Assembly: GCF_000189535.1 (NCBI RefSeq) | Contig: NC_015145.1 | Location: 930,001-994,000, forward strand | Origin: Pseudarthrobacter phenanthrenivorans Sphe3 | Lineage (GTDB): Bacteria > Actinomycetota > Actinomycetes > Actinomycetales > Micrococcaceae | Length of the DNA: 64,000 bases | Reading direction: 5' to 3' | Shown: positions 1 to 64,000 of the stretch, piece by piece | Position numbering within the stretch: position 1 is the stretch's first letter | How the letters are laid out: the number at the start of each line of letters is the position of its first letter | Made by a program: the position numbers and the translations under genes | The notes under the pieces: model-generated | Told to the model about the DNA's origin: nothing | Databases searched by the model: none | Seen by the model: the letters and a program-made list of their open reading frames with translations, nothing else

Positions 1-1
1 T

Positions 2-1636
2 CTGCCCAGCCTGAATGCCCGGATCATCGACGAGGGGGTGGCCCGCGGGGACACGGACTTCATTTGGCGGACCGGCGCCGTGATGTTGCTGGTTGCCTTC
101 ATCCAGGTGGGGACCGCCATCGCCGGCGTCTACTTCGGGTCCCGGACGGCCATGGCCATGGGACGCGACCTGCGGCGAGGGGTATTCCGCAAGGTCACCA
201 GCTTTTCCGCCAAGGACGTCAACGCCTTCGGCGCCCCAACACTCATAACCCGCGGCACCAACGATGTGCAGCAGGTCCAGATGCTCGTGCTGATGGGCCT
301 GAACTTCATGGTGGCCACCCCCATCATGTGTGTGGGCGGCATCATCATGGCGCTCCGTGAGGACCTCAACCTCTCCTGGCTGGTCTGGGTTTCCGTGCCT
401 CTCCTGACCGTCGTGGTGGGCTACCTGGTGGTCCGGCTCATGCCTCTCTTCCGCTCCATGCAGAAGAAGATCGACCGCATCAACGCTGTGCTGCGCGAAC
501 AAATTATCGGCATCAGGGTGGTCCGCGCCTTCGTCCGGGAGCCGTATGAAACGGACCGCTTCGGTGAGGCCAACAAGGAACTGACAGACGTTTCGCTGAA
601 GATCGGTGCCCTGTTTGTCCTGATGTTCCCTGCCATCAGCATGATCCTCCACCTGTCCACAGCGGCCGTGCTGTGGTTCGGCGGGCAGCGGGTGGACGCC
701 GGTGAGATGCAGGTGGGCGCCCTCACGGCCTTCCTCCAGTACCTGCTCCAGATCCTCATCGCGGTCATGATGGGCACGTTCATGGCCATGATGATTCCCC
801 GTGCCTCGGTGTGCGCGGACCGCATCGGCGAGGTGCTCGCCGTCGAACCCTCCATCCACGATCCCGAACGTCCGGAGGCCCCCGGCACTTTGAGCGGGGT
901 GGTGGAATACCGCAACGTCAGCTTCGCCTACCCTGGTGCGGAGGCGCCCGTGCTGAGCAATATCAGCTTCACGGCGCGTCCCGGCCAGACCATCGCGATC
1001 ATTGGTTCCACAGGTGCGGGCAAGACATCCCTCCTGTCCCTCCTCCCACGGCTCTACGACCCCGCCGAGGGGGAGGTGCTGCTGGACGGCGTCCCGGTCA
1101 GCAGGATGGACCGCGCGGACATCACCCGGCGGGTGGCACTTGTGCCCCAGCGGCCCTACCTCTTCTCCGGCACCATCGAGCACAACCTCCGGTTCGGAAA
1201 GACCGAAGCCACGGACCAGGAGTTGTGGGAAGCCCTGCGCGTGGCCCAGGGCGATGAGTTCGTCCGGGCCAAGAAGAACGGACTGGATTCGCGGATCTCC
1301 CAGGGCGGTACCAACGTCTCCGGCGGCCAGCGCCAACGCCTGTGCATCGCCCGCGCGCTGGTAACCAAACCCCGCGTCTACCTTTTTGACGACTCTTTCT
1401 CTGCCCTGGACGTCGCCACGGATGCCCGGCTGCGTGCTGCGCTGAAGGGCATCACAGCGGACGCCACCGTGATCATCGTGGCCCAGCGGATCTCCACCAT
1501 TACCGACGCCGACCAGATCCTGGTCTTGGACAACGGCCGGATCGTGGACCGCGGAACCCATGAGGAACTGCTGGAAACGTCACCCACCTACCAGGAAATC
1601 GTTGAGTCGCAGCTCAGCGTGGAGGAAATGGCATGA
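2..1636 (+). CDS. ABC exporter half-transporter, TMD-NBD, degenerate-site subunit (5' end outside window)
   Basis: Multidrug/lipid-type ABC exporter half-molecule. The frame is open from the first bases of the window, so the N-terminus is missing and 544 residues are visible. The first two thirds are membrane segments of a type-1 exporter. The nucleotide-binding domain then shows Walker A GSTGAGKT (near base 1010), signature VSGGQRQR (near 1320) and Walker B LFDDSFSALD (near 1385). The residue after the Walker B Asp is Asp, not the catalytic Glu. This is typical of one partner in heterodimeric exporters such as TM287/288, LmrCD or BmrCD. Its stop overlaps the start of the next gene (ATGA), so the two subunits are translationally coupled. 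The exported substrate cannot be read from sequence. Confidence 0.93.
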   Translation: MPSLNARIIDEGVARGDTDFIWRTGAVMLLVAFIQVGTAIAGVYFGSRTAMAMGRDLRRGVFRKVTSFSAKDVNAFGAPTLITRGTNDVQQVQMLVLMGLNFMVATPIMCVGGIIMALREDLNLSWLVWVSVPLLTVVVGYLVVRLMPLFRSMQKKIDRINAVLREQIIGIRVVRAFVREPYETDRFGEANKELTDVSLKIGALFVLMFPAISMILHLSTAAVLWFGGQRVDAGEMQVGALTAFLQYLLQILIAVMMGTFMAMMIPRASVCADRIGEVLAVEPSIHDPERPEAPGTLSGVVEYRNVSFAYPGAEAPVLSNISFTARPGQTIAIIGSTGAGKTSLLSLLPRLYDPAEGEVLLDGVPVSRMDRADITRRVALVPQRPYLFSGTIEHNLRFGKTEATDQELWEALRVAQGDEFVRAKKNGLDSRISQGGTNVSGGQRQRLCIARALVTKPRVYLFDDSFSALDVATDARLRAALKGITADATVIIVAQRISTITDADQILVLDNGRIVDRGTHEELLETSPTYQEIVESQLSVEEMA

Positions 1637-3705
1637 GCCCCCGCAAGAAGGACTCCACGTCCATCCAGGAAACGCCAGGACGGGCCGCCGGTTCTCCCGC
1701 CGAGGACGCGGAGGTCCTGCAGGACGACGACTTCGTCGAGGAGGAATACACCCCCTCCGAAGCCGACGGGGACATGTTCGGCGGGATGCCGGCCAAGAAG
1801 GCCGAGCACTTCTGGCCCTCAGCCAAACGGCTGATGGGGTTGCTGAAGCCCGAAGCCCTGGGCATCTATGTGGTGGTGGCCATGGTGGTGGTGGCCGTGG
1901 TCCTGAACGTCATCGCCCCCAAGATCCTGGGCCAGGCCATGGACGTGATCTTCGCCGGCGTGGTAGGCAAGCAACTGCCCCCGGGCGTCAGCAAGGAACA
2001 GTTCGTGGACGGGCTGCGGCAACAGGGCCAGGACAACTTCGCGGACATGGTGACCCGGATGGAGCTGGTGCCCGGCACGGGCATCAACTTTGACAGGCTC
2101 ACCATGCTCATTGCGGTGGTCCTGCTCATGTATTTCGTGGCCAACATCTTCCTGTGGCTGCAGGGCTACGTGCTCAACCGGATCGTAATGAAGGTGATCC
2201 GCCGCCTCCGCGACGACACCGAGAAGAAGCTGAACCGGCTCCCGCTGAACTACTTTGACACCCGCCAGCGCGGCGACGTGCTATCGCGGGTGACGAACGA
2301 CGTCGACAACATCCAGCAGGCGCTCCAGCAGGCCTTCGCCCAGCTGATCAATTCGCTGCTGACCGTCATCGGCATCGTGATCATGATGTTCATCGTGTCC
2401 TGGCAGCTGGCCCTGATCGCGCTTGTTGCCCTTCCGCTCTCCGGGGTGGCGGCCGGCCTGATCGGAGTCCGCAGCCAGAAACTCTTTGCGGCGCAGTGGA
2501 AGAATACCGGGGCGCTGAACGGGCAGATCGAGGAGTCATTCTCCGGCCACGATCTGGTGCGCGTTTTCGGCCGGGACGCGGACATGCTGGAGCGGTTCGA
2601 AGAACGCAACGAGGCCCTCTACAAGGCCAGCTTCGGGGCGCAGTTTGTTTCCGGCATCATCTACCCGGTGATGCAGTTCGTGTCCTACCTCAGCTACGTG
2701 GGCATCGCTGTGGTGGGCGGACTCCGTGTGGCCTCGGGGTCCATGTCCCTGGGCGACGCCACCGCCTTCATCCAGTACTCCCGGGAGTTCACCCAGCCGC
2801 TGGGCCAGATGGCCGGCATGGCCAACATGCTGCAGTCCGGCGTGGCCTCGGCCGAGCGCGTTTTCGAATTCCTGGATGCAGACGAACAGGACGCCGAAAC
2901 CGCTACGGAACACCTGCCGGCCAAGACCGACGGCCACGTGGAGTTCAAGAACGTCACCTTCAGCTACACCGAGGACAAGGAGCTCATCGAGAACCTCTCC
3001 TTTACGGCGGAGCCCGGGAACACCGTGGCCATCGTGGGGCCCACCGGTGCGGGGAAGACCACCCTGGTGAACCTGGTCATGAGGTTCTACGAGCTCAACT
3101 CGGGCTCCATCCTGCTGGACGGCGTGGACATCACCCACCTCAGCCGGTCCGAGCTGCGGTCCAAGGTGGGCATGGTGCTGCAGGATGCCTGGCTGTTCGG
3201 CGGTTCCATCTATGAGAACATCCGCTACGGCAACCTGGACGCCACCGAGGACCAGGTGATGGCGGCGGCAAAGGCCACATTCGTGGACCGCTTTGTGCGC
3301 GCCCTGCCGGACGGCTACAACACCGTGATCGACGAGGAAGGCAACAACGTCAGCGCCGGCGAAAAGCAGCTGATCACCATTGCCCGCGCGTTCGTGGCCA
3401 ACCCTTCACTGCTGATCCTCGATGAGGCCACCAGTTCCGTTGACACCCGTACCGAACTGCTGGTGCAGAAGGCCATGGCAGCGCTCCGGACGGACCGCAC
3501 CAGCTTTGTCATTGCCCACCGGCTGTCCACCATCCGTGACGCAGATACCATCCTGGTGATGGAAAACGGCAAGATCGTGGAGCAGGGCAACCACAAGGTG
3601 CTCCTGGCTGCCGGGGGCGCGTACCACCGCCTGTACATGTCCCAGTTCGCCGGAGCCGATGCCGGGGAAGTGCCAGTGGATGATTCGACGGCGGTGCACA
3701 GTTGA
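1633..3705 (+). CDS. ABC exporter half-transporter, TMD-NBD, catalytic-Glu subunit
   Basis: Second half of the heterodimeric ABC exporter, 690 residues. A charged, acidic N-terminal tail of about 60 residues precedes six predicted membrane helices (roughly residues 75-390) and an NBD with Walker A GPTGAGKT and a canonical Walker B LLILDEATSSVD carrying the catalytic Glu. The ABC signature is VSAGEKQL instead of LSGGQ. Together with the Asp substitution in the partner's Walker B, this puts one degenerate and one competent ATP site in the dimer, as known for this family. A long insertion between the first two helices (residues about 105-150) probably faces outward. The start overlaps the upstream stop by four bases. 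Confidence 0.95.
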   Translation: MSPRKKDSTSIQETPGRAAGSPAEDAEVLQDDDFVEEEYTPSEADGDMFGGMPAKKAEHFWPSAKRLMGLLKPEALGIYVVVAMVVVAVVLNVIAPKILGQAMDVIFAGVVGKQLPPGVSKEQFVDGLRQQGQDNFADMVTRMELVPGTGINFDRLTMLIAVVLLMYFVANIFLWLQGYVLNRIVMKVIRRLRDDTEKKLNRLPLNYFDTRQRGDVLSRVTNDVDNIQQALQQAFAQLINSLLTVIGIVIMMFIVSWQLALIALVALPLSGVAAGLIGVRSQKLFAAQWKNTGALNGQIEESFSGHDLVRVFGRDADMLERFEERNEALYKASFGAQFVSGIIYPVMQFVSYLSYVGIAVVGGLRVASGSMSLGDATAFIQYSREFTQPLGQMAGMANMLQSGVASAERVFEFLDADEQDAETATEHLPAKTDGHVEFKNVTFSYTEDKELIENLSFTAEPGNTVAIVGPTGAGKTTLVNLVMRFYELNSGSILLDGVDITHLSRSELRSKVGMVLQDAWLFGGSIYENIRYGNLDATEDQVMAAAKATFVDRFVRALPDGYNTVIDEEGNNVSAGEKQLITIARAFVANPSLLILDEATSSVDTRTELLVQKAMAALRTDRTSFVIAHRLSTIRDADTILVMENGKIVEQGNHKVLLAAGGAYHRLYMSQFAGADAGEVPVDDSTAVHS

Positions 3706-4160
3706 GCGCCCACGGGGGCCGGAGCATCGAGGTGCTGGTCCCCATGCGCTGGGGAGACATGGACGCCTATGGGCACATCAACAACGTCCAAATTGTCCGC
3801 ATGCTGGAGGAAGCCCGCATCGCTGCCTTCGGCCCGCCTAGGGGCGCGGGTCTGCCCGGCATCGAACCGCACGTCTCCCTGTTCAACGACGTGCCGGACG
3901 GCACCATGGCGCTGGTGGTGGACCACAAAATCCGCTACGTGCGCACCCTGGAGTACCGCAACGTGCCCGCCGTGGTCCAGGTCTGGATCGGTGCAGTAAA
4001 GGGCGCCAGCTTTGACATCCACTACCTGGTCCAGGACCCGGTTACGGGGGAGGCCTGCGTCAAAGCCAGCAGCCACCTGGCGTTCGTGGACGAAGCCACT
4101 GGCAGGGTCCAGCGGCTCACGCCCATTCAAAAGGACCGGCTGGCCCCGTACAGGCACTAA
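3702..4160 (+). CDS. Hotdog-fold acyl-CoA thioesterase (4HBT family)
   Basis: A 152-residue protein of the 4-hydroxybenzoyl-CoA thioesterase type, which hydrolyses acyl-CoA in the cytosol. The family motif is clear near the N-terminus: MRWGDMDAYGHINN, with the Asp and following residues that form the active site in this fold. The length matches single-domain hotdog enzymes that work as dimers or tetramers. The chosen TTG start shares bases with the TGA stop of the exporter gene, so coupling is likely. ATG codons slightly downstream (MRWGD, MDAYG) would remove part of the conserved motif and are less likely. The acyl substrate is unknown. Confidence 0.88.
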   Translation: MSAHGGRSIEVLVPMRWGDMDAYGHINNVQIVRMLEEARIAAFGPPRGAGLPGIEPHVSLFNDVPDGTMALVVDHKIRYVRTLEYRNVPAVVQVWIGAVKGASFDIHYLVQDPVTGEACVKASSHLAFVDEATGRVQRLTPIQKDRLAPYRH

Positions 4161-4226
4161 GCCCCTGTACAGGACCGGCCGGACATACTGGACTGGAACC
4201 ACCACCAACATGAAAGGGAAAGCCAG

Positions 4227-4484
4227 ATGGCCAAGAACAAAACCCGCGTCGCCAGGAAGAAGAAGACCTGGAAAGAGATGTCCACGTCTTCCAAGATCGG
4301 CACCATCCTGGTAGGCATCGTCCAGGTATCGCTGCTGGTGGCAGCACAGCGTGACATCTCCAAGCGCCCGGCCGCCCTCATTAACGGGCCCAAGGCTGCC
4401 TGGCGCGCCGCATCCTTTATCAACTTCGTCGGTCCCGTGGGCTACTTCACCTTCGGCCGGAAGCGGGGAGCCGGAGCCAAATAG
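4227..4484 (+). CDS. Small membrane protein, PLDc_N-like
   Basis: An 85-residue protein with a very basic N-terminus (MAKNKTRVARKKK), a hydrophobic segment at about residues 26-43 and a second short one ending in NFVGPVGYFTFGRKR. The tail resembles the PLDc_N domain found at the start of cardiolipin synthases and in stand-alone small membrane proteins, where its role is unknown. The ribosome site AAAGGGA lies a few bases before the ATG. It is 66 bases after the thioesterase and directly before a strong hairpin, so it probably ends that operon. Confidence 0.8.
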   Translation: MAKNKTRVARKKKTWKEMSTSSKIGTILVGIVQVSLLVAAQRDISKRPAALINGPKAAWRAASFINFVGPVGYFTFGRKRGAGAK

Positions 4485-4498
4485 GGAGCCGGGCGGGC

Positions 4499-4533
4499 CA
4501 AGCTGGATGGCCGTTGAGCGGCCATCCAGCTTG
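4499..4533 (+). terminator. Intrinsic hairpin after the exporter operon
   Basis: Perfect 15-bp inverted repeat, arms CAAGCTGGATGGCCG (4499-4513) and its complement (4519-4533), with the 5-base loop TTGAG. There is no long T run, which is common in high-GC actinobacteria. It separates the exporter operon from the restriction genes. Confidence 0.75.
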
Positions 4534-4552
4534 ACCCTGTAAATTTGAATGC

Positions 4553-6784
4553 ATGACCCCCGCCTCCACTGCTGCCATGACCCGCGCCCTCGGCATCTCA
4601 CGGGAGATCGAGGATGCGGCGTGGTTCGTGCTCGGTCCGGGCCTGCTGGGGAAGCCCTCAGCGCTGGACGGACGGACCCAGACCTGGACATCGGAGGCGG
4701 CGGCCGAGCTGCTGGAGAGACTGGAACGGGGGACGCCGGACCCCAAGGCTCCCATGATGACCAACCTGCGGCAGAACCTGGACGGCGCGTCCCGCGAAGC
4801 GAAGCAGCTTGCCGTCGAGCTGCTCTTCCTGCAGTCACTGCCGCTGGCCCACGAGGTGAAGTCGCTGAAGGTCAAGCGTGCCCGCGTTGCCGAGGCCGCG
4901 TCCTGGCTTGAGCCTCCGCTGGAGCTGCCCGAAGAGCTGTATCAGGGCATGACAGACCACGGCGTCATCAGGGACCGCACGGCGGAGTTCAACTGGACCA
5001 TCTGGGACCACCTGAAATGGCTGTGCCGGTTCGTGCAGCATGTGGACCAGCAGCCCACCGCCGCCATCACGGCAGCCCTCCAGGATCCGCTGGAATTCCA
5101 CCGGCTTGCCGCTGCCGCACCGGATGACCAGCCTGCCATCCGCCGCAGCATCGAGTTCCTCGCCTGGCCCAGCTACTTCGAGCCAGTGGTGGCGGACGTG
5201 GAACGGCAGGAGATCAGGGACGCCTTCGCCTCCCTGGTGGGCGGTGCGAAGGGCGACAGCGAAGAGGACATCACCGCGGACATCCACCGCATCCGGCTCC
5301 ACTTGGATGAGCAGGCCGGCCAGCGCATCGACTGGTACGCCCGGCAACTCGTCAGCCAGTGGCGCAAAGTGGGCGACCCGGGCCACCGTGCCTGGCTGCT
5401 GCGGACCCACGGCGACAACACCGAGCTCCTCACCGCGTGGCAGGCCGAGGAGAAGGTGACGCTCGACGTCGAGCACCTCCGCCTGCTCGACCCGGGCGTG
5501 ACGGCAGGGCTGGTGCAGCACGCCGTGGACGAGGACTACAAGCACCTCGGGTATGTGGAGCGCGAGGACACCAAGACGGCAGTCTTTGCCTTCCTCACCG
5601 TCATGAAGCCCGGCGACCTGGTGCTGTACCAGCACGCCGGAACGGTCCGCCTGGGCGGGGTGCTGGGCGAACCGGACTACAACGACGACAACCGGCGGCT
5701 GCGCCGCAAGGTGCGCTGGTTCGACGAAGGCCACGCCACCGCAAGCCTGCCCCGGCACGTCCAGCGGCAGCTGGCCACCGCCGGCATCGTGGTGGATGTG
5801 ACGCGTGTGCTGCAGGCCCTGCAGGCACTGCTCCCTCCCGAGGCGGAAACCGAGCCCGACGGCGACGCTGAAGCGGCCGCCGTCGTACCTCCCGTCCAGG
5901 AGGGCTTCCGCCCGTTGACGCGCGAGTTCGCGGACTCGCTGCATATGGACCTGGAACCGCTCCAGGAGATCGCCGAGCTGCTGGAGGAGAACCGGCAGCT
6001 GGTCCTGTACGGGCCGCCGGGCACCGGGAAGACCTACCTGGCCAAGCACCTGGCCGCCGAGCTAGCGGACGACACCACGGACGAGCGGGTCAAACTGGTC
6101 CAGTTCCACCCCTCCTACGCCTACGAGGACTTCTTCGAGGGCTACCGGCCGGACAAGACGGACGACGGCCAGGTGTCCTTCAAACTGGTGGCCGGACCGT
6201 TGCGCCGCCTGGCGGAAGAGGCCGCCAAGCCCGGCAACGAGAAGAAGCCGTACTTCCTCATCATTGACGAGATGAACCGCGCCAACCTGGCCAAGGTGTT
6301 CGGCGAGCTGTACTTCCTGCTGGAATACCGGGACGACCGGATCTACCTCCAGTACAGCCCCAACGAGCCGTTCACGCTGCCGGACAACCTCTACATCATC
6401 GGCACCATGAACACTGCCGACCGCTCCATCGCCATGATGGACGCAGCCATCCGGCGCCGGTTCTCCTTCATCGAGCTGCACCCGCAGACGGAACCTGTGA
6501 AGGGTTCGCTGCTGCGGTTCCTGCAGGCCCGGCAGCTGGACGCCACCCCCGCCCTGCTGCTGGATGCCCTGAACGCAGCGATCGACGAGTGGGACCGCGA
6601 CCTGATGATCGGGCCGTCCTACTTCATGAAGCCCGCCGCGCAGACTCCCGCCGGGCTGCGGCGGATCTGGAAGTACGAGCTTATGCCGCTGCTGGAGGAG
6701 CATTACCACGGCCAGCTCACCCGGGCGCAGCTGGAGGAGCGCTTCGGGTTGGACCAGCTGCTGGGACGCCTTGCAGGGCGCTGA
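4553..6784 (+). CDS. McrB-like AAA+ ATPase of a modification-dependent restriction system
   Basis: A 743-residue protein. Residues from about 465 onward form an AAA+ domain of the McrB type: Walker A YGPPGTGKT (near residue 486), Walker B FLIIDEMNRANLAKVFGEL (near 570) and the McrB-type sensor MNTADRSIAMMD (near 619). In McrBC this motor uses GTP to drive translocation and activates the McrC nuclease. The long N-terminal half (about 1-330) is not one I recognise. Residues about 345-430 (AVFAFLTVMKPGDLVLYQHAG onward) look like a PUA/EVE-type fold that could read modified bases. The ATG has no Shine-Dalgarno, but TAAATT sits 7 bases upstream, so a leaderless transcript is plausible. It overlaps the next gene by 14 bases. 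Confidence 0.88.
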   Translation: MTPASTAAMTRALGISREIEDAAWFVLGPGLLGKPSALDGRTQTWTSEAAAELLERLERGTPDPKAPMMTNLRQNLDGASREAKQLAVELLFLQSLPLAHEVKSLKVKRARVAEAASWLEPPLELPEELYQGMTDHGVIRDRTAEFNWTIWDHLKWLCRFVQHVDQQPTAAITAALQDPLEFHRLAAAAPDDQPAIRRSIEFLAWPSYFEPVVADVERQEIRDAFASLVGGAKGDSEEDITADIHRIRLHLDEQAGQRIDWYARQLVSQWRKVGDPGHRAWLLRTHGDNTELLTAWQAEEKVTLDVEHLRLLDPGVTAGLVQHAVDEDYKHLGYVEREDTKTAVFAFLTVMKPGDLVLYQHAGTVRLGGVLGEPDYNDDNRRLRRKVRWFDEGHATASLPRHVQRQLATAGIVVDVTRVLQALQALLPPEAETEPDGDAEAAAVVPPVQEGFRPLTREFADSLHMDLEPLQEIAELLEENRQLVLYGPPGTGKTYLAKHLAAELADDTTDERVKLVQFHPSYAYEDFFEGYRPDKTDDGQVSFKLVAGPLRRLAEEAAKPGNEKKPYFLIIDEMNRANLAKVFGELYFLLEYRDDRIYLQYSPNEPFTLPDNLYIIGTMNTADRSIAMMDAAIRRRFSFIELHPQTEPVKGSLLRFLQARQLDATPALLLDALNAAIDEWDRDLMIGPSYFMKPAAQTPAGLRRIWKYELMPLLEEHYHGQLTRAQLEERFGLDQLLGRLAGR

Positions 6785-8015
6785 CCCGAGAGGCCGCGTC
6801 CGGCACCTGGTGCTGGATGAGCTGTCCCGCGGCATCGTGGAACGGCTGGACCCTGCCAGCGCCTCGTTCCTGAACTCCAGCGGCCTCGCCAAGGTCTCGC
6901 CGCTGGGCCTGGGCCTGTACCGCATTGAGCCGGCAGGCAAAGTGGGGTCGGTGCGGACCTCCACCGTGCAGTTGGACGTCCGTCCCAAGGACCGCTTGGG
7001 TCTCAGCCGGCTCCTGTTCCTGCTGGGCTACGCCGGCGAGCAGGGGTTCCGCCCCGATTCCGTGGCCGCCTCGGAGGACCGGGAGCTGTGGGGTGCGCTG
7101 GCTGAATCGCTGGCACAGCTGGCCGAACGGGCGCTGGGGCGCGGCGTGTTGCAGGGCTACCTCACGGTGGATGAATCATTGCGGACGGTCAAGGGCAGGA
7201 TCCGGATCTCGGACCAGATCTCCCGGCGGCCGGGCATGCTGGTGCCCCTGGAGGTGTCCTATGACGAGTTCACCGAGGACATCGCCGAGAACCGGATCCT
7301 GCGGGCTGCGCTGGAACGGATGGGCCAGGTTCCGCGCGTGCGGCCGGAGGTGCTGGCCCGGCTGCGCCAGCTCAAGGGAAAGCTCGACGCCGTCACTTGC
7401 CTTCCAGCCGGCGCGCCGCTGCCGCCGTGGCAAGCCACCCGGATGAACGTCCGCTACCACGCCGTCCTGCGCCTGGCTGAGCTCATCCTGCGCAACGCCT
7501 CGGCCGAAGCCGGCGAAGGCAGCCAGCAGACTGCCTCATTCGTGGTGGACATGGAGCAGGTTTTCGAGGACTTCGTGGGCACGGCGCTGCGTGAAGCGAT
7601 GGCCGAATATCCGGGGGAGCTCCGGCTCCAGTACAACGCACTCCTGAGCGAGGCCGTGAACGATGCGGACAGGCTTTCGGTGCGCCCCGACGCCGTTCAC
7701 CTGCTCGGCGGGCGGCCGGTGGTGGTTTACAACACCAAGTACAAGGCGGCGGCCGATCCCGGCGCCTCCCTGACCGCAGACCACTACCAAATGCTCGCCC
7801 ACTGCACGGCGCTGGCTGTTCCCACCGCCTGGCTTGTCTACGCGGGGTCCGGCGAGATGAAACTCCGCCGTATCCTCAACACCGATATCGACATTGTGGA
7901 GTTTCCCGTGGACCTGTCCCGGCCGCCGTCGGAAATCCTTGGAGCGATCCGCGAGCTGGCCCGGCAATCCTGGGGCGAGGTTGTAAGGGCCGCTAGACCG
8001 GCACCCGGAACGTAA
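6771..8015 (+). CDS. McrC-like nuclease subunit, atypical active site
   Basis: A 414-residue McrC-family protein and partner of the upstream McrB-like motor. The family PD-(D/E)xK core is visible as VRPDAVHLLGGRPVVVYNTKYK: Asp307 is present and Lys323 is present, but the second acidic position, which I expect to be Asp in McrC (DTKYK), is Asn321. The conserved FVVDMEQVFEDFV helix precedes it. Asn may weaken metal binding or may be a tolerated variant of the motif. The TTG start overlaps the McrB-like gene. A later GTG is possible, since the first ten residues are not conserved in any way I can recognise. The 3' end overlaps the histidine kinase gene on the other strand by 23 bases. Confidence 0.87.
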   Translation: MQGADPRGRVRHLVLDELSRGIVERLDPASASFLNSSGLAKVSPLGLGLYRIEPAGKVGSVRTSTVQLDVRPKDRLGLSRLLFLLGYAGEQGFRPDSVAASEDRELWGALAESLAQLAERALGRGVLQGYLTVDESLRTVKGRIRISDQISRRPGMLVPLEVSYDEFTEDIAENRILRAALERMGQVPRVRPEVLARLRQLKGKLDAVTCLPAGAPLPPWQATRMNVRYHAVLRLAELILRNASAEAGEGSQQTASFVVDMEQVFEDFVGTALREAMAEYPGELRLQYNALLSEAVNDADRLSVRPDAVHLLGGRPVVVYNTKYKAAADPGASLTADHYQMLAHCTALAVPTAWLVYAGSGEMKLRRILNTDIDIVEFPVDLSRPPSEILGAIRELARQSWGEVVRAARPAPGT

Positions 8016-9648
8016 ACGTGGTTCCCTCGCCCAGGGTGCTGTGAACGGCGATGGTTCCGCCGTGGGCGTCGATGATCGCCTTGCTGATGGGCAGGCCCAG
8101 TCCCACGCCGGGGATCGCGGTACGCCGGACGGTGCTGGCACGGAAGAACTTGGCGAACACCTCGGATGCGTCCTCGGGGCTCATTCCCATGCCGGTGTCG
8201 GTCACCCGGCACTCAAGGTGCCCGTCCTCCTGTGCCAGCGTGACCAGCACCCGGCCGCCGCCGGGAGAGTATTTGATGGCGTTGGACACCAAATTGTCCA
8301 GGACCTGGGAGATCCTGGCTCCGTCCACATGGGCCTCGAGGCGGTCCGGGGTATCTGCTTTCAGCACCAGTCCGGCCGCCGCGGCACGCGGCTGCGCCGA
8401 AGAGACACTGGACCGTACCAGCTCTGCGACGTCCACTGTCTGGGGCGTGACGATCAGCTGGCCGTTGCGGCTGGCGAGGAGGTCCGAAACCAGGGTCAGA
8501 AGGCGTTCAGAGTTCCTGCGAATGATCTCGAGCATGTCGCGTTGCGATTCGTCCGGCTCGTCCGCGAGGAGGATTTCCACGTAGCCCAGGATGGAGGTCA
8601 GCGGGGTCCGGAACTCGTGGGAGACGCTGGAGACGAAGTCGTCCTTCGCGGCCAGGGCATTCACCAGGTCTGTCACATCGCTGAAGGCGATGACTGAACC
8701 CGCGAACGCGCCGTCGTCGTCGGTCATGGCCCGGGCGGTGGTCACCACGGCCCGCTGGCCGCTTCCGGAACCCAGCCATACCAGGTAGTCGGTGAAGGTT
8801 TCACCCAGGACGGCCCGGCGGACCGGGCGCTCCTCCACCGGAACGGGCGTCTTCCGGTCCGGGCCGAACACCAGCAGCTGGGACTCGTTGGGATCGGCAA
8901 TGTCACGCGGGCGGGCAAGTTCGTGGTTGGCCCGCTGCTTGCGGTTCATCAGGATGTCGTGGCCGCCCGCATCCACGGCCAGGACGCCCAGGTGCACAGT
9001 GTCCAGGACTGTGTTCAGCAGTGACTCCTGCCGCTGGCTTGCACGCAGGCTGGCCTGCAGCAGCTCATCCTTCTCCTCAAGTTCGCGCTGCTGCCGCATC
9101 ATGCTGTGGGTAAGGACGCTTACGGACACGCCGATGCCAAGCATCATCACCGGGAGCAGGAGTGAACGCGCCAGGTCCTGGGGCGTGAGGTTCCCTTTCA
9201 GCAGCAGCGGGACCCAGATGATGGCAAGCGGGCCCAGGAATGAAAGCCATAACGCTGCCCGCGGGTAGTACCCGGAGGCGCACAACCAAATCACCGGGAA
9301 GACGGCAAGGAGGCTGATGCCAAGCAGGCTGTCCTGCCCGCCCTCCCTGCCAACCCCGATGGAGATGAAGTCCAGGAGCGGAATTGCCAGGAAGCTCGTG
9401 TAGGGCAGGCGGTCCCAGGGCACCAGGTAGCAGAGGGCCATGATGGCGAGCTGGGAGATGACGAACGTGGCGAAGAACGGGTTGTTCATGGTGCCGGGGA
9501 AAAAGGCCAGGACAAGGAACACGGTCAGCAGCGTGGTGACAAACAGCGGCATCTGGCTCAGTGCCACCCGGTCTGTCAGCCGGTACTCATGAAACGGACG
9601 CTTGAAAAACCGCAGCCTGCCCGATGACCAGGTTGCCGGATCAGCCAT
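7993..9648 (-). CDS. Membrane-bound sensor histidine kinase with PAS domain
   Basis: A 551-residue sensor kinase. The N-terminal 190 residues hold several membrane helices with short loops, so the sensed signal may be in the membrane. A coiled segment (about 170-200, REL/EEK/LLQ) leads to a PAS-like domain (about 205-320). HisKA follows with the H-box SVSHEFRTPLTSI, putting the phosphorylated residue at His344. The ATPase domain shows N-box DNLVSNAIKYS, G1 DTGMGMSPED and G2 GLGLPISKAI. It is divergent from an OmpR-type regulator 94 bases away, its likely partner. Its end overlaps the McrC-like gene. Confidence 0.94.
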   Translation of the reverse strand: MADPATWSSGRLRFFKRPFHEYRLTDRVALSQMPLFVTTLLTVFLVLAFFPGTMNNPFFATFVISQLAIMALCYLVPWDRLPYTSFLAIPLLDFISIGVGREGGQDSLLGISLLAVFPVIWLCASGYYPRAALWLSFLGPLAIIWVPLLLKGNLTPQDLARSLLLPVMMLGIGVSVSVLTHSMMRQQRELEEKDELLQASLRASQRQESLLNTVLDTVHLGVLAVDAGGHDILMNRKQRANHELARPRDIADPNESQLLVFGPDRKTPVPVEERPVRRAVLGETFTDYLVWLGSGSGQRAVVTTARAMTDDDGAFAGSVIAFSDVTDLVNALAAKDDFVSSVSHEFRTPLTSILGYVEILLADEPDESQRDMLEIIRRNSERLLTLVSDLLASRNGQLIVTPQTVDVAELVRSSVSSAQPRAAAAGLVLKADTPDRLEAHVDGARISQVLDNLVSNAIKYSPGGGRVLVTLAQEDGHLECRVTDTGMGMSPEDASEVFAKFFRASTVRRTAIPGVGLGLPISKAIIDAHGGTIAVHSTLGEGTTFTFRVPV

Positions 9649-9700
9649 GGTGCGGTGACGTGTGGGAGCGGTGGTGCGGAGCCATACCAGCAGGATATCG

Positions 9701-9730
9701 GCAGCCAGCTATACTTCTGACGTTGGCTGC
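9701..9730. promoter_or_regulatory. Inverted repeat around a -10-like element between kinase and regulator
   Basis: Arms GCAGCCA (9701-9707) and TGGCTGC (9724-9730) flank TATACT (9710-9715), which would serve as a -10 for the regulator gene starting at 9743. The position suits autoregulation by the response regulator, but no -35 is clear and the arms are short. Confidence 0.35.
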
Positions 9731-9742
9731 TGAGGGGGCGCT

Positions 9743-10513
9743 ATGAGTGATGCACGAGTTGGACTGGTCATCGAGGATGACCACGACATCCGGGAATTGG
9801 TACGAACGGTGCTGTCCCAGGCAGGTTTCGATGTCAGCGTGGCCAGCAGCGGAGCTGAGGGCGTCCTGATTGCCAAGAACCTCAATCCCGACGTCATCAC
9901 CCTGGACCTCGGCCTGCCGGACATCGACGGCTTTGAGGTTTCCCGCCAGATCCGCGAATTTTCGGATGCGTACATCGTGATGCTCACGGCGCGCACGGAG
10001 GAACTGGACACCCTGATCGGCCTGGAATCCGGGGCTGATGACTACCTCACCAAGCCGTTCCGGCCCAGGGAGCTCCGCGCGCGGATTGCCGCCATGATGC
10101 GCCGGCCCCGATCCGTTACCGATCCCGCCGAAGCGCCCGCGGCAGAGCCATCCGCAGAGGCCGGAGCAGCCCATCCCGAGCGCGGGAACTACAGCCACAA
10201 CGGCCTGGAGTTGAGTTACTCGTCCCGGACCGTGGTTGTGGACGGCAAGGAAATGAACCTCACCCGAACCGAGTTCGAACTCCTGCACGCCCTCCTGGAA
10301 GCGGGCCGCACTGTCCGGACCAAATCCGATCTGGTCCGCCGGCTGCGCGACGAGGATTACGACGTCGGCAGTTACATCAGCGAGGCAGACGAACGTTCCG
10401 TCGAGGTACATATGGGGAACCTGCGCAAGAAGCTGGGGGATTCGCCGCAGAAGCCGCGCTGGCTGCAGACGGTCCGCGGCGTCGGCTACCGCCTGGCACC
10501 AGGGGAACACTGA
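9743..10513 (+). CDS. OmpR/PhoB-type response regulator
   Basis: A 256-residue DNA-binding response regulator. The receiver domain has the acidic pair EDD at the start, the phosphorylated Asp55 in VITLDLGLPD, the TAR switch region and Lys in LTKPFRP. An Ala/Pro/Glu-rich linker (about residues 125-150) joins a winged-helix domain (about 155-252) ending in VRGVGYRLAPGEH. The ribosome site GAGGGGG precedes the ATG. It is divergent from a sensor kinase and converges, with a 28-base overlap, on an Hpt-like gene, so the three probably form one signalling locus. Confidence 0.95.
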   Translation: MSDARVGLVIEDDHDIRELVRTVLSQAGFDVSVASSGAEGVLIAKNLNPDVITLDLGLPDIDGFEVSRQIREFSDAYIVMLTARTEELDTLIGLESGADDYLTKPFRPRELRARIAAMMRRPRSVTDPAEAPAAEPSAEAGAAHPERGNYSHNGLELSYSSRTVVVDGKEMNLTRTEFELLHALLEAGRTVRTKSDLVRRLRDEDYDVGSYISEADERSVEVHMGNLRKKLGDSPQKPRWLQTVRGVGYRLAPGEH

Positions 10514-10896
10514 GACTGCAGCCGGTGCATCGTCTGCCGGCTGCAGTAGTTGATGGTCCGCAGGAAGGTGGCAGCCAGCTGTGGAAGGACTACCGCCACG
10601 TCCGCCTCGCGGGCTTCGGTCCGGATTTCGCCCTCCAGATCCATGGCCAGGCTCGCCAGCCGCTCGGCGCCCACCATCTGGCTGGAGGTCTTCAGGCTCA
10701 GGACCGCGTCCACTGAACCCTCCAGGTCCCCAGTGGTCAGGGCCAGGCGGAGGCGCCCTATGCGGTGCGGCAGGTACTCGATGAAGTTCCCCACGAAAAC
10801 CCTGCAGTAGCCTTCGTCCTCGGCCAGTTCCTCCCGAAGCCGGTCCAGTACGGACTGGTCCACCAAGGGCCGGGGGACGTCATCTTCGGCGCTCAT
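10486..10896 (-). CDS. Hpt-like protein lacking the phospho-accepting His
   Basis: A 136-residue helical protein that resembles histidine phosphotransfer domains: an IGRLRLALTTGD helix is followed by AVLSLKTSSQMVGAERLASLAMDLE, which aligns with the family pattern AHxLKGSSxxxGAxxLxxLAxxLE. The position of the phosphorylated His is Leu. The protein therefore cannot relay phosphate by the usual route. It may bind a receiver or kinase without phosphotransfer. The ATG at 10896 is preceded by AAAGGA at good spacing. An upstream in-frame start at 10962 would add 22 residues but lacks such a site. It overlaps the end of the response regulator gene on the other strand. Confidence 0.75.
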   Translation of the reverse strand: MSAEDDVPRPLVDQSVLDRLREELAEDEGYCRVFVGNFIEYLPHRIGRLRLALTTGDLEGSVDAVLSLKTSSQMVGAERLASLAMDLEGEIRTEAREADVAVVLPQLAATFLRTINYCSRQTMHRLQSQCSPGARR

Positions 10897-11072
10897 GGGG
10901 GTCCTTTCGGCGAATGCAGTCCATTCCTGGAAGTGTGCGCTTATGTGGGTCGCTGGTGTCACTTCAGGTTAGGTGTGTTGCTTTCGGGCAAAAGGATTCG
11001 GAAGGATTATTGTGGGTTTCTTGATGAGACTGCGGTTTTTCGCCGCCCCTGGGCTCACTTGAATCGACCAGC

Positions 11073-11501
11073 TCAGTGGGTGTTCTCCAGGAATCGCACC
11101 AGCTCAAATTCCAGGGCCGAACTGTCCTTGAGCTTACACTCCCAAACGGTCAGGACGTCCCAGCCTGCCTCGGTGAGCAGGCGACGCTGATTGGCATCCC
11201 GCTCGCGGGTACGGGTGCGCTTGGCCGCCCAGAATTCGGCGTTGGCCTGGGGTGCGTGCTGCCCCACCCGGCAGTCATGGAAATGCCAGAAGCATCCGTT
11301 CACGAAAATGACCTTCCGGCGCCCCGCGAACACCAGGTCCGGGTTGCCCGGCAGGCGGCCGCTGCCGGACGTGCCGTGGAGCCGGTACCGGTACCCGAGG
11401 GCATGGAGGAGCCGGCGCACCACCAGCTCAGGCTTGGTGTTCTTGCCCCGGATCCGGGACATGTTCCAACTGCGCCGCTCCGGGGAGAGCTTGTCCGCCA
11501 T
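11073..11501 (-). CDS. vsr: Very short patch repair-type (Vsr) endonuclease
   Basis: A 142-residue Vsr-family nuclease, which nicks DNA beside T:G mismatches left by deamination of 5-methylcytosine. The N-terminal MSRIRGKNTKPELVVR segment with Glu25, the catalytic Asp55 in GNPDLVF, and VNGCFWHFHDC with the metal and catalytic His residues are all present, as is the C-terminal GWDVLTVWECKL strand. The length is normal for the family. No cytosine methyltransferase lies in the window, so its partner, if any, is elsewhere. It sits 3 kb from an McrBC-like pair, which also acts on modified DNA. Confidence 0.92.
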   Translation of the reverse strand: MADKLSPERRSWNMSRIRGKNTKPELVVRRLLHALGYRYRLHGTSGSGRLPGNPDLVFAGRRKVIFVNGCFWHFHDCRVGQHAPQANAEFWAAKRTRTRERDANQRRLLTEAGWDVLTVWECKLKDSSALEFELVRFLENTH

Positions 11502-11521
11502 GCTTCCAGTCTAGGAGGGTC

Positions 11522-11956
11522 CTAGATGTCCCGTTCCGGCTGTTCCCCGAACTGGAAGTGGCGGCCGCTGACAGAGGTGGGCTCGATTTCGACGTAGAAA
11601 TCCTTCAGCGTCGGCACCCACGTTTTCAGGCCCAGCTGCTCCACGGCCTCAAGTTCGGCCGAGTTGCTGATCACCCGCGCTTTCCCCCGCAACACCACGG
11701 ACCAGGCCTCTTCGGAGAGGATTCCGTCCGTTTCGAAGAGCACAGTGGAGTTGATGGTCAGCTGGGCCAGCTTGTTGCCCGGGGCCGTCCTCAGGTAGAT
11801 CTTCCGGTTGGAAGTGACGTAGTTGACCGGGAAAATGTCCGGTTCTCCGGCCACGGAGACCACCAGCCGGCCGTGCTTGGTGCCCTCCAGAAGGCGCCAG
11901 GACTGCTCATCGTCGAGTTCCAGTACAGGTTGTCCATCTGCGTGTTCAAACATCAT
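11522..11956 (-). CDS. Pyridoxamine 5'-phosphate oxidase-like flavin-binding protein
   Basis: A 144-residue split-barrel protein of the PNPOx-like superfamily, whose members bind FMN or F420. Visible family features are the GRLVVSVAGEPDIFPVNYV strands, the IYLRTAPGNKLAQL phosphate-binding region, and a C-terminal FYVEIEPTSVSGRHF strand. Members in actinobacteria include F420-dependent reductases and heme-degrading enzymes. Which one this is cannot be told. It is 20 bases upstream of the Vsr gene on the same strand, so the two may be co-transcribed. Confidence 0.85.
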   Translation of the reverse strand: MMFEHADGQPVLELDDEQSWRLLEGTKHGRLVVSVAGEPDIFPVNYVTSNRKIYLRTAPGNKLAQLTINSTVLFETDGILSEEAWSVVLRGKARVISNSAELEAVEQLGLKTWVPTLKDFYVEIEPTSVSGRHFQFGEQPERDI

Positions 11957-12015
11957 GAAGCCATTCTTCTACCCAATGTAGAAATGCGCCAGCGGTTGCG
12001 CTTAATTCTGCATCT

Positions 12016-12318
12016 TCAGGACCTGGTCGCGCCATGGCGCGAGCAGCTTGCCTGCCAGGAATGCGGCGTGACCTGCACCTTGAGCCGGCGTCCGCACTGG
12101 GGGCAATACCGGGGCGGCTCCAGTTGCAACCGCGCCCTGCACGCGCCATGCGCGTCGATGTCGCCTGAAGTACCGCCTGCCTGCCGGACGTTCCACGGCG
12201 GCGGGGTCCCGCCGTCGGACGTTTCCTTTTCCTGCGGATCACCTTCCTGCGGCTCTCCTTCCTGCGGATCTCCGCAGAGGCCGCAGAAGGCATCAGCAAT
12301 TGAGCGATTGGGGATCAC
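12016..12318 (-). CDS. bsaP: Biotin synthase auxiliary protein BsaP-like
   Basis: A 100-residue Cys-rich protein whose GTG start overlaps the stop of bioB (GTGA). Putative metal or Fe-S ligands are Cys12-x2-Cys15, His57-x2-Cys60, Cys72-x2-Cys75 and Cys92. The block [19 protein letters not shown] followed by WxASCSRHG matches the actinobacterial auxiliary protein needed by biotin synthases of this type (Rv1590 family). A stretch at residues 17-31 ([15 protein letters not shown]) is encoded by a 15-bp tandem repeat and splits the first Cys pair from the rest. I have not seen this insert described. Function is assigned by family resemblance and by its coupling to bioB. Confidence 0.82.
12229..12273. 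repeat. 15-bp tandem repeat, three copies, inside bsaP
   Basis: Three consecutive 15-base units (12229-12243, 12244-12258, 12259-12273), each beginning TTCCTGCGG on the plus strand and differing at a few bases. They keep the reading frame of bsaP and encode GDPQE or GEPQE five-residue units. Copy number could vary between strains without frameshift. Confidence 0.9.
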
Positions 12319-13331
12319 AGGCTCTTCTGGAGTTCTTTGATGGGCATGTTGAGGTCCACCAAGAGGTTGAGGTCAGCGTCGGCAGGCCGGCCCAAGGTGG
12401 TGAGGTAATTGCCCACGATGACGGCGTTGATGCCGCCCAGGAGCCCGTCGCGGGTGCCCAGGTCGCCAAGGGTGAGTTCGCGGCCGCCGGCGTAGCGCAG
12501 GACGGTGCGGGGCATGGCCAGCCGGAACGCTGCGATGGCGCGGAGGGCGTCCTTGCCGTCCATGATCTCCTGGTTTTCCAGAGGGGTTCCGGGCCGGGGA
12601 TTGAGGAAGTTCAGGGGGACTTCGTGCGGTTCCAGGGCGGCGAGCTGGGCCGCCAGTTCGGCCCTTTGCTCAAGTGTCTCGCCCATGCCGATCAGGGCAC
12701 CGCAGCATAGCTCCATTCCCGCTTCCTTGACCATGGCGCAGGTTTCCAGCCGCTCCTCGTAGGTGTGGGTGGTCACCACCTCGGGGAAGTAGCTGCGTGC
12801 GGTTTCCAGGTTGTGGTTGTAGCGGTGCACGCCCCAGCTGGCGAGCTGGTCCACCTGCTGCCGGGTGAGCATACCCAGGGAGCAGGCGATGTTGATGTCC
12901 ACCTCCTCGTTGATGCGGTCGATGGCGAACTTGATCTGGTTCATGAGCTTTATGTCGGGCCCGCGGACGGCAGCGACGATGCAGAACTCGGTGGCCCCTG
13001 TGGCGGCGGTTTCCTTGGCGGCCTTGACCAGCTCCGGGATGTCCAGCCAGACGCCGCGGACCGGGCTGTCAAAGAGCCCGGACTGGCTGCAAAAGTGGCA
13101 GTCTTCAGGGCAGCCGCCGGTCTTGATGGAGATGATGCCCTCCACCTCAACGTCCTCGCCGCAGTGCTCCAGGCGGACCTGGTGCGCCAAGTCCAGGGCG
13201 GCAGGCACGGCGTTATCGGGCAGGCGGAGGACCTCCACCAGTTGGGCTTCCGTGAGGCCGATGCCCTGTTCCAGGACCTGCTGCCGGGCGGTCTGGAGGA
13301 TGGGATATTCCCGGAATGCATGATTTGTCAT
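12315..13331 (-). CDS. bioB: Biotin synthase BioB
   Basis: A 338-residue radical SAM enzyme that inserts sulfur into dethiobiotin, the last step of biotin synthesis. The radical SAM cluster motif CPEDCHFC uses Cys74, Cys78 and Cys81. The ASCSLGM-like region (NIACSLGML), YNHNLET and [10 protein letters not shown] blocks typical of BioB are all present. The ATG at 13331 is chosen because AAAGGAC lies at good spacing and the protein aligns from there. An in-frame upstream start at 13418 would add 29 residues with no family resemblance. No other biotin gene is in the window. The downstream BsaP-like gene is translationally coupled. Confidence 0.96.
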
Positions 13332-13542
13332 GGTTGTCCTTTTGTTCGGCGGAATTCTCCTTTTGACCGTAAGTCGGCGAGGGCCAGCGTTTTTTGTGGA
13401 GGGACAACAAAGGCCCACCCCGACATTTGTTTACAGGACTGGTCAAGGCTTAACACCCCGGAAACAACGCTGTGACCGGAGCGTCGATCTGGCTGGATAG
13501 CGTCGCCTCAGACCCCCTCCCGGACGAAAGCGACGCAATCAC

Positions 13543-15270
13543 ATGGCCATCGACAAAGACACAACGCAACTGCTGGAACCGGCGGCACCACCTGGCGCCG
13601 CCGTCGTCGGAAGTTCCGCGGCAACCACAGCAGCCGGCAACGCCGCTGCACTCAACGCCACCAAGGAAAGCCTCGAGGATTACACCCTCCGGTTCGCGCC
13701 GCGCTCCTACCGGAAGTGGAGCGCGGGCGTGGTGGCCACCAGTGCGCTGGGCGGCATCGCCTACTTGGCTGACTTCTCCATCGGTGCGAACATCGGCATC
13801 GCCTACGGAACGGTCAACGCCATCTTCGGCATCCTGGTGGCCGCTGTCATCATTTTCGCCACCGGCTTCCCGCTGGCCTACTACGCTGCCAGGTACAACA
13901 TCGACCTGGACCTGATCACCCGCGGCTCCGGCTTCGGCTACTACGGCTCGGTGGTCACCAACGTCATCTTTGCCACGTTCACGTTCATCTTCTTCGCCCT
14001 GGAAGGCTCCATCATGGCCCAGGGCCTGGAAGTGGGCCTGGGGATCCCGCAGTGGCTGGGGTACGCCGCATCCACCGTGATCATCATTCCGCTGGTGATC
14101 TACGGGATGAACACGCTGGCCAAGCTGCAGGTGTGGACCACCCCGCTGTGGCTGCTCCTAATGGTGGTCCCGGTGGGCTACCTGCTGGTTTCGCACCCGG
14201 AGAGCATCAACACCTTCTTCGCCTACACCGGGCAATCGGGCGACGGCGGGCCCAACCTTGCTTCCGTGATGCTGGCCGCCGGCGTGTGCCTGTCCCTGAT
14301 GGCCCAGATTGCCGAACAGATCGACTACCTGCGCTTCATGCCGCCCCGCACCGAGGCCAATAGGGGTGCGTGGTGGCGGGCAGTGATCCTCGCCGGGCCC
14401 GGCTGGGTGATCTTCGGCGCCATCAAGCAGATCGTCGGCCTCTTCATCGCCATCTACCTGATCGCTACTTTGGATCCGGCTGCCTCCGCCACCGCCAACG
14501 AGCCGGTGCACCAGTTCCTGGGCGTCTACCGCGAAATGATGCCGGCCTGGCTGGCCATGACGCTGGCCGTGGTGCTGGTGGTCATTTCGCAGATCAAGAT
14601 CAACGTCACCAACGCCTACTCGGGGTCGCTGGCCTGGACCAACTCGTTCACGCGGATCACCAAGACCTACCCCGGACGGATGGTGTTCGTGGTGGTCAAC
14701 CTGGCCATCGCCCTGGTCCTGATGGAAGCCAACATGTTCGACTTCCTCAACACCATCCTCGGGTTCTACGCCAACTGCGCCATGGCCTGGGTTGTCACGG
14801 TGGCGTCCGATATTGCCATCAACAAGTACCTGCTGAAGATTTCGCCCAAGGTGCCCGAATTCAGGCGCGGCATGCTGTACGCCGTCAACCCGGTGGGCTT
14901 CGTCTCGATGCTCGCTTCTGCGGGGATCTCCATTGCCGTGTTCTTCGGCGCCTTTGGATCCGCCATCCAGCCGTTCTCGCCGATCTTCGCGGTGGGGCTG
15001 GCATTGGTCCTCCCGCCGCTGCTGGCGCTGGCTACGCGCGGCCGGTATTACCTCCGCCGCACCGATGACGGAATTGACCTGCCCATGTTCGACGCCGACG
15101 GCAACCCGAGTGATGCCAAGCTGCTGTGCCATGTGACAGGCATTGAGTTTGAGCGTCCGGACATGGTCCGCTCGGCCAAGGACGCTCCCGACGGCGGTCC
15201 GCAGTATGTCTCATCCCTCGCCTTGTCGACGGATAAGACAGGGGAGTTGGTGCTTCCTCCGCAGAAGTAG
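13543..15270 (+). CDS. NCS1-family permease (purine/cytosine/allantoin type)
   Basis: A 575-residue membrane transporter of the nucleobase:cation symporter-1 family with about 12 membrane helices. The SLEDYTLRFAPRSYRKW segment just before the first helix, and LITRGSGFGYYGS, are typical of the family. A hydrophilic C-terminal tail of about 70 residues follows the last helix, longer than in CodB. It is divergent from bioB with 211 bases between them and is followed by a strong terminator, so it is probably monocistronic. The substrate is unresolved; the nearby biotin gene does not settle it. Confidence 0.87.
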   Translation: MAIDKDTTQLLEPAAPPGAAVVGSSAATTAAGNAAALNATKESLEDYTLRFAPRSYRKWSAGVVATSALGGIAYLADFSIGANIGIAYGTVNAIFGILVAAVIIFATGFPLAYYAARYNIDLDLITRGSGFGYYGSVVTNVIFATFTFIFFALEGSIMAQGLEVGLGIPQWLGYAASTVIIIPLVIYGMNTLAKLQVWTTPLWLLLMVVPVGYLLVSHPESINTFFAYTGQSGDGGPNLASVMLAAGVCLSLMAQIAEQIDYLRFMPPRTEANRGAWWRAVILAGPGWVIFGAIKQIVGLFIAIYLIATLDPAASATANEPVHQFLGVYREMMPAWLAMTLAVVLVVISQIKINVTNAYSGSLAWTNSFTRITKTYPGRMVFVVVNLAIALVLMEANMFDFLNTILGFYANCAMAWVVTVASDIAINKYLLKISPKVPEFRRGMLYAVNPVGFVSMLASAGISIAVFFGAFGSAIQPFSPIFAVGLALVLPPLLALATRGRYYLRRTDDGIDLPMFDADGNPSDAKLLCHVTGIEFERPDMVRSAKDAPDGGPQYVSSLALSTDKTGELVLPPQK

Positions 15271-15284
15271 TTTCTTGACTGTCT

Positions 15285-15333
15285 GTCACAAGGGAAGCCG
15301 GTGCTTTGGCGCCGGCTTCCCTTGTGACTTTTT
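15285..15333 (+). terminator. Strong intrinsic terminator after the NCS1 permease
   Basis: Perfect 17-bp arms GTCACAAGGGAAGCCGG (15285-15301) and complement (15312-15328), a 10-base loop, then five T residues. It lies 15 bases after the permease stop. Confidence 0.92.
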
Positions 15334-15466
15334 CCGGGCCGGTGCCGGTGGTAAAACCGTGGTCGGGCAGCTGTGGATAAGTTTGATCGCAGAAATGTGA
15401 CCTGGGCTACCCTTAAGGCACTGTCCGGAGCAAGCCGTCTTGAAACTACTGGGGGATTAGCGGCCC

Positions 15467-16120
15467 ATGACAACACACAAACTCCTTTCGGCTTGGGCAA
15501 AACAGTTAGGTGCTGTTTCCGCCGGTGTGGCGGCGGTATTCATGCTTTCCGCCTGTGCCGGCAACGCACCTGCAGACCCAGGCCCGGAATCCTCCCCGCC
15601 CACCGCATCGGCCACGGCCAGTCCTACGCCCACCCCGACGCCGACCCCCAGCGCCGTCTACAAACCGGCAGACGCATCCGGCCCCGCCCAGAACGTCCCC
15701 GTCCCGGTGCTGCCCGAGGTGGCGAAGACGGAGACGAAGGAAGGGGCAGAGGCGTTCGCGAAGCACTGGTTCAGTGTGCTCAGTTACTCCTACGAAACCG
15801 GTGACACTGCGGAACTGTCGGAGCTCTCCAAACCCGAGTGCTCTTTTTGTCGAGGGCTCATTGACGATATCGAAGCTGCTTGGGCTGAAAGCAAGTGGAT
15901 TACCGGCGGCCAAATAGAGGTTCCTGTTGCAACTGCAAAGCCCTCTACCGACGGCACTACACAGGTTGTTCTTCAAGTACTGCAGACAGAGCTTGTCATC
16001 CATAATCAGGATGGAAGCCCCTATCAAGAGAAGACACCTGCAACGAACGCTGGAAGCGTCGCGATGGTGAAGTTTGCCGACGGGGGATGGGTAGTCAGCG
16101 ACCTCGGGTTGACTCGGTAA
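15467..16120 (+). CDS. DUF6318-type lipoprotein
   Basis: A 217-residue secreted protein. The signal peptide (residues 1-30) ends in the lipobox LSAC, so the mature protein should be anchored at Cys. A Thr/Pro-rich linker of PT repeats (about 45-62) precedes the folded domain, which holds the DUF6318 pattern AFAKHWFSVLSYSYETGD and CSFC, with two Cys that may form a disulfide. The function of the family is unknown. It is common in Arthrobacter relatives. The next gene follows after two bases, so the two are probably made and exported together. GGGGGAT precedes the ATG. Confidence 0.85.
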   Translation: MTTHKLLSAWAKQLGAVSAGVAAVFMLSACAGNAPADPGPESSPPTASATASPTPTPTPTPSAVYKPADASGPAQNVPVPVLPEVAKTETKEGAEAFAKHWFSVLSYSYETGDTAELSELSKPECSFCRGLIDDIEAAWAESKWITGGQIEVPVATAKPSTDGTTQVVLQVLQTELVIHNQDGSPYQEKTPATNAGSVAMVKFADGGWVVSDLGLTR

Positions 16121-16122
16121 CC

Positions 16123-17064
16123 ATGGTTTACATAGGCAAGGTCCTCTCAACCCTCGCCTGCTCGGCGGTGCTCCTGACGACGTCTTTCTTGGCTGTTGAA
16201 GCAGAAGAGGGGGCAGAGCCGAAACCACGGATTGGCGGGGGCTTTGTAGACACTGGGCTTCGAATGGGAGCTGATAACTGGGCACCTCACCCTGACACTG
16301 GCGAATTCAGGCGCGCGGATCCTGACGCCGTCAATACTGATCCCAACGAGTACAAGTACGAACTTCAGTGCCATCTTGGTGGGGGAGACTTCGACACCCC
16401 CTGCCTGGCAAGGCAAATTGAGTGCAAGGACGGGCCGGACGGTGAAGACGGTATTCCCGTCACCTGGCTCTCACGTCCTCGAGGCGTACCGGGTGCTGTC
16501 TGGGCCCACCACTCCGGCCCCACGTGCCTTTACGATGCGAAACCCGAGGACCTCCTGCCCCGGATTGCCGCTGACATCCAGCGGCAGTTCCAGAGCCTGC
16601 CGGTCAGTGCCGGAACCGTGGTGGCCCAGCCCAGCCCGCACACGCTCAGGGGTGCGGAGACCAACTTCTATGCCCAGGCAGTCGAGCAGCAGTTCGACGT
16701 CACCATGTTCGGGCAGCAGGTGCATATCGTTGCCACCCCGGTCCAATACACGTGGAACTACGGGGACGGGACCGTTTTCGGGCCACAGCCTTCTATGGGA
16801 GGACCCCTGCCGCAGGACCGCTGGGGCGAGGAAACCCGGACCAGCCACGCCTACGGCACCACGGGCGACTTCCAGGTGGTTCTGACTACTTCCTTCCAGG
16901 GCACGTACTCAGTCAACGCCGGACCCCAGTTGCCGATTCCAGGGCAGGGCCAGTTCACCGCTCCCGCGCAGACCATCAGCGTCTGGCGGTCACTTACCCG
17001 GAACTACGCCGATGACTGCAACACCAACCCGCAGGGGCAGGGGTGCCCGGGCGCAGTGCGGTAA
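16123..17064 (+). CDS. Secreted protein with PKD-like domain
   Basis: A 313-residue protein with an N-terminal hydrophobic segment that looks like a signal peptide (residues 1-27, KVLSTLACSAVLLTTSFLAV). The middle contains two Cys-bearing blocks (LQCHLGG, CLARQIEC) and the C-terminal half holds a PKD-like beta-sandwich: YTWNYGDGTVFG followed by TSHAYGTTGDFQVVLTT, the usual WDFGDG...HxYxxxGxYxV pattern. A Cys pair near the end may form a disulfide. Such domains mediate protein or polysaccharide contacts at the surface. It starts two bases after the DUF6318 gene. An alternative in-frame ATG at 16087 would overlap that gene. Confidence 0.8.
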   Translation: MVYIGKVLSTLACSAVLLTTSFLAVEAEEGAEPKPRIGGGFVDTGLRMGADNWAPHPDTGEFRRADPDAVNTDPNEYKYELQCHLGGGDFDTPCLARQIECKDGPDGEDGIPVTWLSRPRGVPGAVWAHHSGPTCLYDAKPEDLLPRIAADIQRQFQSLPVSAGTVVAQPSPHTLRGAETNFYAQAVEQQFDVTMFGQQVHIVATPVQYTWNYGDGTVFGPQPSMGGPLPQDRWGEETRTSHAYGTTGDFQVVLTTSFQGTYSVNAGPQLPIPGQGQFTAPAQTISVWRSLTRNYADDCNTNPQGQGCPGAVR

Positions 17065-17185
17065 TTGGGTCACCCGCGCCGCGGTGGTCCGCTTCGGAAG
17101 GTGATTCCCGTCGCAGCAGGAATAGTTGCAGGAGCTTCCTAGTTGGCCAAGACAGTAAGTCTTCAGCTTTCGAAAGGAACCGCGC

Positions 17186-18256
17186 ATGCTGTTTTCCCCC
17201 CTCACCCTCGGCGAACTCGAGCTTCCCAACCGCCTGGTCATGGCACCCTTGACGAGGCTCCGCGCAGGTGAGGAAGGGGTACCCGGCCCCCTCGTCGTCG
17301 AGCACTACCGCCAGCGCGCTACCCTCGGCCTCATCGTCAGCGAAGGAACCTACCCCGCCCAGGCAGGCCGCTCCTACGCCGGCCAGCCCGGCATCATCAC
17401 CGAAAAGCAGGTGGCAGGCTGGAAAAAGGTCACCGACGCCGTCCACGCTGAAGGTGGCCGGATGTTTGCCCAGATCATGCACGGCGGCCGGGTATCGCAT
17501 CCGGACATCACAGGGGGACTGGAACTGGTGGCCCCCAGCGCCGTTGCGATTGAAGGCGACGTCCGCACCCCGCAGGGCAAGCAGCCCTATCCCGTGCCGC
17601 ATGCACTCACCACGGACGAGCTGCCCATGGTGATCCAGGAGATCGTCAACGCATCCCTGAACGCCATTGAGGCAGGGTTCGACGGGGTTGAGCTGCACTC
17701 CGCCAACGGTTACCTGCTGCATGAGTTCCTCGCACCCAACTCCAACGTGCGCACCGACAGCTACGGCGGATCCCCCGAGAACCGCGCCCGGTTTGTCATC
17801 GAGACCGTCAACGCCGTGGTGGCAGCACTGGGCGCCAACCGCGTTGGAATCCGTATTTCACCGGAGCACAACGTCCAGGGCATCGCTGAAACTGATGCCG
17901 CCGACGTCCGTGCCACCTACGAGGTGCTGGTGGACAGCATCGCCCCGCTCAACCTTGCGTACCTCAGCATCCTGCACCACGATCCCTCGGGCGAGCTGGT
18001 CCAGGACCTGCGTGCGCGGTTTGGCGGGACCTTCCTGGTCAACACCGGCTTCGGTGTGGTCACCACCCGTGATGAGGCTGCTTCGCTGGTAGCCGACGGC
18101 CTTGCCGACGCCGTGGTGGTGGGCCGCCCTGCCATCGCCAACCCTGACCTTGCCCGGCGCTGGAAGGACAGCCTTCCCCTCAACGAGCCGGACCCGTCCA
18201 CCTTCTACGCCGATGGCGCCAAGGGTTACACGGACTACCCCGCCTACCAGAACTAG
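17186..18256 (+). CDS. Old Yellow Enzyme-type alkene reductase (NemA-like)
   Basis: A 356-residue FMN-dependent NAD(P)H oxidoreductase of the Old Yellow Enzyme family, which reduces activated C=C bonds and sometimes nitro groups in the cytosol. Family blocks are clear: NRLVMAPLTRLRA at the start, IMHGGRVSHP, GVELHSANGYLLHEFL, the YGGSPENRARF segment and VVGRPAIANPDLARR near the end. The length is normal. AAAGGA precedes the ATG at 17186. It stands alone between a secreted-protein pair and a strong hairpin, with no neighbour that names its substrate. Confidence 0.92.
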   Translation: MLFSPLTLGELELPNRLVMAPLTRLRAGEEGVPGPLVVEHYRQRATLGLIVSEGTYPAQAGRSYAGQPGIITEKQVAGWKKVTDAVHAEGGRMFAQIMHGGRVSHPDITGGLELVAPSAVAIEGDVRTPQGKQPYPVPHALTTDELPMVIQEIVNASLNAIEAGFDGVELHSANGYLLHEFLAPNSNVRTDSYGGSPENRARFVIETVNAVVAALGANRVGIRISPEHNVQGIAETDAADVRATYEVLVDSIAPLNLAYLSILHHDPSGELVQDLRARFGGTFLVNTGFGVVTTRDEAASLVADGLADAVVVGRPAIANPDLARRWKDSLPLNEPDPSTFYADGAKGYTDYPAYQN

Positions 18257-18272
18257 CAGCGGCTTAAAAGGT

Positions 18273-18310
18273 ACGACGGCGGCACCCGGCCTGGGTGCCG
18301 CCGTCGTTTT
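18273..18310 (+). terminator. Intrinsic terminator after the OYE gene
   Basis: Perfect 15-bp arms ACGACGGCGGCACCC (18273-18287) and complement (18293-18307), a 5-base loop, and a short T tail to 18310. It begins 17 bases after the stop codon. Confidence 0.9.
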
Positions 18311-18475
18311 GCTGCGCGGTGTGCTGTCCCGGCAGCAGCGCCGCAGGCCATCCGACGACCTCCGGCTCACAGTGTGAAAAGTGGCCCGCCGGGTTCCGAG
18401 GGAAGCCGGCGGTGATCAGATGCTACTCCACCGAATGGACTTTAGCCAGACCTGATTTCGGGCGGCTCACGACCA

Positions 18476-18772
18476 TTAGAGCACCGCCTCCCTGCCCGTG
18501 CCTTCCGTCATCACCAGCCTGCCGTCCTCGATGGAAACCAGGATACTTTTCGGCTTCCCGCTGACCTTGGTAATCGCCTTCAGGCCACGGTTCGTCACCT
18601 CCACGCCCACCTGCGCGCCTTTCGCCGGAAGCTCCACGGACACCTCGTTGGCGATGCCAAGAATCGGGTTGGTGGAGACGCCCAGGTCGCGCCGGGCCTG
18701 TTTGCCATTGACCGTCACGGTGATATTGGCTTCCTCGAATCCCTCCTGAAAAACGATAAGCAGTTCCCTCAT
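18476..18772 (-). CDS. Small conserved-looking beta-rich protein, function unknown
   Basis: A 98-residue protein I do not recognise. It has no signal peptide and no membrane segment. The pattern of alternating hydrophobic residues (ITVTVNG, VSVELPAKG, VGVEVTNRG, SILVSIEDG) suggests a small beta-sandwich. GAGG stands just before the ATG at 18772. An in-frame start at 18793 would add seven acidic residues. It is divergent from the tex gene, 130 bases away. Codon use agrees with the neighbours, which supports it as a real gene. Confidence 0.6.
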   Translation of the reverse strand: MRELLIVFQEGFEEANITVTVNGKQARRDLGVSTNPILGIANEVSVELPAKGAQVGVEVTNRGLKAITKVSGKPKSILVSIEDGRLVMTEGTGREAVL

Positions 18773-18902
18773 GGTGGCCTCTTCCTCGAGCATTGGGCGC
18801 CTGTGACGGCACCTCCACTACAGCACTTTGCGGGCGGTAGCGGAATACCCTTGCCCGGCGCCGGCAGTGGAGGAGCGGAACGGCGTAAGGCAAGATGTTC
18901 TG

Positions 18903-21320
18903 GTGACCCAACTGCCGCACCGTCCGTCCGCCCCGTCCGCATCCAACCCGGACGACGCAATCTACTCCCAGATCGCCGAAGAGCTGGGCGTCAAAGCCTG
19001 GCAGGTGAAGGCCGCCGTAGAGCTGCTCGACGGCGGGTCAACGGTCCCGTTCATTGCCCGCTACCGCAAGGAAGCCACGGGAACACTGGATGATGCGCAA
19101 CTGCGTGACCTGGACGAGCGGCTCCGCTACCTCCGCGAACTTGCCGACCGCCGTGGTGCCGTCCTTGAAGCGGTGGAGGCGCAGGGCCAGCTGACGCCTG
19201 AGCTCAGGAAAGCCATCCTCGCCGCGGACACCAAATCACGCCTCGAAGACATCTACCTGCCCTTCAAGTCCAAGCGGCGCACCAAGGCACAGATCGCGCG
19301 GGAAGCCGGACTTGAACCGCTGGCCGATTCCCTGCTGAAACGGCCGGACCTGGACCCGGAACGCGAGGCAGCGAAATACCTCAATGCCGATCACTCCATC
19401 GGCGATCCCGCTGCCGCGCTCGCGGGCGCACGCGCCATCCTGGTGGAGCGGGTGGGCCAGGACCCGGACCTCGCGGCCACCCTCCGGGAGAGGCTGTGGA
19501 CCCAGGGCCGCATGGTGTCGCGGGTGAAGAAGGGCAAGGAGTCGGACGGGCAGAAATTTGCCGACTACTTCGAGTTCGCCCAGGCGCCTGCCGGCATGCC
19601 ATCCCACCGCGTCCTTGCATTGCTGCGCGGCGAGAAGGACGGCGTCCTTGAGCTTGACCTTGCCGAAGCGGATCCAACGGACGACGACGCCCTGGCCGCC
19701 GCCCGCGCGCGCTACGAGTCCGCGGTGGCAAAGTGCCTCGGCGTCGCCCACCGCGGCCGTCCCGCCGACGCCTGGCTGGTGCAGACCGCCCAGGTGGCGT
19801 GGCGCTCCCGGCTGCTTGCCAGGCTGACAGCAGACCTCCGCGGCAGGATGTTCGCCGCCGCGGAGGACGAAGCCGTCCGCGTGTTCGCTGCCAACCTGCG
19901 CGACGTGCTGCTGGCCGCTCCCGCCGGGAACAGGGCGACGCTCGGACTGGACCCGGGACTGCGGACCGGCGTTAAGGTGGCAGTGGTCGACGGGACCGGA
20001 AAAGTGGTGGCCACGGACACGGTGTACCCGCACGCGCCGGCCCGGAAATGGGATGAAGCACTGGCCACGCTGGTGCGCCTGGCGCGGCAGCACGCCGTCG
20101 AACTCGTGGCCATCGGCAACGGCACCGCGTCGCGGGAGACGGACAAGCTGGCGGCCGAGCTGATCAAGCTGCTGCCGGATGTGGACCGCAAGCCGCAGAA
20201 GCTGGTGGTTTCCGAAGCCGGGGCCTCGGTCTATTCAGCGTCCGCCCTGGCCGCCGCCGAACTGCCGGGAATGGACGTGTCGCTGCGCGGCGCCGTCTCG
20301 ATTGCCCGGCGGCTGCAGGACCCGCTCGCCGAACTGGTCAAGATCGATCCGAAGTCCATCGGCGTCGGTCAGTACCAGCACGACGTTACGGCCTCAAAAC
20401 TCGACCGCAGCCTGGACGCGGTGGTGGAGGACTGCGTGAACGCCGTCGGCGTGGACGTCAACACCGCTTCACCCGCCCTGCTCAGCCGCGTGGCCGGCGT
20501 CGGACCCCTTTTGAGTGAGAACATCGTGGCCTACCGGAACCAGCACGGCCCGTTCGCCAAGCGCAGTGACCTGAAGAAGGTGCCGCGCCTTGGGGCGAAG
20601 GCGTTCGAACAGTGCGCAGGGTTCCTGCGCATCACCGGGGGAGCGGAACCGCTGGACGCCTCCAGTGTCCACCCGGAGTCGTACGCCGTTGCCCGGAAGA
20701 TCCTGGTTGCTGCCGGCTCCGCGCCGGCCTCGTCCCTGGACCCGCGGGATTTTGTGGACGATTCAGTGGGCCTGCCCACCGTGCAGGACATCCTGTCCGA
20801 ACTGGACAAACCGGGCCGGGATCCGCGCCCTGCGTTTGCTGCTGCAACGTTCTCTGAGGGGATCGAGAAGATTTCGGACCTTAAGCCGGGAATGGTGCTG
20901 GAAGGAACGGTGACCAACGTCGCCGCGTTCGGGGCGTTCGTGGACGTGGGCGTGCACCAGGATGGCCTGGTCCACGTTTCCGCGATGTCCAACCGTTTTG
21001 TTTCCGATCCCCGGGAAGTGGTGAAGTCCGGGCAGGTGGTACGGGTCAAGGTGCTGGAGGCGGACCCTGACCGCAAGCGGATCTCCTTGACGCTGCGGCT
21101 CGACGACGAGCCGACTGCCGGCCGGGCGACTTCGGGGCGGGGCGGGAACAGTTCCCGGAATCCGGGGCGCGGCAAGGAGCAGGGCGGCAAGCCCGGGAAC
21201 AATGTGGCCTCGCCGGGGCATTCGTCGGCGGCGCCGTCGGCGCCCGCGCCTTCCAGGAAGCCTGCGCCCGTGAACACGGCCATGGCCGAAGCTCTTCGGA
21301 AAGCGGGACTGGGTAAGTAG
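18903..21320 (+). CDS. tex: Tex-family RNA-binding protein
   Basis: An 805-residue homologue of Tex, a conserved nucleic-acid-binding protein linked to transcription. Domains in order: N-terminal helical/HTH region (VPFIARYRKEATGTLDD is the family signature), YqgF/RNase H-like domain (LGLDPGLRTGVKVAVVDGTG), helix-hairpin-helix (NTASPALLSRVAGVGPLLSENIV) and an S1 domain near residues 650-720 (LKPGMVLEGTVTNVAAFGAFVDVG). A Gly/Arg/Ser-rich tail follows, as in other actinobacteria. The GTG at 18903 is chosen because family similarity starts there; an in-frame start at 18828 lies in what looks like the upstream region. Confidence 0.93.
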   Translation: MTQLPHRPSAPSASNPDDAIYSQIAEELGVKAWQVKAAVELLDGGSTVPFIARYRKEATGTLDDAQLRDLDERLRYLRELADRRGAVLEAVEAQGQLTPELRKAILAADTKSRLEDIYLPFKSKRRTKAQIAREAGLEPLADSLLKRPDLDPEREAAKYLNADHSIGDPAAALAGARAILVERVGQDPDLAATLRERLWTQGRMVSRVKKGKESDGQKFADYFEFAQAPAGMPSHRVLALLRGEKDGVLELDLAEADPTDDDALAAARARYESAVAKCLGVAHRGRPADAWLVQTAQVAWRSRLLARLTADLRGRMFAAAEDEAVRVFAANLRDVLLAAPAGNRATLGLDPGLRTGVKVAVVDGTGKVVATDTVYPHAPARKWDEALATLVRLARQHAVELVAIGNGTASRETDKLAAELIKLLPDVDRKPQKLVVSEAGASVYSASALAAAELPGMDVSLRGAVSIARRLQDPLAELVKIDPKSIGVGQYQHDVTASKLDRSLDAVVEDCVNAVGVDVNTASPALLSRVAGVGPLLSENIVAYRNQHGPFAKRSDLKKVPRLGAKAFEQCAGFLRITGGAEPLDASSVHPESYAVARKILVAAGSAPASSLDPRDFVDDSVGLPTVQDILSELDKPGRDPRPAFAAATFSEGIEKISDLKPGMVLEGTVTNVAAFGAFVDVGVHQDGLVHVSAMSNRFVSDPREVVKSGQVVRVKVLEADPDRKRISLTLRLDDEPTAGRATSGRGGNSSRNPGRGKEQGGKPGNNVASPGHSSAAPSAPAPSRKPAPVNTAMAEALRKAGLGK

Positions 21321-21356
21321 CCGCTGCCTGGGGTTCGTCAGGCTTCCGCTGGTCGC

Positions 21357-22154
21357 TCAGGCAAGTGACAGAACGAACGCCAGGACGAATCCGGCGGCGG
21401 TGCTGAGCGCCACCGCCGGACCCCCATGCTCGTAGGCTTCCGGCATCAGCGTGTCCGCCAGGGACGCGATGACGGCTCCGGCCGCAAAGGCCAGCGGAAC
21501 CGAGATGGCTTCCGGGTCGGTGCCGGACAGCGGCCCGGCGCCGACAACGACGGCGATGACCAACAGGGCGGCGCAACCGAGCCAGAGCCCAATGATGCTG
21601 CCCGCCGACCTGCCCTGGCTCCGCATAGAGGCCGAGCCCACGAGGGCTTCTGGAAAGTTGGAAACAAAGATGGCGGCGAGCAGTGCCAGGCCTCCGGTTC
21701 CTTCGCCCAGCGAGATGCCCAAGGCAAGGTTCTCAGGGACGCCGTCCAGCGTGACGGCGGCCAGCAACGCGAGTCCGGCGGCTCCGCTCGTGGACGCCTG
21801 CGTGGCAGGCTTGTCCTCTGCGGCAGCATCGGTGTCCAGCTTGGCACTGCCCTGGAACTCGTCCGCGGGCTTGGCTCGTTTCGCGTCTCCCGCTTGGGCC
21901 CACCGGTCCAGCAGGGCGCTCAGGACGGTGAAGACCACCGCCCCCAGCATCAGGCCGATTGCGGCACGAATGATGCCGCCGTGTTCGTAGGCGTCCTCAA
22001 AGAGTTCGAAGGCCAGGGCTGTGATGAGCGAACCGGCGGCGAACGCCAGCAGCATGGCCAGGAGGCGCTTGGGAAGTTCGAAGCGGACGCCGATGAGGGC
22101 ACCCACCACCAATGCGCTGGATGCTATGACGCCAAACCACAGCGACATCATCAT
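21357..22154 (-). CDS. ZIP-family metal transporter
   Basis: A 265-residue membrane protein with about eight helices and a hydrophilic loop in the middle (residues about 90-120), the usual ZIP layout. The helix corresponding to the metal-binding HNxPEG motif reads LDGVPENLALG, so the usual His is Asp. The second metal helix reads SNFPEALVGSASM. Zinc or a related divalent metal is the likely cargo, but the altered ligand leaves specificity open. It converges on tex, with 36 bases between the stops. Confidence 0.83.
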   Translation of the reverse strand: MMMSLWFGVIASSALVVGALIGVRFELPKRLLAMLLAFAAGSLITALAFELFEDAYEHGGIIRAAIGLMLGAVVFTVLSALLDRWAQAGDAKRAKPADEFQGSAKLDTDAAAEDKPATQASTSGAAGLALLAAVTLDGVPENLALGISLGEGTGGLALLAAIFVSNFPEALVGSASMRSQGRSAGSIIGLWLGCAALLVIAVVVGAGPLSGTDPEAISVPLAFAAGAVIASLADTLMPEAYEHGGPAVALSTAAGFVLAFVLSLA

Positions 22155-22256
22155 CCGGCAAGTATAGGAGTGTCAGCCTGACGTGGGAATACGTGTTTGA
22201 AGCGGCCCGGAATGGGCAGACTTTCGGCGTGGAAGCGTTTCTGCAAAGGTGGAATC

Positions 22257-22577
22257 ATGACGTATTTCCTGGAGTACACCATTCCTGCCGAATCCGGCGA
22301 CGCCGAGTTTGAGTTCCCCCACGATGAGATCAACGCCGGCACCACCGTCCCGTTGTCCGAGACCAACGCGGAGATCGTCCACACGCCGGAACTGCCGGCC
22401 AGGACGGGCATCATCGGTGCCACCGTGCCGGAGGCAAAGCTGGAGGCGGAGCAACTCATTCTGCACAGCCGCGCCACGGAAGGCGCACTGTACTTCGATC
22501 CTTCCAATTCCCTGCTGGAGGGCGTGGGCACGCTGGTGGCTACCTTCAGCGAGGGCCGGGGCTGGCAGGACGCCTGA
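22257..22577 (+). CDS. Small soluble protein, function unknown
   Basis: A 106-residue acidic protein that I do not recognise. It has no signal peptide or membrane helix. AAAGGTGG stands just upstream of the ATG at 22257, which supports the start. Sequence features are an acidic N-terminal half (EFEFPHDEINAG) and a tail GVGTLVATFSEGRGWQDA. The last 32 bases overlap the end of the DUF2071 gene on the other strand. It is divergent from the ZIP transporter gene. Confidence 0.62.
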   Translation: MTYFLEYTIPAESGDAEFEFPHDEINAGTTVPLSETNAEIVHTPELPARTGIIGATVPEAKLEAEQLILHSRATEGALYFDPSNSLLEGVGTLVATFSEGRGWQDA

Positions 22578-23355
22578 CGTTCCGGCCCGTGGAGCCGCTC
22601 AGCACCCGCGGCCGGCCGAACTGGGTCCTCACTCCGGGTGAATAGAGGACCGACTCCGGCGGACCGCTCACCTCTATGCCTGCAGACCTGACCAGGCCGT
22701 CCTGGAACTCGTGCAGCCCGGCCCGGTACAGCGGCCACGGCTCGTGCGTGTTGGGGATGAAGAGCGTCTGTCCCCGGAACCGGCTGTGGAGTCCGAACCG
22801 CGCTGTGACATGGATCGACAGTGGGTCGCTTGCGGGAGCGGTGAGGTCCGGGCGGACGCTGAAACAGCTGGATGCTCCATGGCGGAACCGGGTTACGGAG
22901 TAGCCAGCAGTGCCTTCACCGGAATCGCTGCCGGAGCGCCCGCGAGGTGCCCGCCAGGACCGGATGCGGGACCAGACGTACGGTATCCCGGCTGCCCGGG
23001 CCGCAAGCACAACGGGCAGCCTGTCCGCGTCCAGGCTTCGGAAGACCACGCCCCTTGTGCCATCCGGTTCTTGCGAATAGAGGCGGACGTTCACTTCATT
23101 GAAGGAGCCCAGGTAGGGGATTCCCGGTCCCCGCCCGATTCCGGCTCCCTGCATGCGGAACCCGATAAGCCCCACCCACGTGGACCCGTCAAAAACATCC
23201 GGTTCCACTCCCGCCGGCATAAACGGTGCCGCCGCTGCTTCAGGGATGCGCCAATGGAGGAAGACTGCATCAAGCCAGCGCTGGTCCATGATCGCAGGCA
23301 GCGGAAGTTCCGGCGGCGCGGGCCACGGGTCGGTGGCATGCGGGTGCTTATCCAC
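22546..23355 (-). CDS. DUF2071 (YqjF-like) family protein
   Basis: A 269-residue cytosolic protein of the DUF2071 family, whose biochemical role is unknown. Diagnostic segments are MDQRWLDAVFLHWRIPE, FMPAGVEPDVFDGSTWVGLIGFRM, NEVNVRLYSQEPDGTRGVVFRSLDADRLPVVLAAR (shown here as parts of one region, residues about 85-125) and YRAGLHEFQDGLVRSAGI near the end. Length and order match the family. It is the last gene of a leftward run with DUF1622. Confidence 0.86.
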   Translation of the reverse strand: MDKHPHATDPWPAPPELPLPAIMDQRWLDAVFLHWRIPEAAAAPFMPAGVEPDVFDGSTWVGLIGFRMQGAGIGRGPGIPYLGSFNEVNVRLYSQEPDGTRGVVFRSLDADRLPVVLAARAAGIPYVWSRIRSWRAPRGRSGSDSGEGTAGYSVTRFRHGASSCFSVRPDLTAPASDPLSIHVTARFGLHSRFRGQTLFIPNTHEPWPLYRAGLHEFQDGLVRSAGIEVSGPPESVLYSPGVRTQFGRPRVLSGSTGRNVRRPASPGPR

Positions 23356-23389
23356 GGGTGAAGCCTAGCCCGTTGGCGGGAACCACGGT

Positions 23390-23785
23390 TCAGCCTGCTG
23401 CGGCCCCGGCGGGCTCCGCCGTTGTGCGGGGTTCTTTCTGCCAGGGCCAGCGCCCGGTGATTTCAAGCTCGAGCGAGAAGCTGAGGAAGGTCCGGATCAG
23501 CACGATGATGGCCAGCACCCCGACGCTTTCGAAAGTAGGGGTGACCGCCACGGTGCGGATGATGTCAGCGGCCACCAGCAGCTCCAGGCCCAGGAGGATC
23601 GACCTTCCCAACAGTTGGCGGTAGGCGCGGTAGATGCCCAGCTTCCCGGCCGTGGCAGGCAGCCTGCGCGGCTGGTGCCCCCGAAGGGCCAGGGGGATGG
23701 AAATGAGCGCGCCGATCACCATCACGGCCACCCCTGCGAAGTCGACGAACTCCCCAACGGTCTCGATGATGTGCCGAAAATCCAT
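23390..23785 (-). CDS. DUF1622 family membrane protein
   Basis: A 131-residue membrane protein with three hydrophobic segments (about residues 14-35, 58-78 and 85-108). The pattern GRSILLGLELLVAADIIRTV is typical of DUF1622, a family of unknown function found widely in bacteria. A short Pro/Ala-rich tail ends the protein. It lies 34 bases upstream of the DUF2071 gene in the same direction, possibly one transcript. Confidence 0.86.
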   Translation of the reverse strand: MDFRHIIETVGEFVDFAGVAVMVIGALISIPLALRGHQPRRLPATAGKLGIYRAYRQLLGRSILLGLELLVAADIIRTVAVTPTFESVGVLAIIVLIRTFLSFSLELEITGRWPWQKEPRTTAEPAGAAAG

Positions 23786-23859
23786 GCTTCACGCCTTCCC
23801 ACGTGCCGGAGGTCAGGCAGCCAGCCTAACGCCGGCCGGGAGATCCACTGCGCAGGCTG

Positions 23860-24720
23860 CTACGGGTGCCGGACTCCGTTGCCGGCAAGGATGTCCCGGT
23901 ACCCCTCCCGGAACGAGGGGAAAGCGAACTCGAAACCGGTGCTGCGCAGGAGGTCATTCCGGCAGCGCTTGTTGCCGCCCCGCGCCGGGCCGGCATCACC
24001 AACCGGAGGCTCGGGCTGTCCCATTTCCGCGGCCAGGAAACGCAGCACGCTGCCCAGGTCCGCGGGGTCGTTGTCCACGCCCCCATAGATGGGAGCCGGC
24101 TCGGCAGGCGTCGTCGCCAGATGGACGATTGCCGCGGCGGCATCGTCGCGGTGGATGCGGTTGGTGTAGCGGACGTCTTCCGGAATCACGGCGTCGCCGC
24201 CGCGCACCTGGTCGATCAGGCGCGTCCGGCCTGGGCCGTAGATGCCGCCCAGCCGGAGGGACGTCGCCGAGGTTGGAGTCCCGGTGAACCTGTCCTGAAG
24301 GAGTTGCTCCGCTTCGACGAGGACCCGTCCTGAGAATCCGCCGGGGGCGGGCGGAGTCCTTTCGTCCACCCAGCCGCCGTCGGCATCTCCATAGACGGCC
24401 GTGGAGGAGACGAACAGGACCCGCTGCGGCGTCACGTCGTCGCGCTCCAAGGCAGCGAGGACATGGCGAAGGCCTTCCACATAGGCTGCCCGGTAGGCAT
24501 CCTCTGACGGCGAGTCCGCCGCCACAGCTATGACGACGGCGGTGGTGTCGGCAGGGACAGGCGGCAGGTTCGGCGCGCTCAGGTCAGCGGCCACACCTTC
24601 GATGGCGGCCGGCAGTTTTGCCGGGGAGCGGCGCCAACCAACCACGCGGTGGCCGAGGGCATGGAACCGCAGCCCGGCTTCGGTGCCAAGGTCGCCACAG
24701 CCGGCTAGAAGGATGGTCAT
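23860..24720 (-). CDS. NAD-dependent epimerase/dehydratase-like (YeeZ-type SDR) protein
   Basis: A 286-residue extended short-chain dehydrogenase-like protein. The Rossmann motif is LLAGCGDLGTEAG, the variant seen in YeeZ-type members. VLFVSSTAVYGD carries the Ser/Tyr region, and LRLGGIYGPGR is the usual substrate-side loop. The Lys of the YxxxK motif is not obvious after the Tyr of VYGD, so this may be an atypical member without ordinary dehydrogenase activity. The substrate is unknown. The next upstream gene ends two bases before its start, so the two are probably one operon. Confidence 0.8.
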   Translation of the reverse strand: MTILLAGCGDLGTEAGLRFHALGHRVVGWRRSPAKLPAAIEGVAADLSAPNLPPVPADTTAVVIAVAADSPSEDAYRAAYVEGLRHVLAALERDDVTPQRVLFVSSTAVYGDADGGWVDERTPPAPGGFSGRVLVEAEQLLQDRFTGTPTSATSLRLGGIYGPGRTRLIDQVRGGDAVIPEDVRYTNRIHRDDAAAAIVHLATTPAEPAPIYGGVDNDPADLGSVLRFLAAEMGQPEPPVGDAGPARGGNKRCRNDLLRSTGFEFAFPSFREGYRDILAGNGVRHP

Positions 24721-24722
24721 TG

Positions 24723-25628
24723 CTACGGCGCCTCCACCGGGAAGAACACCCGCGGGTCCTGCAGGAGGGCCGGGTAAGTGAATGCGGAGCGGTCAATGAT
24801 CTCCGTGACCGTGAAGTTCCGGCCGAACCTGCCGTCCTCCAGGGTGATGGGACGCCCCACCACCTGGCCTACCGCGAACTTGGCGCCGTGCTCAAAGGGC
24901 ACAGCAACGGGCGTCTTGCCCGGAAGGGTGGAGAAGGCTTCCTCCTGCGCCAGGCGCTTGCGGGTGGGCTTCTTCGCCTGCGGCTTGGGCGGTGCCTTCC
25001 GCGACTGCTTCGAGGGCCGGCGGGATGTGTCCTCCACGTAGACCGGCGCATACTCGTCAACGGCTGGGGTATCTGCAAAGCCGTTCACCGGAGGCAATGC
25101 CACAGTGTCCAAGGCCTGCGGATCGACGTCGGGATGCGGCGAACGGAGGATCCACAGAACGTCACCCTCGGCCTCCTCCGGCAGGAACTCGTGGCGCGGC
25201 TCCGGCCAGAGGTAATCCATTTCCGGGATTGCGTCGGCAAAGAGGGAGCCGTAGAACTTGGGCTCCTTCCGCACCAGCTTGGAGCGGTGGCTCAGGTGGA
25301 AGTCCGGGTCTCCCAGCCACGGCGGCATGGGGATCTTCGCCGCGTAGTCCGGGTGCGCTGCCTGCGGCGCGAATTCCATGATGTTCCCGCGCGTGTTGTC
25401 CGGATGGCCGCGCTGCGTCCACTCGTCAACCATCGCCAGGCCGTACATGGTGAGGGCCGGAACGTAACCCATCCACATGCGGATCGCCGGATGCGTCTGC
25501 CAGCCGTAGCCGGGTATCACCAGCGCACGGAGTGTCTGCAGCGCTTCCACGCGCTGCTTGCCCAGCCTGGCGGTGTCCAGGGCGGCGGCGCTTTGCCGGA
25601 AATCAGGGTACGGGAGGAAAGTCTGCAT
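24723..25628 (-). CDS. MSMEG_6728-like family protein
   Basis: A 301-residue protein. The N-terminal two thirds match the actinobacterial family that begins MQTFLPYPDF and contains LDTARLGKQRVEALQTLRAL and a WQTHPAIRMWMGY block. It has no known function, though such modules occur near DNA-metabolism genes. After about residue 185 a basic Lys/Arg/Pro-rich linker (SKQSRKAPPKPQAKKPTRKR) leads to a further domain of about 80 residues. The ATG at 25628 has AAGGA immediately before it, with almost no spacer. It precedes the epimerase-like gene by two bases. Confidence 0.72.
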   Translation of the reverse strand: MQTFLPYPDFRQSAAALDTARLGKQRVEALQTLRALVIPGYGWQTHPAIRMWMGYVPALTMYGLAMVDEWTQRGHPDNTRGNIMEFAPQAAHPDYAAKIPMPPWLGDPDFHLSHRSKLVRKEPKFYGSLFADAIPEMDYLWPEPRHEFLPEEAEGDVLWILRSPHPDVDPQALDTVALPPVNGFADTPAVDEYAPVYVEDTSRRPSKQSRKAPPKPQAKKPTRKRLAQEEAFSTLPGKTPVAVPFEHGAKFAVGQVVGRPITLEDGRFGRNFTVTEIIDRSAFTYPALLQDPRVFFPVEAP

Positions 25629-25784
25629 TCCTTCAGTCTGACGGCACCGGGCGGATGTTCCAATTGCAGTGCCTGGCACCACACCCGGCAGGCCGGGGTG
25701 TTCACATAGTGGACCTATGCATACGTGGGCGCTCCTGAACCACTAAGATCACCGCAACCACCCCCGCATCTTGGAAGCCCTCTC

Positions 25785-26375
25785 ATGACCTCAACACCTG
25801 AAATAACCATCGAGACTGTCCCCGCGTTCATGCCCCGGTACGGGCAGATGCTGAGCCCGGAAGCAAAGGGCATCCTGGTCCTTGACGAGTTCACCATCGA
25901 TCCCGCCGCGGCCCGCAAGGAACAGCACCGTTTCCGTGACGGCGTGGCCGCCGTCGCCCGCACCATGCGCCGCATCGCCGCGCTTCGCGTGTTCATCGCG
26001 CTCGTGGCCATCGGCAACCTGCCGCTGTTCCTGCTGTCCAGCGGCTGGTGGATTTACGCTGTTTCGCTCACCCTCGTTGTGGCCGTGCACGCCGCTGTCA
26101 CCTGGTTGAACCGCCACGAGCCGAGGCTCAAGCAGCGCTCCGCCCTGGAACTGCACATGCACAGGGAAAAGAGCGCCAACTACCGCAAGGTCCGGGACGC
26201 CGTGAAGTACATGATCGACACCCCGGCGCGGATGAACGAGCACCTTTACCTGGAACTGCTGGCCGTCAAGCGCGTGGCACTGAACCTGGCCCACGGTACC
26301 GTGGCCCTGCTGGACACCAGCGATGATTCTGCCTGGCGGGTACGGATTGTGCGGGAATTGCCCGCCTCCAGCTAG
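25785..26375 (+). CDS. Two-helix membrane protein, function unknown
   Basis: A 196-residue protein I do not recognise. The first 75 residues are soluble and charged. Two adjacent hydrophobic segments follow (about 74-92 and 94-112, FIALVAIGNLPLFLLSSGWW and neighbours) and then a basic region of helices (RHEPRLKQRSALELHMHREKS, in part) and a C-terminal soluble part. GGAAG precedes the ATG at 25785. It ends before a hairpin shared with the Rpf gene on the other strand. Confidence 0.65.
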   Translation: MTSTPEITIETVPAFMPRYGQMLSPEAKGILVLDEFTIDPAAARKEQHRFRDGVAAVARTMRRIAALRVFIALVAIGNLPLFLLSSGWWIYAVSLTLVVAVHAAVTWLNRHEPRLKQRSALELHMHREKSANYRKVRDAVKYMIDTPARMNEHLYLELLAVKRVALNLAHGTVALLDTSDDSAWRVRIVRELPASS

Positions 26376-26424
26376 CCATCCGGCCCGGCAGGGCCCGGTC
26401 CCGGCAGACAGCACCGCTTAAAGG

Positions 26425-26466
26425 AACGACGCCGGCACATCCCTTGTGGGGTGTGCCGGCGTCGTT
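26425..26466. terminator. Bidirectional intrinsic terminator
   Basis: Perfect 15-bp outer arms AACGACGCCGGCACA (26425-26439) and complement (26452-26466). The stem continues through TCCC/GGGG to a TTGT loop. AA and TT ends make it usable in both directions, between the two-helix protein gene and the rpf gene. Confidence 0.87.
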
Positions 26467-26534
26467 GTTGGTCAACGGAATTTGTCTATCGCCGACCTGT
26501 CTTTGGTGCCCTGCGGGCAGCCGCGTCCCGCCTG

Positions 26535-27221
<687 letters not shown>

Positions 27222-27345
27222 TCATCGCGCCACTGCCCGCCCCTGACGAATAGAGGTCACTTTCGGTAGCTGCCTGCTGGGCAGTTCTGGTGGAGGCAGC
27301 ACCGGGCATTCATTGGCCCGCCAGGCAGCGGGCATGGGTTTCACG

Positions 27346-29964
27346 CTAGGACATCACGATGGCGTTATCAAATCGAGATTTATCTGGGCGTTCGCTGGTG
27401 GTTACCTGTCCCAATGCAGCTGACAGGTAGGGAGCTGTCCGGCTCGCCGGGGTTGCGGCGACTGCTGCGGGCGGCCCGCTCGCAATGATCTGCCCGCCTT
27501 TGTCGCCGCCCGAGGGCCCGAGGTCCATCACCCAATCGGCGCCGGCCACCACAGCCATGTCATGCTCAACAACCACAACCGAATTTCCGGCGTCCACCAG
27601 CCCTTGGAGCTGTACCATGAGCAGCTGGACATCGGCGGGGTGCAGGCCGGTGGTGGGTTCATCCAGCAGGTAGAGCGTGTGGCCGCGCTGTGTCCGCTGG
27701 AGCTCGGTGGCCAGCTTGATGCGCTGCGCTTCGCCGCCGGAAAGTTCGGTGGCGGGCTGTCCCAGCCGCAGGTAGCCCAGGCCAACATCCTGCAGGCTCT
27801 TGAGGCTCCTCGCCGCAGCGGGGATGCCGGCCAGGAAACCAGCGGCGGCGTCAACGGTCAAAGCCAGGACCTCCGCGATGTTCTTTCCGTGGTACTCCAC
27901 CTCGAGCGTCTGCGGGTTGTAGCGCGATCCGGAGCATTCCGGGCACGGACCGTAGCTGCCGGGCAGGAAGAGCAGTTCGACGGCGACAAACCCCTCGCCC
28001 TGGCAGGTTTCGCAGCGCCCGCCCGCCACATTGAAAGAGAATCTTCCGGCTCCGAAGCCGCGTGCCCTGGCCTGTTCGGTGGCGGCGTATTCCTTCCGGA
28101 CAGCGTCGAATAGACCTGTGTAGGTGGCCAGATTGGAGCGCGGGGTCCGACCGATGGGTTTTTGGTCCACGGTCACCAGGCGGTGGATCCGGTGGGTTCC
28201 GTCCACGGATCCGAGTGTCAGCGGTCCGGCCTCCTCGTCCTGCTCCAGCGGTGCTTTCAGGCCGGCGCCGACCACTTCGCCGAGTACTTTGCCCACAAGC
28301 GTGGACTTCCCGGAACCTGAAACCCCTGTCACGGCGGTCAGGACGCCCAAGGGAAAACGGGCATTAATTCCGCGGAGGTTGTGCCGGGTGATGTCCTTCA
28401 ATTCCAGCCATTCGGCGGGTTCCCTGAGCTGCCTGGCGTTCGAGCCGGCACCGTCGCCGCCGCCTGCAGCGGGCACTTCAGCCGGGCCGGGCCCGGCCAG
28501 GTGGGTGCCGCCGTCGAACAGGAAAGGCCTGGTGACGGACGCCTCAATTCCAGCGAGGCCCTCCACCGGCCCGCTGTACAGCACCTCCCCGCCGCCTTCG
28601 CCGGCACGGGGACCGACGTCCACCAGCCAGTCCGCCCGGCGGACAACGTCCATGTTGTGCTCCACCACGAATACCGAGTTGCCGGATGCCTTCAGCTGCT
28701 CCAGGACTTCCAGGAGGGGCTCGGCGTCGGCAGGATGGAGTCCGGCGGAGGGCTCGTCCAGCACGTAGATCACGCCGAACAGGCCGGAGCGCAGCTGCGT
28801 GGCAATCCGGAGCCGCTGCATTTCGCCGGGCGAGAGGGTGGGTGTGGCACGGCCCAGCGCCAGGTAGCCGAGTCCGAGGTCCAGCAGGACGGTGATCCGC
28901 TGGAGCAGGTCGCGGGTGATGGCCACGGCCACCTCATTGGATTCTCCGGAGAGCTGCGTGCGGGAGGCCGTGCCGGCGTCGTTCAATGCCGCGGTGGGAC
29001 GGACAGCCTCGGCGAGTTCTGCCATGGGAAGCCGGTTGAGCTCGGCAATAGTCCGGCCCGCGAACGTCACGGCCAGGGCTTCCGGCGTCAGCCCGGTGCC
29101 TGCGCAGCGGGGGCAGGGACCGGATTCCATGTAGGCCAGCACGCGTTCGCGCATGGAGGCGCTCTGCGAATCTGCCAGGGTATGGAGCACGTAGCTCCGG
29201 GCGCTCCAGAACCGCCCCTTGTACGGTTTGGCCACGCGGTCACGCTGCGGGGTCACCTCCACTACGGGCTGCTCCTCCGTGAAGAGAATCCAGTCCCGGT
29301 GTTCCTTGGGCAGCTTGCGCCACGGCGTATCGACGTCGTAACCCAGGTGGGTGAGGATGTCCCGCAGGTTTTTCCCCTGCCAGGCGCCGGGCCAGGCGGC
29401 GATGGCACCCTCGCGGATGGTCAGGGACGGGTCCGGAACCAGGGAGGATTCGGTGACCGTGTGCGCCACGCCCAGGCCGTGGCATTCGCGGCAGGCGCCG
29501 GCGGTTGTGTTGGGGGAGAAGGCGTCCGAGTCCAGCTGGGTGCTGCCCGCCGGGTACGTGCCTGCCCGGGAGAAAAGCATGCGCAGGGAGTTGGAAAGCG
29601 TGGTGACGGTCCCCACGGTGGACCTGCTGCTGGGTGCGCCGCGGCGCTGTTGAAGCGCGACGGCGGGCGGCAGCCCGCTGATCAGCTCCACCTTGGGATT
29701 GTGCCCCTGCTGGATCAGGCGGCGGGCATATGGCGCCACCGACTCGAAGTACCGCCGCTGCGCCTCGGCGTAGATGGTCCCGAACGCCAGCGATGACTTG
29801 CCGGATCCCGAAACGCCGGTAAACGCCACGATCGCGTCCCGCGGGACGTCCACATCCACGTTCCGGAGGTTGTTTTCGCGGGCACCCCGGACCCGGACAA
29901 AACCATCTGCCGCCGGGGCCGGGGCCGGGTACTGCAGGTCATCAGTGTGCTTGGCGTTCTGCAT
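27346..29964 (-). CDS. Compact UvrA-like excinuclease ATPase
   Basis: An 872-residue UvrA-family tandem ABC ATPase, about 80 residues shorter than the main UvrA. Walker A motifs are GVSGSGKSSLAFG near the N-terminus and GVSGSGKSTLVGK in the second half. Signatures are LSPGEMQRL and LSGGEAQRIK, with DEPSAGLHPAD and DEPTTGLHPAD. Zinc modules CRECHGLG...CPRCAGTG and CETCQGEG...CPECSGSR are present. Shorter UvrA classes of this kind usually lack the UvrB-binding domain and are linked to DNA damage or drug resistance, so this is probably not the primary uvrA. The ATG at 29964 is preferred; ATG at 30000 is possible and would abut the divergent deaminase start. Confidence 0.87.
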   Translation of the reverse strand: MQNAKHTDDLQYPAPAPAADGFVRVRGARENNLRNVDVDVPRDAIVAFTGVSGSGKSSLAFGTIYAEAQRRYFESVAPYARRLIQQGHNPKVELISGLPPAVALQQRRGAPSSRSTVGTVTTLSNSLRMLFSRAGTYPAGSTQLDSDAFSPNTTAGACRECHGLGVAHTVTESSLVPDPSLTIREGAIAAWPGAWQGKNLRDILTHLGYDVDTPWRKLPKEHRDWILFTEEQPVVEVTPQRDRVAKPYKGRFWSARSYVLHTLADSQSASMRERVLAYMESGPCPRCAGTGLTPEALAVTFAGRTIAELNRLPMAELAEAVRPTAALNDAGTASRTQLSGESNEVAVAITRDLLQRITVLLDLGLGYLALGRATPTLSPGEMQRLRIATQLRSGLFGVIYVLDEPSAGLHPADAEPLLEVLEQLKASGNSVFVVEHNMDVVRRADWLVDVGPRAGEGGGEVLYSGPVEGLAGIEASVTRPFLFDGGTHLAGPGPAEVPAAGGGDGAGSNARQLREPAEWLELKDITRHNLRGINARFPLGVLTAVTGVSGSGKSTLVGKVLGEVVGAGLKAPLEQDEEAGPLTLGSVDGTHRIHRLVTVDQKPIGRTPRSNLATYTGLFDAVRKEYAATEQARARGFGAGRFSFNVAGGRCETCQGEGFVAVELLFLPGSYGPCPECSGSRYNPQTLEVEYHGKNIAEVLALTVDAAAGFLAGIPAAARSLKSLQDVGLGYLRLGQPATELSGGEAQRIKLATELQRTQRGHTLYLLDEPTTGLHPADVQLLMVQLQGLVDAGNSVVVVEHDMAVVAGADWVMDLGPSGGDKGGQIIASGPPAAVAATPASRTAPYLSAALGQVTTSERPDKSRFDNAIVMS

Positions 29965-30012
29965 TGGCTCGACTCTAGTGGTGATTCCGGCATTGGGCAT
30001 TATCCTGACCCG

Positions 30013-31077
30013 ATGGATAACTTTGCGGGCGATACTGCCGTGCCTGACACCGAAGCCGATTCGGCGGGGCAGGAGGTGCCGGGCAGGCTCCTGCCGCTGG
30101 CTGAGCTGCACTTGCACATCGAGGGAACCCTCCAGCCCGAGCTGATCTTCGCACTGGCGGAGCGGAACGGCATCTCCCTGCCGTACTCGGGCCTGGACGA
30201 GCTGCGCGAAAAATACGAGTTCACCGACCTGCAGTCCTTCCTGGACCTCTACTACGCCAACATGGCTGTGCTGCAGACGGAAGAGGACTTTGCCGACATG
30301 ACCCGGGCCTACCTGGAGCGGGCCGCCGTTGCCGGGGTCCGGCACGCCGAAATCATGATGGATCCGCAGGCCCACCTCTCCCGCGGAATCGCCCTCGAAA
30401 CGTGCGTCAACGGCGTCGCATCAGTCCTGGCCACAGCGCAGGAAGAGTACGGGATCTCCACCCTGCTGATCGCCGCGTTCCTCCGCGATCTTTCCGAGGA
30501 GTCTGCCTTGGAAGTGCTGGACGGCCTGCTGGCCATGAATGCCCCCATCGGCGCCATCGGACTGGACTCGGCCGAGGTGGGCAACCCGCCGTCCAAGTTT
30601 GAGCGGCTCTATGCCAAGGCCCGCGAAGCAGGCCTGCGGCTCACCGCCCACGCAGGCGAGGAGGGACCGCCGTCGTACATCATTGAAGCCCTGGACATCC
30701 TGGGCGTGGAGCGCATTGACCACGGTATCCGCTGCATGGATGATCCTGACCTGGTGGAGCGCCTGGTGGATGCGCGCATCCCGCTGACGGTGTGTCCGCT
30801 CTCCAACGTCAGGCTGCGGGCCGTGGACACCCTGGCAGACCACCCGTTGCCGGCCATGCTGGCTGCAGGTTTGAACGTGTCCGTGAACTCGGATGACCCG
30901 GCATATTTTGGCGGGTACGTGGACGACAATTTCGTCCAGCTGCAAGCCGTGTTCGAGCTCTCCGACTTCGACAAGGCCCGGCTGGCCGCCAACTCCATCC
31001 ATTCGTCCTTCGCCTCGGAGGAGCGCAAGGCCGAACTGCTGGACGAACTGAACGGCGGAGAGGGCGCGCGTACGTGA
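30013..31077 (+). CDS. Adenine/adenosine deaminase (likely adenine deaminase type)
   Basis: A 354-residue zinc amidohydrolase of the adenosine deaminase superfamily. Metal and catalytic motifs are HLHIEGTL, TAHAGEEG, ERIDHGIRC and VNSDDPAYFGG. The blocks DLQSFLDLYYANMAVLQTEEDF, GLDSAEVGNPPSKF (first given in part) and HAGEEGPPSYI resemble the Aah1-type adenine deaminases more than classical adenosine deaminases, so adenine is the likelier substrate, yielding hypoxanthine in purine salvage. A 30-residue acidic N-terminal extension precedes the domain. The ATG at 30013 is chosen. It is divergent from the UvrA-like gene, with under 50 bases between them. Confidence 0.88.
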   Translation: MDNFAGDTAVPDTEADSAGQEVPGRLLPLAELHLHIEGTLQPELIFALAERNGISLPYSGLDELREKYEFTDLQSFLDLYYANMAVLQTEEDFADMTRAYLERAAVAGVRHAEIMMDPQAHLSRGIALETCVNGVASVLATAQEEYGISTLLIAAFLRDLSEESALEVLDGLLAMNAPIGAIGLDSAEVGNPPSKFERLYAKAREAGLRLTAHAGEEGPPSYIIEALDILGVERIDHGIRCMDDPDLVERLVDARIPLTVCPLSNVRLRAVDTLADHPLPAMLAAGLNVSVNSDDPAYFGGYVDDNFVQLQAVFELSDFDKARLAANSIHSSFASEERKAELLDELNGGEGART

Positions 31078-31091
31078 TTCGTCACCAGTGG

Positions 31092-31115
31092 GTTGCCTGA
31101 CGTGTCCCAGGCAAC
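31092..31115 (+). terminator. Hairpin after the deaminase gene
   Basis: Arms GTTGCCTG (31092-31099) and CAGGCAAC (31108-31115) with an 8-base loop, 14 bases after the deaminase stop. It lacks a T run, so termination is plausible but weak. The rest of 31078-31354 shows no gene; AAAGGGG at its end is the ribosome site for the next gene. Confidence 0.5.
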
Positions 31116-31354
31116 AACCGCTCCAACATGCCGCTAAACTAGGTGCCGCAGGCGTGTCTGGGAAGTGCAGTGTGGCACCCATGTCAGCGCTCAGGGTTGT
31201 GCAGTCAGCCCATTTTCCCGAGACCTCAGCCTCAGTTGTTGGGACGTCCGCTTAATAGTCGGTCACGACACGCAGTGTTAACCATTTCAAGTCGCGCGAT
31301 TTAACAGGCAATTGGCAAGATGCCTAAGACCGATCGCTTTTATAAAGGGGAATC

Positions 31355-32287
31355 ATGGCCAAGTCCACCGCAGAAAACACCTTCCTTCGCCTCAAGACCG
31401 TGCTGGATGTCCTGACCGAAGGTGTGTGGTCCGGCGATGCACTGAACGCCGGCCAGGTACTTGCGGAGGCTACGGCACGCGTGCCGTTCAACGAGCACGA
31501 AGCCGAACTGCTCAGCGGTGGAATTCCCCGCGGGCACAAGACGCTCACCTCAGCTACCGCAAAGCTGGTCAAGGCCGGCTGGCTGGTCAAGGGCCGCTCC
31601 GGCTGGACCATCACTGACGAAGGTATGCGTGCCACCGTGGCCTTCCCGGATGCCGTGTCCTTTGCCACCGCGCTCGACGCCGGCACTCCGGTCCCGGCCG
31701 ACGTCCAGGTTCCCACCGCTCCCGAGGGCTTCGTCCGCAAGACCGTGGCCGCCCCCGAAACTGCAGCCCCGGTGGCCGGCAAGGCCGAGCCCAAGAAGCC
31801 CGCCAAGAAGGCCCCCGCAAAGAAGGCCGCTGCCGCCGTGGGCAAGGCAGCCAAGGTGCTCGAGGACGCCGTCGAACCTGTTGTGAAGGCCGTGCGCAAG
31901 GGCAAGACGGCCCCGGCCAAGAGCGAGGAGCCCGCTGCAGCTGCAGTTGCCGCCGAGCCGCTGGAGGACGCGGACGTGGAGACGCACCCGCAGCCCGAGG
32001 CCGTGGCTCTGGCCGGTGACTTCAACACCATCCTGGGCGCCCCGGAAAACTGGGCGCCGCAGTACGACGAAGCCCAGATGGAGTTCGATTTCCTGGACCA
32101 GCTCTGGAAGAAGAGCGCGGAGCTTCCTGCGGGTTACTACACCTTCAAGATCGCCCTGAACCGCTCCTGGGATGAGAACTACGGTGCGTTCGGCACGTTC
32201 GATGGCCCCAACCACGAACTGCACCATGCCGGCGGGACCGTCACCATCCGTTACAACCACACCACCCGCGACATCACCATCAACTAA
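31355..32287 (+). CDS. Winged-helix-like / Lys-Ala-rich linker / pullulanase X25-like fusion protein
   Basis: A 310-residue protein with three parts. Residues about 1-100 contain a helical region and LVKAGWLVKGRSGWTITDEG, the wing-like ending seen in Mrr_N-type winged helices. Residues about 130-205 are rich in Lys, Ala and Pro (EPKKPAKKAPAKKAAA), like histone H1-type or nucleoid-binding tails. Residues about 222-310 (VALAGDFNTILGAPENW to the end, with SWDENYG and VTIRYNHTTRDIT) match the X25-type domain found in secreted actinobacterial pullulanases and amylases. No signal peptide is present, so this X25 domain should be cytosolic. AAAGGGG precedes the ATG. Function is unknown; a DNA-binding protein that senses glycogen or a related glucan is one possibility. 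Confidence 0.75.
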   Translation: MAKSTAENTFLRLKTVLDVLTEGVWSGDALNAGQVLAEATARVPFNEHEAELLSGGIPRGHKTLTSATAKLVKAGWLVKGRSGWTITDEGMRATVAFPDAVSFATALDAGTPVPADVQVPTAPEGFVRKTVAAPETAAPVAGKAEPKKPAKKAPAKKAAAAVGKAAKVLEDAVEPVVKAVRKGKTAPAKSEEPAAAAVAAEPLEDADVETHPQPEAVALAGDFNTILGAPENWAPQYDEAQMEFDFLDQLWKKSAELPAGYYTFKIALNRSWDENYGAFGTFDGPNHELHHAGGTVTIRYNHTTRDITIN

Positions 32288-32297
32288 CGGGTTGCCT

Positions 32298-32373
32298 CCC
32301 CTCCCAACTAGGTAGCGCTAAGTGTCGTTTTGGCGGCTCAAAACGACACTTACTGCTACCTAGTTGGGAGGGG
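32298..32373. repeat. REP-like long palindrome, copy 1
   Basis: Two 35-base arms (32298-32332 and 32339-32373) around a 6-base loop GCGGCT pair at 33 of 35 positions. The arm core begins AACTAGGTAGCGCTAAGTG and ends GTCGTTTTG, and the outer ends are CCCCTCCC/GGGAGGGG. The same core occurs in copy 2 at 36480-36539. It lies between two same-direction genes and starts 10 bases after a stop codon, so it could also stop transcription. Confidence 0.9.
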
Positions 32374-32398
32374 CGGCGCGGACTTTCGGGGAGGCACC

Positions 32399-32719
32399 AT
32401 GGCGAGGCACGCAGGTTCGGCATCCGAGCCGGAGTCCTCCGATGCCGGGTCCGTCCGGCTGAATGCGCGGGTTTACGGCCTGGTGCAGGGGGTCGGCTTC
32501 CGCTACTGGACCATCGGCAAGGCGGAGGAGCTCGGCCTTGCGGGCACCGTGGAGAATCTCGACGACGGCTCAGTGGCACTGGTTGCCGAGGGACCCGCCT
32601 GGAAAATCCACGAACTCCGGGAGTGGCTGAATTCCGGCCAAACGCCCGGAAGGGTGGAGCGGGTGGAAGACTCCCTGTCCGCGGCCGAGGGCAGCTTCCA
32701 GGGCTTCCGGGCGCGCTGA
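32399..32719 (+). CDS. acyP: Acylphosphatase
   Basis: A 106-residue acylphosphatase, which hydrolyses acyl phosphates in the cytosol. The signature VYGLVQGVGFRYWTIGKAEELG includes the phosphate-binding loop and catalytic Arg; the catalytic Asn is in GTVENLDDGSV. GGGGAGG precedes the ATG at 32399 at good spacing. About 15 extra N-terminal residues precede the family core. An upstream in-frame start at 32330 lies within the palindromic repeat and is rejected. Confidence 0.93.
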   Translation: MARHAGSASEPESSDAGSVRLNARVYGLVQGVGFRYWTIGKAEELGLAGTVENLDDGSVALVAEGPAWKIHELREWLNSGQTPGRVERVEDSLSAAEGSFQGFRAR

Positions 32720-32742
32720 CTCCCGTCCCCTTTTGCCAGGGC

Positions 32743-35700
32743 TTACTCCCGCGGGCTGAGCCCCAGGAAGGCCCCCAGTTCCTCCAGCGCCGCCGGCTTG
32801 TGTGGCATGTAACTGGTCAGTTCGGGGGAGCGGATGATTACTGCCCGCCACTGGCCCCGCGATACCGCAACGTTGATCCGGTTCCGGTTCAGCAGGAACT
32901 CGGCGCCCCGCGGCGCCTCGGCCACAGCGGAGCACGCCATGGACACAATCACCACGGGCGCCTCCTGGCCCTGGAACTTGTCCACGGTTCCCACCCTGAC
33001 CTTCGCCAGCCCGGCCTCTTCCAGGGCTTTCCGGACCAGGTGGACCTGGGCGTTGTAGGCAGCCACCACCAGGACGTCCTCCTGGTCCAGCGGCCGGACT
33101 TCGCTTTCCGCCCCGGGCGTCCACTTAAGGCCAAGGTGCCGCCGTACCTGGCGGACCACCTCCGCGGCCTCTTCCGCCGACGCGGTGGCATTGCCGGTGT
33201 GCTCAACCAGCACAGTCTCGACGCCGGGCGGCAGCCCTTCCAGCTTGCGCAGCGACGCCGCCGGCGCGGACTGCAGCTTTCCCTCGTAGCTGAGCCGGGA
33301 CACGGCACGGCACAGGTCCGGGTGCATCCGCCAGCTGTCCGCCAGGAAGTAGCCAAGGCTTGCCGGCAGCGTGGCGTGCCCGGCGGCAAGCCAGCCGAGG
33401 GCCGAATCATCAACCGGCTCCGGATGGGCGCCCTGGGTTACTTGGGGGAGCTGCTGCGGATCACCCAGCAGGAGCAGGCGCTTCGCGGCACGCGACACCG
33501 CCAGGGTGTTGGCCAGGGAGAACTGCCCGGCCTCGTCGATCACCAGGAGGTCAAGCGATCCGGCGGGGACCTCCTTGCCCGTCATGGTCCATGCGGTTCC
33601 ACCCACCAGGCAGCCGCCGGGCGACGCGAGCAGCTGGGCGACGTCGCCCTCGGCCTGGAGCGCCCAAGGCACTTCATGCGGTGCATTCAGCTTTTTGGCG
33701 ACAACAGTGGGCGGGACGCCGCCGGCCGCAATGGCACAGCAGAGCAGGTTTTCCACCACATTGTGTGACTGGCCCACCACGCCGATCTTCCAGCCTTCGG
33801 CGACCAGCCGACCAATGACATGCGCGCCGACATGGGTCTTCCCCGTCCCGGGCGGGCCTTGCACCGCAAGGTACGAGTGGTCGAGGTCCCGCAGGGATGC
33901 CGTGATGGCAGATGCGTAGTCAACGGAGCCCTCGTCGGCCTGGCGCACGTCCACAGGACCGGCCAGTGTCCTGAACCGCGGCGGCTGCTTGCGCAGGATG
34001 TCCAGGCCCGGGTGGGCCGGCAGCGACGGGAGGGTGGAGCCAACCACCTGGGCAATGTCAGCAAGGGCAGCTTCGATGCTGGCAGTGGCCAGCGGCTGGT
34101 CTTCGGTGAGGGCGACGGGCAGGTGGGGGTACGCGGCGACCTTTCCGGATTCCCGTTCGGCAATAGTGATGATGGTGTGCTCCGGGTTGTCCGGCGCGGG
34201 TGCCAGTTCGCTGATTCTTGTGCCGAAAGAGTAGGCCCTGGCACCGGGGGCAGCATCCGCGGCTGCCATGCCGTCCGGGGGCGGCGCGTCGTAGAGCCGG
34301 CACCAGCTGGAGTCCGGACGGAAATCCGAGCCCTCGGCCATGGTGCCCCGAAGCCGCAGGACGCGGGTGCGCATGCGTTCCCTGGGCTTGGCGAGGGCCC
34401 AATCGGAGGTGACCTCTGCCGAGGAGACCACGAACACGTTCCGCTGGTCCGCCCAGTTTTCGATCGGCGCCTCAACCCGGTCGAAGTGCTGCCACCAGAA
34501 CTGCTTGCGTTCGCGGCGGTGGTACCCGGTGGCGGCGGCCACCATGGCGATGGCCCGTTCATCATTGGTCCACGGCCGGCTGTCCGGGATGCCCGCCAGG
34601 TACTCACGCAGCCTGGTTTCCGCGGGAGTCTCCTCCGTGGCTGACGGGCTTTCGGAAGGCAGCGCTGCAGGGGACGGTTCCGCAGCAGGCAGGGCGGACG
34701 GTGCAGCCGGAGTCGCTGTCACTCCGGCCTGCGGTGCCACCGCCAGGAGCCAGTCCCGGAGCCGGAGCGTGGACAGGCAGTCGTACTGGTTGTAGTCCGA
34801 AATGGAGGCCAAAATCCTGTCCGCTTCCGCGGCGTTGCCTGCATCCCGGGCGGCGCAGTAGGCGGCATAGGCCACTACCGAAGCGCCGGCGTCTTTCACA
34901 TCACCGGAGCGCAGGTTGTTGCCCATGTAGAGCGGCTCGAGTTTCTTGATGGAGTAGGACGCCTCCGAGATCCGCAGCGAATGCCGGACCGTGGCGTACA
35001 GATCCACCAGCAGCCCTTGGCGGAGCCAGCTGTCCACTGTTTCCTCCCCGGCCTGGTGCGCCAGGGAGAGGTTGCGAAGGGCAGTCTTTTCGTAGGCGGC
35101 GTAGTGGTAGACGTGCATGTCAGGGAAGCGGGAGCGTCGTTCCTCGACATACTCCAGGAAGTCCAGGAAGGCCCGACGCTCCTGAGTCCGGGAGTGCGCC
35201 CAGAACGGGCGGAACACTGGTTCCCCGGCAGCACCGGGAACAGGGGCCTCCACCACCCCGAACAGGTACTCGATGCCCCAGGCTCCGGTGGCAGGATCCT
35301 GCCAGAGGGGATCGCCTTCGAAATCGAAGAAGATGTCGCCGGGGCTGGGTGGCGGGAGCAGCCCGATGGTGTTCCCGGGCAGGACTGTGAACGAGACAGT
35401 GTGCGGCTTGCCGTCCTTGGTAAACGTCCGGGAGCCCGACGGGGCTTCCAGCCCCAGCTGCATCCGGGCCTGGGCCCGCAGCCGGACGACGGAATTCCTG
35501 GCATCCTCCGCGGGCATGGCCGCAAGCTCTTCGATGGTGGTGATGCCCGCAGCCTGCAGCTTCTTCCGCTGCACCACCGACATCCCTGCAACCATCAGCA
35601 GGTCGCGGTGCAGCTGCACCTGCTCCGCACAGTAATCGCACCGCCCGCAGTGGACGGTTCCGGGCTGCTGCCACTGGACCGCGCCGTCCGTTTCCCGGTG

Positions 35701-36372
35701 CTGCGCTGTCAGCTGGCGGAAGCGCCGGCGTCGTTCGCGGAACACCGGCAACAGGTCCGGCAGGGAGTGGCTGCTGCGGAGCCAGTCCTCGCCCACCCGG
35801 GTGCCAAGCACCAGGGTGACCACCGGCGATGGCTCGAGCCCCATGCCCAGCAACTGGTCCCCGTAAGCCGCAAGCTGCAGGAGGGCGCCGACTTTCGCGT
35901 GCCGGGCAAGCTTCGTGTCCCAGACCTCGTACCGGCCAGGTTCTCCGGTGCCCGCGGCCTCGTTGACCAGGAAGTCCGCGTAGCCCAGGAACTCCCCGTC
36001 AAAGAAGGTTGCCTGAAACACCACGTCCGCGCCGGACCGCAGGGCAAGCTCGGTCTCCGCATGCTTGGCCTGCAGATCGCCGCGGAGGTTCTGGCCGCGT
36101 TCCAGTGAATAGACACCGCCGCCCCGGCCGGCGTCCCACTCCCCATACTTGCGGATCAGGCTTGCCAGGACAGTCTGTTCGTGGTGATCGCCCAGTTCGC
36201 CGGCACGGACCTGCATCTCGTCTGCGGGGAACTCCGCCTTGGGGGACCGGCCCAGCTTCTCGTCCAGGATCCGGAGCGTGCGGTACTCACATTCGCTGGC
36301 GGCCACCAAATCGCTGGCGGAAAATACCAGGTCCGGCGGCGCACCAGCCACAGCGGCTTCGAGCAAGAACAC
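32743..36372 (-). CDS. TM0106-type RecB-like nuclease fused to a superfamily 1 helicase
   Basis: A 1209-residue fusion. Residues about 1-280 form a RecB/Cas4-like nuclease region (GYADFLVNE, YEVWDTKLARH, QLAAYGDQL and the Cys cluster VHCGRCDYCAEQ that could hold an Fe-S cluster). Residues about 330-560 contain an RNase H-like segment (IFFDFEGDPLWQDP, HYAAYEKTAL, YNQYDCLST). The C-terminal half is an SF1 helicase of the Upf1/Dna2 type: Walker A GPPGTGKTHVG (near 840), LLVIDEAGQFS, GDPQQLPQV, VGTVDKFQGQEAPVVI and NVAVSRGQ. It likely processes DNA or RNA-DNA ends, but the exact role of the family is unknown. It converges on acyP. Confidence 0.88.
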   Translation of the reverse strand: MFLLEAAVAGAPPDLVFSASDLVAASECEYRTLRILDEKLGRSPKAEFPADEMQVRAGELGDHHEQTVLASLIRKYGEWDAGRGGGVYSLERGQNLRGDLQAKHAETELALRSGADVVFQATFFDGEFLGYADFLVNEAAGTGEPGRYEVWDTKLARHAKVGALLQLAAYGDQLLGMGLEPSPVVTLVLGTRVGEDWLRSSHSLPDLLPVFRERRRRFRQLTAQHRETDGAVQWQQPGTVHCGRCDYCAEQVQLHRDLLMVAGMSVVQRKKLQAAGITTIEELAAMPAEDARNSVVRLRAQARMQLGLEAPSGSRTFTKDGKPHTVSFTVLPGNTIGLLPPPSPGDIFFDFEGDPLWQDPATGAWGIEYLFGVVEAPVPGAAGEPVFRPFWAHSRTQERRAFLDFLEYVEERRSRFPDMHVYHYAAYEKTALRNLSLAHQAGEETVDSWLRQGLLVDLYATVRHSLRISEASYSIKKLEPLYMGNNLRSGDVKDAGASVVAYAAYCAARDAGNAAEADRILASISDYNQYDCLSTLRLRDWLLAVAPQAGVTATPAAPSALPAAEPSPAALPSESPSATEETPAETRLREYLAGIPDSRPWTNDERAIAMVAAATGYHRRERKQFWWQHFDRVEAPIENWADQRNVFVVSSAEVTSDWALAKPRERMRTRVLRLRGTMAEGSDFRPDSSWCRLYDAPPPDGMAAADAAPGARAYSFGTRISELAPAPDNPEHTIITIAERESGKVAAYPHLPVALTEDQPLATASIEAALADIAQVVGSTLPSLPAHPGLDILRKQPPRFRTLAGPVDVRQADEGSVDYASAITASLRDLDHSYLAVQGPPGTGKTHVGAHVIGRLVAEGWKIGVVGQSHNVVENLLCCAIAAGGVPPTVVAKKLNAPHEVPWALQAEGDVAQLLASPGGCLVGGTAWTMTGKEVPAGSLDLLVIDEAGQFSLANTLAVSRAAKRLLLLGDPQQLPQVTQGAHPEPVDDSALGWLAAGHATLPASLGYFLADSWRMHPDLCRAVSRLSYEGKLQSAPAASLRKLEGLPPGVETVLVEHTGNATASAEEAAEVVRQVRRHLGLKWTPGAESEVRPLDQEDVLVVAAYNAQVHLVRKALEEAGLAKVRVGTVDKFQGQEAPVVIVSMACSAVAEAPRGAEFLLNRNRINVAVSRGQWRAVIIRSPELTSYMPHKPAALEELGAFLGLSPRE

Positions 36373-36479
36373 GGGGCCTCCCCATCGACAGCCGGGCCGT
36401 CAATCGCCGGGCCGGAGGAGGATTCCCCTGGCCCTGAACCAAAGCTAGCAAGAGGCACCGACAAACAGCCGGGCCCCGG

Positions 36480-36539
36480 AAGTAGGTAGCGCCAAGTGTC
36501 GTTTTGAGCCACCAAAACGACACTTAGCGCTACCTAGTT
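36480..36539. repeat. REP-like long palindrome, copy 2
   Basis: Arms of 27 bases (36480-36506 and 36513-36539) around loop AGCCAC pair at 25 of 27 positions. The right arm is the exact complement of the inner 27 bases of the copy-1 left arm, so both belong to one dispersed family. It lies between the start of the helicase gene and the end of terC. Confidence 0.9.
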
Positions 36540-36551
36540 GGGTGGGCGGGG

Positions 36552-37751
36552 TCAGTTCTCCGCGGCGGCCCGCACCTGGGCTTTGTCGTGCTCGGAGTGG
36601 GCGGAACGCAGCAGGTCCATGAACTCGGTCTCGTTCCGGATCAGCTTCTTGTACTTCTCCGGGAGCTTGCGGATCTGGTCTTCCTCACGGCACATCGCGG
36701 CGAAGATCTTGTCCCGCTCGTTCATGTCCGTCTCGTAGTTGAGGTCCAGGTATTCAACAGCATGGCGCCGCGCCCCGGAGACGGCGTTCTTGGCCTTGCC
36801 CTTGGGGCTGAAGATGGATGCCAGGACCGTGACCACCAGGACACCCAGGATCACGCTCAGGGACACCCCGGTGCTGACCTCCACCACGCTGACATGCTGA
36901 CCGTCGTTGATGAACGGCAGGGTGTTCTCGTGCAAGGCGTGCAGGATCAGCTTCACGCCGATGAAGCCCAGGATCACGGCCAGGCCGTAGGAGAGGAAAA
37001 TCAGGCGGTCCAGCAGGCCGTCAATGAGGAAGTACAGCTGCCGCAGGCCCATCAGGGAGAACGCGGTAGCGGTGAACACGATGAACACGTTCTGGGTGAG
37101 GCCGAAGATCGCCGGAATGGAGTCCAGCGCGAACAGAATGTCCGTGCCGCCGATCGCCACCATCACCAGGAGCATCGGGGTCAGGACCCGCTTGCCGTTT
37201 TCCACGGTGAAGAGCTTGTCGCCGTCATAGTGTTCGGACGCCGGGAGGAACTTCTTGGCGAGCCGGACCACCAGGCCCTCGGAGTCGTCGTCGTGGCTGT
37301 CAGGCTTAAGCAGGTTGCCCGCCGTGATGAGCAGGATCAGCCCGAAAATGTAGAACACCCACGCGAAGCTGTTGATCAGGGCCGCGCCCAGGAGGATGAA
37401 CCCTGTCCGGGCGATCAGCGAGAAGACGATGCCGAACAGCAGCACTTTCTGCTGGTCAGCGCGCGGCACCCGGAAGCTGGCCATGATGATCAGGAAGACG
37501 AAGAGGTTGTCCACGGACAGCGCCTTCTCCGTGATGTAGCCGGCAAAGTATTCGGTACCCATGGTGGTTCCGCCGAACACCAGCACGCCCAGGCCGAAGG
37601 CCACCGCGATGCCCACATAGATGGCGGACCACAGCGCCGCCTCCTTGAGCGAGGGCGTGTGGGCCTTGCGCACGTGGAAGAAGAAATCGAAGGCCAGCAG
37701 GCCGACGATGCCGATAATGGTCAGGGTCCAGACATAAGCAGGTACTTCCAT
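36552..37751 (-). CDS. TerC family integral membrane protein
   Basis: A 399-residue membrane protein of the TerC/Alx family, linked to tellurite resistance and manganese or calcium homeostasis. About nine hydrophobic segments are visible. The family acidic motifs are present: TTMGTEYFAGYITEKALSVDN (region), VFLIIMASFRVP and IGGTDILFALDSIPAIFGLT with the two Asp of the metal path. The last 85 residues are soluble, which is longer than minimal TerC. It follows recQ by 41 bases in the same direction. That spacing leaves no room for the manganese riboswitch that precedes some relatives. Confidence 0.93.
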   Translation of the reverse strand: MEVPAYVWTLTIIGIVGLLAFDFFFHVRKAHTPSLKEAALWSAIYVGIAVAFGLGVLVFGGTTMGTEYFAGYITEKALSVDNLFVFLIIMASFRVPRADQQKVLLFGIVFSLIARTGFILLGAALINSFAWVFYIFGLILLITAGNLLKPDSHDDDSEGLVVRLAKKFLPASEHYDGDKLFTVENGKRVLTPMLLVMVAIGGTDILFALDSIPAIFGLTQNVFIVFTATAFSLMGLRQLYFLIDGLLDRLIFLSYGLAVILGFIGVKLILHALHENTLPFINDGQHVSVVEVSTGVSLSVILGVLVVTVLASIFSPKGKAKNAVSGARRHAVEYLDLNYETDMNERDKIFAAMCREEDQIRKLPEKYKKLIRNETEFMDLLRSAHSEHDKAQVRAAAEN

Positions 37752-37792
37752 GCGGCAGGCCTTTCGTCGGAGTCTCCTTAAAGCCTACCCAC

Positions 37793-39469
37793 CTACGCCG
37801 GCTTCAGGAGTTCATGCTCCACCACGGCGGTCCGCGAAAGCGTCTTGTACCCTTCCTGTTCGAACAGCACGGTAATGACGTCGTCCTCGTGCCGCATCAC
37901 CAGGCCGGGACCCCACTCTTTGTGGACCACGGCTGACTGGAGCGGGAACGGATCATCCGCCGGGCCGCCGGAGGCCGTGCCGCCGTCGTCGGCCGCATGC
38001 GGGGCGGGCTGCTTCGCGGCGGCGTCGGCACACGCATCGCAGTTCCCGCACGGCTCAGGCAGATCCTCCCCGAAGTAGCCCAGCAGGAACTGCCGCCGGC
38101 AGCTGTCCGTCTCCGCGTAGGCGCGCATCATGGTGAGCCTGGACTGGTCCACGCGCTGCCGTGCCTCGGCGAGTTCGACGGCGTCCTCCACCAGCGCGGA
38201 CAGCTTCGCCTTCGAAACCAGGCGGACACCGCGCCTGCCGGAGGTGACGGCGCCGGTCTCCTCCAGCTGGTTCACCAGCGACGTGATGCGCCGGGCGGGA
38301 AAACCGGTGAGCTCCGCCAGGGACGATTTCGGCGCCGGCGCTCCCGCGGCCTTCAGCACCTTCAATACGGCCAGCAGGGAATCAGGATCGGGGGTGTGCG
38401 AGGCGAAGAACTTCCGCAGCCCCAGGTCCTCGGACCGGTAATGCAGCACGGCAACTGCCGGTTCGCCGTCGCGCCCCGCCCGGCCGATCTCCTGGTAGTA
38501 CGCGTCCAGCGACTCGGGAATGTCCGCGTGGACCACGAAGCGGACGTTCGGCTTGTCAATCCCCATCCCGAAGGCGGTGGTGGCGACGACGGCGTCCAGC
38601 TTGTCCGCGAGGAACTGCTCGTGGATGCGCTCACGGTCCGAGGCGGAACGCCCCGCGTGGTAGGCCTCCGCGCGCAACCCATGCTTCACCAGCTTGGCAG
38701 CGTACTTCTCCGTGTCCTTCCGGGTGGCCGCATACAGCAGGCCCTGCCCGTCGCGGGCCATCGCTGCCACCTGCTCCACCACAGCCGTGCGCTTGCCCTT
38801 GTCCTCGTGGTGGCGGACCACGTCCAGCGTGATGTTGGGCCGGTCGAAGCCGCGGACCAGGACCAGCGGGTCCTTCATGGCCAGCCGTTCAACAATCTCG
38901 TCCCGGACCGGAGGTGAAGCAGTGGCGGTGAGGGCGGCGACCGGGGGATTGCCCAGCCGCTCACGGACGTTGCCCAGGCCCAGGTAGTCGGGGCGGAAAT
39001 CGTGGCCCCAGGAGGAGACGCAGTGCGCCTCGTCCACCACGAACAGGGAAATGTCCAGGGCCGCCAGGCGGTCCACGGTCTTCTGCTTGGCCAACTGCTC
39101 CGGGGCCAGGAAAACGAACGTTGCCTTGCCGCTCTCGGCCGCCTCCCACGCCGCTTCCACCTCGGAATCGCTGTGGGAGGAATTGATGGCGACGGCGGAT
39201 CCGGCGCCCAGGTCCCCGGCCAGCCCGTCCAGTTGGTCCTCCTGGAGGGCAATGAGCGGGGACACGACGACGGCGGGCCGTCCCGTCCTGTTGTGAAGGT
39301 GCAGGGCGGCCACCTGGTAGATGGCAGACTTTCCGTAGCCGGTGGGCATCACGGCCAGCACGTCGCGGCCTTCCACGAGGGCGGCCATGCCGGCCAGCTG
39401 GCCGGCCCGGAGGGTGGGCAGGGAGAACGAGGATGCGGCCAGGGCTGCAAGGGCAAGATCGTCGGACAT
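37793..39469 (-). CDS. recQ: RecQ-like DNA helicase
   Basis: A 558-residue ATP-dependent 3'-5' DNA helicase of the RecQ family. Motifs include [17 protein letters not shown] (Walker A), [21 protein letters not shown] (given in part, DEAH box), [12 protein letters not shown] and [15 protein letters not shown], then [10 protein letters not shown]. The zinc-binding segment [24 protein letters not shown] (Cys pattern only) follows. No HRDC domain is seen; the last 60 residues instead carry a short domain ([20 protein letters not shown]) that recalls small beta folds near helicase tails. It probably shares a transcript with terC. Confidence 0.94.
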
Positions 39470-39719
39470 GGAGGCGGCTCCGCACGGTGGTTCCTGCGGC
39501 CGCTTGCTTCAGCCGAGGGAACCAGCCTATCGCGGGCCGGGACCCGCCGTCGTCCTGCCCGCCGGTGCAGGGCCTGCCGTGCGTGTTTGAGAGCGGTCCC
39601 CGGGGCCGGGCGGGGAGGGGCCCTCCTTGACTTCCCGGTGTCCCTCAACAAGTGTGGAAAGTACCGATCGGCCGGAGTGCCGGCTGCGATCGGCCCGGAG
39701 GAACCCGAGGAGACCAGCC

Positions 39720-42047
39720 GTGACGCGCAAGAATCCCGAAGTCGAAGAAGCCGACGAGTCTGACATCGAAGTCAGCGGACATCCGAAGACGTGGGCCGCC
39801 GGTGTTCCCGGCGTGTACCACTCCATGCAGCCCGCCCTGAAGCACATGGGCCTGGAACGGTCCCGGAAGACGCTGCTGGCGCTGAACCAGAAGGACGGGT
39901 TCGACTGCATGAGCTGCGCCTGGCCGGACCCGGGGCACCGCAAGACGTTCGAGTTCTGTGAGAACGGCGCCAAGGCCGTGACCTGGGAGGCAACCCCTGT
40001 GGTCATCGGGCGGGAGTTCTGGGCCGAACACCCGGTCAGCGAGCTGCGGGAACGGTCCGAGTACTGGCTGGGCATGCAGGGCCGCCTGACGGAGCCGGTG
40101 TACAAGCCGGCCGGGGAAGACCATTACCGGCCGGTCAGCTGGGATGAAGCGTTCAGCATCATCGCGGACAAGCTGACCTCCCTGCCCAGCCCGGACCAGG
40201 CTGCCTTCTACACCAGCGGACGCACCTCCAACGAGGCGGCATTCCTGTACCAGCTGTTTATCCGCGGCTATGGAACCAACAACCTCCCGGACTGCTCCAA
40301 CATGTGCCACGAGTCCTCCGGCTGGGCCATGGGGCAGACCATCGGCGTGGGCAAGGCGACCGTCTCCTACGACGACTTCGCCAAGGCGGAACTGATCATC
40401 ATCATGGGACAGAACCCCGGCACCAACCATCCGCGGATGCTCACCGCGCTGGAGGAAGCCAAGGAGGCAGGGGCAAAGATCGTTGCGGTGAACCCGCTGC
40501 CCGAGGCCGGCCTGATGCGCTACAAGAACCCGCAAAAGGTGAAGGGCATCATCGGGCGCGGCACCGACCTGGCGGACCAGTACCTGCAGATCCGGCTCGG
40601 CGGGGACATGGCCCTGCTGCAGGCCGTGTCCAGACGCGTCCTGGATGCCGAGGCGGCGAACCCCGGAACAGTGCTGGACCACCAGTTCCTTGAGGAGCAC
40701 TGCGACGGGCTCGAGGAGCTGCGGGCGCACCTCGCGGAACTGGACGAGGACGCCGTGCTTGAGGCCACGGGGCTGCGGACCGAGGAGATTGACGAGCTCG
40801 CGGACCGCTACATGGCGGCAGACAAAGTGATCATTACCTGGGCCATGGGCATTACGCAGCACAAGAAGGCCGTGGCCACCATCAAGGAGATCATCAACCT
40901 CCTGCTGCTGCGCGGCAACATCGGCAAGCCCGGCGCCGGCGCCTCACCCATTCGCGGCCACAGCAACGTCCAGGGCGACCGCACCATGGGAATCTGGGAA
41001 CAGATGCCGCCCGCGTTCCTGGACGCCCTGGGCAAGGAATTCAGCTTTGAGCCGCCCCGGACCCATGGCGCGGACGCGGTGGAGACCATCCGGCAGATGC
41101 TCGACGGCGGGATCAAGGTTTTCATCGCCATGGGCGGCAACTTCGTGGGCGCCATGTCCGACACCCGGGCTGCCGAGGCGGCGATGGAAGGCACCGAGCT
41201 GTCCGTCCAGATCTCCACGAAGCTCAACCACTCCCACGGCGTGACCGGCGCCGAAGCACTGATCCTGCCCACCTTGGGCCGGACCGAGATCGACCGGCAG
41301 GAGTCCGGCCCGCAGTTCGTATCCGTGGAGGACACAGTGTGCGCCGTGCACGCGTCCCACGGCACGGTTGAGCCCGTCGCGCCGGGGCTGCTCTCGGAAG
41401 TGGCCATCGTCTGCCGGCTGGCGCAACGCGTGCTGGGGGACCGGGTCGCGGCGGACTGGTTGGGGTTCGAAAAGAACTACGACCTTATCCGCGACCACAT
41501 CTCCCACGTAGTGGTGGGCTGCGAGGACTACAACCGCAAGATCCGGCAGGAGGGCGGCTTCGTCCTGCCCAACGGGCCCCGCGACTCCCGCACGTTCCAC
41601 ACTCCCACTGGCAAGGCCATGCTCACCGTGAACGAGCTTGAGCACGTGCAGCGGCCGCCAGGGACCCTGATCCTGCAGAGCATGCGCTCGCACGACCAGT
41701 TCAACACCACCATCTACGGGCACAACGACCGGTACCGCGGCATCAAGAAGGGCCGCGAGGTGGTGTTCGTGAACCCCGCGGACCTCGTGGAACTGGGGCT
41801 TGAAGACGGCCAGCACGTGGACATCCGCGGGGTGTATGAGGACAACGCGGAACGGGTTCTACGGAACTACCGGCTGGTGTCCTACCCCTCTGCCCGCGGA
41901 TGCGCGGCAGCCTACTACCCCGAAGCCAACGTCCTGGTGCCGCTGGAGAGCGTGGCCGAAGGCAGCCAGACGCCGGCGTCCAAGGCCGTGATCGTGAAGC
42001 TCGAACCTGTCGCCGTGCTCGAGGAGGAGCCAACCGCCTCGGGATAG
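39720..42047 (+). CDS. FdhF/YdeP-family molybdopterin oxidoreductase
   Basis: A 775-residue molybdopterin oxidoreductase of the FdhF/YdeP family. An N-terminal CMSC motif (about residues 59-62) in GFDCMSCAWPDPGHRK may hold part of an Fe-S cluster. MGD-binding blocks include FYTSGRTSNEAAFLYQLF, NLPDCSNMCHESSG, IIMGQNPGTNHPRML and GHSNVQGDRTMGI; the C-terminal dinucleotide domain starts near TPTGKAMLTVNEL. Family members are annotated as formate dehydrogenase-like, with real substrates mostly unproven. The neighbouring formaldehyde dehydrogenase makes formate oxidation a reasonable guess. GTG at 39720 has AGGAG upstream. An earlier in-frame start at 39627 is unsupported. Confidence 0.88.
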   Translation: MTRKNPEVEEADESDIEVSGHPKTWAAGVPGVYHSMQPALKHMGLERSRKTLLALNQKDGFDCMSCAWPDPGHRKTFEFCENGAKAVTWEATPVVIGREFWAEHPVSELRERSEYWLGMQGRLTEPVYKPAGEDHYRPVSWDEAFSIIADKLTSLPSPDQAAFYTSGRTSNEAAFLYQLFIRGYGTNNLPDCSNMCHESSGWAMGQTIGVGKATVSYDDFAKAELIIIMGQNPGTNHPRMLTALEEAKEAGAKIVAVNPLPEAGLMRYKNPQKVKGIIGRGTDLADQYLQIRLGGDMALLQAVSRRVLDAEAANPGTVLDHQFLEEHCDGLEELRAHLAELDEDAVLEATGLRTEEIDELADRYMAADKVIITWAMGITQHKKAVATIKEIINLLLLRGNIGKPGAGASPIRGHSNVQGDRTMGIWEQMPPAFLDALGKEFSFEPPRTHGADAVETIRQMLDGGIKVFIAMGGNFVGAMSDTRAAEAAMEGTELSVQISTKLNHSHGVTGAEALILPTLGRTEIDRQESGPQFVSVEDTVCAVHASHGTVEPVAPGLLSEVAIVCRLAQRVLGDRVAADWLGFEKNYDLIRDHISHVVVGCEDYNRKIRQEGGFVLPNGPRDSRTFHTPTGKAMLTVNELEHVQRPPGTLILQSMRSHDQFNTTIYGHNDRYRGIKKGREVVFVNPADLVELGLEDGQHVDIRGVYEDNAERVLRNYRLVSYPSARGCAAAYYPEANVLVPLESVAEGSQTPASKAVIVKLEPVAVLEEEPTASG

Positions 42048-42072
42048 CCGGAGGTTCGGACTGCCGGAACCA

Positions 42073-42402
42073 CTACTGGGCGGTGTCCGCCCAGCCCTTG
42101 CTGGCGGGACCGCCGTCGTGCCCGTCGTCGCACAGCTGGAAGGCCGTGGCCGCGGCCTTGGACACCGCCGCGGCCGCATTCTCACGGTTGCCCGCACTGC
42201 CGGTTCCCGCCTCCAGTCCTGCCGCGTAGCCCACAAGGAACGTGGTCACCGGAGCCGCCGCGTGGATCACCGAATCGGCTGACCGCCTGGCCAGTTCAAG
42301 CATCAGTTCCTGGTCCACCTCCAGGTCCAGGATCTGAAGTGCCTGGGCCAGCCTGTTGCTCCACTGGTCCAGAACCTGCGCTTCCTCGTTGCTGACAGCC
42401 AT
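42073..42402 (-). CDS. DUF6457 domain protein
   Basis: A 109-residue helical protein of the DUF6457 family. The ATG at 42402 has AAGGAG at ideal spacing. The segment LDQWSNRLAQALQILDLEVD and SADSVIHAAAPVTTFLVGYAAG are typical. In actinobacteria this domain is found near molybdenum-cofactor and formate dehydrogenase genes, sometimes fused to MobA-like proteins, so it may help maturation of the adjacent YdeP-type enzyme. It converges on that gene and is divergent from fdhA. Confidence 0.78.
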   Translation of the reverse strand: MAVSNEEAQVLDQWSNRLAQALQILDLEVDQELMLELARRSADSVIHAAAPVTTFLVGYAAGLEAGTGSAGNRENAAAAVSKAAATAFQLCDDGHDGGPASKGWADTAQ

Positions 42403-42710
42403 TGACCGCTCCTTGCTCCATGTCGTCTTAAGCCTGCACTTGCCCGTTGCCGACATTACAAGGCTTCGCTGCGGAAGTCACCGAATCCGCAAATCCCCTA
42501 TTCGGAAAAGGGGGAGTTGCCCGGCCCCAACGGCTCTGGTGCTGGGGCCGGTCCCTGCTTAGACTGGGCGCACCCTACCTGGGAGTTACCTATCTGTACC
42601 TGGCCGCCGGGCAAAGAAGGCCCCTGACCAGGCTGGGCGCTTCCGCCGGGGAAACATCACTATCCGAGCATCACGGCAGCCCCACCGGGTGTGCCTGACA
42701 GGAGAAACAG
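42403..42710. other. 308-base divergent intergenic region between DUF6457 and fdhA
   Basis: No credible gene is seen. Two inverted repeats are present: CCGAAT/ATTCGG (42481-42486 and 42500-42505) and CCGGCCCCA/TGGGGCCGG (42521-42529 and 42543-42551). TAGACT (42560-42565) could be a -10 for fdhA, which would give a leader of about 140 bases. AGGAGA sits 5 bases before the fdhA start. I could not fit the leader to a riboswitch class that I know. Confidence 0.5.
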
Positions 42711-43925
42711 ATGACAGGGAACAAAGCCGTTGCCTACAAAGAACCAGGCAAGGTTGAAGTAATCGACATCGACTATCCCAGCTTTGAGCTCAAGGACGGG
42801 CCGGGCGTTAACCCGGCGAATGTGGGGCGTCCGGTTAATCACGGCGTCATCCTCAAGACAGTGGCCACCAACATCTGCGGGTCTGACCAGCACATGGTGC
42901 GCGGGCGGACCACGGCACCGCCCAACCTGGTGCTCGGCCACGAAATTACCGGCGAAGTGGTGGAGGTGGGCCGCGACGTCGAATTCATCAAAGTCGGCGA
43001 CCTCTGTTCCGTGCCGTTCAATATCGCGTGCGGCCGCTGCCGGAACTGCAAGGAGCGCAAGACCGGCATCTGCCTGAACGTGAATCCGGACCGCCCGGGC
43101 AGCGCCTACGGCTACGTGGACATGGGCGGCTGGGTGGGCGGCCAGGCCAACTACGTGCTGGTGCCCTACGCCGACTGGAACCTGCTGAAGTTCCCGGACA
43201 AGGACAGGGCCATGGAGAAAATCATGGACCTGGCCATGCTCTCGGACATCTTCCCCACAGGTTTCCACGGTGCGGTCAGCGCAGGCGTTGGCGTCGGCTC
43301 CACCGTGTACGTGGCGGGAGCGGGTCCCGTGGGCCTCGCAGCGGCGACGAGCGCGCACCTGCTGGGTGCCGCCGTCGTGATTGTCGGAGACCTGAACGAG
43401 GAACGGCTGGCGCGGGCGCGCGGCTTCGGCTGCGAAACAGTAGACCTCACCAAGGGCGATCCGAAGGACCAGATTGAGCAGATCCTGGGTGTGCCTGAGG
43501 TGGACTGCGGTGTGGACGCCGTAGGGTTCGAGGCCCGGGGGCACGGCAAGGACGCCTCACACGAAGCCCCGGCCACCGTGCTGAATTCCCTGATGGACAT
43601 CACCGCTGCAGGCGGTGCCCTCGGCATCCCGGGCCTGTACGTGACGGGCGATCCGGGCGGCATCGACGAGGCCGCCAAGAAGGGGTCTCTGAGCCTCAGC
43701 CTTGGCACCGGCTGGGCGAAGTCGCTGAGCTTCACCACCGGCCAGTGCCCGGTGATGAAGTACAACCGGCAGCTGATGATGGCCATCCTCAACGACAGGG
43801 TGAGCATCGCCAAGAACGTGAACGCGAAGGCGATCACGCTTGAGGAAGCGCCGCAGGGCTACGCCGAGTTCGACGCCGGCGCGGCAACAAAGTACGTCCT
43901 CAACCCGAACGGCTACCTGAGCTAG
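42711..43925 (+). CDS. fdhA: Glutathione-independent formaldehyde dehydrogenase
   Basis: A 404-residue zinc-dependent, NAD-linked formaldehyde dehydrogenase of the medium-chain family, which oxidises formaldehyde to formate without glutathione or mycothiol. The catalytic zinc region NICGSDQHMVRGRT, the GHEITGEVVEVG block and the structural zinc Cys CGRCRNCKERKTGIC are intact. The coenzyme loop is YVAGAGPVGLAAA. The insert NPDRPGSAYGYVDMGGWVGGQ is characteristic of this class. AGGAGA precedes the ATG. The YdeP-type oxidoreductase 660 bases away could take the formate further. Confidence 0.94.
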   Translation: MTGNKAVAYKEPGKVEVIDIDYPSFELKDGPGVNPANVGRPVNHGVILKTVATNICGSDQHMVRGRTTAPPNLVLGHEITGEVVEVGRDVEFIKVGDLCSVPFNIACGRCRNCKERKTGICLNVNPDRPGSAYGYVDMGGWVGGQANYVLVPYADWNLLKFPDKDRAMEKIMDLAMLSDIFPTGFHGAVSAGVGVGSTVYVAGAGPVGLAAATSAHLLGAAVVIVGDLNEERLARARGFGCETVDLTKGDPKDQIEQILGVPEVDCGVDAVGFEARGHGKDASHEAPATVLNSLMDITAAGGALGIPGLYVTGDPGGIDEAAKKGSLSLSLGTGWAKSLSFTTGQCPVMKYNRQLMMAILNDRVSIAKNVNAKAITLEEAPQGYAEFDAGAATKYVLNPNGYLS

Positions 43926-44040
43926 GGGACATCGTACGGAGGATGTGCGGCGGACGGTGGTCCCCGAGGGGATGATGCGGAAATACGTGACCGTCAGGTG
44001 AGGTTAGGCTGAAGGACACACCGCATCGAAGGAGATCCCC

Positions 44041-44385
44041 TTGAGTGACTTCACCGTCCGCCACAACCCCGGCCGCGAGCGTTTCGAAATGCTCCACGCC
44101 GGCAATGTCATTGGCAAGGCAGCGTACAAGGAGTACGACGGCGGCGGGTCCCCGCAGCGGATTTTCTACCATACGGTGATCAACGAGGAATACGGCGGGC
44201 AGGGCCTGGCGGCCCAGCTTGCCACGGCGGCGCTGGAGGCCACGGTCAGTTCCGGGCTGGGTATTGTTCCCGTGTGCCCGTTCATCAAGAAGTTCCTCGC
44301 CAAGCACCCTGAATTCTCCGGCACCACGGTGGCTGTGAAGCCAGTGCACCTGGAGTTTCTGGATACTGCGCTCGCCAAGGCGTAG
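44041..44385 (+). CDS. Small GNAT-type N-acetyltransferase
   Basis: A 114-residue member of the short GNAT family (YjdJ-like). The acetyl-CoA loop appears as HTVINEEYGGQGLAAQLATAALE, and the end motif VPVCPFIKKFLAKHPEF matches this subgroup. The acceptor is unknown. The TTG start is backed by a strong AAGGAGA upstream. Confidence 0.88.
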   Translation: MSDFTVRHNPGRERFEMLHAGNVIGKAAYKEYDGGGSPQRIFYHTVINEEYGGQGLAAQLATAALEATVSSGLGIVPVCPFIKKFLAKHPEFSGTTVAVKPVHLEFLDTALAKA

Positions 44386-44426
44386 CGGGCAGTACTTCGC
44401 GTGTCGCCCGGTGCCGGCCCCGCACC

Positions 44427-45806
44427 GTGCACCAGACTGTTTCCGTGAGCAACAAATCCCGGACTGCCCTGGCCATTGCCGGCCTCAGCCTGGGCACGGC
44501 GCTGAACCCCCTGAACTCCTCCATGATTGCCGTGGCACTGGTGGTGCTGCGCGCGGACTTTGGGCTCGACGTCGCTGCCGTCACCTGGGTGGTGACCTCG
44601 TTCTACCTTGCCTCGGCTGCCGGCCAGCCTGTGATGGGGAGGCTGGCGGACCGGTTCGGGCCCCGGCGGATGTTCATGCTCGGGATGGCGCTGGTGGCGG
44701 TTACCTGCGCCCTGGCACCGCTGGCGCCGAACTTCGCCCTGCTGTGCGTGGCCCGCGCGGTGATGGCGCTGGGCACCGCCACCGCCTACCCCAGCGCCGT
44801 GGTGATGGTGGGTGCCATCGCCCACCGGGCCAATCTGGATCCCGCCCGTCCACTCGGCAGGATCCAGATGGCCAACACCTCCGCCGCGGCCGTTGGACCC
44901 GTGGTGGGCGGCCTGCTGGTGAGCCTCGTGGGCTGGGAAGCGCTGTTCCTGGTCAACGTTCCGCTGACGCTGGCCGCGCTGCTGATTGTGCGGCAGGCTG
45001 CACCGGCGGACCGGGCCCGGGAGCGCGGCAGCGTGGCGGAGCTGCTCAGGGACTCGGACATCCCCGGCATCCTGGGCTTCGTGGCCGCGCTGCTGCTGGT
45101 GATGATGGCAGCGCTTAACGTTGCCCCCGGCTACCGCTGGTGGATGCTGGCTGCCGGAACTGCCATTGCGGCCGCGTTCGCATGGCGCGAGTTGCGCTTC
45201 AACCGCCCGTTCCTGGACCTGAGGCTGCTGGGACGCAACAAACCCCTGATGCTCATTTACCTGGCCTTCGCTGTGTTCAGCAGCGTCTACTACTTCGTCT
45301 TTTTCGGCCTTCCCCAGCTGCTGCAGGAGGCGGGCGGCTACGATCCGGGCATCGTGGGACTGCTGATGCTGCCGCTGGCGGGCCTGTCCGTCCTCGCCAC
45401 GCCCTGGGCCGTCCGGGCGATGGGCGCCTTCGGCGTGCGGCGGGTGCTGCTGGCCGGCGTCGTTCTCCTTACTGTGGCGGCCGCCCTGATGTGGCTCCTG
45501 ACCGGCACGCTGGTGATTCCGCTGGTGGTGGTGCTGACGGCACTCATGGGCGTGCCTTACGGGACCGTGGGGATCGCCACGAACCAGGGTATGTTCGTCT
45601 CCGTCCGGCCGCAGGAACGCGGCGTCGCGGCCGGCATCTACCAGACCTGCCGGTACGTTGGAGCCATCACGGCCACCGTGATGATCGGCGTGTTCGCCAG
45701 CGGCGGCGTGGACCAGGAAAGCTGGGCGCGGATGGTGCTGGCGATGCTGGTCCTGTGCGTGGTGACGCTCGGGGTAAGCCTGTTCTGGAGGCAGCGGAGC
45801 ACCTGA
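44427..45806 (+). CDS. MFS transporter, DHA2-like
   Basis: A 459-residue major facilitator with 12 to 14 membrane helices. Helix 1 carries LNSSMIAVAL, the place of the DHA2 motif D1, and GRLADRFGPRRMF is motif A. PVVGGLLVSLVGWEALFLVNVPL is the usual motif C region of drug/proton antiporters. Export of a drug-like compound is likely but not proven. GTG at 44427 is used; GTG at 44445 is an alternative. It begins 41 bases after the GNAT gene. Confidence 0.87.
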   Translation: MHQTVSVSNKSRTALAIAGLSLGTALNPLNSSMIAVALVVLRADFGLDVAAVTWVVTSFYLASAAGQPVMGRLADRFGPRRMFMLGMALVAVTCALAPLAPNFALLCVARAVMALGTATAYPSAVVMVGAIAHRANLDPARPLGRIQMANTSAAAVGPVVGGLLVSLVGWEALFLVNVPLTLAALLIVRQAAPADRARERGSVAELLRDSDIPGILGFVAALLLVMMAALNVAPGYRWWMLAAGTAIAAAFAWRELRFNRPFLDLRLLGRNKPLMLIYLAFAVFSSVYYFVFFGLPQLLQEAGGYDPGIVGLLMLPLAGLSVLATPWAVRAMGAFGVRRVLLAGVVLLTVAAALMWLLTGTLVIPLVVVLTALMGVPYGTVGIATNQGMFVSVRPQERGVAAGIYQTCRYVGAITATVMIGVFASGGVDQESWARMVLAMLVLCVVTLGVSLFWRQRST

Positions 45807-45840
45807 GCCAGTTACCCCGGCACGGAGTTATCGTGGAGAT

Positions 45841-46059
45841 ATGGCTTCTCCAAAGGCGCAGCTGTATCTGGACATCACCGCCAAAGGCCTGTGCATCCTG
45901 GGTGCCGCGCTGATGATTTTTGGCCGGGGTGCGTGGTTCTACGTGGGCGTTGCCACCGTGGTCCTGGGCGTGCTGTTTATCGGCGGATCGCTGATGGCCA
46001 CCAGCAAGCTTCGCGGACGCAGGTGGGACGGCACGCGCCGGCCGCCCCGTCCGCTCTAG
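45841..46059 (+). CDS. Small two-helix membrane protein
   Basis: A 72-residue protein with two hydrophobic segments (about 14-29 and 31-51) and a basic tail RGRRWDGTRRPPRP. I do not recognise the family. It is 34 bases after the MFS gene and its last four bases overlap the stop of the ArsR-SRPBCC gene on the other strand. Confidence 0.62.
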   Translation: MASPKAQLYLDITAKGLCILGAALMIFGRGAWFYVGVATVVLGVLFIGGSLMATSKLRGRRWDGTRRPPRPL

Positions 46060-46808
46060 CCGTACATCAGCGAGCCCGGCGTGGTGAGCTTCTCACCGGT
46101 CTCCAGCCAGGTCTTCAGGCCGGAGAGGATCATGGGCCAACCGCCGTAGAGCTGCTCGTTGGCTCCTTCCCGGAGGTCGCTGTGGGTGACGGTCAGGAGG
46201 CAGGAATCACCCACGGGCTCGATCTCCCAGGTCACCTTCGAGGTTCCCTCGGCCTTGACGTCCTCGCCCCACAGTGCGCGCATGGTCTGGACGAGCCGGC
46301 GCGGCGGGTCCACTTCCAGGTTCTCGCCCTCACCAAGCGGTCCGTCAGCCTTGGCGTTGTTCATCACGAAGCGTCCGCCCGGCGTCCAGTCCGACTCGAT
46401 GGTGTTCCCGAACTGGTACTTGCTGCGGATCTCACTGTCCGTGATGGCTTCCCAGAGCCGTTCCGGCGTGGTCTTGATGTAGATTTCGAAGATTTTCTCC
46501 ATGGGACTTTCCAATCTGGATTTGAGGTCGCTGAGGCCAGCGGCCCATGGTTCTGCATATTTGCTCACCCAGCGGTCGTGGACGAGCCGGATGGGCACCG
46601 GGTTCAGGAAATGCAGCTTTTCACGCCCCCGACGGCGGGCCACCACCAGTCCGGCTTCCTCCAGGATCCGGAGATGTTTCGCGATCCCGAACCGGCTCAT
46701 CTCGAACCGGCTTTCGAGGGCGCGGAGCGTCTGTCCGTCCTGGCGGAACAGCTCGTCGAGCAGGTCCCTGCGGGTGGGGTCGGCGAGTGCCCTGAACACT
46801 GCGTCCAT
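46056..46808 (-). CDS. ArsR-type HTH fused to SRPBCC (AHSA1-like) domain
   Basis: A 250-residue fusion. Residues 1-100 are an ArsR-type winged helix (MDAVFRALADPTRRDLLDEL, FEMSRFGIAKHLRILEEAGLV). Residues about 112-250 form an SRPBCC/Aha1-like ligand-binding domain (FEIYIKTTPERLWEAITDSE, TPGGRFVMNNA). Such fusions can act as ligand-responsive repressors. The ATG at 46808 is chosen because a perfect palindrome that is the probable operator lies 10 bases upstream; an in-frame start at 46838 would sit inside that palindrome. Autorepression is likely. Confidence 0.9.
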   Translation of the reverse strand: MDAVFRALADPTRRDLLDELFRQDGQTLRALESRFEMSRFGIAKHLRILEEAGLVVARRRGREKLHFLNPVPIRLVHDRWVSKYAEPWAAGLSDLKSRLESPMEKIFEIYIKTTPERLWEAITDSEIRSKYQFGNTIESDWTPGGRFVMNNAKADGPLGEGENLEVDPPRRLVQTMRALWGEDVKAEGTSKVTWEIEPVGDSCLLTVTHSDLREGANEQLYGGWPMILSGLKTWLETGEKLTTPGSLMYG

Positions 46809-46818
46809 GGAACAAATA

Positions 46819-46842
46819 ATAGGTGACCATATGGTCACCTAT
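46819..46842. promoter_or_regulatory. Perfect 24-bp palindromic operator upstream of the ArsR-type gene
   Basis: A perfect dyad with half-site ATAGGTGACCAT centred between 46830 and 46831. It lies 10 bases upstream of the regulator's ATG and 8 bases past the stop of the upstream MscS gene. Position, symmetry and size suit binding by an ArsR dimer. Confidence 0.8.
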
Positions 46843-46849
46843 CAAGGGT

Positions 46850-48085
46850 CTAGTTACGGGACGCCAGCGTCTGGTCCCGGTCCTGGAATACCTCCTCGCC
46901 GGGTCCGGTGAAGGCGCGGGACCGCTGGACTGCTTCGATGGAGCCGGTGAACAACTGGGATTCATGCGGGTCGGCAGGCGTGCGGGCACCGGCGGCAGCG
47001 GGCGAACCCAGCCCGCGCAGCGGCTGCTGGCGGCGCGAGGAGGTGGCGCCGTCGGACGCTGCCTCGGTCCAGCGCTGCTGCGGAAGGGCCTGCGGATGGC
47101 CCTGTTGCAGGAAGGTGACCATGGCCTCGCGGATGAGGCAGCGCAGGTCGAACAGGGCGGCGCTGTCCGCGGCGCTCACCAGGATCCGGACCCGGACAAA
47201 TCCGCCGGTGGCGTCCGTGATCTGCAGGATGCCCACGCGCTGGTCCCACAGCTCCGTCCCGGCCAGGACGGTGCGCAGCTCGGCGCGCATGTCCTCCACG
47301 GGCGCGCGCCAGTCGAGGTCGAACTCCACGGTGCCCATCACCTCGGACTGGCGGCGGGTCCAGTTCTCGAACGGCGTGGTGGTGAAGTAGGTGGACGGGA
47401 GGATGAGGCGGCGGTCGTCCCAAATGTGTACCACCACGTAGGTGAGCGTGATTTCCTCGATCCGGCCCCATTCCTTCTGGACCACCACCACGTCATCAAC
47501 ACGGATAGCGTCTGTGAACGCCAGTTGCATCCCCGCGAAGACGTTCACCAGGGATGTCTGGGCGGCGAGTCCGGCCACGATTGAGATCACGCCGGCGGAG
47601 GCCAGCAGCCCGGCGCCGAGGGCCTGGATGGCCGGGAAGGTCAGCATCACCGAGCCGGCGGCGAGCACCACCACCAGCGCAACACCGATCCGCCGGGCCA
47701 GGATCATCTGGGTGCGCAGCCGCCGGGCACGTCGGTTGTCCGCGACGTCCACGCTGTACCGGCCCAGCACCACAGCTTCGATGATCAGCAGCACCGCCAC
47801 GGCCAGCCAGGCCAGGGAACCAATGAGGGCAATCAGCAGCAGATGGTCGACGCCGCCGTGCCAGTTTTCGCCAGCGGCCGTGAGTCCCAGCGCGGCCCGG
47901 ACGCCGATCAGGCACAGCGCCAGGCGCAGCGGCTGGCGGGCGATTCGGGACGTGGCCTGCAGCTCCGGGCGCTTGCGGTTGAGGCGCAGGACGAGCTTGC
48001 GCAGCAGCCAGGACAGGACCAGGCCTGCGGCCACTGCCAGGGTGACGGCAATGAAGGGCATGGCGGGATTGAGTAGGTCTTGCAT
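46850..48085 (-). CDS. MscS-type mechanosensitive channel
   Basis: A 411-residue membrane protein of the small-conductance mechanosensitive channel family. Four hydrophobic segments occupy about residues 8-175. The pore helix region ALGAGLLASAGVISIVAGLAAQTSLVNVFAG matches the Gly/Ala-rich TM3 of MscS (given in part by position, about 155-185). The cytosolic beta domain follows (VDDVVVVQKEWGRIEEITLTYVVV region). A Pro/Ser-rich tail of about 70 residues after residue 340 is extra. It lets solutes out on osmotic downshift. Confidence 0.88.
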   Translation of the reverse strand: MQDLLNPAMPFIAVTLAVAAGLVLSWLLRKLVLRLNRKRPELQATSRIARQPLRLALCLIGVRAALGLTAAGENWHGGVDHLLLIALIGSLAWLAVAVLLIIEAVVLGRYSVDVADNRRARRLRTQMILARRIGVALVVVLAAGSVMLTFPAIQALGAGLLASAGVISIVAGLAAQTSLVNVFAGMQLAFTDAIRVDDVVVVQKEWGRIEEITLTYVVVHIWDDRRLILPSTYFTTTPFENWTRRQSEVMGTVEFDLDWRAPVEDMRAELRTVLAGTELWDQRVGILQITDATGGFVRVRILVSAADSAALFDLRCLIREAMVTFLQQGHPQALPQQRWTEAASDGATSSRRQQPLRGLGSPAAAGARTPADPHESQLFTGSIEAVQRSRAFTGPGEEVFQDRDQTLASRN

Positions 48086-48148
48086 CCTTTAACCTCTACC
48101 AATGTTCGCCCCCGGGGCAGAAATCCGCCGTCGGGCACTATCCGGAAA

Positions 48149-49222
48149 TTAGCCCTGCAGCGAGTAGGCCTTGGGCAGCTTCAGGCCGCGTTCCTCCATG
48201 ACGGTGCGCAGGCGGGTGGGGTAGTCGGTGATGATGCCGTCCACGCCCAGGTCCATCAAACGCTCCATGTCCGCGGTGGTGTTCACGGTCCACGGTATGA
48301 CGGGCAGTCCGAGTTCGTGGGCTTCGGCGATCATCTGCGGGCTGACGGAGCGGAACGTGGGGGAGACGACGTCGTACCCCTGTGCGGCTGCGGCCTTGGG
48401 CAGGGAGCCGTCATAGTCGTCGATGTCGATGCCGCCCAGGTTGCGGCTGGCGCCGGGCTGGCCCACGCCCATCCAGGCGTCGCCGCTGGAAAGCGCCACG
48501 AGCGGCAGCTCCGGGGCGAGTTGTTTGGTGAGGTTCAGGGAGGACCAGTCGAAGGACTGCAGGGTGGAGCGGTCGGCCATGCCGGAGGCCTGGATCTCGG
48601 CCACCACGGCGCGGGTGAGGGATTCCATCCCGGCGCCGCCGATCTGGCTGCTTTCCACCTTGGTCTCCACGTTGAAGCCCACCTTCGCGGCGCCGGTGTC
48701 GCGGACCAGCTGGTACACATCCTTGAGCTCGGCGATCCGGTTGCCCTCGATGACGTCCTGCTCCGGGTAGCCGGCAAGCTGGGTGTAGCCGCAGTCCAGG
48801 GTCTTGACCTGGGCAAGGGACAGCTCTGCCACCCGATCGCCCACGTACGGGAATTCGGGGTCGCCGGCCTTGGCGGGTGCGGTGTCCACGCACTTGGCGG
48901 CCTGGATAATGTCGTCATGCCAGACGATCACCTTGCCGTCCTCGGTCAGGTGGGTGTCCAGTTCCAGGGTGGTCACGCCGAGGGCCAGGGAGTTCGCAAA
49001 CGCGGCCAGCGACTCCTCGGTCCACTCGCCGCGGCCGCCGCGGTGGCTCTGCAGGTCGAACGAGCCGTTGCGCTCGTTGACCTTCAGGGCGGAGGTGGCG
49101 GCACCGGCAGCGTTCGACGACGGCGTGGCGGATTCGTTTTCAGTGCTCGCGACGGCGGGGCCCGCCGAAGCGACCACGGCGAGAAGGGCGGCGGCTGCCG
49201 CGGACGTCAGGACTGTGCGCAT
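48149..49222 (-). CDS. Secreted glycerophosphodiester phosphodiesterase
   Basis: A 357-residue exported GDPD. A signal peptide (about residues 1-25, ending near GPAVAS) is followed by the TIM-barrel domain. Catalytic motifs are SHRGGRGEWTEES (His, Arg), TLELDTHLTEDGKVIVWHDD (Glu, Asp, His) and the later FNVETKVE. It cleaves glycerophosphodiesters to glycerol-3-phosphate and an alcohol outside the membrane. The length is normal. MscS follows after 63 bases in the same direction. Confidence 0.92.
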   Translation of the reverse strand: MRTVLTSAAAAALLAVVASAGPAVASTENESATPSSNAAGAATSALKVNERNGSFDLQSHRGGRGEWTEESLAAFANSLALGVTTLELDTHLTEDGKVIVWHDDIIQAAKCVDTAPAKAGDPEFPYVGDRVAELSLAQVKTLDCGYTQLAGYPEQDVIEGNRIAELKDVYQLVRDTGAAKVGFNVETKVESSQIGGAGMESLTRAVVAEIQASGMADRSTLQSFDWSSLNLTKQLAPELPLVALSSGDAWMGVGQPGASRNLGGIDIDDYDGSLPKAAAAQGYDVVSPTFRSVSPQMIAEAHELGLPVIPWTVNTTADMERLMDLGVDGIITDYPTRLRTVMEERGLKLPKAYSLQG

Positions 49223-49344
49223 GTGATGGTTCCTCCTGGATGACGGGGCCGGCTGTACCGCCGGTGACCCGTCAACGCTAGGCGGAACAGGTTGCCTGCC
49301 GGGTGCAGGAAGTTGGAGGGAAGGTTAACAGGGAAAGCTTGGCC

Positions 49345-50610
49345 CTAGGCAGGGTCCTCCACCTTTTCCGGCACGGGCAGCTCCGCCTGCCGCCCCACCG
49401 GACGCGGCTCCAGCCACACCCGCTCCCGCGGACCCGGCGGGTACGCGTGCCGCTTCCCGGTAAGGGTGATGATCCAGGCGGCCACCACCGGCAGCGCCGC
49501 GGCCACCGGAACCAGCATGGGGCCGCCCAGTACCAGCGCGGCCGAACCGTAGAGGGCGCCCACGGTGATGCCCAGCTGGATGGTAAGCACCGTGAGTCCG
49601 TTCGCGGCTTCCTGGTACTCACCGCCTGCCCGCAGGATGGCGGACTGGTTGTAGATGCCGATGGCGCCCAGCCCTGCACCCCAAACGGCCATGAGGACCA
49701 GCGCCACCACGAAGTTGCCCGCCGCAAGGGGTAGGAAGAACATGGACAGCGCGATCGCCGTCGTCGTTACAAGGAGCGAACGCCGCGGCCGGGAGTCCAC
49801 GGTGAGGCCCGCGATCCAGATGCCCAGCAGGCCGGAGCCGCCCAGGACAGTCAGCGACAGGCTGATGGCGTATTCCGGGAAGCCGGCGTCGCGGATGAAC
49901 GGGGCGATGTAGGTGAACAGTGCGAAGTGGGCCAGGACCAGCAGCGGCCAGGCGACAGCCACCGGCTTCACCCCCGGCTGGGCGATGGCCTTGCGCAGCG
50001 ACGGGCGGACGGCGTCGGAAATGCGCTGGACCCGCGGCAGCAGGAAGAAGGCAAGGACCGTCAGGACCAGGCCGAACCCTGCCAGCACCAGGAACGCGGC
50101 CCGCCAGCCGAGGAAACCACCCAGCGCCGTGCCAACGGGGGCGCCGATGGCCAGGCCCAGGCTGTTGCCGCTGAAGACGATGGCCAGGGCCTTGCCCACC
50201 TTGTCCGCCGGAACCACCCTGGCGACGAACGGCGCCATGGTGGTCCACAGCAGGCCGTGGGCAAGGCCGCCCACCAGGCGGGCGATCATCGCGGCCGTGA
50301 AGTCCGGGGCGAGTCCCACCATGGCGTTGCTGGCGGCGAAAGTCAGGACGAGCCCCACCAGCAGAGCGTGCCGCGGGATCCTGCCCAGCAGCCGGGCCGC
50401 CGGGACCACCGTGACCACAATGACGGCGGCATAAGCTGCCGCCAGGTAGCCGGCCACCGGTTCGGACACGTCCAGGCCGCTGCTGATTTGCGGCAGCAGC
50501 CCGGACGGCAGGAGCTCGGTGGTGATGGCGGTAAAGGCAATGGTGGCCAGGACCACCATTGCGGCGTAGGGAAAACGGGCAGGCGCCGGCGCGGAAATCG
50601 CGGAAGACAT
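49345..50610 (-). CDS. MFS transporter, AraJ/Cmx-like
   Basis: A 421-residue major facilitator with 12 helices. ITTELLPSGLLPQISSGLDVSEPVAGYL is the N-terminal block of the AraJ/Cmx group (given in part, residues about 28-55), which includes chloramphenicol and sugar efflux proteins. The motif C region NSLGLAIGAPVGTALGG is present. The ATG at 50610 is chosen; ATG at 50625 would add five residues. It is separated by 187 bases from the sulfosugar operon upstream and its link to that operon is unclear. Confidence 0.85.
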   Translation of the reverse strand: MSSAISAPAPARFPYAAMVVLATIAFTAITTELLPSGLLPQISSGLDVSEPVAGYLAAAYAAVIVVTVVPAARLLGRIPRHALLVGLVLTFAASNAMVGLAPDFTAAMIARLVGGLAHGLLWTTMAPFVARVVPADKVGKALAIVFSGNSLGLAIGAPVGTALGGFLGWRAAFLVLAGFGLVLTVLAFFLLPRVQRISDAVRPSLRKAIAQPGVKPVAVAWPLLVLAHFALFTYIAPFIRDAGFPEYAISLSLTVLGGSGLLGIWIAGLTVDSRPRRSLLVTTTAIALSMFFLPLAAGNFVVALVLMAVWGAGLGAIGIYNQSAILRAGGEYQEAANGLTVLTIQLGITVGALYGSAALVLGGPMLVPVAAALPVVAAWIITLTGKRHAYPPGPRERVWLEPRPVGRQAELPVPEKVEDPA

Positions 50611-50743
50611 GGGGGCGGGATCCATTCAAGGGAAGGTGTGGAACGCGGCGTTGCTGGCCGGACAAATTCCTCCATTAAATTTACAGGATCACGCCCCCTG
50701 CTCCATGCCTTCTCCGGCGAGTCGAACCGTGTCCGGGCCCACT

Positions 50744-50771
50744 CCGCCAGCCGCCAGCCGCCAGCCGCCGG
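50744..50771. repeat. Heptamer tandem repeat, four units
   Basis: Three exact CCGCCAG units and a fourth with one change (CCGCCGG), in the intergenic region between the small 62-residue gene and the MFS gene. It is probably slippage in GC-rich DNA. Confidence 0.8.
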
Positions 50772-50812
50772 ACCCGGTCCGGAGCCGGCGGGGACGGCCC
50801 GCTGCCCGCGGG

Positions 50813-51001
50813 CTACCGGGAACCGAAGTCTGTGTCGGTGTAGGACCCCGGCCGGACGGACGGGCCGCCCTGGCAGGTGCAGGTGCCCTGCACGTCGATC
50901 CGCACGGCCACCGGTGCGCCGGCGTCGAGGCGCAGGTTCAACGGGTTGGCGTCCCCAGCGGTGATCTTGAGGACTGGTTTTTCGGAAGTAATGGCTGACA
51001 T
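50813..51001 (-). CDS. 62-residue protein at the end of the sulfosugar operon, function unknown
   Basis: Short gene with AAAGGACAG just before the ATG at 51001, 49 bases after the isomerase gene and in the same direction. The protein has no signal peptide and no membrane helix. The centre is beta-rich (VAVRIDVQGT) and is followed by CTCQGG and a polar tail GSYTDTDFGSR. I do not recognise it. The good ribosome site, in-operon position and normal codon use support it as real. Confidence 0.6.
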   Translation of the reverse strand: MSAITSEKPVLKITAGDANPLNLRLDAGAPVAVRIDVQGTCTCQGGPSVRPGSYTDTDFGSR

Positions 51002-51050
51002 GGCTGTCCTTTCATGAAGGGGTTTAGGCGGGTTGCCTGGTGAAGTTGTT

Positions 51051-52310
51051 TTACTGGCCTGGCCGGCTTCCGCTGATCCGTGCGTCCAGCAGGCCTGCCG
51101 CGACTGCCGGAGCCAGCCCGGGCGCCAGCGGAAGCCGCGGGACCACCAGGCAGTGCCACAGGTGGTAAATGTCAGCCTTGCCGGACCATACGGTGGAGCT
51201 GACATTGCCGTTCTCGTCCAGTTCCTGCTTCCAGGAGCCGTGCTCGTAGTCGATGAACCAGTCGCGGGCGTGGTCCCAGATCCGCTCATACCAGTCGGCG
51301 TACTTCTGCTCGCCGGTGGCGATGTAGAGGGCGGCAGCACCTCCGATGGCCTCCGCAGGCACCCAGCGGATGCGGGTGGTGACAACCGGTTTGCCGTCCC
51401 AGTCGACGGTGTAGACAAAGCCTGGGTGGCCATCGGGCTCCCAGGCGTCGCGGATGGCCGCGTCGAACAGCCCGCGCGCGTCGTCCAGCAGCCAGCCCGG
51501 GACGTCCAGGCCGCGGGCCTCAAGCCCGGCGCGGAGGTGGAGGAGCAGGCGGGCCCACTCAACCCAGTGTCCGGGAGTTCCGCCGTAGGCGCGGAACTGG
51601 CTGGCCCGGTCATCGGTGTTGTACTCCGGCATCGGGTTCCACTCCGGGTCGAAGTGCTCGAAGACGCGGTAGTTGTTGTTGCGGGCGAAGTTGTGGATCA
51701 GCACCTCGGCGATGTGCAGGGCACGTTCCAGCCAGCGGTTCTCCCCGGTCACGTCGGCGACGATGAGGTAGGCCTCCACCGAGTGCATGCTGGCGTTGCC
51801 GCCGCGGTATGCCTCGGTTTCCGTGAACTCCCGGTTCCACGAGTCGAAGCACATGTTGGCCTCGTGGTCCCAGAACTTCGTGTCGGCGATCCGCAGCGCC
51901 TCGTCCAGCAGTTCGCGCGCTCCGGGACGCCCCGCGGCTACCGCACTGGCGGCGGCGAGGAGGACGAACGAGTGCTGGTAGCCGGACTTGGTGTCGTTCA
52001 CAGGGCCGTTCTCGTCCACCTCCGCGTACCAGCCGCCGAACTCATCATCGTGGAGGGCCCCGTTGAGTGCCCCGATGCCGTGGTCCACCAGGAGCGCGGC
52101 ACCCGGCCGTCCCATCAAAGCCGCAACGGAAAAACTGTGGACCATCCGGGCGGTGATCCAGAGATGGGTGGGCTTGTCGGCGAAAACCTTGCCGTAGTTG
52201 TCGAGCCAGCCGAATCCGGTAGGGACCTTGGCTGCCGCGGAGAAGTTGATCAGCCGGTCGGTTTCCGCCTCGAGCCAACGGGCATGTGCGGCACTGTTCA
52301 GCCACGTCAT
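51051..52310 (-). CDS. AGE-family isomerase, probable sulfoquinovose isomerase (YihS-like)
   Basis: A 419-residue (alpha/alpha)6-barrel protein of the N-acylglucosamine 2-epimerase family. The family His residues are visible in [40 protein letters not shown] and [13 protein letters not shown]. YihS of the E. coli sulfo-EMP pathway belongs to this group and converts sulfoquinovose to 6-deoxy-6-sulfofructose. The operon also holds the next two enzymes of that pathway, so this is the likely function. AGAGGAA precedes the ATG. Other aldose-ketose interconversions of the family remain possible. Confidence 0.85.
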
Positions 52311-52352
52311 GGTAATTCCTCTTTCTGATGCAGGTGCAGGTGAAATTGTGGG

Positions 52353-53096
52353 TCAGCCGACAGCGCTGAGGACGCCGCGGATGATAGTGGCGGCCGCTCC
52401 CAGGTAGGCCAGGATAATCAGCAGGATCTGGGCGGCGCGGGCGGGGACGAACTTCGATGCGACGTCTCCCAGCACCAGCCCGGCCAGGCAGGCCACGGCG
52501 ACGGCCGCCCACATGCCCCACGGCATCACAGGGAACGTCTCGGGTGCCGTAATGCCCTTGGAGATGAGCGAGAGTGCGCCGATGGTGAAAAAGTAGGGCT
52601 GCATGGTGGCCGCGAAGGACTTGTGCTGCCACCGGGTGGCGATGGAGTACATGCTGACCGCCGGGCCGCCCACTCCGGCCGCCGTGTTCATGAACCCGCT
52701 CAGGCCGCCGGCCGTGAAGAGATAGCGCCGGCGGGCTGGGAGGGTGGCGGACTTGAGGACCAGCAGGACGGTCAGTCCGGCGGCGAGGATCACTCCGATG
52801 GAGATCTCCAGGACCGCCGCCGGGATGAGGCGGATCAGGAACGCTGCGGGGATGATGCCAAGCAGGGCCGACGCCGAGAGCAGCAGGTACCGCTTCCAGT
52901 CGATGTCCCGGACCACCCGGAAGATGATGGCCCCCGCCGTCACGGCGCCGCACACGTTCACCAGCACCACGCCTTCCACCGGGCCCAGGAGCAGGACCAG
53001 GAAGGGGGCGGCCACCAGGGCGAAACCCATCCCGGTGATCCGCTGCATCCCCGCCCCCATCACTACGGCGCCCAGCACCAGCCCGGTGGTCAGCAC
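52353..53096 (-). CDS. TauE/SafE-family exporter, probably for sulfolactate or sulfite
   Basis: A 247-residue membrane protein with about eight helices and the TauE/SafE layout (GMGFALVAAPFLVLLLGP near the N-terminus, and the second-half repeat SGFMNTAAGVGGPAVSMYSI). Family members export sulfite, sulfoacetate or other sulfonates. In this operon the carbon product left after sulfosugar cleavage would be sulfolactate, so its export is the natural role. The GTG start follows the stop of the aldehyde dehydrogenase gene with no gap (TAG then GTG). Confidence 0.87.
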   Translation of the reverse strand: MLTTGLVLGAVVMGAGMQRITGMGFALVAAPFLVLLLGPVEGVVLVNVCGAVTAGAIIFRVVRDIDWKRYLLLSASALLGIIPAAFLIRLIPAAVLEISIGVILAAGLTVLLVLKSATLPARRRYLFTAGGLSGFMNTAAGVGGPAVSMYSIATRWQHKSFAATMQPYFFTIGALSLISKGITAPETFPVMPWGMWAAVAVACLAGLVLGDVASKFVPARAAQILLIILAYLGAAATIIRGVLSAVG

Positions 53097-54536
53097 CTAG
53101 GGCCTCCAGGCCACGTACTGGACCTCCTCGAATTCCTCGAGGCCAAGGCTTGAACCTTCCCGGCCCAGGCCGGACTGCTTGGCGCCGCCCATGGGTGCAA
53201 AGGCTACGGACGGCAGGGGATCGTTCACGCCCACGATGCCGGCTTCGAGCTGTTCCGGAATGTCCCAGCCGCGCTTCGGGCTGCCGCTCCAGACGTAGGC
53301 GGCAAGGCCCATCTCCGTGGCGTTGGCCTTCCGGATGGCTTCCTCCTCAGAGGAGAACGTGACGACGCCGGCTGCCGGGCCGAACACTTCCTCCGTCACC
53401 AGGGGTGCGTCATCGGGGACGTCCGCCAGCAGGGTGGGTGCCAGGAAGGAGCCCTGGCCGGGGACGTCGGTGCGCTGTGTGACGCGGCGGGCGCCCCGGT
53501 CAAGCGCGTCGTCGATCAGGGCCTGAACCGCTGACACCCGTTCCGCGTCGATGACGGGACCGAGGTCCGGAACCGGTGCGCCGCCGTCGGGAACGCCGTG
53601 GCCGATGCTCAGCGCGTCGAAGCGCGCGCCCAGCCTGGTGGCGAACTCCTCCGCGATGCTGTCCTGGACCAGGAAGCGGTTGGCCGCCACGCAGGACTGT
53701 CCGGTGTTGCGGAGCCGGCCGAGGACGGCGCCCTCCACGGCGGCATCCAGGTCCGCGTCCTCGAAGACGATGAAGGGCGCGTTGCCGCCCAGTTCCAGCA
53801 GCGGCCGCACGACGCGTTCGGAAGCGGAGGCCATGATCTGCCGGCCAACGCCCGTGGAGCCGGTGAAGCTGACGGCCCTGACCGCCGGGTGGGACATCAG
53901 GGCTGCGGTGATTTCCCGGGAGGGGCCGTGGACCAGGTTCACCACGCCGGCGGGGAAGCCGGCATCGTGCAGGACCTCGAACAGTCCGGTGGCAGCAAGC
54001 GGGGCCTTCTCAGACACCCGGCCCACCACGGTGCAGCCGGCGGCCAGCATCGCGGCGAGCTTCCGGGCCTGGATGGAAACCGGGAAGTTCCAGGGCGTGA
54101 GGCTGAGGGCCACGCCGATGGGCTTGCGCGTGCTGATGTGGCGGCGGCCGTGGAGTTCGGGCGGGCTGACGGTGCCCGTGGCGCGGCGCGCTTCCTCCGC
54201 GAACCAGCGGAAGTACTCGGCCGAGAAATCCACTTCCCCCTGTGCTTCGGGAAGCCGTTTGCCTGCCTCGAGCGCCAGGGTGTGGGCGAGCTCCTCGCGG
54301 CGTTCTGCCAGGAGGTCGGCGGCGTTGCGGAGCAAATCGGCCCGGTTGCGGACCGTGCTGCGCGACCAGGAACCGAAGGCCTGTGCCGCGGCGTCGGCGG
54401 CCTTGGTGGCATCGTCGCCGGTGCCCCAGGCCACCTCACCCACGGTGCTGCCGTTGCCGGGATCAGTCACGTCCTTGGCGGTTCCGGCGGCGTGCCAGGT
54501 GCCGTTGACAAGGTGCCGGGCTGATTTGAGGTTCAT
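53097..54536 (-). CDS. Aldehyde dehydrogenase, probable sulfolactaldehyde dehydrogenase
   Basis: A 479-residue NAD(P)-dependent aldehyde dehydrogenase of the succinate-semialdehyde group. Catalytic Cys282 (NTGQSCVAANR) and Glu248 (LELGGNAPF) are present, and TPWNFPVSIQARK and VTEEVFGP are normal. The coenzyme-binding segment that is usually KPAExTP reads VVGRVSEKAPLAA, so the conserved Lys is Arg. In sulfo-EMP-type pathways an enzyme of this family oxidises 3-sulfolactaldehyde to sulfolactate. AAAGG precedes the ATG at 54536. The frame stays open upstream to 55217, but that part overlaps the permease gene and is not coding. Confidence 0.87.
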   Translation of the reverse strand: MNLKSARHLVNGTWHAAGTAKDVTDPGNGSTVGEVAWGTGDDATKAADAAAQAFGSWSRSTVRNRADLLRNAADLLAERREELAHTLALEAGKRLPEAQGEVDFSAEYFRWFAEEARRATGTVSPPELHGRRHISTRKPIGVALSLTPWNFPVSIQARKLAAMLAAGCTVVGRVSEKAPLAATGLFEVLHDAGFPAGVVNLVHGPSREITAALMSHPAVRAVSFTGSTGVGRQIMASASERVVRPLLELGGNAPFIVFEDADLDAAVEGAVLGRLRNTGQSCVAANRFLVQDSIAEEFATRLGARFDALSIGHGVPDGGAPVPDLGPVIDAERVSAVQALIDDALDRGARRVTQRTDVPGQGSFLAPTLLADVPDDAPLVTEEVFGPAAGVVTFSSEEEAIRKANATEMGLAAYVWSGSPKRGWDIPEQLEAGIVGVNDPLPSVAFAPMGGAKQSGLGREGSSLGLEEFEEVQYVAWRP

Positions 54537-54609
54537 GAAGGGTGCCTTTCGTTGGGCTGGGAGGGGGTGGGCACGGCCGGGCGGGGGAGGGCCGCCGTCG
54601 TGATCATCC

Positions 54610-55425
54610 TCATCCCTTGCTGGCGCCTGCGGTGATGCCGGCCACGAAGTAGCGCTGCAGGAAGACGTAGGCAACCACCACGGGCAGGGAGGCCATGATG
54701 ACGCCGGCGAAGAGCAGCGGGTAGTCGGTTTGGAACTCGCCCTGGAAGCTGAGCAGTGCCAGCGGCAGGGTGCGGTTGCCGGGAGACTGGATGAACAGCA
54801 GCGGGTACAGCAGTTCGTTCCAGTGGATGACGAAGAGGAAGATGGCGGCCGCGGCGATGGACGGCGCGGACAGCGGCAGGGCGATGGAAACGTAGGTCCG
54901 CCAGGGCCCCGTCCCGTCAATCGAGGATGCCTCGTAGAGTTCCTTGGGCAGGGTCCGCATGAACCCGCCCAGGATGAAGACGGCGATGGGCAGCGTGGAC
55001 ACGAGGTTCGCCACCACCAGGCCGGCCAGGCTGTCCAGCAGCCCCAGCCGTCCGAAGAGGACATACAGCGGCACCATGTTGGCCTGCGCCGGGATGGCCA
55101 TACCCAGCACCAGGAAGCCGAAGATGGCCCAGGACATGAATCCACGGAGCCGGGACACGGCGTAGCCGGCAAGGCTGGCCAGGAACAGGGTGAGCGGCAC
55201 CGAGATGGCGGTGACAATCACGCTGTTCATGAAGGACGAGCCAAGGTCCTGGCCGCCGATTACCTCGGCGTAGTTGGCGGGGGAGAGGGACTGCGGCAGG
55301 CTGAACGGGCCGGCGAACAGTTCCTGCGTGGACTTGAAGCTGCCGAACCCCACCACGGTCAGCGGAACGATGATGATGACCGCGTAGATCGCGAGGATTC
55401 CGCGGCGGGTTATTGACGCGAGCAT
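54610..55425 (-). CDS. Carbohydrate ABC transporter permease (MalG-type)
   Basis: A 271-residue inner-membrane permease of the CUT1 group with six helices. The EAA loop reads ELYEASSIDGTGPWRTYVSIALP, the contact site for the ATPase. The gene starts five bases from the end of the partner permease. No ATP-binding gene is in the cluster, so a shared MsiK-like ATPase is probably used, as in many actinobacterial sugar systems. Confidence 0.93.
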   Translation of the reverse strand: MLASITRRGILAIYAVIIIVPLTVVGFGSFKSTQELFAGPFSLPQSLSPANYAEVIGGQDLGSSFMNSVIVTAISVPLTLFLASLAGYAVSRLRGFMSWAIFGFLVLGMAIPAQANMVPLYVLFGRLGLLDSLAGLVVANLVSTLPIAVFILGGFMRTLPKELYEASSIDGTGPWRTYVSIALPLSAPSIAAAAIFLFVIHWNELLYPLLFIQSPGNRTLPLALLSFQGEFQTDYPLLFAGVIMASLPVVVAYVFLQRYFVAGITAGASKG

Positions 55426-55429
55426 GCTG

Positions 55430-56392
55430 TCATTCCCCCTTCGGGGTGAGGCGGAGCAGCCGGCGCTGCAGCCAGGTGACCAGGGCGATCATCGCCATGA
55501 AGATGATCGACTGGGCGGCGGCGTAGCCGAACTCCGAGTTGGCAAAGGTGCTGTAGATGCGGGTGGAGAGGATGTCCAGGGACTGCTTGGGCGGGTTGCC
55601 GGCGATGCCCAGGATCAGGTCGAAGGCCTTGAACGACTGCACCGTGGTGTAGGCCACCACTATGGACGTTGCCGGCGCGACGAACGGCCAGGTGATGGAC
55701 TTGAACTGCTGCCACCTGTTGGCGCCGTCCATCTCCGCTGCCTCGTACAGTTCCCTGGGGATGGCCTGCAGGCCGGCGATGTACACCACCATCATCTGTC
55801 CGGCGTGGAACCACACCTGCGTCACGGCCACCCAGTACAGTGCCTGGGCGTTGTTTCCGAGATACGAGCCCTGGAGGGCATCCAGGCCGACGGTGTCCAG
55901 GACGGTGTTCGCCAGTCCGAAGTTGGGATCGTAGATGAACTTCCAGATGAAGGCCACGGACACCGAGGACAGGATGGTGGGGAAGAAGAACAGGGCCCGG
56001 AGCAGGACACTGCCCCGGGAGTTCTTGGTCAGCAGCAGCGCCAGGATCAGCGAGAACAGCGTCTGCGCGATCACCACCAGCAGCACGAACTTCAGGTTGT
56101 TGGTCAGGGCGTTGGTGAAGAGCGAGTCGCTGGTGAAGGCCCGGATGAAGTTGTCCAGGCCAACGTAGTTGAACGCCGCCGAGAACCCGTTCCAGTCCGT
56201 CACGGCGTACTGGAACGCCTGCAGGGTGGGCATCACCAGGAAGAAGGCGATGACGGCAACTGCGGGGAGCGGGAAGAGGTACAGTGCCGGATTCACCCGG
56301 GTGGGCGAGCGGCGGCGCTTTTTCGCGGAGTCAGTTTCCGTCTGGCTGTCCGGCGCCTTCCGCGTGGGCGCCGTCCCCGGATGGATGCTCAT
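55430..56392 (-). CDS. Carbohydrate ABC transporter permease (MalF-type)
   Basis: A 320-residue permease with a charged cytosolic N-terminus of about 35 residues (TRKAPDSQTETDSAKKRRR) and six helices. The EAA loop reads ELYEAAEMDGANRWQQFKSI. Its ATG overlaps the stop of the binding-protein gene (ATGA). It forms the channel with the MalG-type subunit. Confidence 0.94.
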   Translation of the reverse strand: MSIHPGTAPTRKAPDSQTETDSAKKRRRSPTRVNPALYLFPLPAVAVIAFFLVMPTLQAFQYAVTDWNGFSAAFNYVGLDNFIRAFTSDSLFTNALTNNLKFVLLVVIAQTLFSLILALLLTKNSRGSVLLRALFFFPTILSSVSVAFIWKFIYDPNFGLANTVLDTVGLDALQGSYLGNNAQALYWVAVTQVWFHAGQMMVVYIAGLQAIPRELYEAAEMDGANRWQQFKSITWPFVAPATSIVVAYTTVQSFKAFDLILGIAGNPPKQSLDILSTRIYSTFANSEFGYAAAQSIIFMAMIALVTWLQRRLLRLTPKGE

Positions 56393-57675
56393 AGCCGTTC
56401 GTCAACAATCTTCTGGGCGGCCTCTGCTGCCTGCTCCGGGCTGGTGCCGGAGATGACGGCGGTGGCGCTGGCTTCCACGGCGTTGCGGACGTCCAGGTTC
56501 ATGAACTGGAACCGTGCCGCCAGGGCCGTCTTCTTATCCAGCCACGGGCTCAACCGCTTGAGGTCCGGGTTGGTGTAGTCCACGTCCTTCACGGCAACGT
56601 GCTGCGCTGTCTGGTTGGCGTAGTAGGCGGCGTTCTCCGGCTCGGACAGGAAGTCGATCCACGCGGCTGCCGCGGCCTGGTTCTTGCTGGCGGAGTTCAC
56701 GCCCAGGATGAACGTGGCGTTGTAGACGCCCTCGTACTTTCCGTTGCCGTCCGAGGTGTTGGGGAACACCAGCTCGATGGGGAACTGGGCGCCCAGGCCC
56801 CGCACTGCGGCGATGTGGTACGAGCCGGTGGCCAGCATGGCGGCCTGGCCCTGCGAGAACAGGTTCTGCGCAGGTTCCACGGCCGTGCCGGTGGCGTTGG
56901 GCTGCAGGTACGGGACCATGTCCTTGTACTGGTTGAGCATCTTGATGAACCAGTCGTCGGTGACCTTCAGCTTGCCCTGTTCAATCTGGGCGCACATGTC
57001 GTCCACGGGCGCGTTGTTGGCGATCATGCAGTTGAACAGCTGCCCGCCGTTGCCAACGTCGCCGCCGGGCCAGGAGAGGGGGATGACTCCCGAGGAGGCG
57101 AGCTTTTCGCACATGGCCAGGAAGGAGTCCCAGTCCTTGGGTGCAAGCTCGGCGCCGGCCTTGTCGAAGAGGTCCACGTTGGCCATGGGCATGGGGAACA
57201 CCACCTGGTACGGCAGGCCCAGCTGGCTCTCCCCGGACTTGCCGGCCGAGAGCAGGCCGTCCTGGTAGTTGCCTACAGCCTTGCTGTCCTTGAGTTCGGT
57301 GTAGATGCCGGCGTCGGTGAAGTTCTTGAACTGGGCGCCGCGGAAGGTGGCAAACGCGTCACCGATGGACCCGCCGCGCAGTTTCTGCAGGGCCTGCGCG
57401 TTGTAGTCGTTGGAGGTGGAAATGTCCTGGGCAACCTCCACGCCGTCGTGCATCGCGGCGAAGCGCTTGATCAGTTCGTCGAACACCGCCTTGTCCTCGC
57501 CGCGCCAGTGGGCAAAGGACACCTTGCCGGTGACGGCTCCGGTGGACGGTGCGGCAGGGCCCGTGGCGCCGCCGGGAGCGGTGGAACCGCCTGGCCCGGC
57601 ACATGCTGCCGCGGTGGCTCCGAAGCCCAGGGCCCCCAGGATTGCGATGGCCTGCCTGCGTGAAATCTGACTCAC
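56389..57675 (-). CDS. ABC transporter substrate-binding lipoprotein
   Basis: A 428-residue solute-binding protein of the CUT1/extracellular family 1 type. The N-terminus has a twin-arginine-like SRRQAIAILGALGF and a lipobox ending in Cys (TAAAC), then a Gly/Pro/Ser-rich spacer. Folded domain features such as GKVSFAHWRGEDKAVFDELI and GQAAMLATGSYHIAAV are typical. In this operon the ligand is probably sulfoquinovose or sulfoquinovosyl glycerol. GTG start with GAGGAG upstream. Confidence 0.92.
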   Translation of the reverse strand: MSQISRRQAIAILGALGFGATAAACAGPGGSTAPGGATGPAAPSTGAVTGKVSFAHWRGEDKAVFDELIKRFAAMHDGVEVAQDISTSNDYNAQALQKLRGGSIGDAFATFRGAQFKNFTDAGIYTELKDSKAVGNYQDGLLSAGKSGESQLGLPYQVVFPMPMANVDLFDKAGAELAPKDWDSFLAMCEKLASSGVIPLSWPGGDVGNGGQLFNCMIANNAPVDDMCAQIEQGKLKVTDDWFIKMLNQYKDMVPYLQPNATGTAVEPAQNLFSQGQAAMLATGSYHIAAVRGLGAQFPIELVFPNTSDGNGKYEGVYNATFILGVNSASKNQAAAAAWIDFLSEPENAAYYANQTAQHVAVKDVDYTNPDLKRLSPWLDKKTALAARFQFMNLDVRNAVEASATAVISGTSPEQAAEAAQKIVDERL

Positions 57676-57764
57676 AATAATCTCCTCGTTGAGTGTTTGC
57701 TGTGCCTTGTTACTGACTGCGGAAAGGGGATGCCACGGCCCAGCGGCTGTGGCTCCCGGGAGTG

Positions 57765-58649
57765 TTACGCGTTGGTCCGTTGGGCGGAGACGACGTCGTC
57801 CACAACGGCGCAGAGGCGCTGCAGCCGCCGGACGGCATCAGTGGAAAGGGATTCGACGACGTCGGGCGCACCGATGCAGGAGGCCCAGACGGCGCGGCCG
57901 GAGAGGAAGCCGCTGGCGCCTTCCAGGCAGGCCCACCGCACGGCGTCGGGGAAGACGTCCTCGGGGACGCCGGAGGAGAGGACCACCCAGGGCCCGTCAA
58001 TGGCGCTGGTCAGTTCGGCGCAGGCGGCGCGGACCTCGGCTTCGGGGGCCTGGCCCTTGAACGGGACCTCGGCCTTGTAGAGGTCTGCGCCCAGGCTGCC
58101 GAGCTCCTTGGCGGCTGCCAGGATGCCGGCGTTCCAGTCAAAGTCGCCGCCGGCCAGGGGCTTGCGGGAGACGGGTTCGATGATGCTGATCAGCCCGGCG
58201 GACCGGCAGCTGTCCACGAATTCGCGGACCATCTCCACCCGGCCTTCGGCTGGCTCGTCCGGGCGGTACAGGACCAGGAGCTTCAGGGCCTTCACGCCCA
58301 GTGCCTTGTATTTGTGGGGGTCCACCAGGCGGTCGATGGTCACCTCACCCACCAGCTCGCCGTGGGCGGGCTCGAAGTGGTCCGCGGAGGCGATCAGCCC
58401 GCAGCCGGGGTCCACCACGCCGGCCTCGATGGCCTGGTCCAGGGCGAACTGGCGGTCGATGAGGATGCCGGAGGCGTACGGGGTGAGGATCCGGGCGGCC
58501 TCCAGCTTGAAGTTGCGGAGGTCATCGTCGGTGACGGGCTGGTCCGTGTGCTCGGCGAACATGTTGCGCATGGCTTCGCGCTGGTCCACGGCGAGCATCG
58601 CGAACGCACCGGACGGACGCTGGAGGGCGGAGAGGTCTGTGGGGCTCAT
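57765..58649 (-). CDS. Sulfofructose-1-phosphate aldolase (YihT-like)
   Basis: A 294-residue class I aldolase. It is closely similar along its length to E. coli YihT: SGAFAMLAVDQREAMRNMF at the N-terminus, ALKLLVLYRPDEPAEGR, SIIEPVSRKP, GADLYKAEVP with the Schiff-base Lys192, and GASGFLSGRAVW near the end. YihT cleaves 6-deoxy-6-sulfofructose-1-phosphate to dihydroxyacetone phosphate and 3-sulfolactaldehyde. Relatives include tagatose-1,6-bisphosphate aldolases, but the operon supports the sulfosugar role. The kinase gene upstream ends 41 bases before its start. Confidence 0.91.
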   Translation of the reverse strand: MSPTDLSALQRPSGAFAMLAVDQREAMRNMFAEHTDQPVTDDDLRNFKLEAARILTPYASGILIDRQFALDQAIEAGVVDPGCGLIASADHFEPAHGELVGEVTIDRLVDPHKYKALGVKALKLLVLYRPDEPAEGRVEMVREFVDSCRSAGLISIIEPVSRKPLAGGDFDWNAGILAAAKELGSLGADLYKAEVPFKGQAPEAEVRAACAELTSAIDGPWVVLSSGVPEDVFPDAVRWACLEGASGFLSGRAVWASCIGAPDVVESLSTDAVRRLQRLCAVVDDVVSAQRTNA

Positions 58650-58690
58650 GGGCTGCTTCTTTCAGCTGGGCGGTTTGGTGTGCAGGTTCG

Positions 58691-59590
58691 TTAGGTAAGG
58701 GCAGGCGTGATGGCCTGGTGCGGGATGGCGGAGCGGCCGTCCAGGCCTTCGCAGGAGGCGGAGGCGGTACGGCCGGCGAAGGCGGCGGCTTCCACGAGGG
58801 GGAGGCCGGCTGCGACGGCGGCGAGGATGGCGCCGTGGTACACGTCGCCGGCGCCGAGGGTGGAGACGATGGTGGCGGGTGTTGCCGGGACGTGCACGGC
58901 ATCGGCAGCGCCGTCCTTGACCCAGGCACCGTCGGAGCCGGCGGTGGCGACGACGGCGGAGGCGCCGTCGTCGACTGCTTTCTGCAGCAGCGCCGCGGGG
59001 GAGAGGTCCGCGCCGTACTCGGCGCGGAGCCGTTCGATGGTGGGCACGTAGAGGGCGATTCCCCGGGGGTTGAAGGCGGGGATGGGGTTGCCGGCGTCCA
59101 CGCTGATGTTCAGCGTGGACGGGTTGAAGTCCGGGAGGGACGCAACGGCGTTCCAGCCCAGATGGTCCACATGGACCCAGGATGCGGCCGCCAGCAGTTC
59201 ATGGAAGCGGCTGCCGGCGGGAAAGCTGACCGGCGGGACAGGGCGGGTGACAATGGCCCGGCTTTCCGATGCCTTGCTGACCACGATCACGCTGGCGCCG
59301 GTTTTGACGCCGGCGTCCCGGACCACCGCGGACGTATCCACGCCCTCGGCCTGCAGGCCGCTGATGATGCGGTCGCCTTCCTCGTCGGTGCCAAGGACAC
59401 CTGCGAAGGCGGTGCTGGCTCCTGCCCGCGCTGCTGCCACGGCCGCCGTAGCTGCAGGGCCGCCGCCCGCCGTCGCGAAGTCCGAGGCGACGGTGCGGCT
59501 GTCCGCGGCGGGGTAGTCCTGGACCAGGGCGATGGCGTCAAGGGTGGCGCAGCCTACGAAGAGCAGGGTTCCAGATGACGGTTGGTGCAC
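58691..59590 (-). CDS. PfkB-family kinase, probable 6-deoxy-6-sulfofructose kinase (YihV-like)
   Basis: A 299-residue ribokinase-fold sugar kinase. The N-terminal LLFVGCATLDAIALV strand, the substrate motif GGGPAATAAVAAARAG and the C-terminal anion-hole and catalytic motif STLGAGDVYHGAIL are intact. In sulfo-EMP pathways such a kinase phosphorylates sulfofructose for the aldolase encoded just downstream. GTG at 59590 with GAGGTGG upstream is chosen; an in-frame start at 59635 lies in the promoter region. It is the first gene of the leftward operon, behind the shared operator. Confidence 0.88.
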   Translation of the reverse strand: MHQPSSGTLLFVGCATLDAIALVQDYPAADSRTVASDFATAGGGPAATAAVAAARAGASTAFAGVLGTDEEGDRIISGLQAEGVDTSAVVRDAGVKTGASVIVVSKASESRAIVTRPVPPVSFPAGSRFHELLAAASWVHVDHLGWNAVASLPDFNPSTLNISVDAGNPIPAFNPRGIALYVPTIERLRAEYGADLSPAALLQKAVDDGASAVVATAGSDGAWVKDGAADAVHVPATPATIVSTLGAGDVYHGAILAAVAAGLPLVEAAAFAGRTASASCEGLDGRSAIPHQAITPALT

Positions 59591-59623
59591 GTTCCACCTC
59601 GTTGTAGTAGCGGCTGGTACTGA

Positions 59624-60874
<1,251 letters not shown>

Positions 60875-60883
60875 GTAAGTTGG

Positions 60884-60899
60884 TGTTGGAATAGCAACA
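60884..60899. promoter_or_regulatory. Candidate DeoR operator 2
   Basis: TGTTGGAATAGCAACA, 15 of 16 bases identical to operator 1, with intact TGTTG/CAACA arms. It lies 46 bases upstream of the DeoR start, so autoregulation is likely. Confidence 0.75.
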
Positions 60900-60944
60900 T
60901 TGCGTCGGGCTCGTATACGGCGGGTGGGGCAGAAAGTAGGGGAT

Positions 60945-61727
60945 ATGAGCACCGCACGGGAAGAGGCGCCGCTGACGCCGCGCCAGCGCACCATACTGGA
61001 CGAGCTGGGCCGGCGCGGGTTCATTTCCACCACCGACCTGGCGGAAACCTTCGCCGTCTCGGACATGACGGTGCGCCGGGACACCCGGGTGCTGTCCAAG
61101 CTGGGACTGGTCCGGGTGGTCCACGGCGGGGTGAGCGCCATCCAGGGGCACGGGCAGAATGCGGACTTCGCGGCCCGTGTCCGGGAGGACGCGGACGGCA
61201 AGCTGCGGGTGGCGCGCGCCTGCGTGTCAATGATCGGGGAGCGGGACGCCATCATCCTGGACGCCGGGACCACCACGTACCAGATCGCCCAGGAGCTGCC
61301 CTCCACCTTTACGGGCACCATCATTACGCATTCGGCTCCGGCCATCCAGCGCTGCCTGCAGCTCACGGCTGCCCGCACCATCTGCCTGGGCGGTGAGCTG
61401 CTGCTGGACAGCCAGGCGTTCAACGGCCCCATGACGGTGACCGCCGCCGCCGGCCTGCGGGCCAAGACGGCGTTCATCGGCGTGAGCGGCATCCACGACG
61501 AGGCGTATTACATTGAGCGGGACGTGGAGCGTGCCACTAAGATCGCCCTCATGAACTCTGCGGAACAGGTGGTGGTGGTGGCAACCCACCAGAAGATGCT
61601 GCGGTATGCGCTGGCCCGGCTGGCGGCCTTTGACGCTGTGGACGTCCTGGTGACGGACGCGCCCCCGCCCCGGGAAATCGAGACCGCCCTGCGCGCCGCC
61701 GACGTGAAGCTCGTGGTGGCCGCGTGA
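60945..61727 (+). CDS. DeoR-family transcription regulator of the sulfosugar cluster
   Basis: A 260-residue DeoR-type regulator. The N-terminal helix-turn-helix (GFISTTDLAETFAVSDMTVRRD region, residues about 25-47) is followed by VVHGGVSAI and an effector domain with ILDAGTTTYQIAQEL, IITHSAP, GLRAKTAFIGVSGIHDE and a C-terminal KxxxVVVATHQKM-like segment. The sulfoquinovose regulator of E. coli (YihW) is of the same family; a phosphorylated pathway intermediate is the likely inducer. ATG at 60945 has AGGGGAT upstream. It overlaps the next gene by four bases. Confidence 0.91.
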   Translation: MSTAREEAPLTPRQRTILDELGRRGFISTTDLAETFAVSDMTVRRDTRVLSKLGLVRVVHGGVSAIQGHGQNADFAARVREDADGKLRVARACVSMIGERDAIILDAGTTTYQIAQELPSTFTGTIITHSAPAIQRCLQLTAARTICLGGELLLDSQAFNGPMTVTAAAGLRAKTAFIGVSGIHDEAYYIERDVERATKIALMNSAEQVVVVATHQKMLRYALARLAAFDAVDVLVTDAPPPREIETALRAADVKLVVAA

Positions 61728-62656
61728 GCGCCCCGCTGCGGGTGTCGTTGCCCGACCAGAAGCTGGTGGACGCGCTGGAGCCGGCTGCCGGCGTCGAGTT
61801 TTTCGTCTGGGACTTTTCCGGACCGGCTCCCGCTGACCGCCTGGACATGGTGGTGCCGCCGTACATGCAGGGGCCTGAGGTGCTGGCGGCGCTGGAGTCC
61901 GTGGACATCGGCCTCATCCAGAGCCAGTCCATCGGGTACGACGGCGTCGAGGACGTGCTGCCCGCAGGCTGCGTTTTCGCCAATGCGGCGGGGGTCCATG
62001 AGACGTCGACGGCGGAGCTCGCCCTGGGCATGATGATCGCCAGCCAGCGCGGCATGGCCGACTTCGCCCGCAACCAGGCCAGCGGCATATGGGACAACAG
62101 CCAGCGGCCCAGCCTGGCTGACCGGCGCGTGCTGCTGGTGGGCTACGGCGGAGTGGGCAAGGCCATCGAAGCCCGGCTGCTTCCGTTCGAGACGCAGGTG
62201 ACCCGGATGGCCAGCCGTGAACGCGAGGACGCCGGCGGCAGGATTTACGGGATCGACGCACTGTATGAGCAGCTGCCGCTGCATGACATCGTGGTGGTCA
62301 GCGTGCCGCTCAGCGAACAGACCCGGCAGCTGGTGGACGCGAAGTTCCTGGCCGCGATGCCGGACGGGGCGCTGCTGGTGAACGTTGCCCGCGGCCCCGT
62401 GGCGGACACGGACGCGCTGCTGGCGGAGGCGTCGTCGGGCCGTTTGCGTGCCGCCCTGGACGTCACCGATCCGGAACCGCTGCCGGCGGACCATCCGCTG
62501 TGGACCACCCCCGGCGTGCTCATCACTCCGCACGTGGGCGGGGCCAGTTCGGCCATGTTCCCGCGGATGGTCCGGCTGATCCGGAAGCAGATCGGGCTGA
62601 TGCTGGAAGGCAAGGAGCCGGTGAACGTTGTGCTGGGCGGCCCGTCCCGGGGTTAG
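61724..62656 (+). CDS. D-isomer-specific 2-hydroxyacid dehydrogenase
   Basis: A 310-residue NAD-linked dehydrogenase. The coenzyme loop is VLLVGYGGVGKAIEARL; the catalytic Arg is in LVNVARGPVADTDAL, the Glu in DVTDPEPLPADHPLW and the His in ITPHVGGAS. The GTG start overlaps the DeoR stop (GTGA), so the two are coupled. A step on sulfolactate or its keto acid is possible but is not part of the pathway as known. A general 2-ketoacid reductase is equally possible. Confidence 0.86.
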   Translation: MSAPLRVSLPDQKLVDALEPAAGVEFFVWDFSGPAPADRLDMVVPPYMQGPEVLAALESVDIGLIQSQSIGYDGVEDVLPAGCVFANAAGVHETSTAELALGMMIASQRGMADFARNQASGIWDNSQRPSLADRRVLLVGYGGVGKAIEARLLPFETQVTRMASREREDAGGRIYGIDALYEQLPLHDIVVVSVPLSEQTRQLVDAKFLAAMPDGALLVNVARGPVADTDALLAEASSGRLRAALDVTDPEPLPADHPLWTTPGVLITPHVGGASSAMFPRMVRLIRKQIGLMLEGKEPVNVVLGGPSRG

Positions 62657-62692
62657 GTTCCGCTGCTTGGGAAAGTTACCGGGCGCCCGCTG

Positions 62693-63952
62693 CTAGATTG
62701 CCGGTTCGCGCCGGCGCCGGAAGACCATCCGGAGGTGGTCCCGGAAGCGGAGGCTGTTCCGCCTGCTGACCACGATGACCGCGGCCAGGGCGGCCAGCAG
62801 GACTACTGCGCCGCCGGCAGCCACGGACCAGCGCGCCCCGAACTCGGACCCGATCCACCCCATGAGCGGCGCCCCCACAGCCGTTCCGCCTTGGAGGACG
62901 GCCAGGTAGAGGGCCAGGACGCGTCCGCGGAACTGGGGTTCCACGGATAGCTGGATGCTGGTGTTGCAGCTGTTCAGGAAGGTGATGGATGCCAGGCCCA
63001 CCGGGATCAGGACGGCCGCGTACAGCCAGAACGACGGCGATACGGCGCCAAGGAGCGTAAAGGCACCGAGTCCCAGTGCCCCGCCGAGCAGGAACCGCAG
63101 CCGCGGACCGGCCCGGCGCGCGGCGAGCAGTGCGCCTGCCAGGGTGCCTACCGCCATGATGGAGCCGAGGAGCCCGAATTCACCGGGGCCCACCCCGAAC
63201 TCCGTGGTGGCCATCAGCGCGTTGACTATGGGGAAGTTCATGCCGAACGCGCCCAGGATCCCCACCAGGACCATGATCAGCATCAGGTCCGGCCTGTTGC
63301 GCACGTACCGCACGCCTTCAGCCACCTGGTGCTTACCCCTGCTGGCCGCTGCCGCCGGGGCGAGTTCGGAGGTGCGGATCTGGAACAGCGAGATGATCAC
63401 CGCGGCGAAGCTGGCGGCGTTCAGCAGGAAGACCGGGCCCGTGCCCACCCAGGCGATCAGCACGCCGGCGATGGCGGGGCCCGTCAGCCGGGCGGTGTTA
63501 AAGGAGGCCGAGTTGAGGGCCACCGCGTTGGAGATGTTCTCCTGCCCCACCAGCTCCGAGACGAAGGCCTGGCGGGAGGGGGCGTCGATGGCGCTCGCGA
63601 TGCCCAGGCAGAGGGCCGCAGCGTAGGCGTGCCAGAGCTGGGCGGTGCCGGTCACCACCAGGAGTCCCAGGGCAAGGCCGGTCAGGCCCATGGCCACCTG
63701 CGTCCACAGCAGGATCACGCGTTTCCGGTACCGGTCCGCGAGCACCCCGCCATACGGTCCCAGGAGCAGCATGGGAAGGAACTGCAGCCCGGTGGTGATG
63801 CCCACCGCCGCCCCCGAGTAGTTGGTAAGGACGGTCAGGACCAGCCAGTCCTGCGCCACCCGCTGCATCCAGGTACCGATGTTGGACACCAGGGCGCCGC
63901 TGGCCCAGATCCGGTAGTTGCGGTTTTCCAGGGCCCGGAACATGGCGCTCAT
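62693..63952 (-). CDS. MFS transporter, EntS-like
   Basis: A 419-residue major facilitator with 12 helices. The start FRALENRNYRIWASGALVSNIGTWMQRVAQDWLVL (given as the residue 4-38 region) is typical of the EntS/MFS_3 group, and GVLADRYRKRVIL is motif A. Many members export siderophores or drugs. Its ATG overlaps the stop of an upstream gene, so the two form an operon. It converges on the 2-hydroxyacid dehydrogenase. Confidence 0.87.
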   Translation of the reverse strand: MSAMFRALENRNYRIWASGALVSNIGTWMQRVAQDWLVLTVLTNYSGAAVGITTGLQFLPMLLLGPYGGVLADRYRKRVILLWTQVAMGLTGLALGLLVVTGTAQLWHAYAAALCLGIASAIDAPSRQAFVSELVGQENISNAVALNSASFNTARLTGPAIAGVLIAWVGTGPVFLLNAASFAAVIISLFQIRTSELAPAAAASRGKHQVAEGVRYVRNRPDLMLIMVLVGILGAFGMNFPIVNALMATTEFGVGPGEFGLLGSIMAVGTLAGALLAARRAGPRLRFLLGGALGLGAFTLLGAVSPSFWLYAAVLIPVGLASITFLNSCNTSIQLSVEPQFRGRVLALYLAVLQGGTAVGAPLMGWIGSEFGARWSVAAGGAVVLLAALAAVIVVSRRNSLRFRDHLRMVFRRRREPAI

Positions 63953-64000
63953 TTGCCGCTCATCTCCTGCATGATGTGCGCGGCCCGGCTCAGGATCTGC
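63949..64000 (-). CDS. C-terminal end of an upstream gene (partial)
   Basis: The last 16 codons of a leftward gene, ending QEMSGK and a TGA that overlaps the MFS start (ATGA). Too little is visible to name it. A MarR-type regulator often precedes such transporters, but nothing here proves that. Confidence 0.6.
   Translation of the reverse strand, partial: QILSRAAHIMQEMSGK

Follow-up and report, generated by a model that had tools for sequence, protein, structure and literature searches.

A sulfo-EMP sulfoquinovose cluster of the Arthrobacter AK04 type in Pseudarthrobacter phenanthrenivorans Sphe3, with a predicted GH188 sulfoquinovosidase and a likely DeoR operator

Sulfoquinovose (SQ) is a plant sulfur sugar, and large amounts of sulfur are cycled through its turnover. 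Arthrobacter sp. AK01 and AK04 have clusters of the same architecture as the one analyzed here, and both strains grow on SQ with release of sulfolactate, as reported in PMC8873060. The cluster, its sulfolactate product and the sulfoquinovosidase (SQase) are already published (PMC8873060, PMC10755693). The original prediction had remarked that pathways of this type are known from Arthrobacter, and the cluster indeed matches the AK04-type sulfo-EMP cluster described in PMC8873060. With the AK04 and AK01 clusters it shares the isomerase, the kinase, the aldolase, the GabD-type dehydrogenase, the ABC importer and the IolG/Gfo-Idh-MocA gene, and with that of AK04 also TauE; like them, it is devoid of a GH31 SQase and of a mutarotase. 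A word search over the larger part of that paper's running text found no mention of a DeoR operator, a 2-hydroxyacid dehydrogenase, a phosphohexomutase or a small ORF.

The window, i.e., the whole stretch of 64,000 nucleotides that was analyzed, carries the cluster on both strands. The order of transcription on the minus strand is kinase, aldolase, solute-binding protein, two permeases, aldehyde dehydrogenase, TauE, isomerase and a 62-aa ORF, with intergenic distances of -4 to 89 bp. On the plus strand the Gfo/Idh/MocA gene (sqgA) is followed by deoR and a 2-hydroxyacid dehydrogenase gene. The predicted genes for aldolase, kinase, isomerase, aldehyde dehydrogenase, TauE, importer, DeoR and the Gfo/Idh/MocA protein were all found, and their frames are open. 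Two ORFs had been left unnamed, the 62-aa ORF and the 2-hydroxyacid dehydrogenase gene; position 50813, at which the predicted cluster begins, is the stop codon of the former, and position 62656, at which it ends, is the end of the latter. The features are as follows:

50813..51001, minus strand: 62-aa protein with a Cys-x-Cys motif, encoded by the final ORF of the operon; conserved in relatives, RBS-like AAAGGA, in-frame dN/dS below 1
51051..52310, minus strand: sulfoquinovose-sulfofructose isomerase (YihS type, AGE family); 60% identity over 409 aa to E. coli YihS; PDB 2rgk, 7ag4
52353..53096, minus strand: TauE/SafE permease, probable sulfolactate exporter by analogy to PMC8873060; PF01925 with 70.9 bits, above cut-off
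53097..54536, minus strand: aldehyde dehydrogenase (GabD-like), probable sulfolactaldehyde dehydrogenase judging from the cluster; ATG at 54536; PF00171
54610..55425, minus strand: sugar ABC permease 2; ORF with 84-100% identity in 20/20 relative loci, family assigned by eye
55430..56392, minus strand: sugar ABC permease 1; ORF with 83-99% identity in 20/20 relative loci, family assigned by eye
56389..57675, minus strand: ABC solute-binding lipoprotein, probable binder of SQ or SQ-glycerol; PF13416 and PF01547 above cut-off
57765..58649, minus strand: sulfofructose-1-phosphate (SFP) aldolase (YihT type), Schiff base at Lys192; 49% identity over 292 aa to E. coli YihT; PDB 7ag1
58691..59590, minus strand: PfkB kinase, probable sulfofructose (SF) kinase; GTG start at 59590; 32% identity over 298 aa to E. 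coli YihV; best PDB match 7ag6
59627..59655, minus strand: promoter-like TTGTTA-17-TATATT of the kinase operon; overlaps operator 1, in a region nearly invariant in the alignment
59642..59657, no strand assigned: candidate operator 1, TGTTGGAATAACAACA, in the divergent kinase/sqgA promoter region
59732..60874, plus strand: SqgA, predicted NAD+-dependent sulfoquinovosidase of GH188; 769.5 bits to 8qc2, 752.2 to 8qc3; catalytic and sulfonate-binding residues present
60884..60899, no strand assigned: candidate operator 2, TGTTGGAATAGCAACA, between sqgA and deoR
60945..61727, plus strand: DeoR-family regulator; ATG at 60945; HTH and sensor domains (PF08220, PF00455) matched above cut-off; 27% identical to E. 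coli CsqR over 252 aa
61724..62656, plus strand: D-isomer 2-hydroxyacid dehydrogenase; 4-bp overlap with deoR; PF02826 with 147 bits; 80-93% identity in 13/20 relative loci

The cluster was found again in all 20 relative loci examined. The isomerase gene is relocated in three of them (L053, L055, L057), and in locus L056 the isomerase, DeoR and the 2-hydroxyacid dehydrogenase were not found. The cluster is not a chance assembly: its isomerase and aldolase share 60% and 49% identity with their E. coli counterparts, and it was present at 20/20 loci. The sqgA gene is present in 45 of 150 genomes of the same genus, the Sphe3 genome included. An Rfam search detected no known RNAs at E values up to 0.01 between positions 49000 and 64000.

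The original prediction had named no clear enzyme for glycoside cleavage, and it is the Gfo/Idh/MocA gene that would supply it. Judged by sequence, its product is an ortholog of the crystallized GH188 enzyme SqgA (PMC10755693): the match to the characterized SqgA structures is near full-length, and eight of the nine cited residues are kept at the cited numbers, i.e., K107, Y136, R166, L170, K172, E189, H193 and H321. The ninth residue is Glu163; the window protein has Val163 and Glu164, and the crystallized chains carry the same stretch. Compared with GH188 SqgA (PDB 8QC2-8QC8; PMC10755693), the active-site and sulfonate-binding residues are the same, and there is no difference of consequence, as the offset of the Glu from 163 to 164 matches the crystallized sequence. 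The claimed absence of a GH31 SQase holds for the whole genome, in which PF01055 had no match, and the same search was positive in 6 of 14 control genomes. SqgA is therefore the sole SQase candidate from the two known families. The claimed absence of a mutarotase is true for the cluster, but elsewhere in the genome there are three matches to the E. coli mutarotase YihR, the best of which has 44% identity (G000:C1:3926310-3927188). This best match sits in an unrelated neighborhood.

For each enzyme of the pathway the best or near-best solved structure is a sulfo-EMP enzyme, in agreement with the predicted sulfo-EMP type. The comparison with the E. coli enzymes gave identities of 60% (isomerase, YihS), 49% (aldolase, YihT) and 32% (kinase, YihV). 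The aldolase matched the SFP aldolase 7ag1 with 282.3 bits versus about 52 bits for tagatose-bisphosphate aldolases, and its Lys192, located within LGADLYK, aligns to the Schiff-base lysine. The isomerase scored 591.9 bits against 2afa (named NAG isomerase), 591.5 bits against YihS 2rgk and 587.5 bits against the SQ isomerase 7ag4. The kinase is the weakest of the enzyme assignments, with 97.7 bits to the SF kinase 7ag6 and 73.5 bits to the next match, a ribokinase, i.e., only 24 bits apart. Among solved structures the aldehyde dehydrogenase came closest to 3jz4, the succinate-semialdehyde dehydrogenase of E. coli, with 408.4 bits; in NCBIfam no sulfolactaldehyde-specific model was matched, and the protein resembles SSADH-type enzymes.

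The kinase is weakly related to YihV and also to ribokinases and ketohexokinases, and the best NCBIfam model for the isomerase is D-mannose isomerase, under its cut-off. Both points would fit a cluster for another sugar or sugar phosphate (tagatose, fructose, N-acylglucosamine) with only a superficial likeness to yih. Such a cluster is extremely improbable, however, because the aldolase is much nearer to SFP aldolase than to LacD, the isomerase has its high identity to YihS, SqgA retains the sulfonate-binding residues R166 and K172, TauE is part of the cluster, and published relatives of the same architecture grow on SQ (PMC8873060). A grouping of aldolase or kinase with tagatose or fructose pathways was not seen; by bit scores this is clear for the aldolase and weaker for the kinase. 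A tagatose or fructose pathway was rejected on the scores of the aldolase and the isomerase.

The predicted ABC importer is only partly encoded here: the binding protein and two permeases are present, but an ATPase gene is missing from the cluster. Elsewhere in the genome there are five loci for MalK-type ATPases bearing TOBE_2.

Taken together, the genes almost certainly form a sulfo-EMP cluster of the kind known from Arthrobacter sp. AK04, with proposed import, cleavage, export and DeoR control. The gene identities, the residues and the conservation of the operators are observed, and we infer the substrates, the direction of regulation, the export and the inducer of the SQ cluster. SQ glycosides, probably SQ-glycerol, would be imported via the binding protein and the two permeases with an ATPase encoded elsewhere, and SqgA would free SQ in a reaction with transient oxidation of C3 by NAD+. 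SQ would then be turned into sulfofructose by the isomerase, the PfkB kinase would form sulfofructose 1-phosphate, and the aldolase would cleave it to DHAP, which would be used, and sulfolactaldehyde. The latter would be oxidized to sulfolactate by the aldehyde dehydrogenase, and TauE would export the product.

The 2-hydroxyacid dehydrogenase could be an (S)-sulfolactate dehydrogenase, and sulfolactate would then be partly re-oxidized to sulfopyruvate and not only exported. The gene lies behind sqgA and overlaps deoR by 4 bp, the best matches of the protein include glycerate, glyoxylate and phosphoglycerate dehydrogenases, Chromohalobacter SlcC belongs to the same enzyme family (a likeness at the family level), and the two Tyr-variant GH188 clusters carry a D-3-phosphoglycerate dehydrogenase gene (PMC11465081). 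Nevertheless, this function is unlikely, as 7 of the 20 relative loci, including the AK01-like L053, lack the gene or have an unlike one. No outlet for sulfopyruvate was found, because a SuyB-type domain (PF04295) and an above-cut-off Xsc are missing from the genome. Complete breakdown of sulfolactate was rejected on the same grounds, in a genome search limited to PF04295 and Xsc, with Xsc matched below the cut-off only. Both absences are consistent with sulfolactate as the putative end product.

Novelty had been expected in the extra genes and in the regulation, and the only unpublished features that were found lie there. The 16-bp palindrome TGTTGGAAnnnCAACA is present at two sites in the window versus 0.04 expected. 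Allowing up to two mismatches, the genome contains three sites, the two of the window being exact, and a reversed-pattern control gave none. Among the sqgA-centered loci, window included, the palindrome is kept at operator 1 in 30/30 and at operator 2 in 29/30. In the 20 longer relative loci the strict form is missing at operator 1 from three (L053, L055, L057) and at operator 2 from two (L049, L056), and six have an extra copy upstream of a phosphohexomutase gene. The palindrome is likely to be the DeoR operator, and a conserved operator in a sulfoquinovose operon looks new. Via its two operators the DeoR protein would repress both divergent transcripts as well as its own gene, and an inducer, SQ or an intermediate, would release it. 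A scan of positions 50300-63000 for a sigma-70-type consensus gave one match, the promoter-like site of the kinase, versus a mean of 0.9 in shuffles, which is weak alone, and the five terminator-like sites versus 6.4 expected are not evidence alone.

The last ORF of the operon encodes the 62-aa protein, for which searches of Pfam and NCBIfam gave no match. Its family is uncharacterized and nearly confined to one GTDB genus. The counterpart in AK01, for which proteomics data are deposited as PXD043482 (PMC10755693), is LN996_01405, and a phosphohexomutase is its neighbor. Of the 45 sqgA genomes, 11 have no small ORF near sqgA and 5 have a partial one, counted within a limit of 12.5 kb and with an uninformative "none" for G092, in which sqgA is at a contig end. 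Two AlphaFold2 runs yielded mean pLDDT values of 59.8 and 66.6, below what a fold comparison would need, and no confident fold, and in group SQ-c, which consists of a single pair, another frame has the same dN/dS (0.58) as the reading frame of the ORF. These three results would be compatible with a stretch that is conserved without coding for a protein, or with a decayed fragment. This is very improbable, because in five of six groups the in-frame dN/dS (0.20-0.41) is well under that of the other two frames, paralogs in unrelated operons keep the start, the Cys-x-Cys and a C-terminal Y-x-D motif, an RBS-like purine run lies 5' of the ORF, and Rfam gave no match.

Read as a protein gene, the small ORF is not specific for SQ; a role as an SQ-only gene was ruled out, as paralogs sit in other operons. 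Family members are also located behind BCCT-transporter and formaldehyde-dehydrogenase-like genes, and the context counts are based on 40 loci hand-picked from the non-SQ matches, with crude gene calling there. From the look of their sequences, the neighbors at these loci are presumably FdhA, GbcA, MHS, VOC, APC, BASS and MoaA. Pfam was run on four proteins, one each of the FdhA-like kind, where it gave zinc alcohol-dehydrogenase domains, and of the BCCT, MFS and phosphohexomutase kinds. The microprotein family, at or near the 3' ends of unrelated catabolic operons, may tentatively be viewed as an accessory common to them, which would adjust a transporter or use its Cys-x-Cys site to bind either a reactive aldehyde or a metal; in the SQ locus it would belong to the DeoR regulon, which in some relatives would also include the phosphohexomutase. 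In SQ operons the small ORF follows TauE or the isomerase, in operons for glycine-betaine-type uptake it follows BCCT, and in those for formaldehyde oxidation it follows an FdhA-like dehydrogenase.

With the GH188 Tyr-variant clusters (PMC11465081) the cluster shares GH188, a probable sulfolactaldehyde dehydrogenase, a probable SF kinase, a regulator, an ABC transporter and a D-3-phosphoglycerate-type dehydrogenase. In contrast to them, its SqgA has Leu170 instead of Tyr and is encoded together with a YihS isomerase, and a sulfolactate sulfo-lyase is missing from the cluster. With the E. coli yih cassette and CsqR it has in common the YihS, YihT and YihV homologs and a DeoR-family regulator (27% identity to CsqR), whereas GH188 takes the place of the GH31 enzyme YihQ, a dehydrogenase that of the reductase YihU, and the ABC importer and TauE that of YihO/YihP. 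The AK04-type pathway is thereby predicted in another genome, with an SQase assigned to it. The 16-bp operator could serve as a sequence handle for regulon members and for SQ-responsive switches in Gram-positive soil bacteria, and it is, together with the 62-aa protein and the 2-hydroxyacid dehydrogenase gene, what this locus has beyond the published descriptions compared here.

All genes named in the original prediction of a sulfoquinovose (SQ) catabolism cluster were found in the divergent cluster 50813-62656. The minus-strand operon contains, in this order, the genes for the kinase, the aldolase, a solute-binding protein, two permeases, the aldehyde dehydrogenase (ALDH), TauE, and the isomerase, followed by a 62-aa ORF, with intergenic distances between -4 and 89 bp. 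The plus-strand unit consists of the Gfo/Idh/MocA gene sqgA, deoR, and a 2-hydroxyacid dehydrogenase gene.

59590-58691, minus strand, kinase
start at 54536, minus strand, ALDH
51001-50813, minus strand, 62-aa ORF
59732-60874, plus strand, sqgA
60945-61727, plus strand, deoR
61724-62656, plus strand, 2-hydroxyacid dehydrogenase (4 bp overlap with deoR)
59642-59657, probable operator 1, TGTTGN6CAACA, in the kinase/sqgA promoter region
60884-60899, probable operator 2, TGTTGN6CAACA, between sqgA and deoR

The sqgA gene (E up to 1e-60) was detected in 45 of 150 same-genus genomes, including that of the window. In 20 longer loci drawn from these 45 genomes the gene set from isomerase to SqgA recurred with 68-100% identity. 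The isomerase was relocated in three of them (L053, L055, and L057), and in L056 no isomerase, DeoR, or 2-hydroxyacid dehydrogenase was detected.

The palindrome TGTTGGAAnnnCAACA is conserved and is probably the operator of the DeoR protein. The 64-kb window contains two TGTTGN6CAACA sites, compared to 0.04 expected. A genome-wide search for TGTTGGAATARCAACA with up to two mismatches yielded three sites, i.e., both window sites as exact matches and one site with two mismatches, while the reversed-pattern control yielded none. Operator 1 was present in all 30 sqgA-centred loci (including the window's own) and operator 2 in 29 of them. Of the 20 longer loci, 17 have the strict palindrome upstream of sqgA and 18 have it downstream of this gene; L053, L055, and L057 have TGTGTGAAAAACAACACA in place of the strict operator 1. 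Overall, 41 strict sites were counted in 338,976 bases of 20 SQ loci, versus one in 455,907 bases of 38 non-SQ loci. A promoter-like minus-strand motif, TTGTTA-17-TATATT, overlaps operator 1, and we infer that DeoR would repress both divergent transcripts as well as its own gene.

A further operator copy was found upstream of a phosphohexomutase gene in six of the 20 longer loci (L044, L048, L049, L050, L053, and L057), where this gene, with its own operator, lies near the SQ cluster. The product begins with MDLS-SFKAYDVRG, and the one protein tested belongs to the Pfam family phosphoglucomutase/phosphomannomutase. In L053, which appears to be the locus of Arthrobacter sp. AK01, the order is TauE (87% identity), small ORF, operator, and phosphohexomutase.

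L053:13748-14488, plus strand, TauE gene adjoining the SQ cluster

The AK01 cluster was described as lacking an obvious permease in the available text of PMC8873060; if L053 is indeed from AK01, a TauE gene is present beside it.

The expected relationships of two enzymes were confirmed: the isomerase shares 60% identity with E. coli YihS over 409 aa, and the aldolase 49% with YihT over 292 aa, with Lys192 located within LGADLYK. The top solved structure for the isomerase was 2afa, labelled NAG isomerase, and 2rgk (591.5 bits) and the SQ isomerase 7ag4 (587.5 bits) also matched. The aldolase scored 282.3 bits to 7ag1; the next-best kind of enzyme reached 54.2 bits, and LacD-type enzymes about 52. 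The kinase has 32% identity over 298 aa to YihV, and scored 97.7 bits to the sulfofructose kinase 7ag6 versus 73.5 to a ribokinase; its assignment is the weakest of the enzymes. Compared with the other enzymes, the kinase (58691-59590, minus strand) diverges much more strongly from the E. coli homolog. By the look of its solved-structure alignment, K27, N109, and R138, which we take to be the sulfonate-binding residues of YihV, are not strictly conserved. The ALDH is GabD-like (408.4 bits to 3jz4), its substrate assignment being presumptive, and TauE matched PF01925 above the cut-off.

SqgA scored 769.5 and 752.2 bits to the crystallised sulfoquinovosidases 8qc2 and 8qc3, followed by 8zn9 (363.5 bits) and an inositol dehydrogenase (85.9 bits). 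Eight of the nine residues named in PMC10755693 are at the cited number (K107, Y136, R166, L170, K172, E189, H193, and H321). Position 163 is Val and Glu is at 164, but the crystallised chains carry the identical stretch, and thus the mismatch is a matter of numbering. The predicted absence of a GH31 enzyme held genome-wide (no match; the same search was positive in six of 14 control genomes). A mutarotase is indeed absent from the cluster, but the genome has three YihR matches. The best, an aldose-1-epimerase with 44% identity to E. coli YihR, lies outside the cluster (G000:C1:3926310-3927188 in the window's own genome, minus strand), next to a LacI-type gene and a secreted glycanase-like gene (assigned by eye). 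The predicted ABC importer was recovered only in part: the binding protein and two permeases are in the cluster, but no ATPase gene is; five TOBE_2-bearing loci elsewhere in the genome could encode candidate importer ATPases.

The 2-hydroxyacid dehydrogenase (61724-62656, plus strand) belongs to PF02826, and its best solved-structure matches were glycerate/glyoxylate dehydrogenases. Of the 20 longer loci, 13 have it at 80-93% identity and six gave no match; in L044 the match was partial (61%). By analogy to the enzyme family of SlcC, our guess is a putative sulfolactate dehydrogenase. PF04295 (SuyB-like) had no match in the genome, and all Xsc matches were below the curated cut-off, consistent with sulfolactate being excreted, as it is by AK01 and AK04.

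The 62-aa ORF encodes a Cys-x-Cys protein. A search at E up to 0.01 recovered 106 homologs; with a broader alignment and E up to 0.001 there were 219, the best 120 of which were listed. Among the matches listed, those carrying a protein name were annotated as hypothetical or uncharacterized, except for one spore coat protein U-like, and the record names were Arthrobacter, Pseudarthrobacter, Paenarthrobacter, or Micrococcaceae. In 39 diverse members Cys43 is invariant and Cys41 is conserved in at least 90%. The in-frame dN/dS was 0.20-0.58 across six groups, and the other frames were clearly higher in five; in the SQ-c group, a single pair, frame 1 equalled frame 0. With the top 21 candidates per genome scored, the family-level search matched 10 of 295 genomes, all within one of 32 genera, and the order-level search three of 297, one of which, from another family, matched weakly (25 bits).

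Within 12.5 kb of sqgA, 29 of the 45 genomes have a full copy, five a partial copy, and 11 none. In the 20 longer loci the ORF lies behind TauE in ten and behind the isomerase, as in the window, in two; it was not found in five, and a remnant is present in three (L038, L045, and L054). These remnants, behind the isomerase, are shortened ORFs that kept the C-terminal part alone. Forty non-SQ loci selected by hand contained 42 copies, preceded by genes for BCCT (25), FdhA-like dehydrogenase (9), MFS (3, about 460-540 bp away), VOC-like (2), 2-hydroxyacid dehydrogenase (1), or none of these (2). This is a manual recount, as the raw tally (28 BCCT, 4 other) had scored fragments twice. Copies behind BCCT, FdhA-like, and MFS genes occur within the same genus. 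One further copy, behind an FdhA-like gene, lies in the genome of the window itself (G000:C1:3662189-3662374, plus strand).

The literature search retrieved no paper on this protein family or on an Arthrobacter SQ operator. The available text of PMC8873060 and PMC10755693 mentions neither the small protein nor DeoR or an operator site. DeoR-type CsqR homologs adjoining yihV and yihT in Actinobacteria have already been reported in PMC10991401, the available text of which contains no mention of an operator, palindrome, or consensus. The DeoR protein has 27% identity to E. coli CsqR. Taken together, the pathway and the sulfoquinovosidase are already known, the operator prediction is new, and the small-protein family is unstudied.
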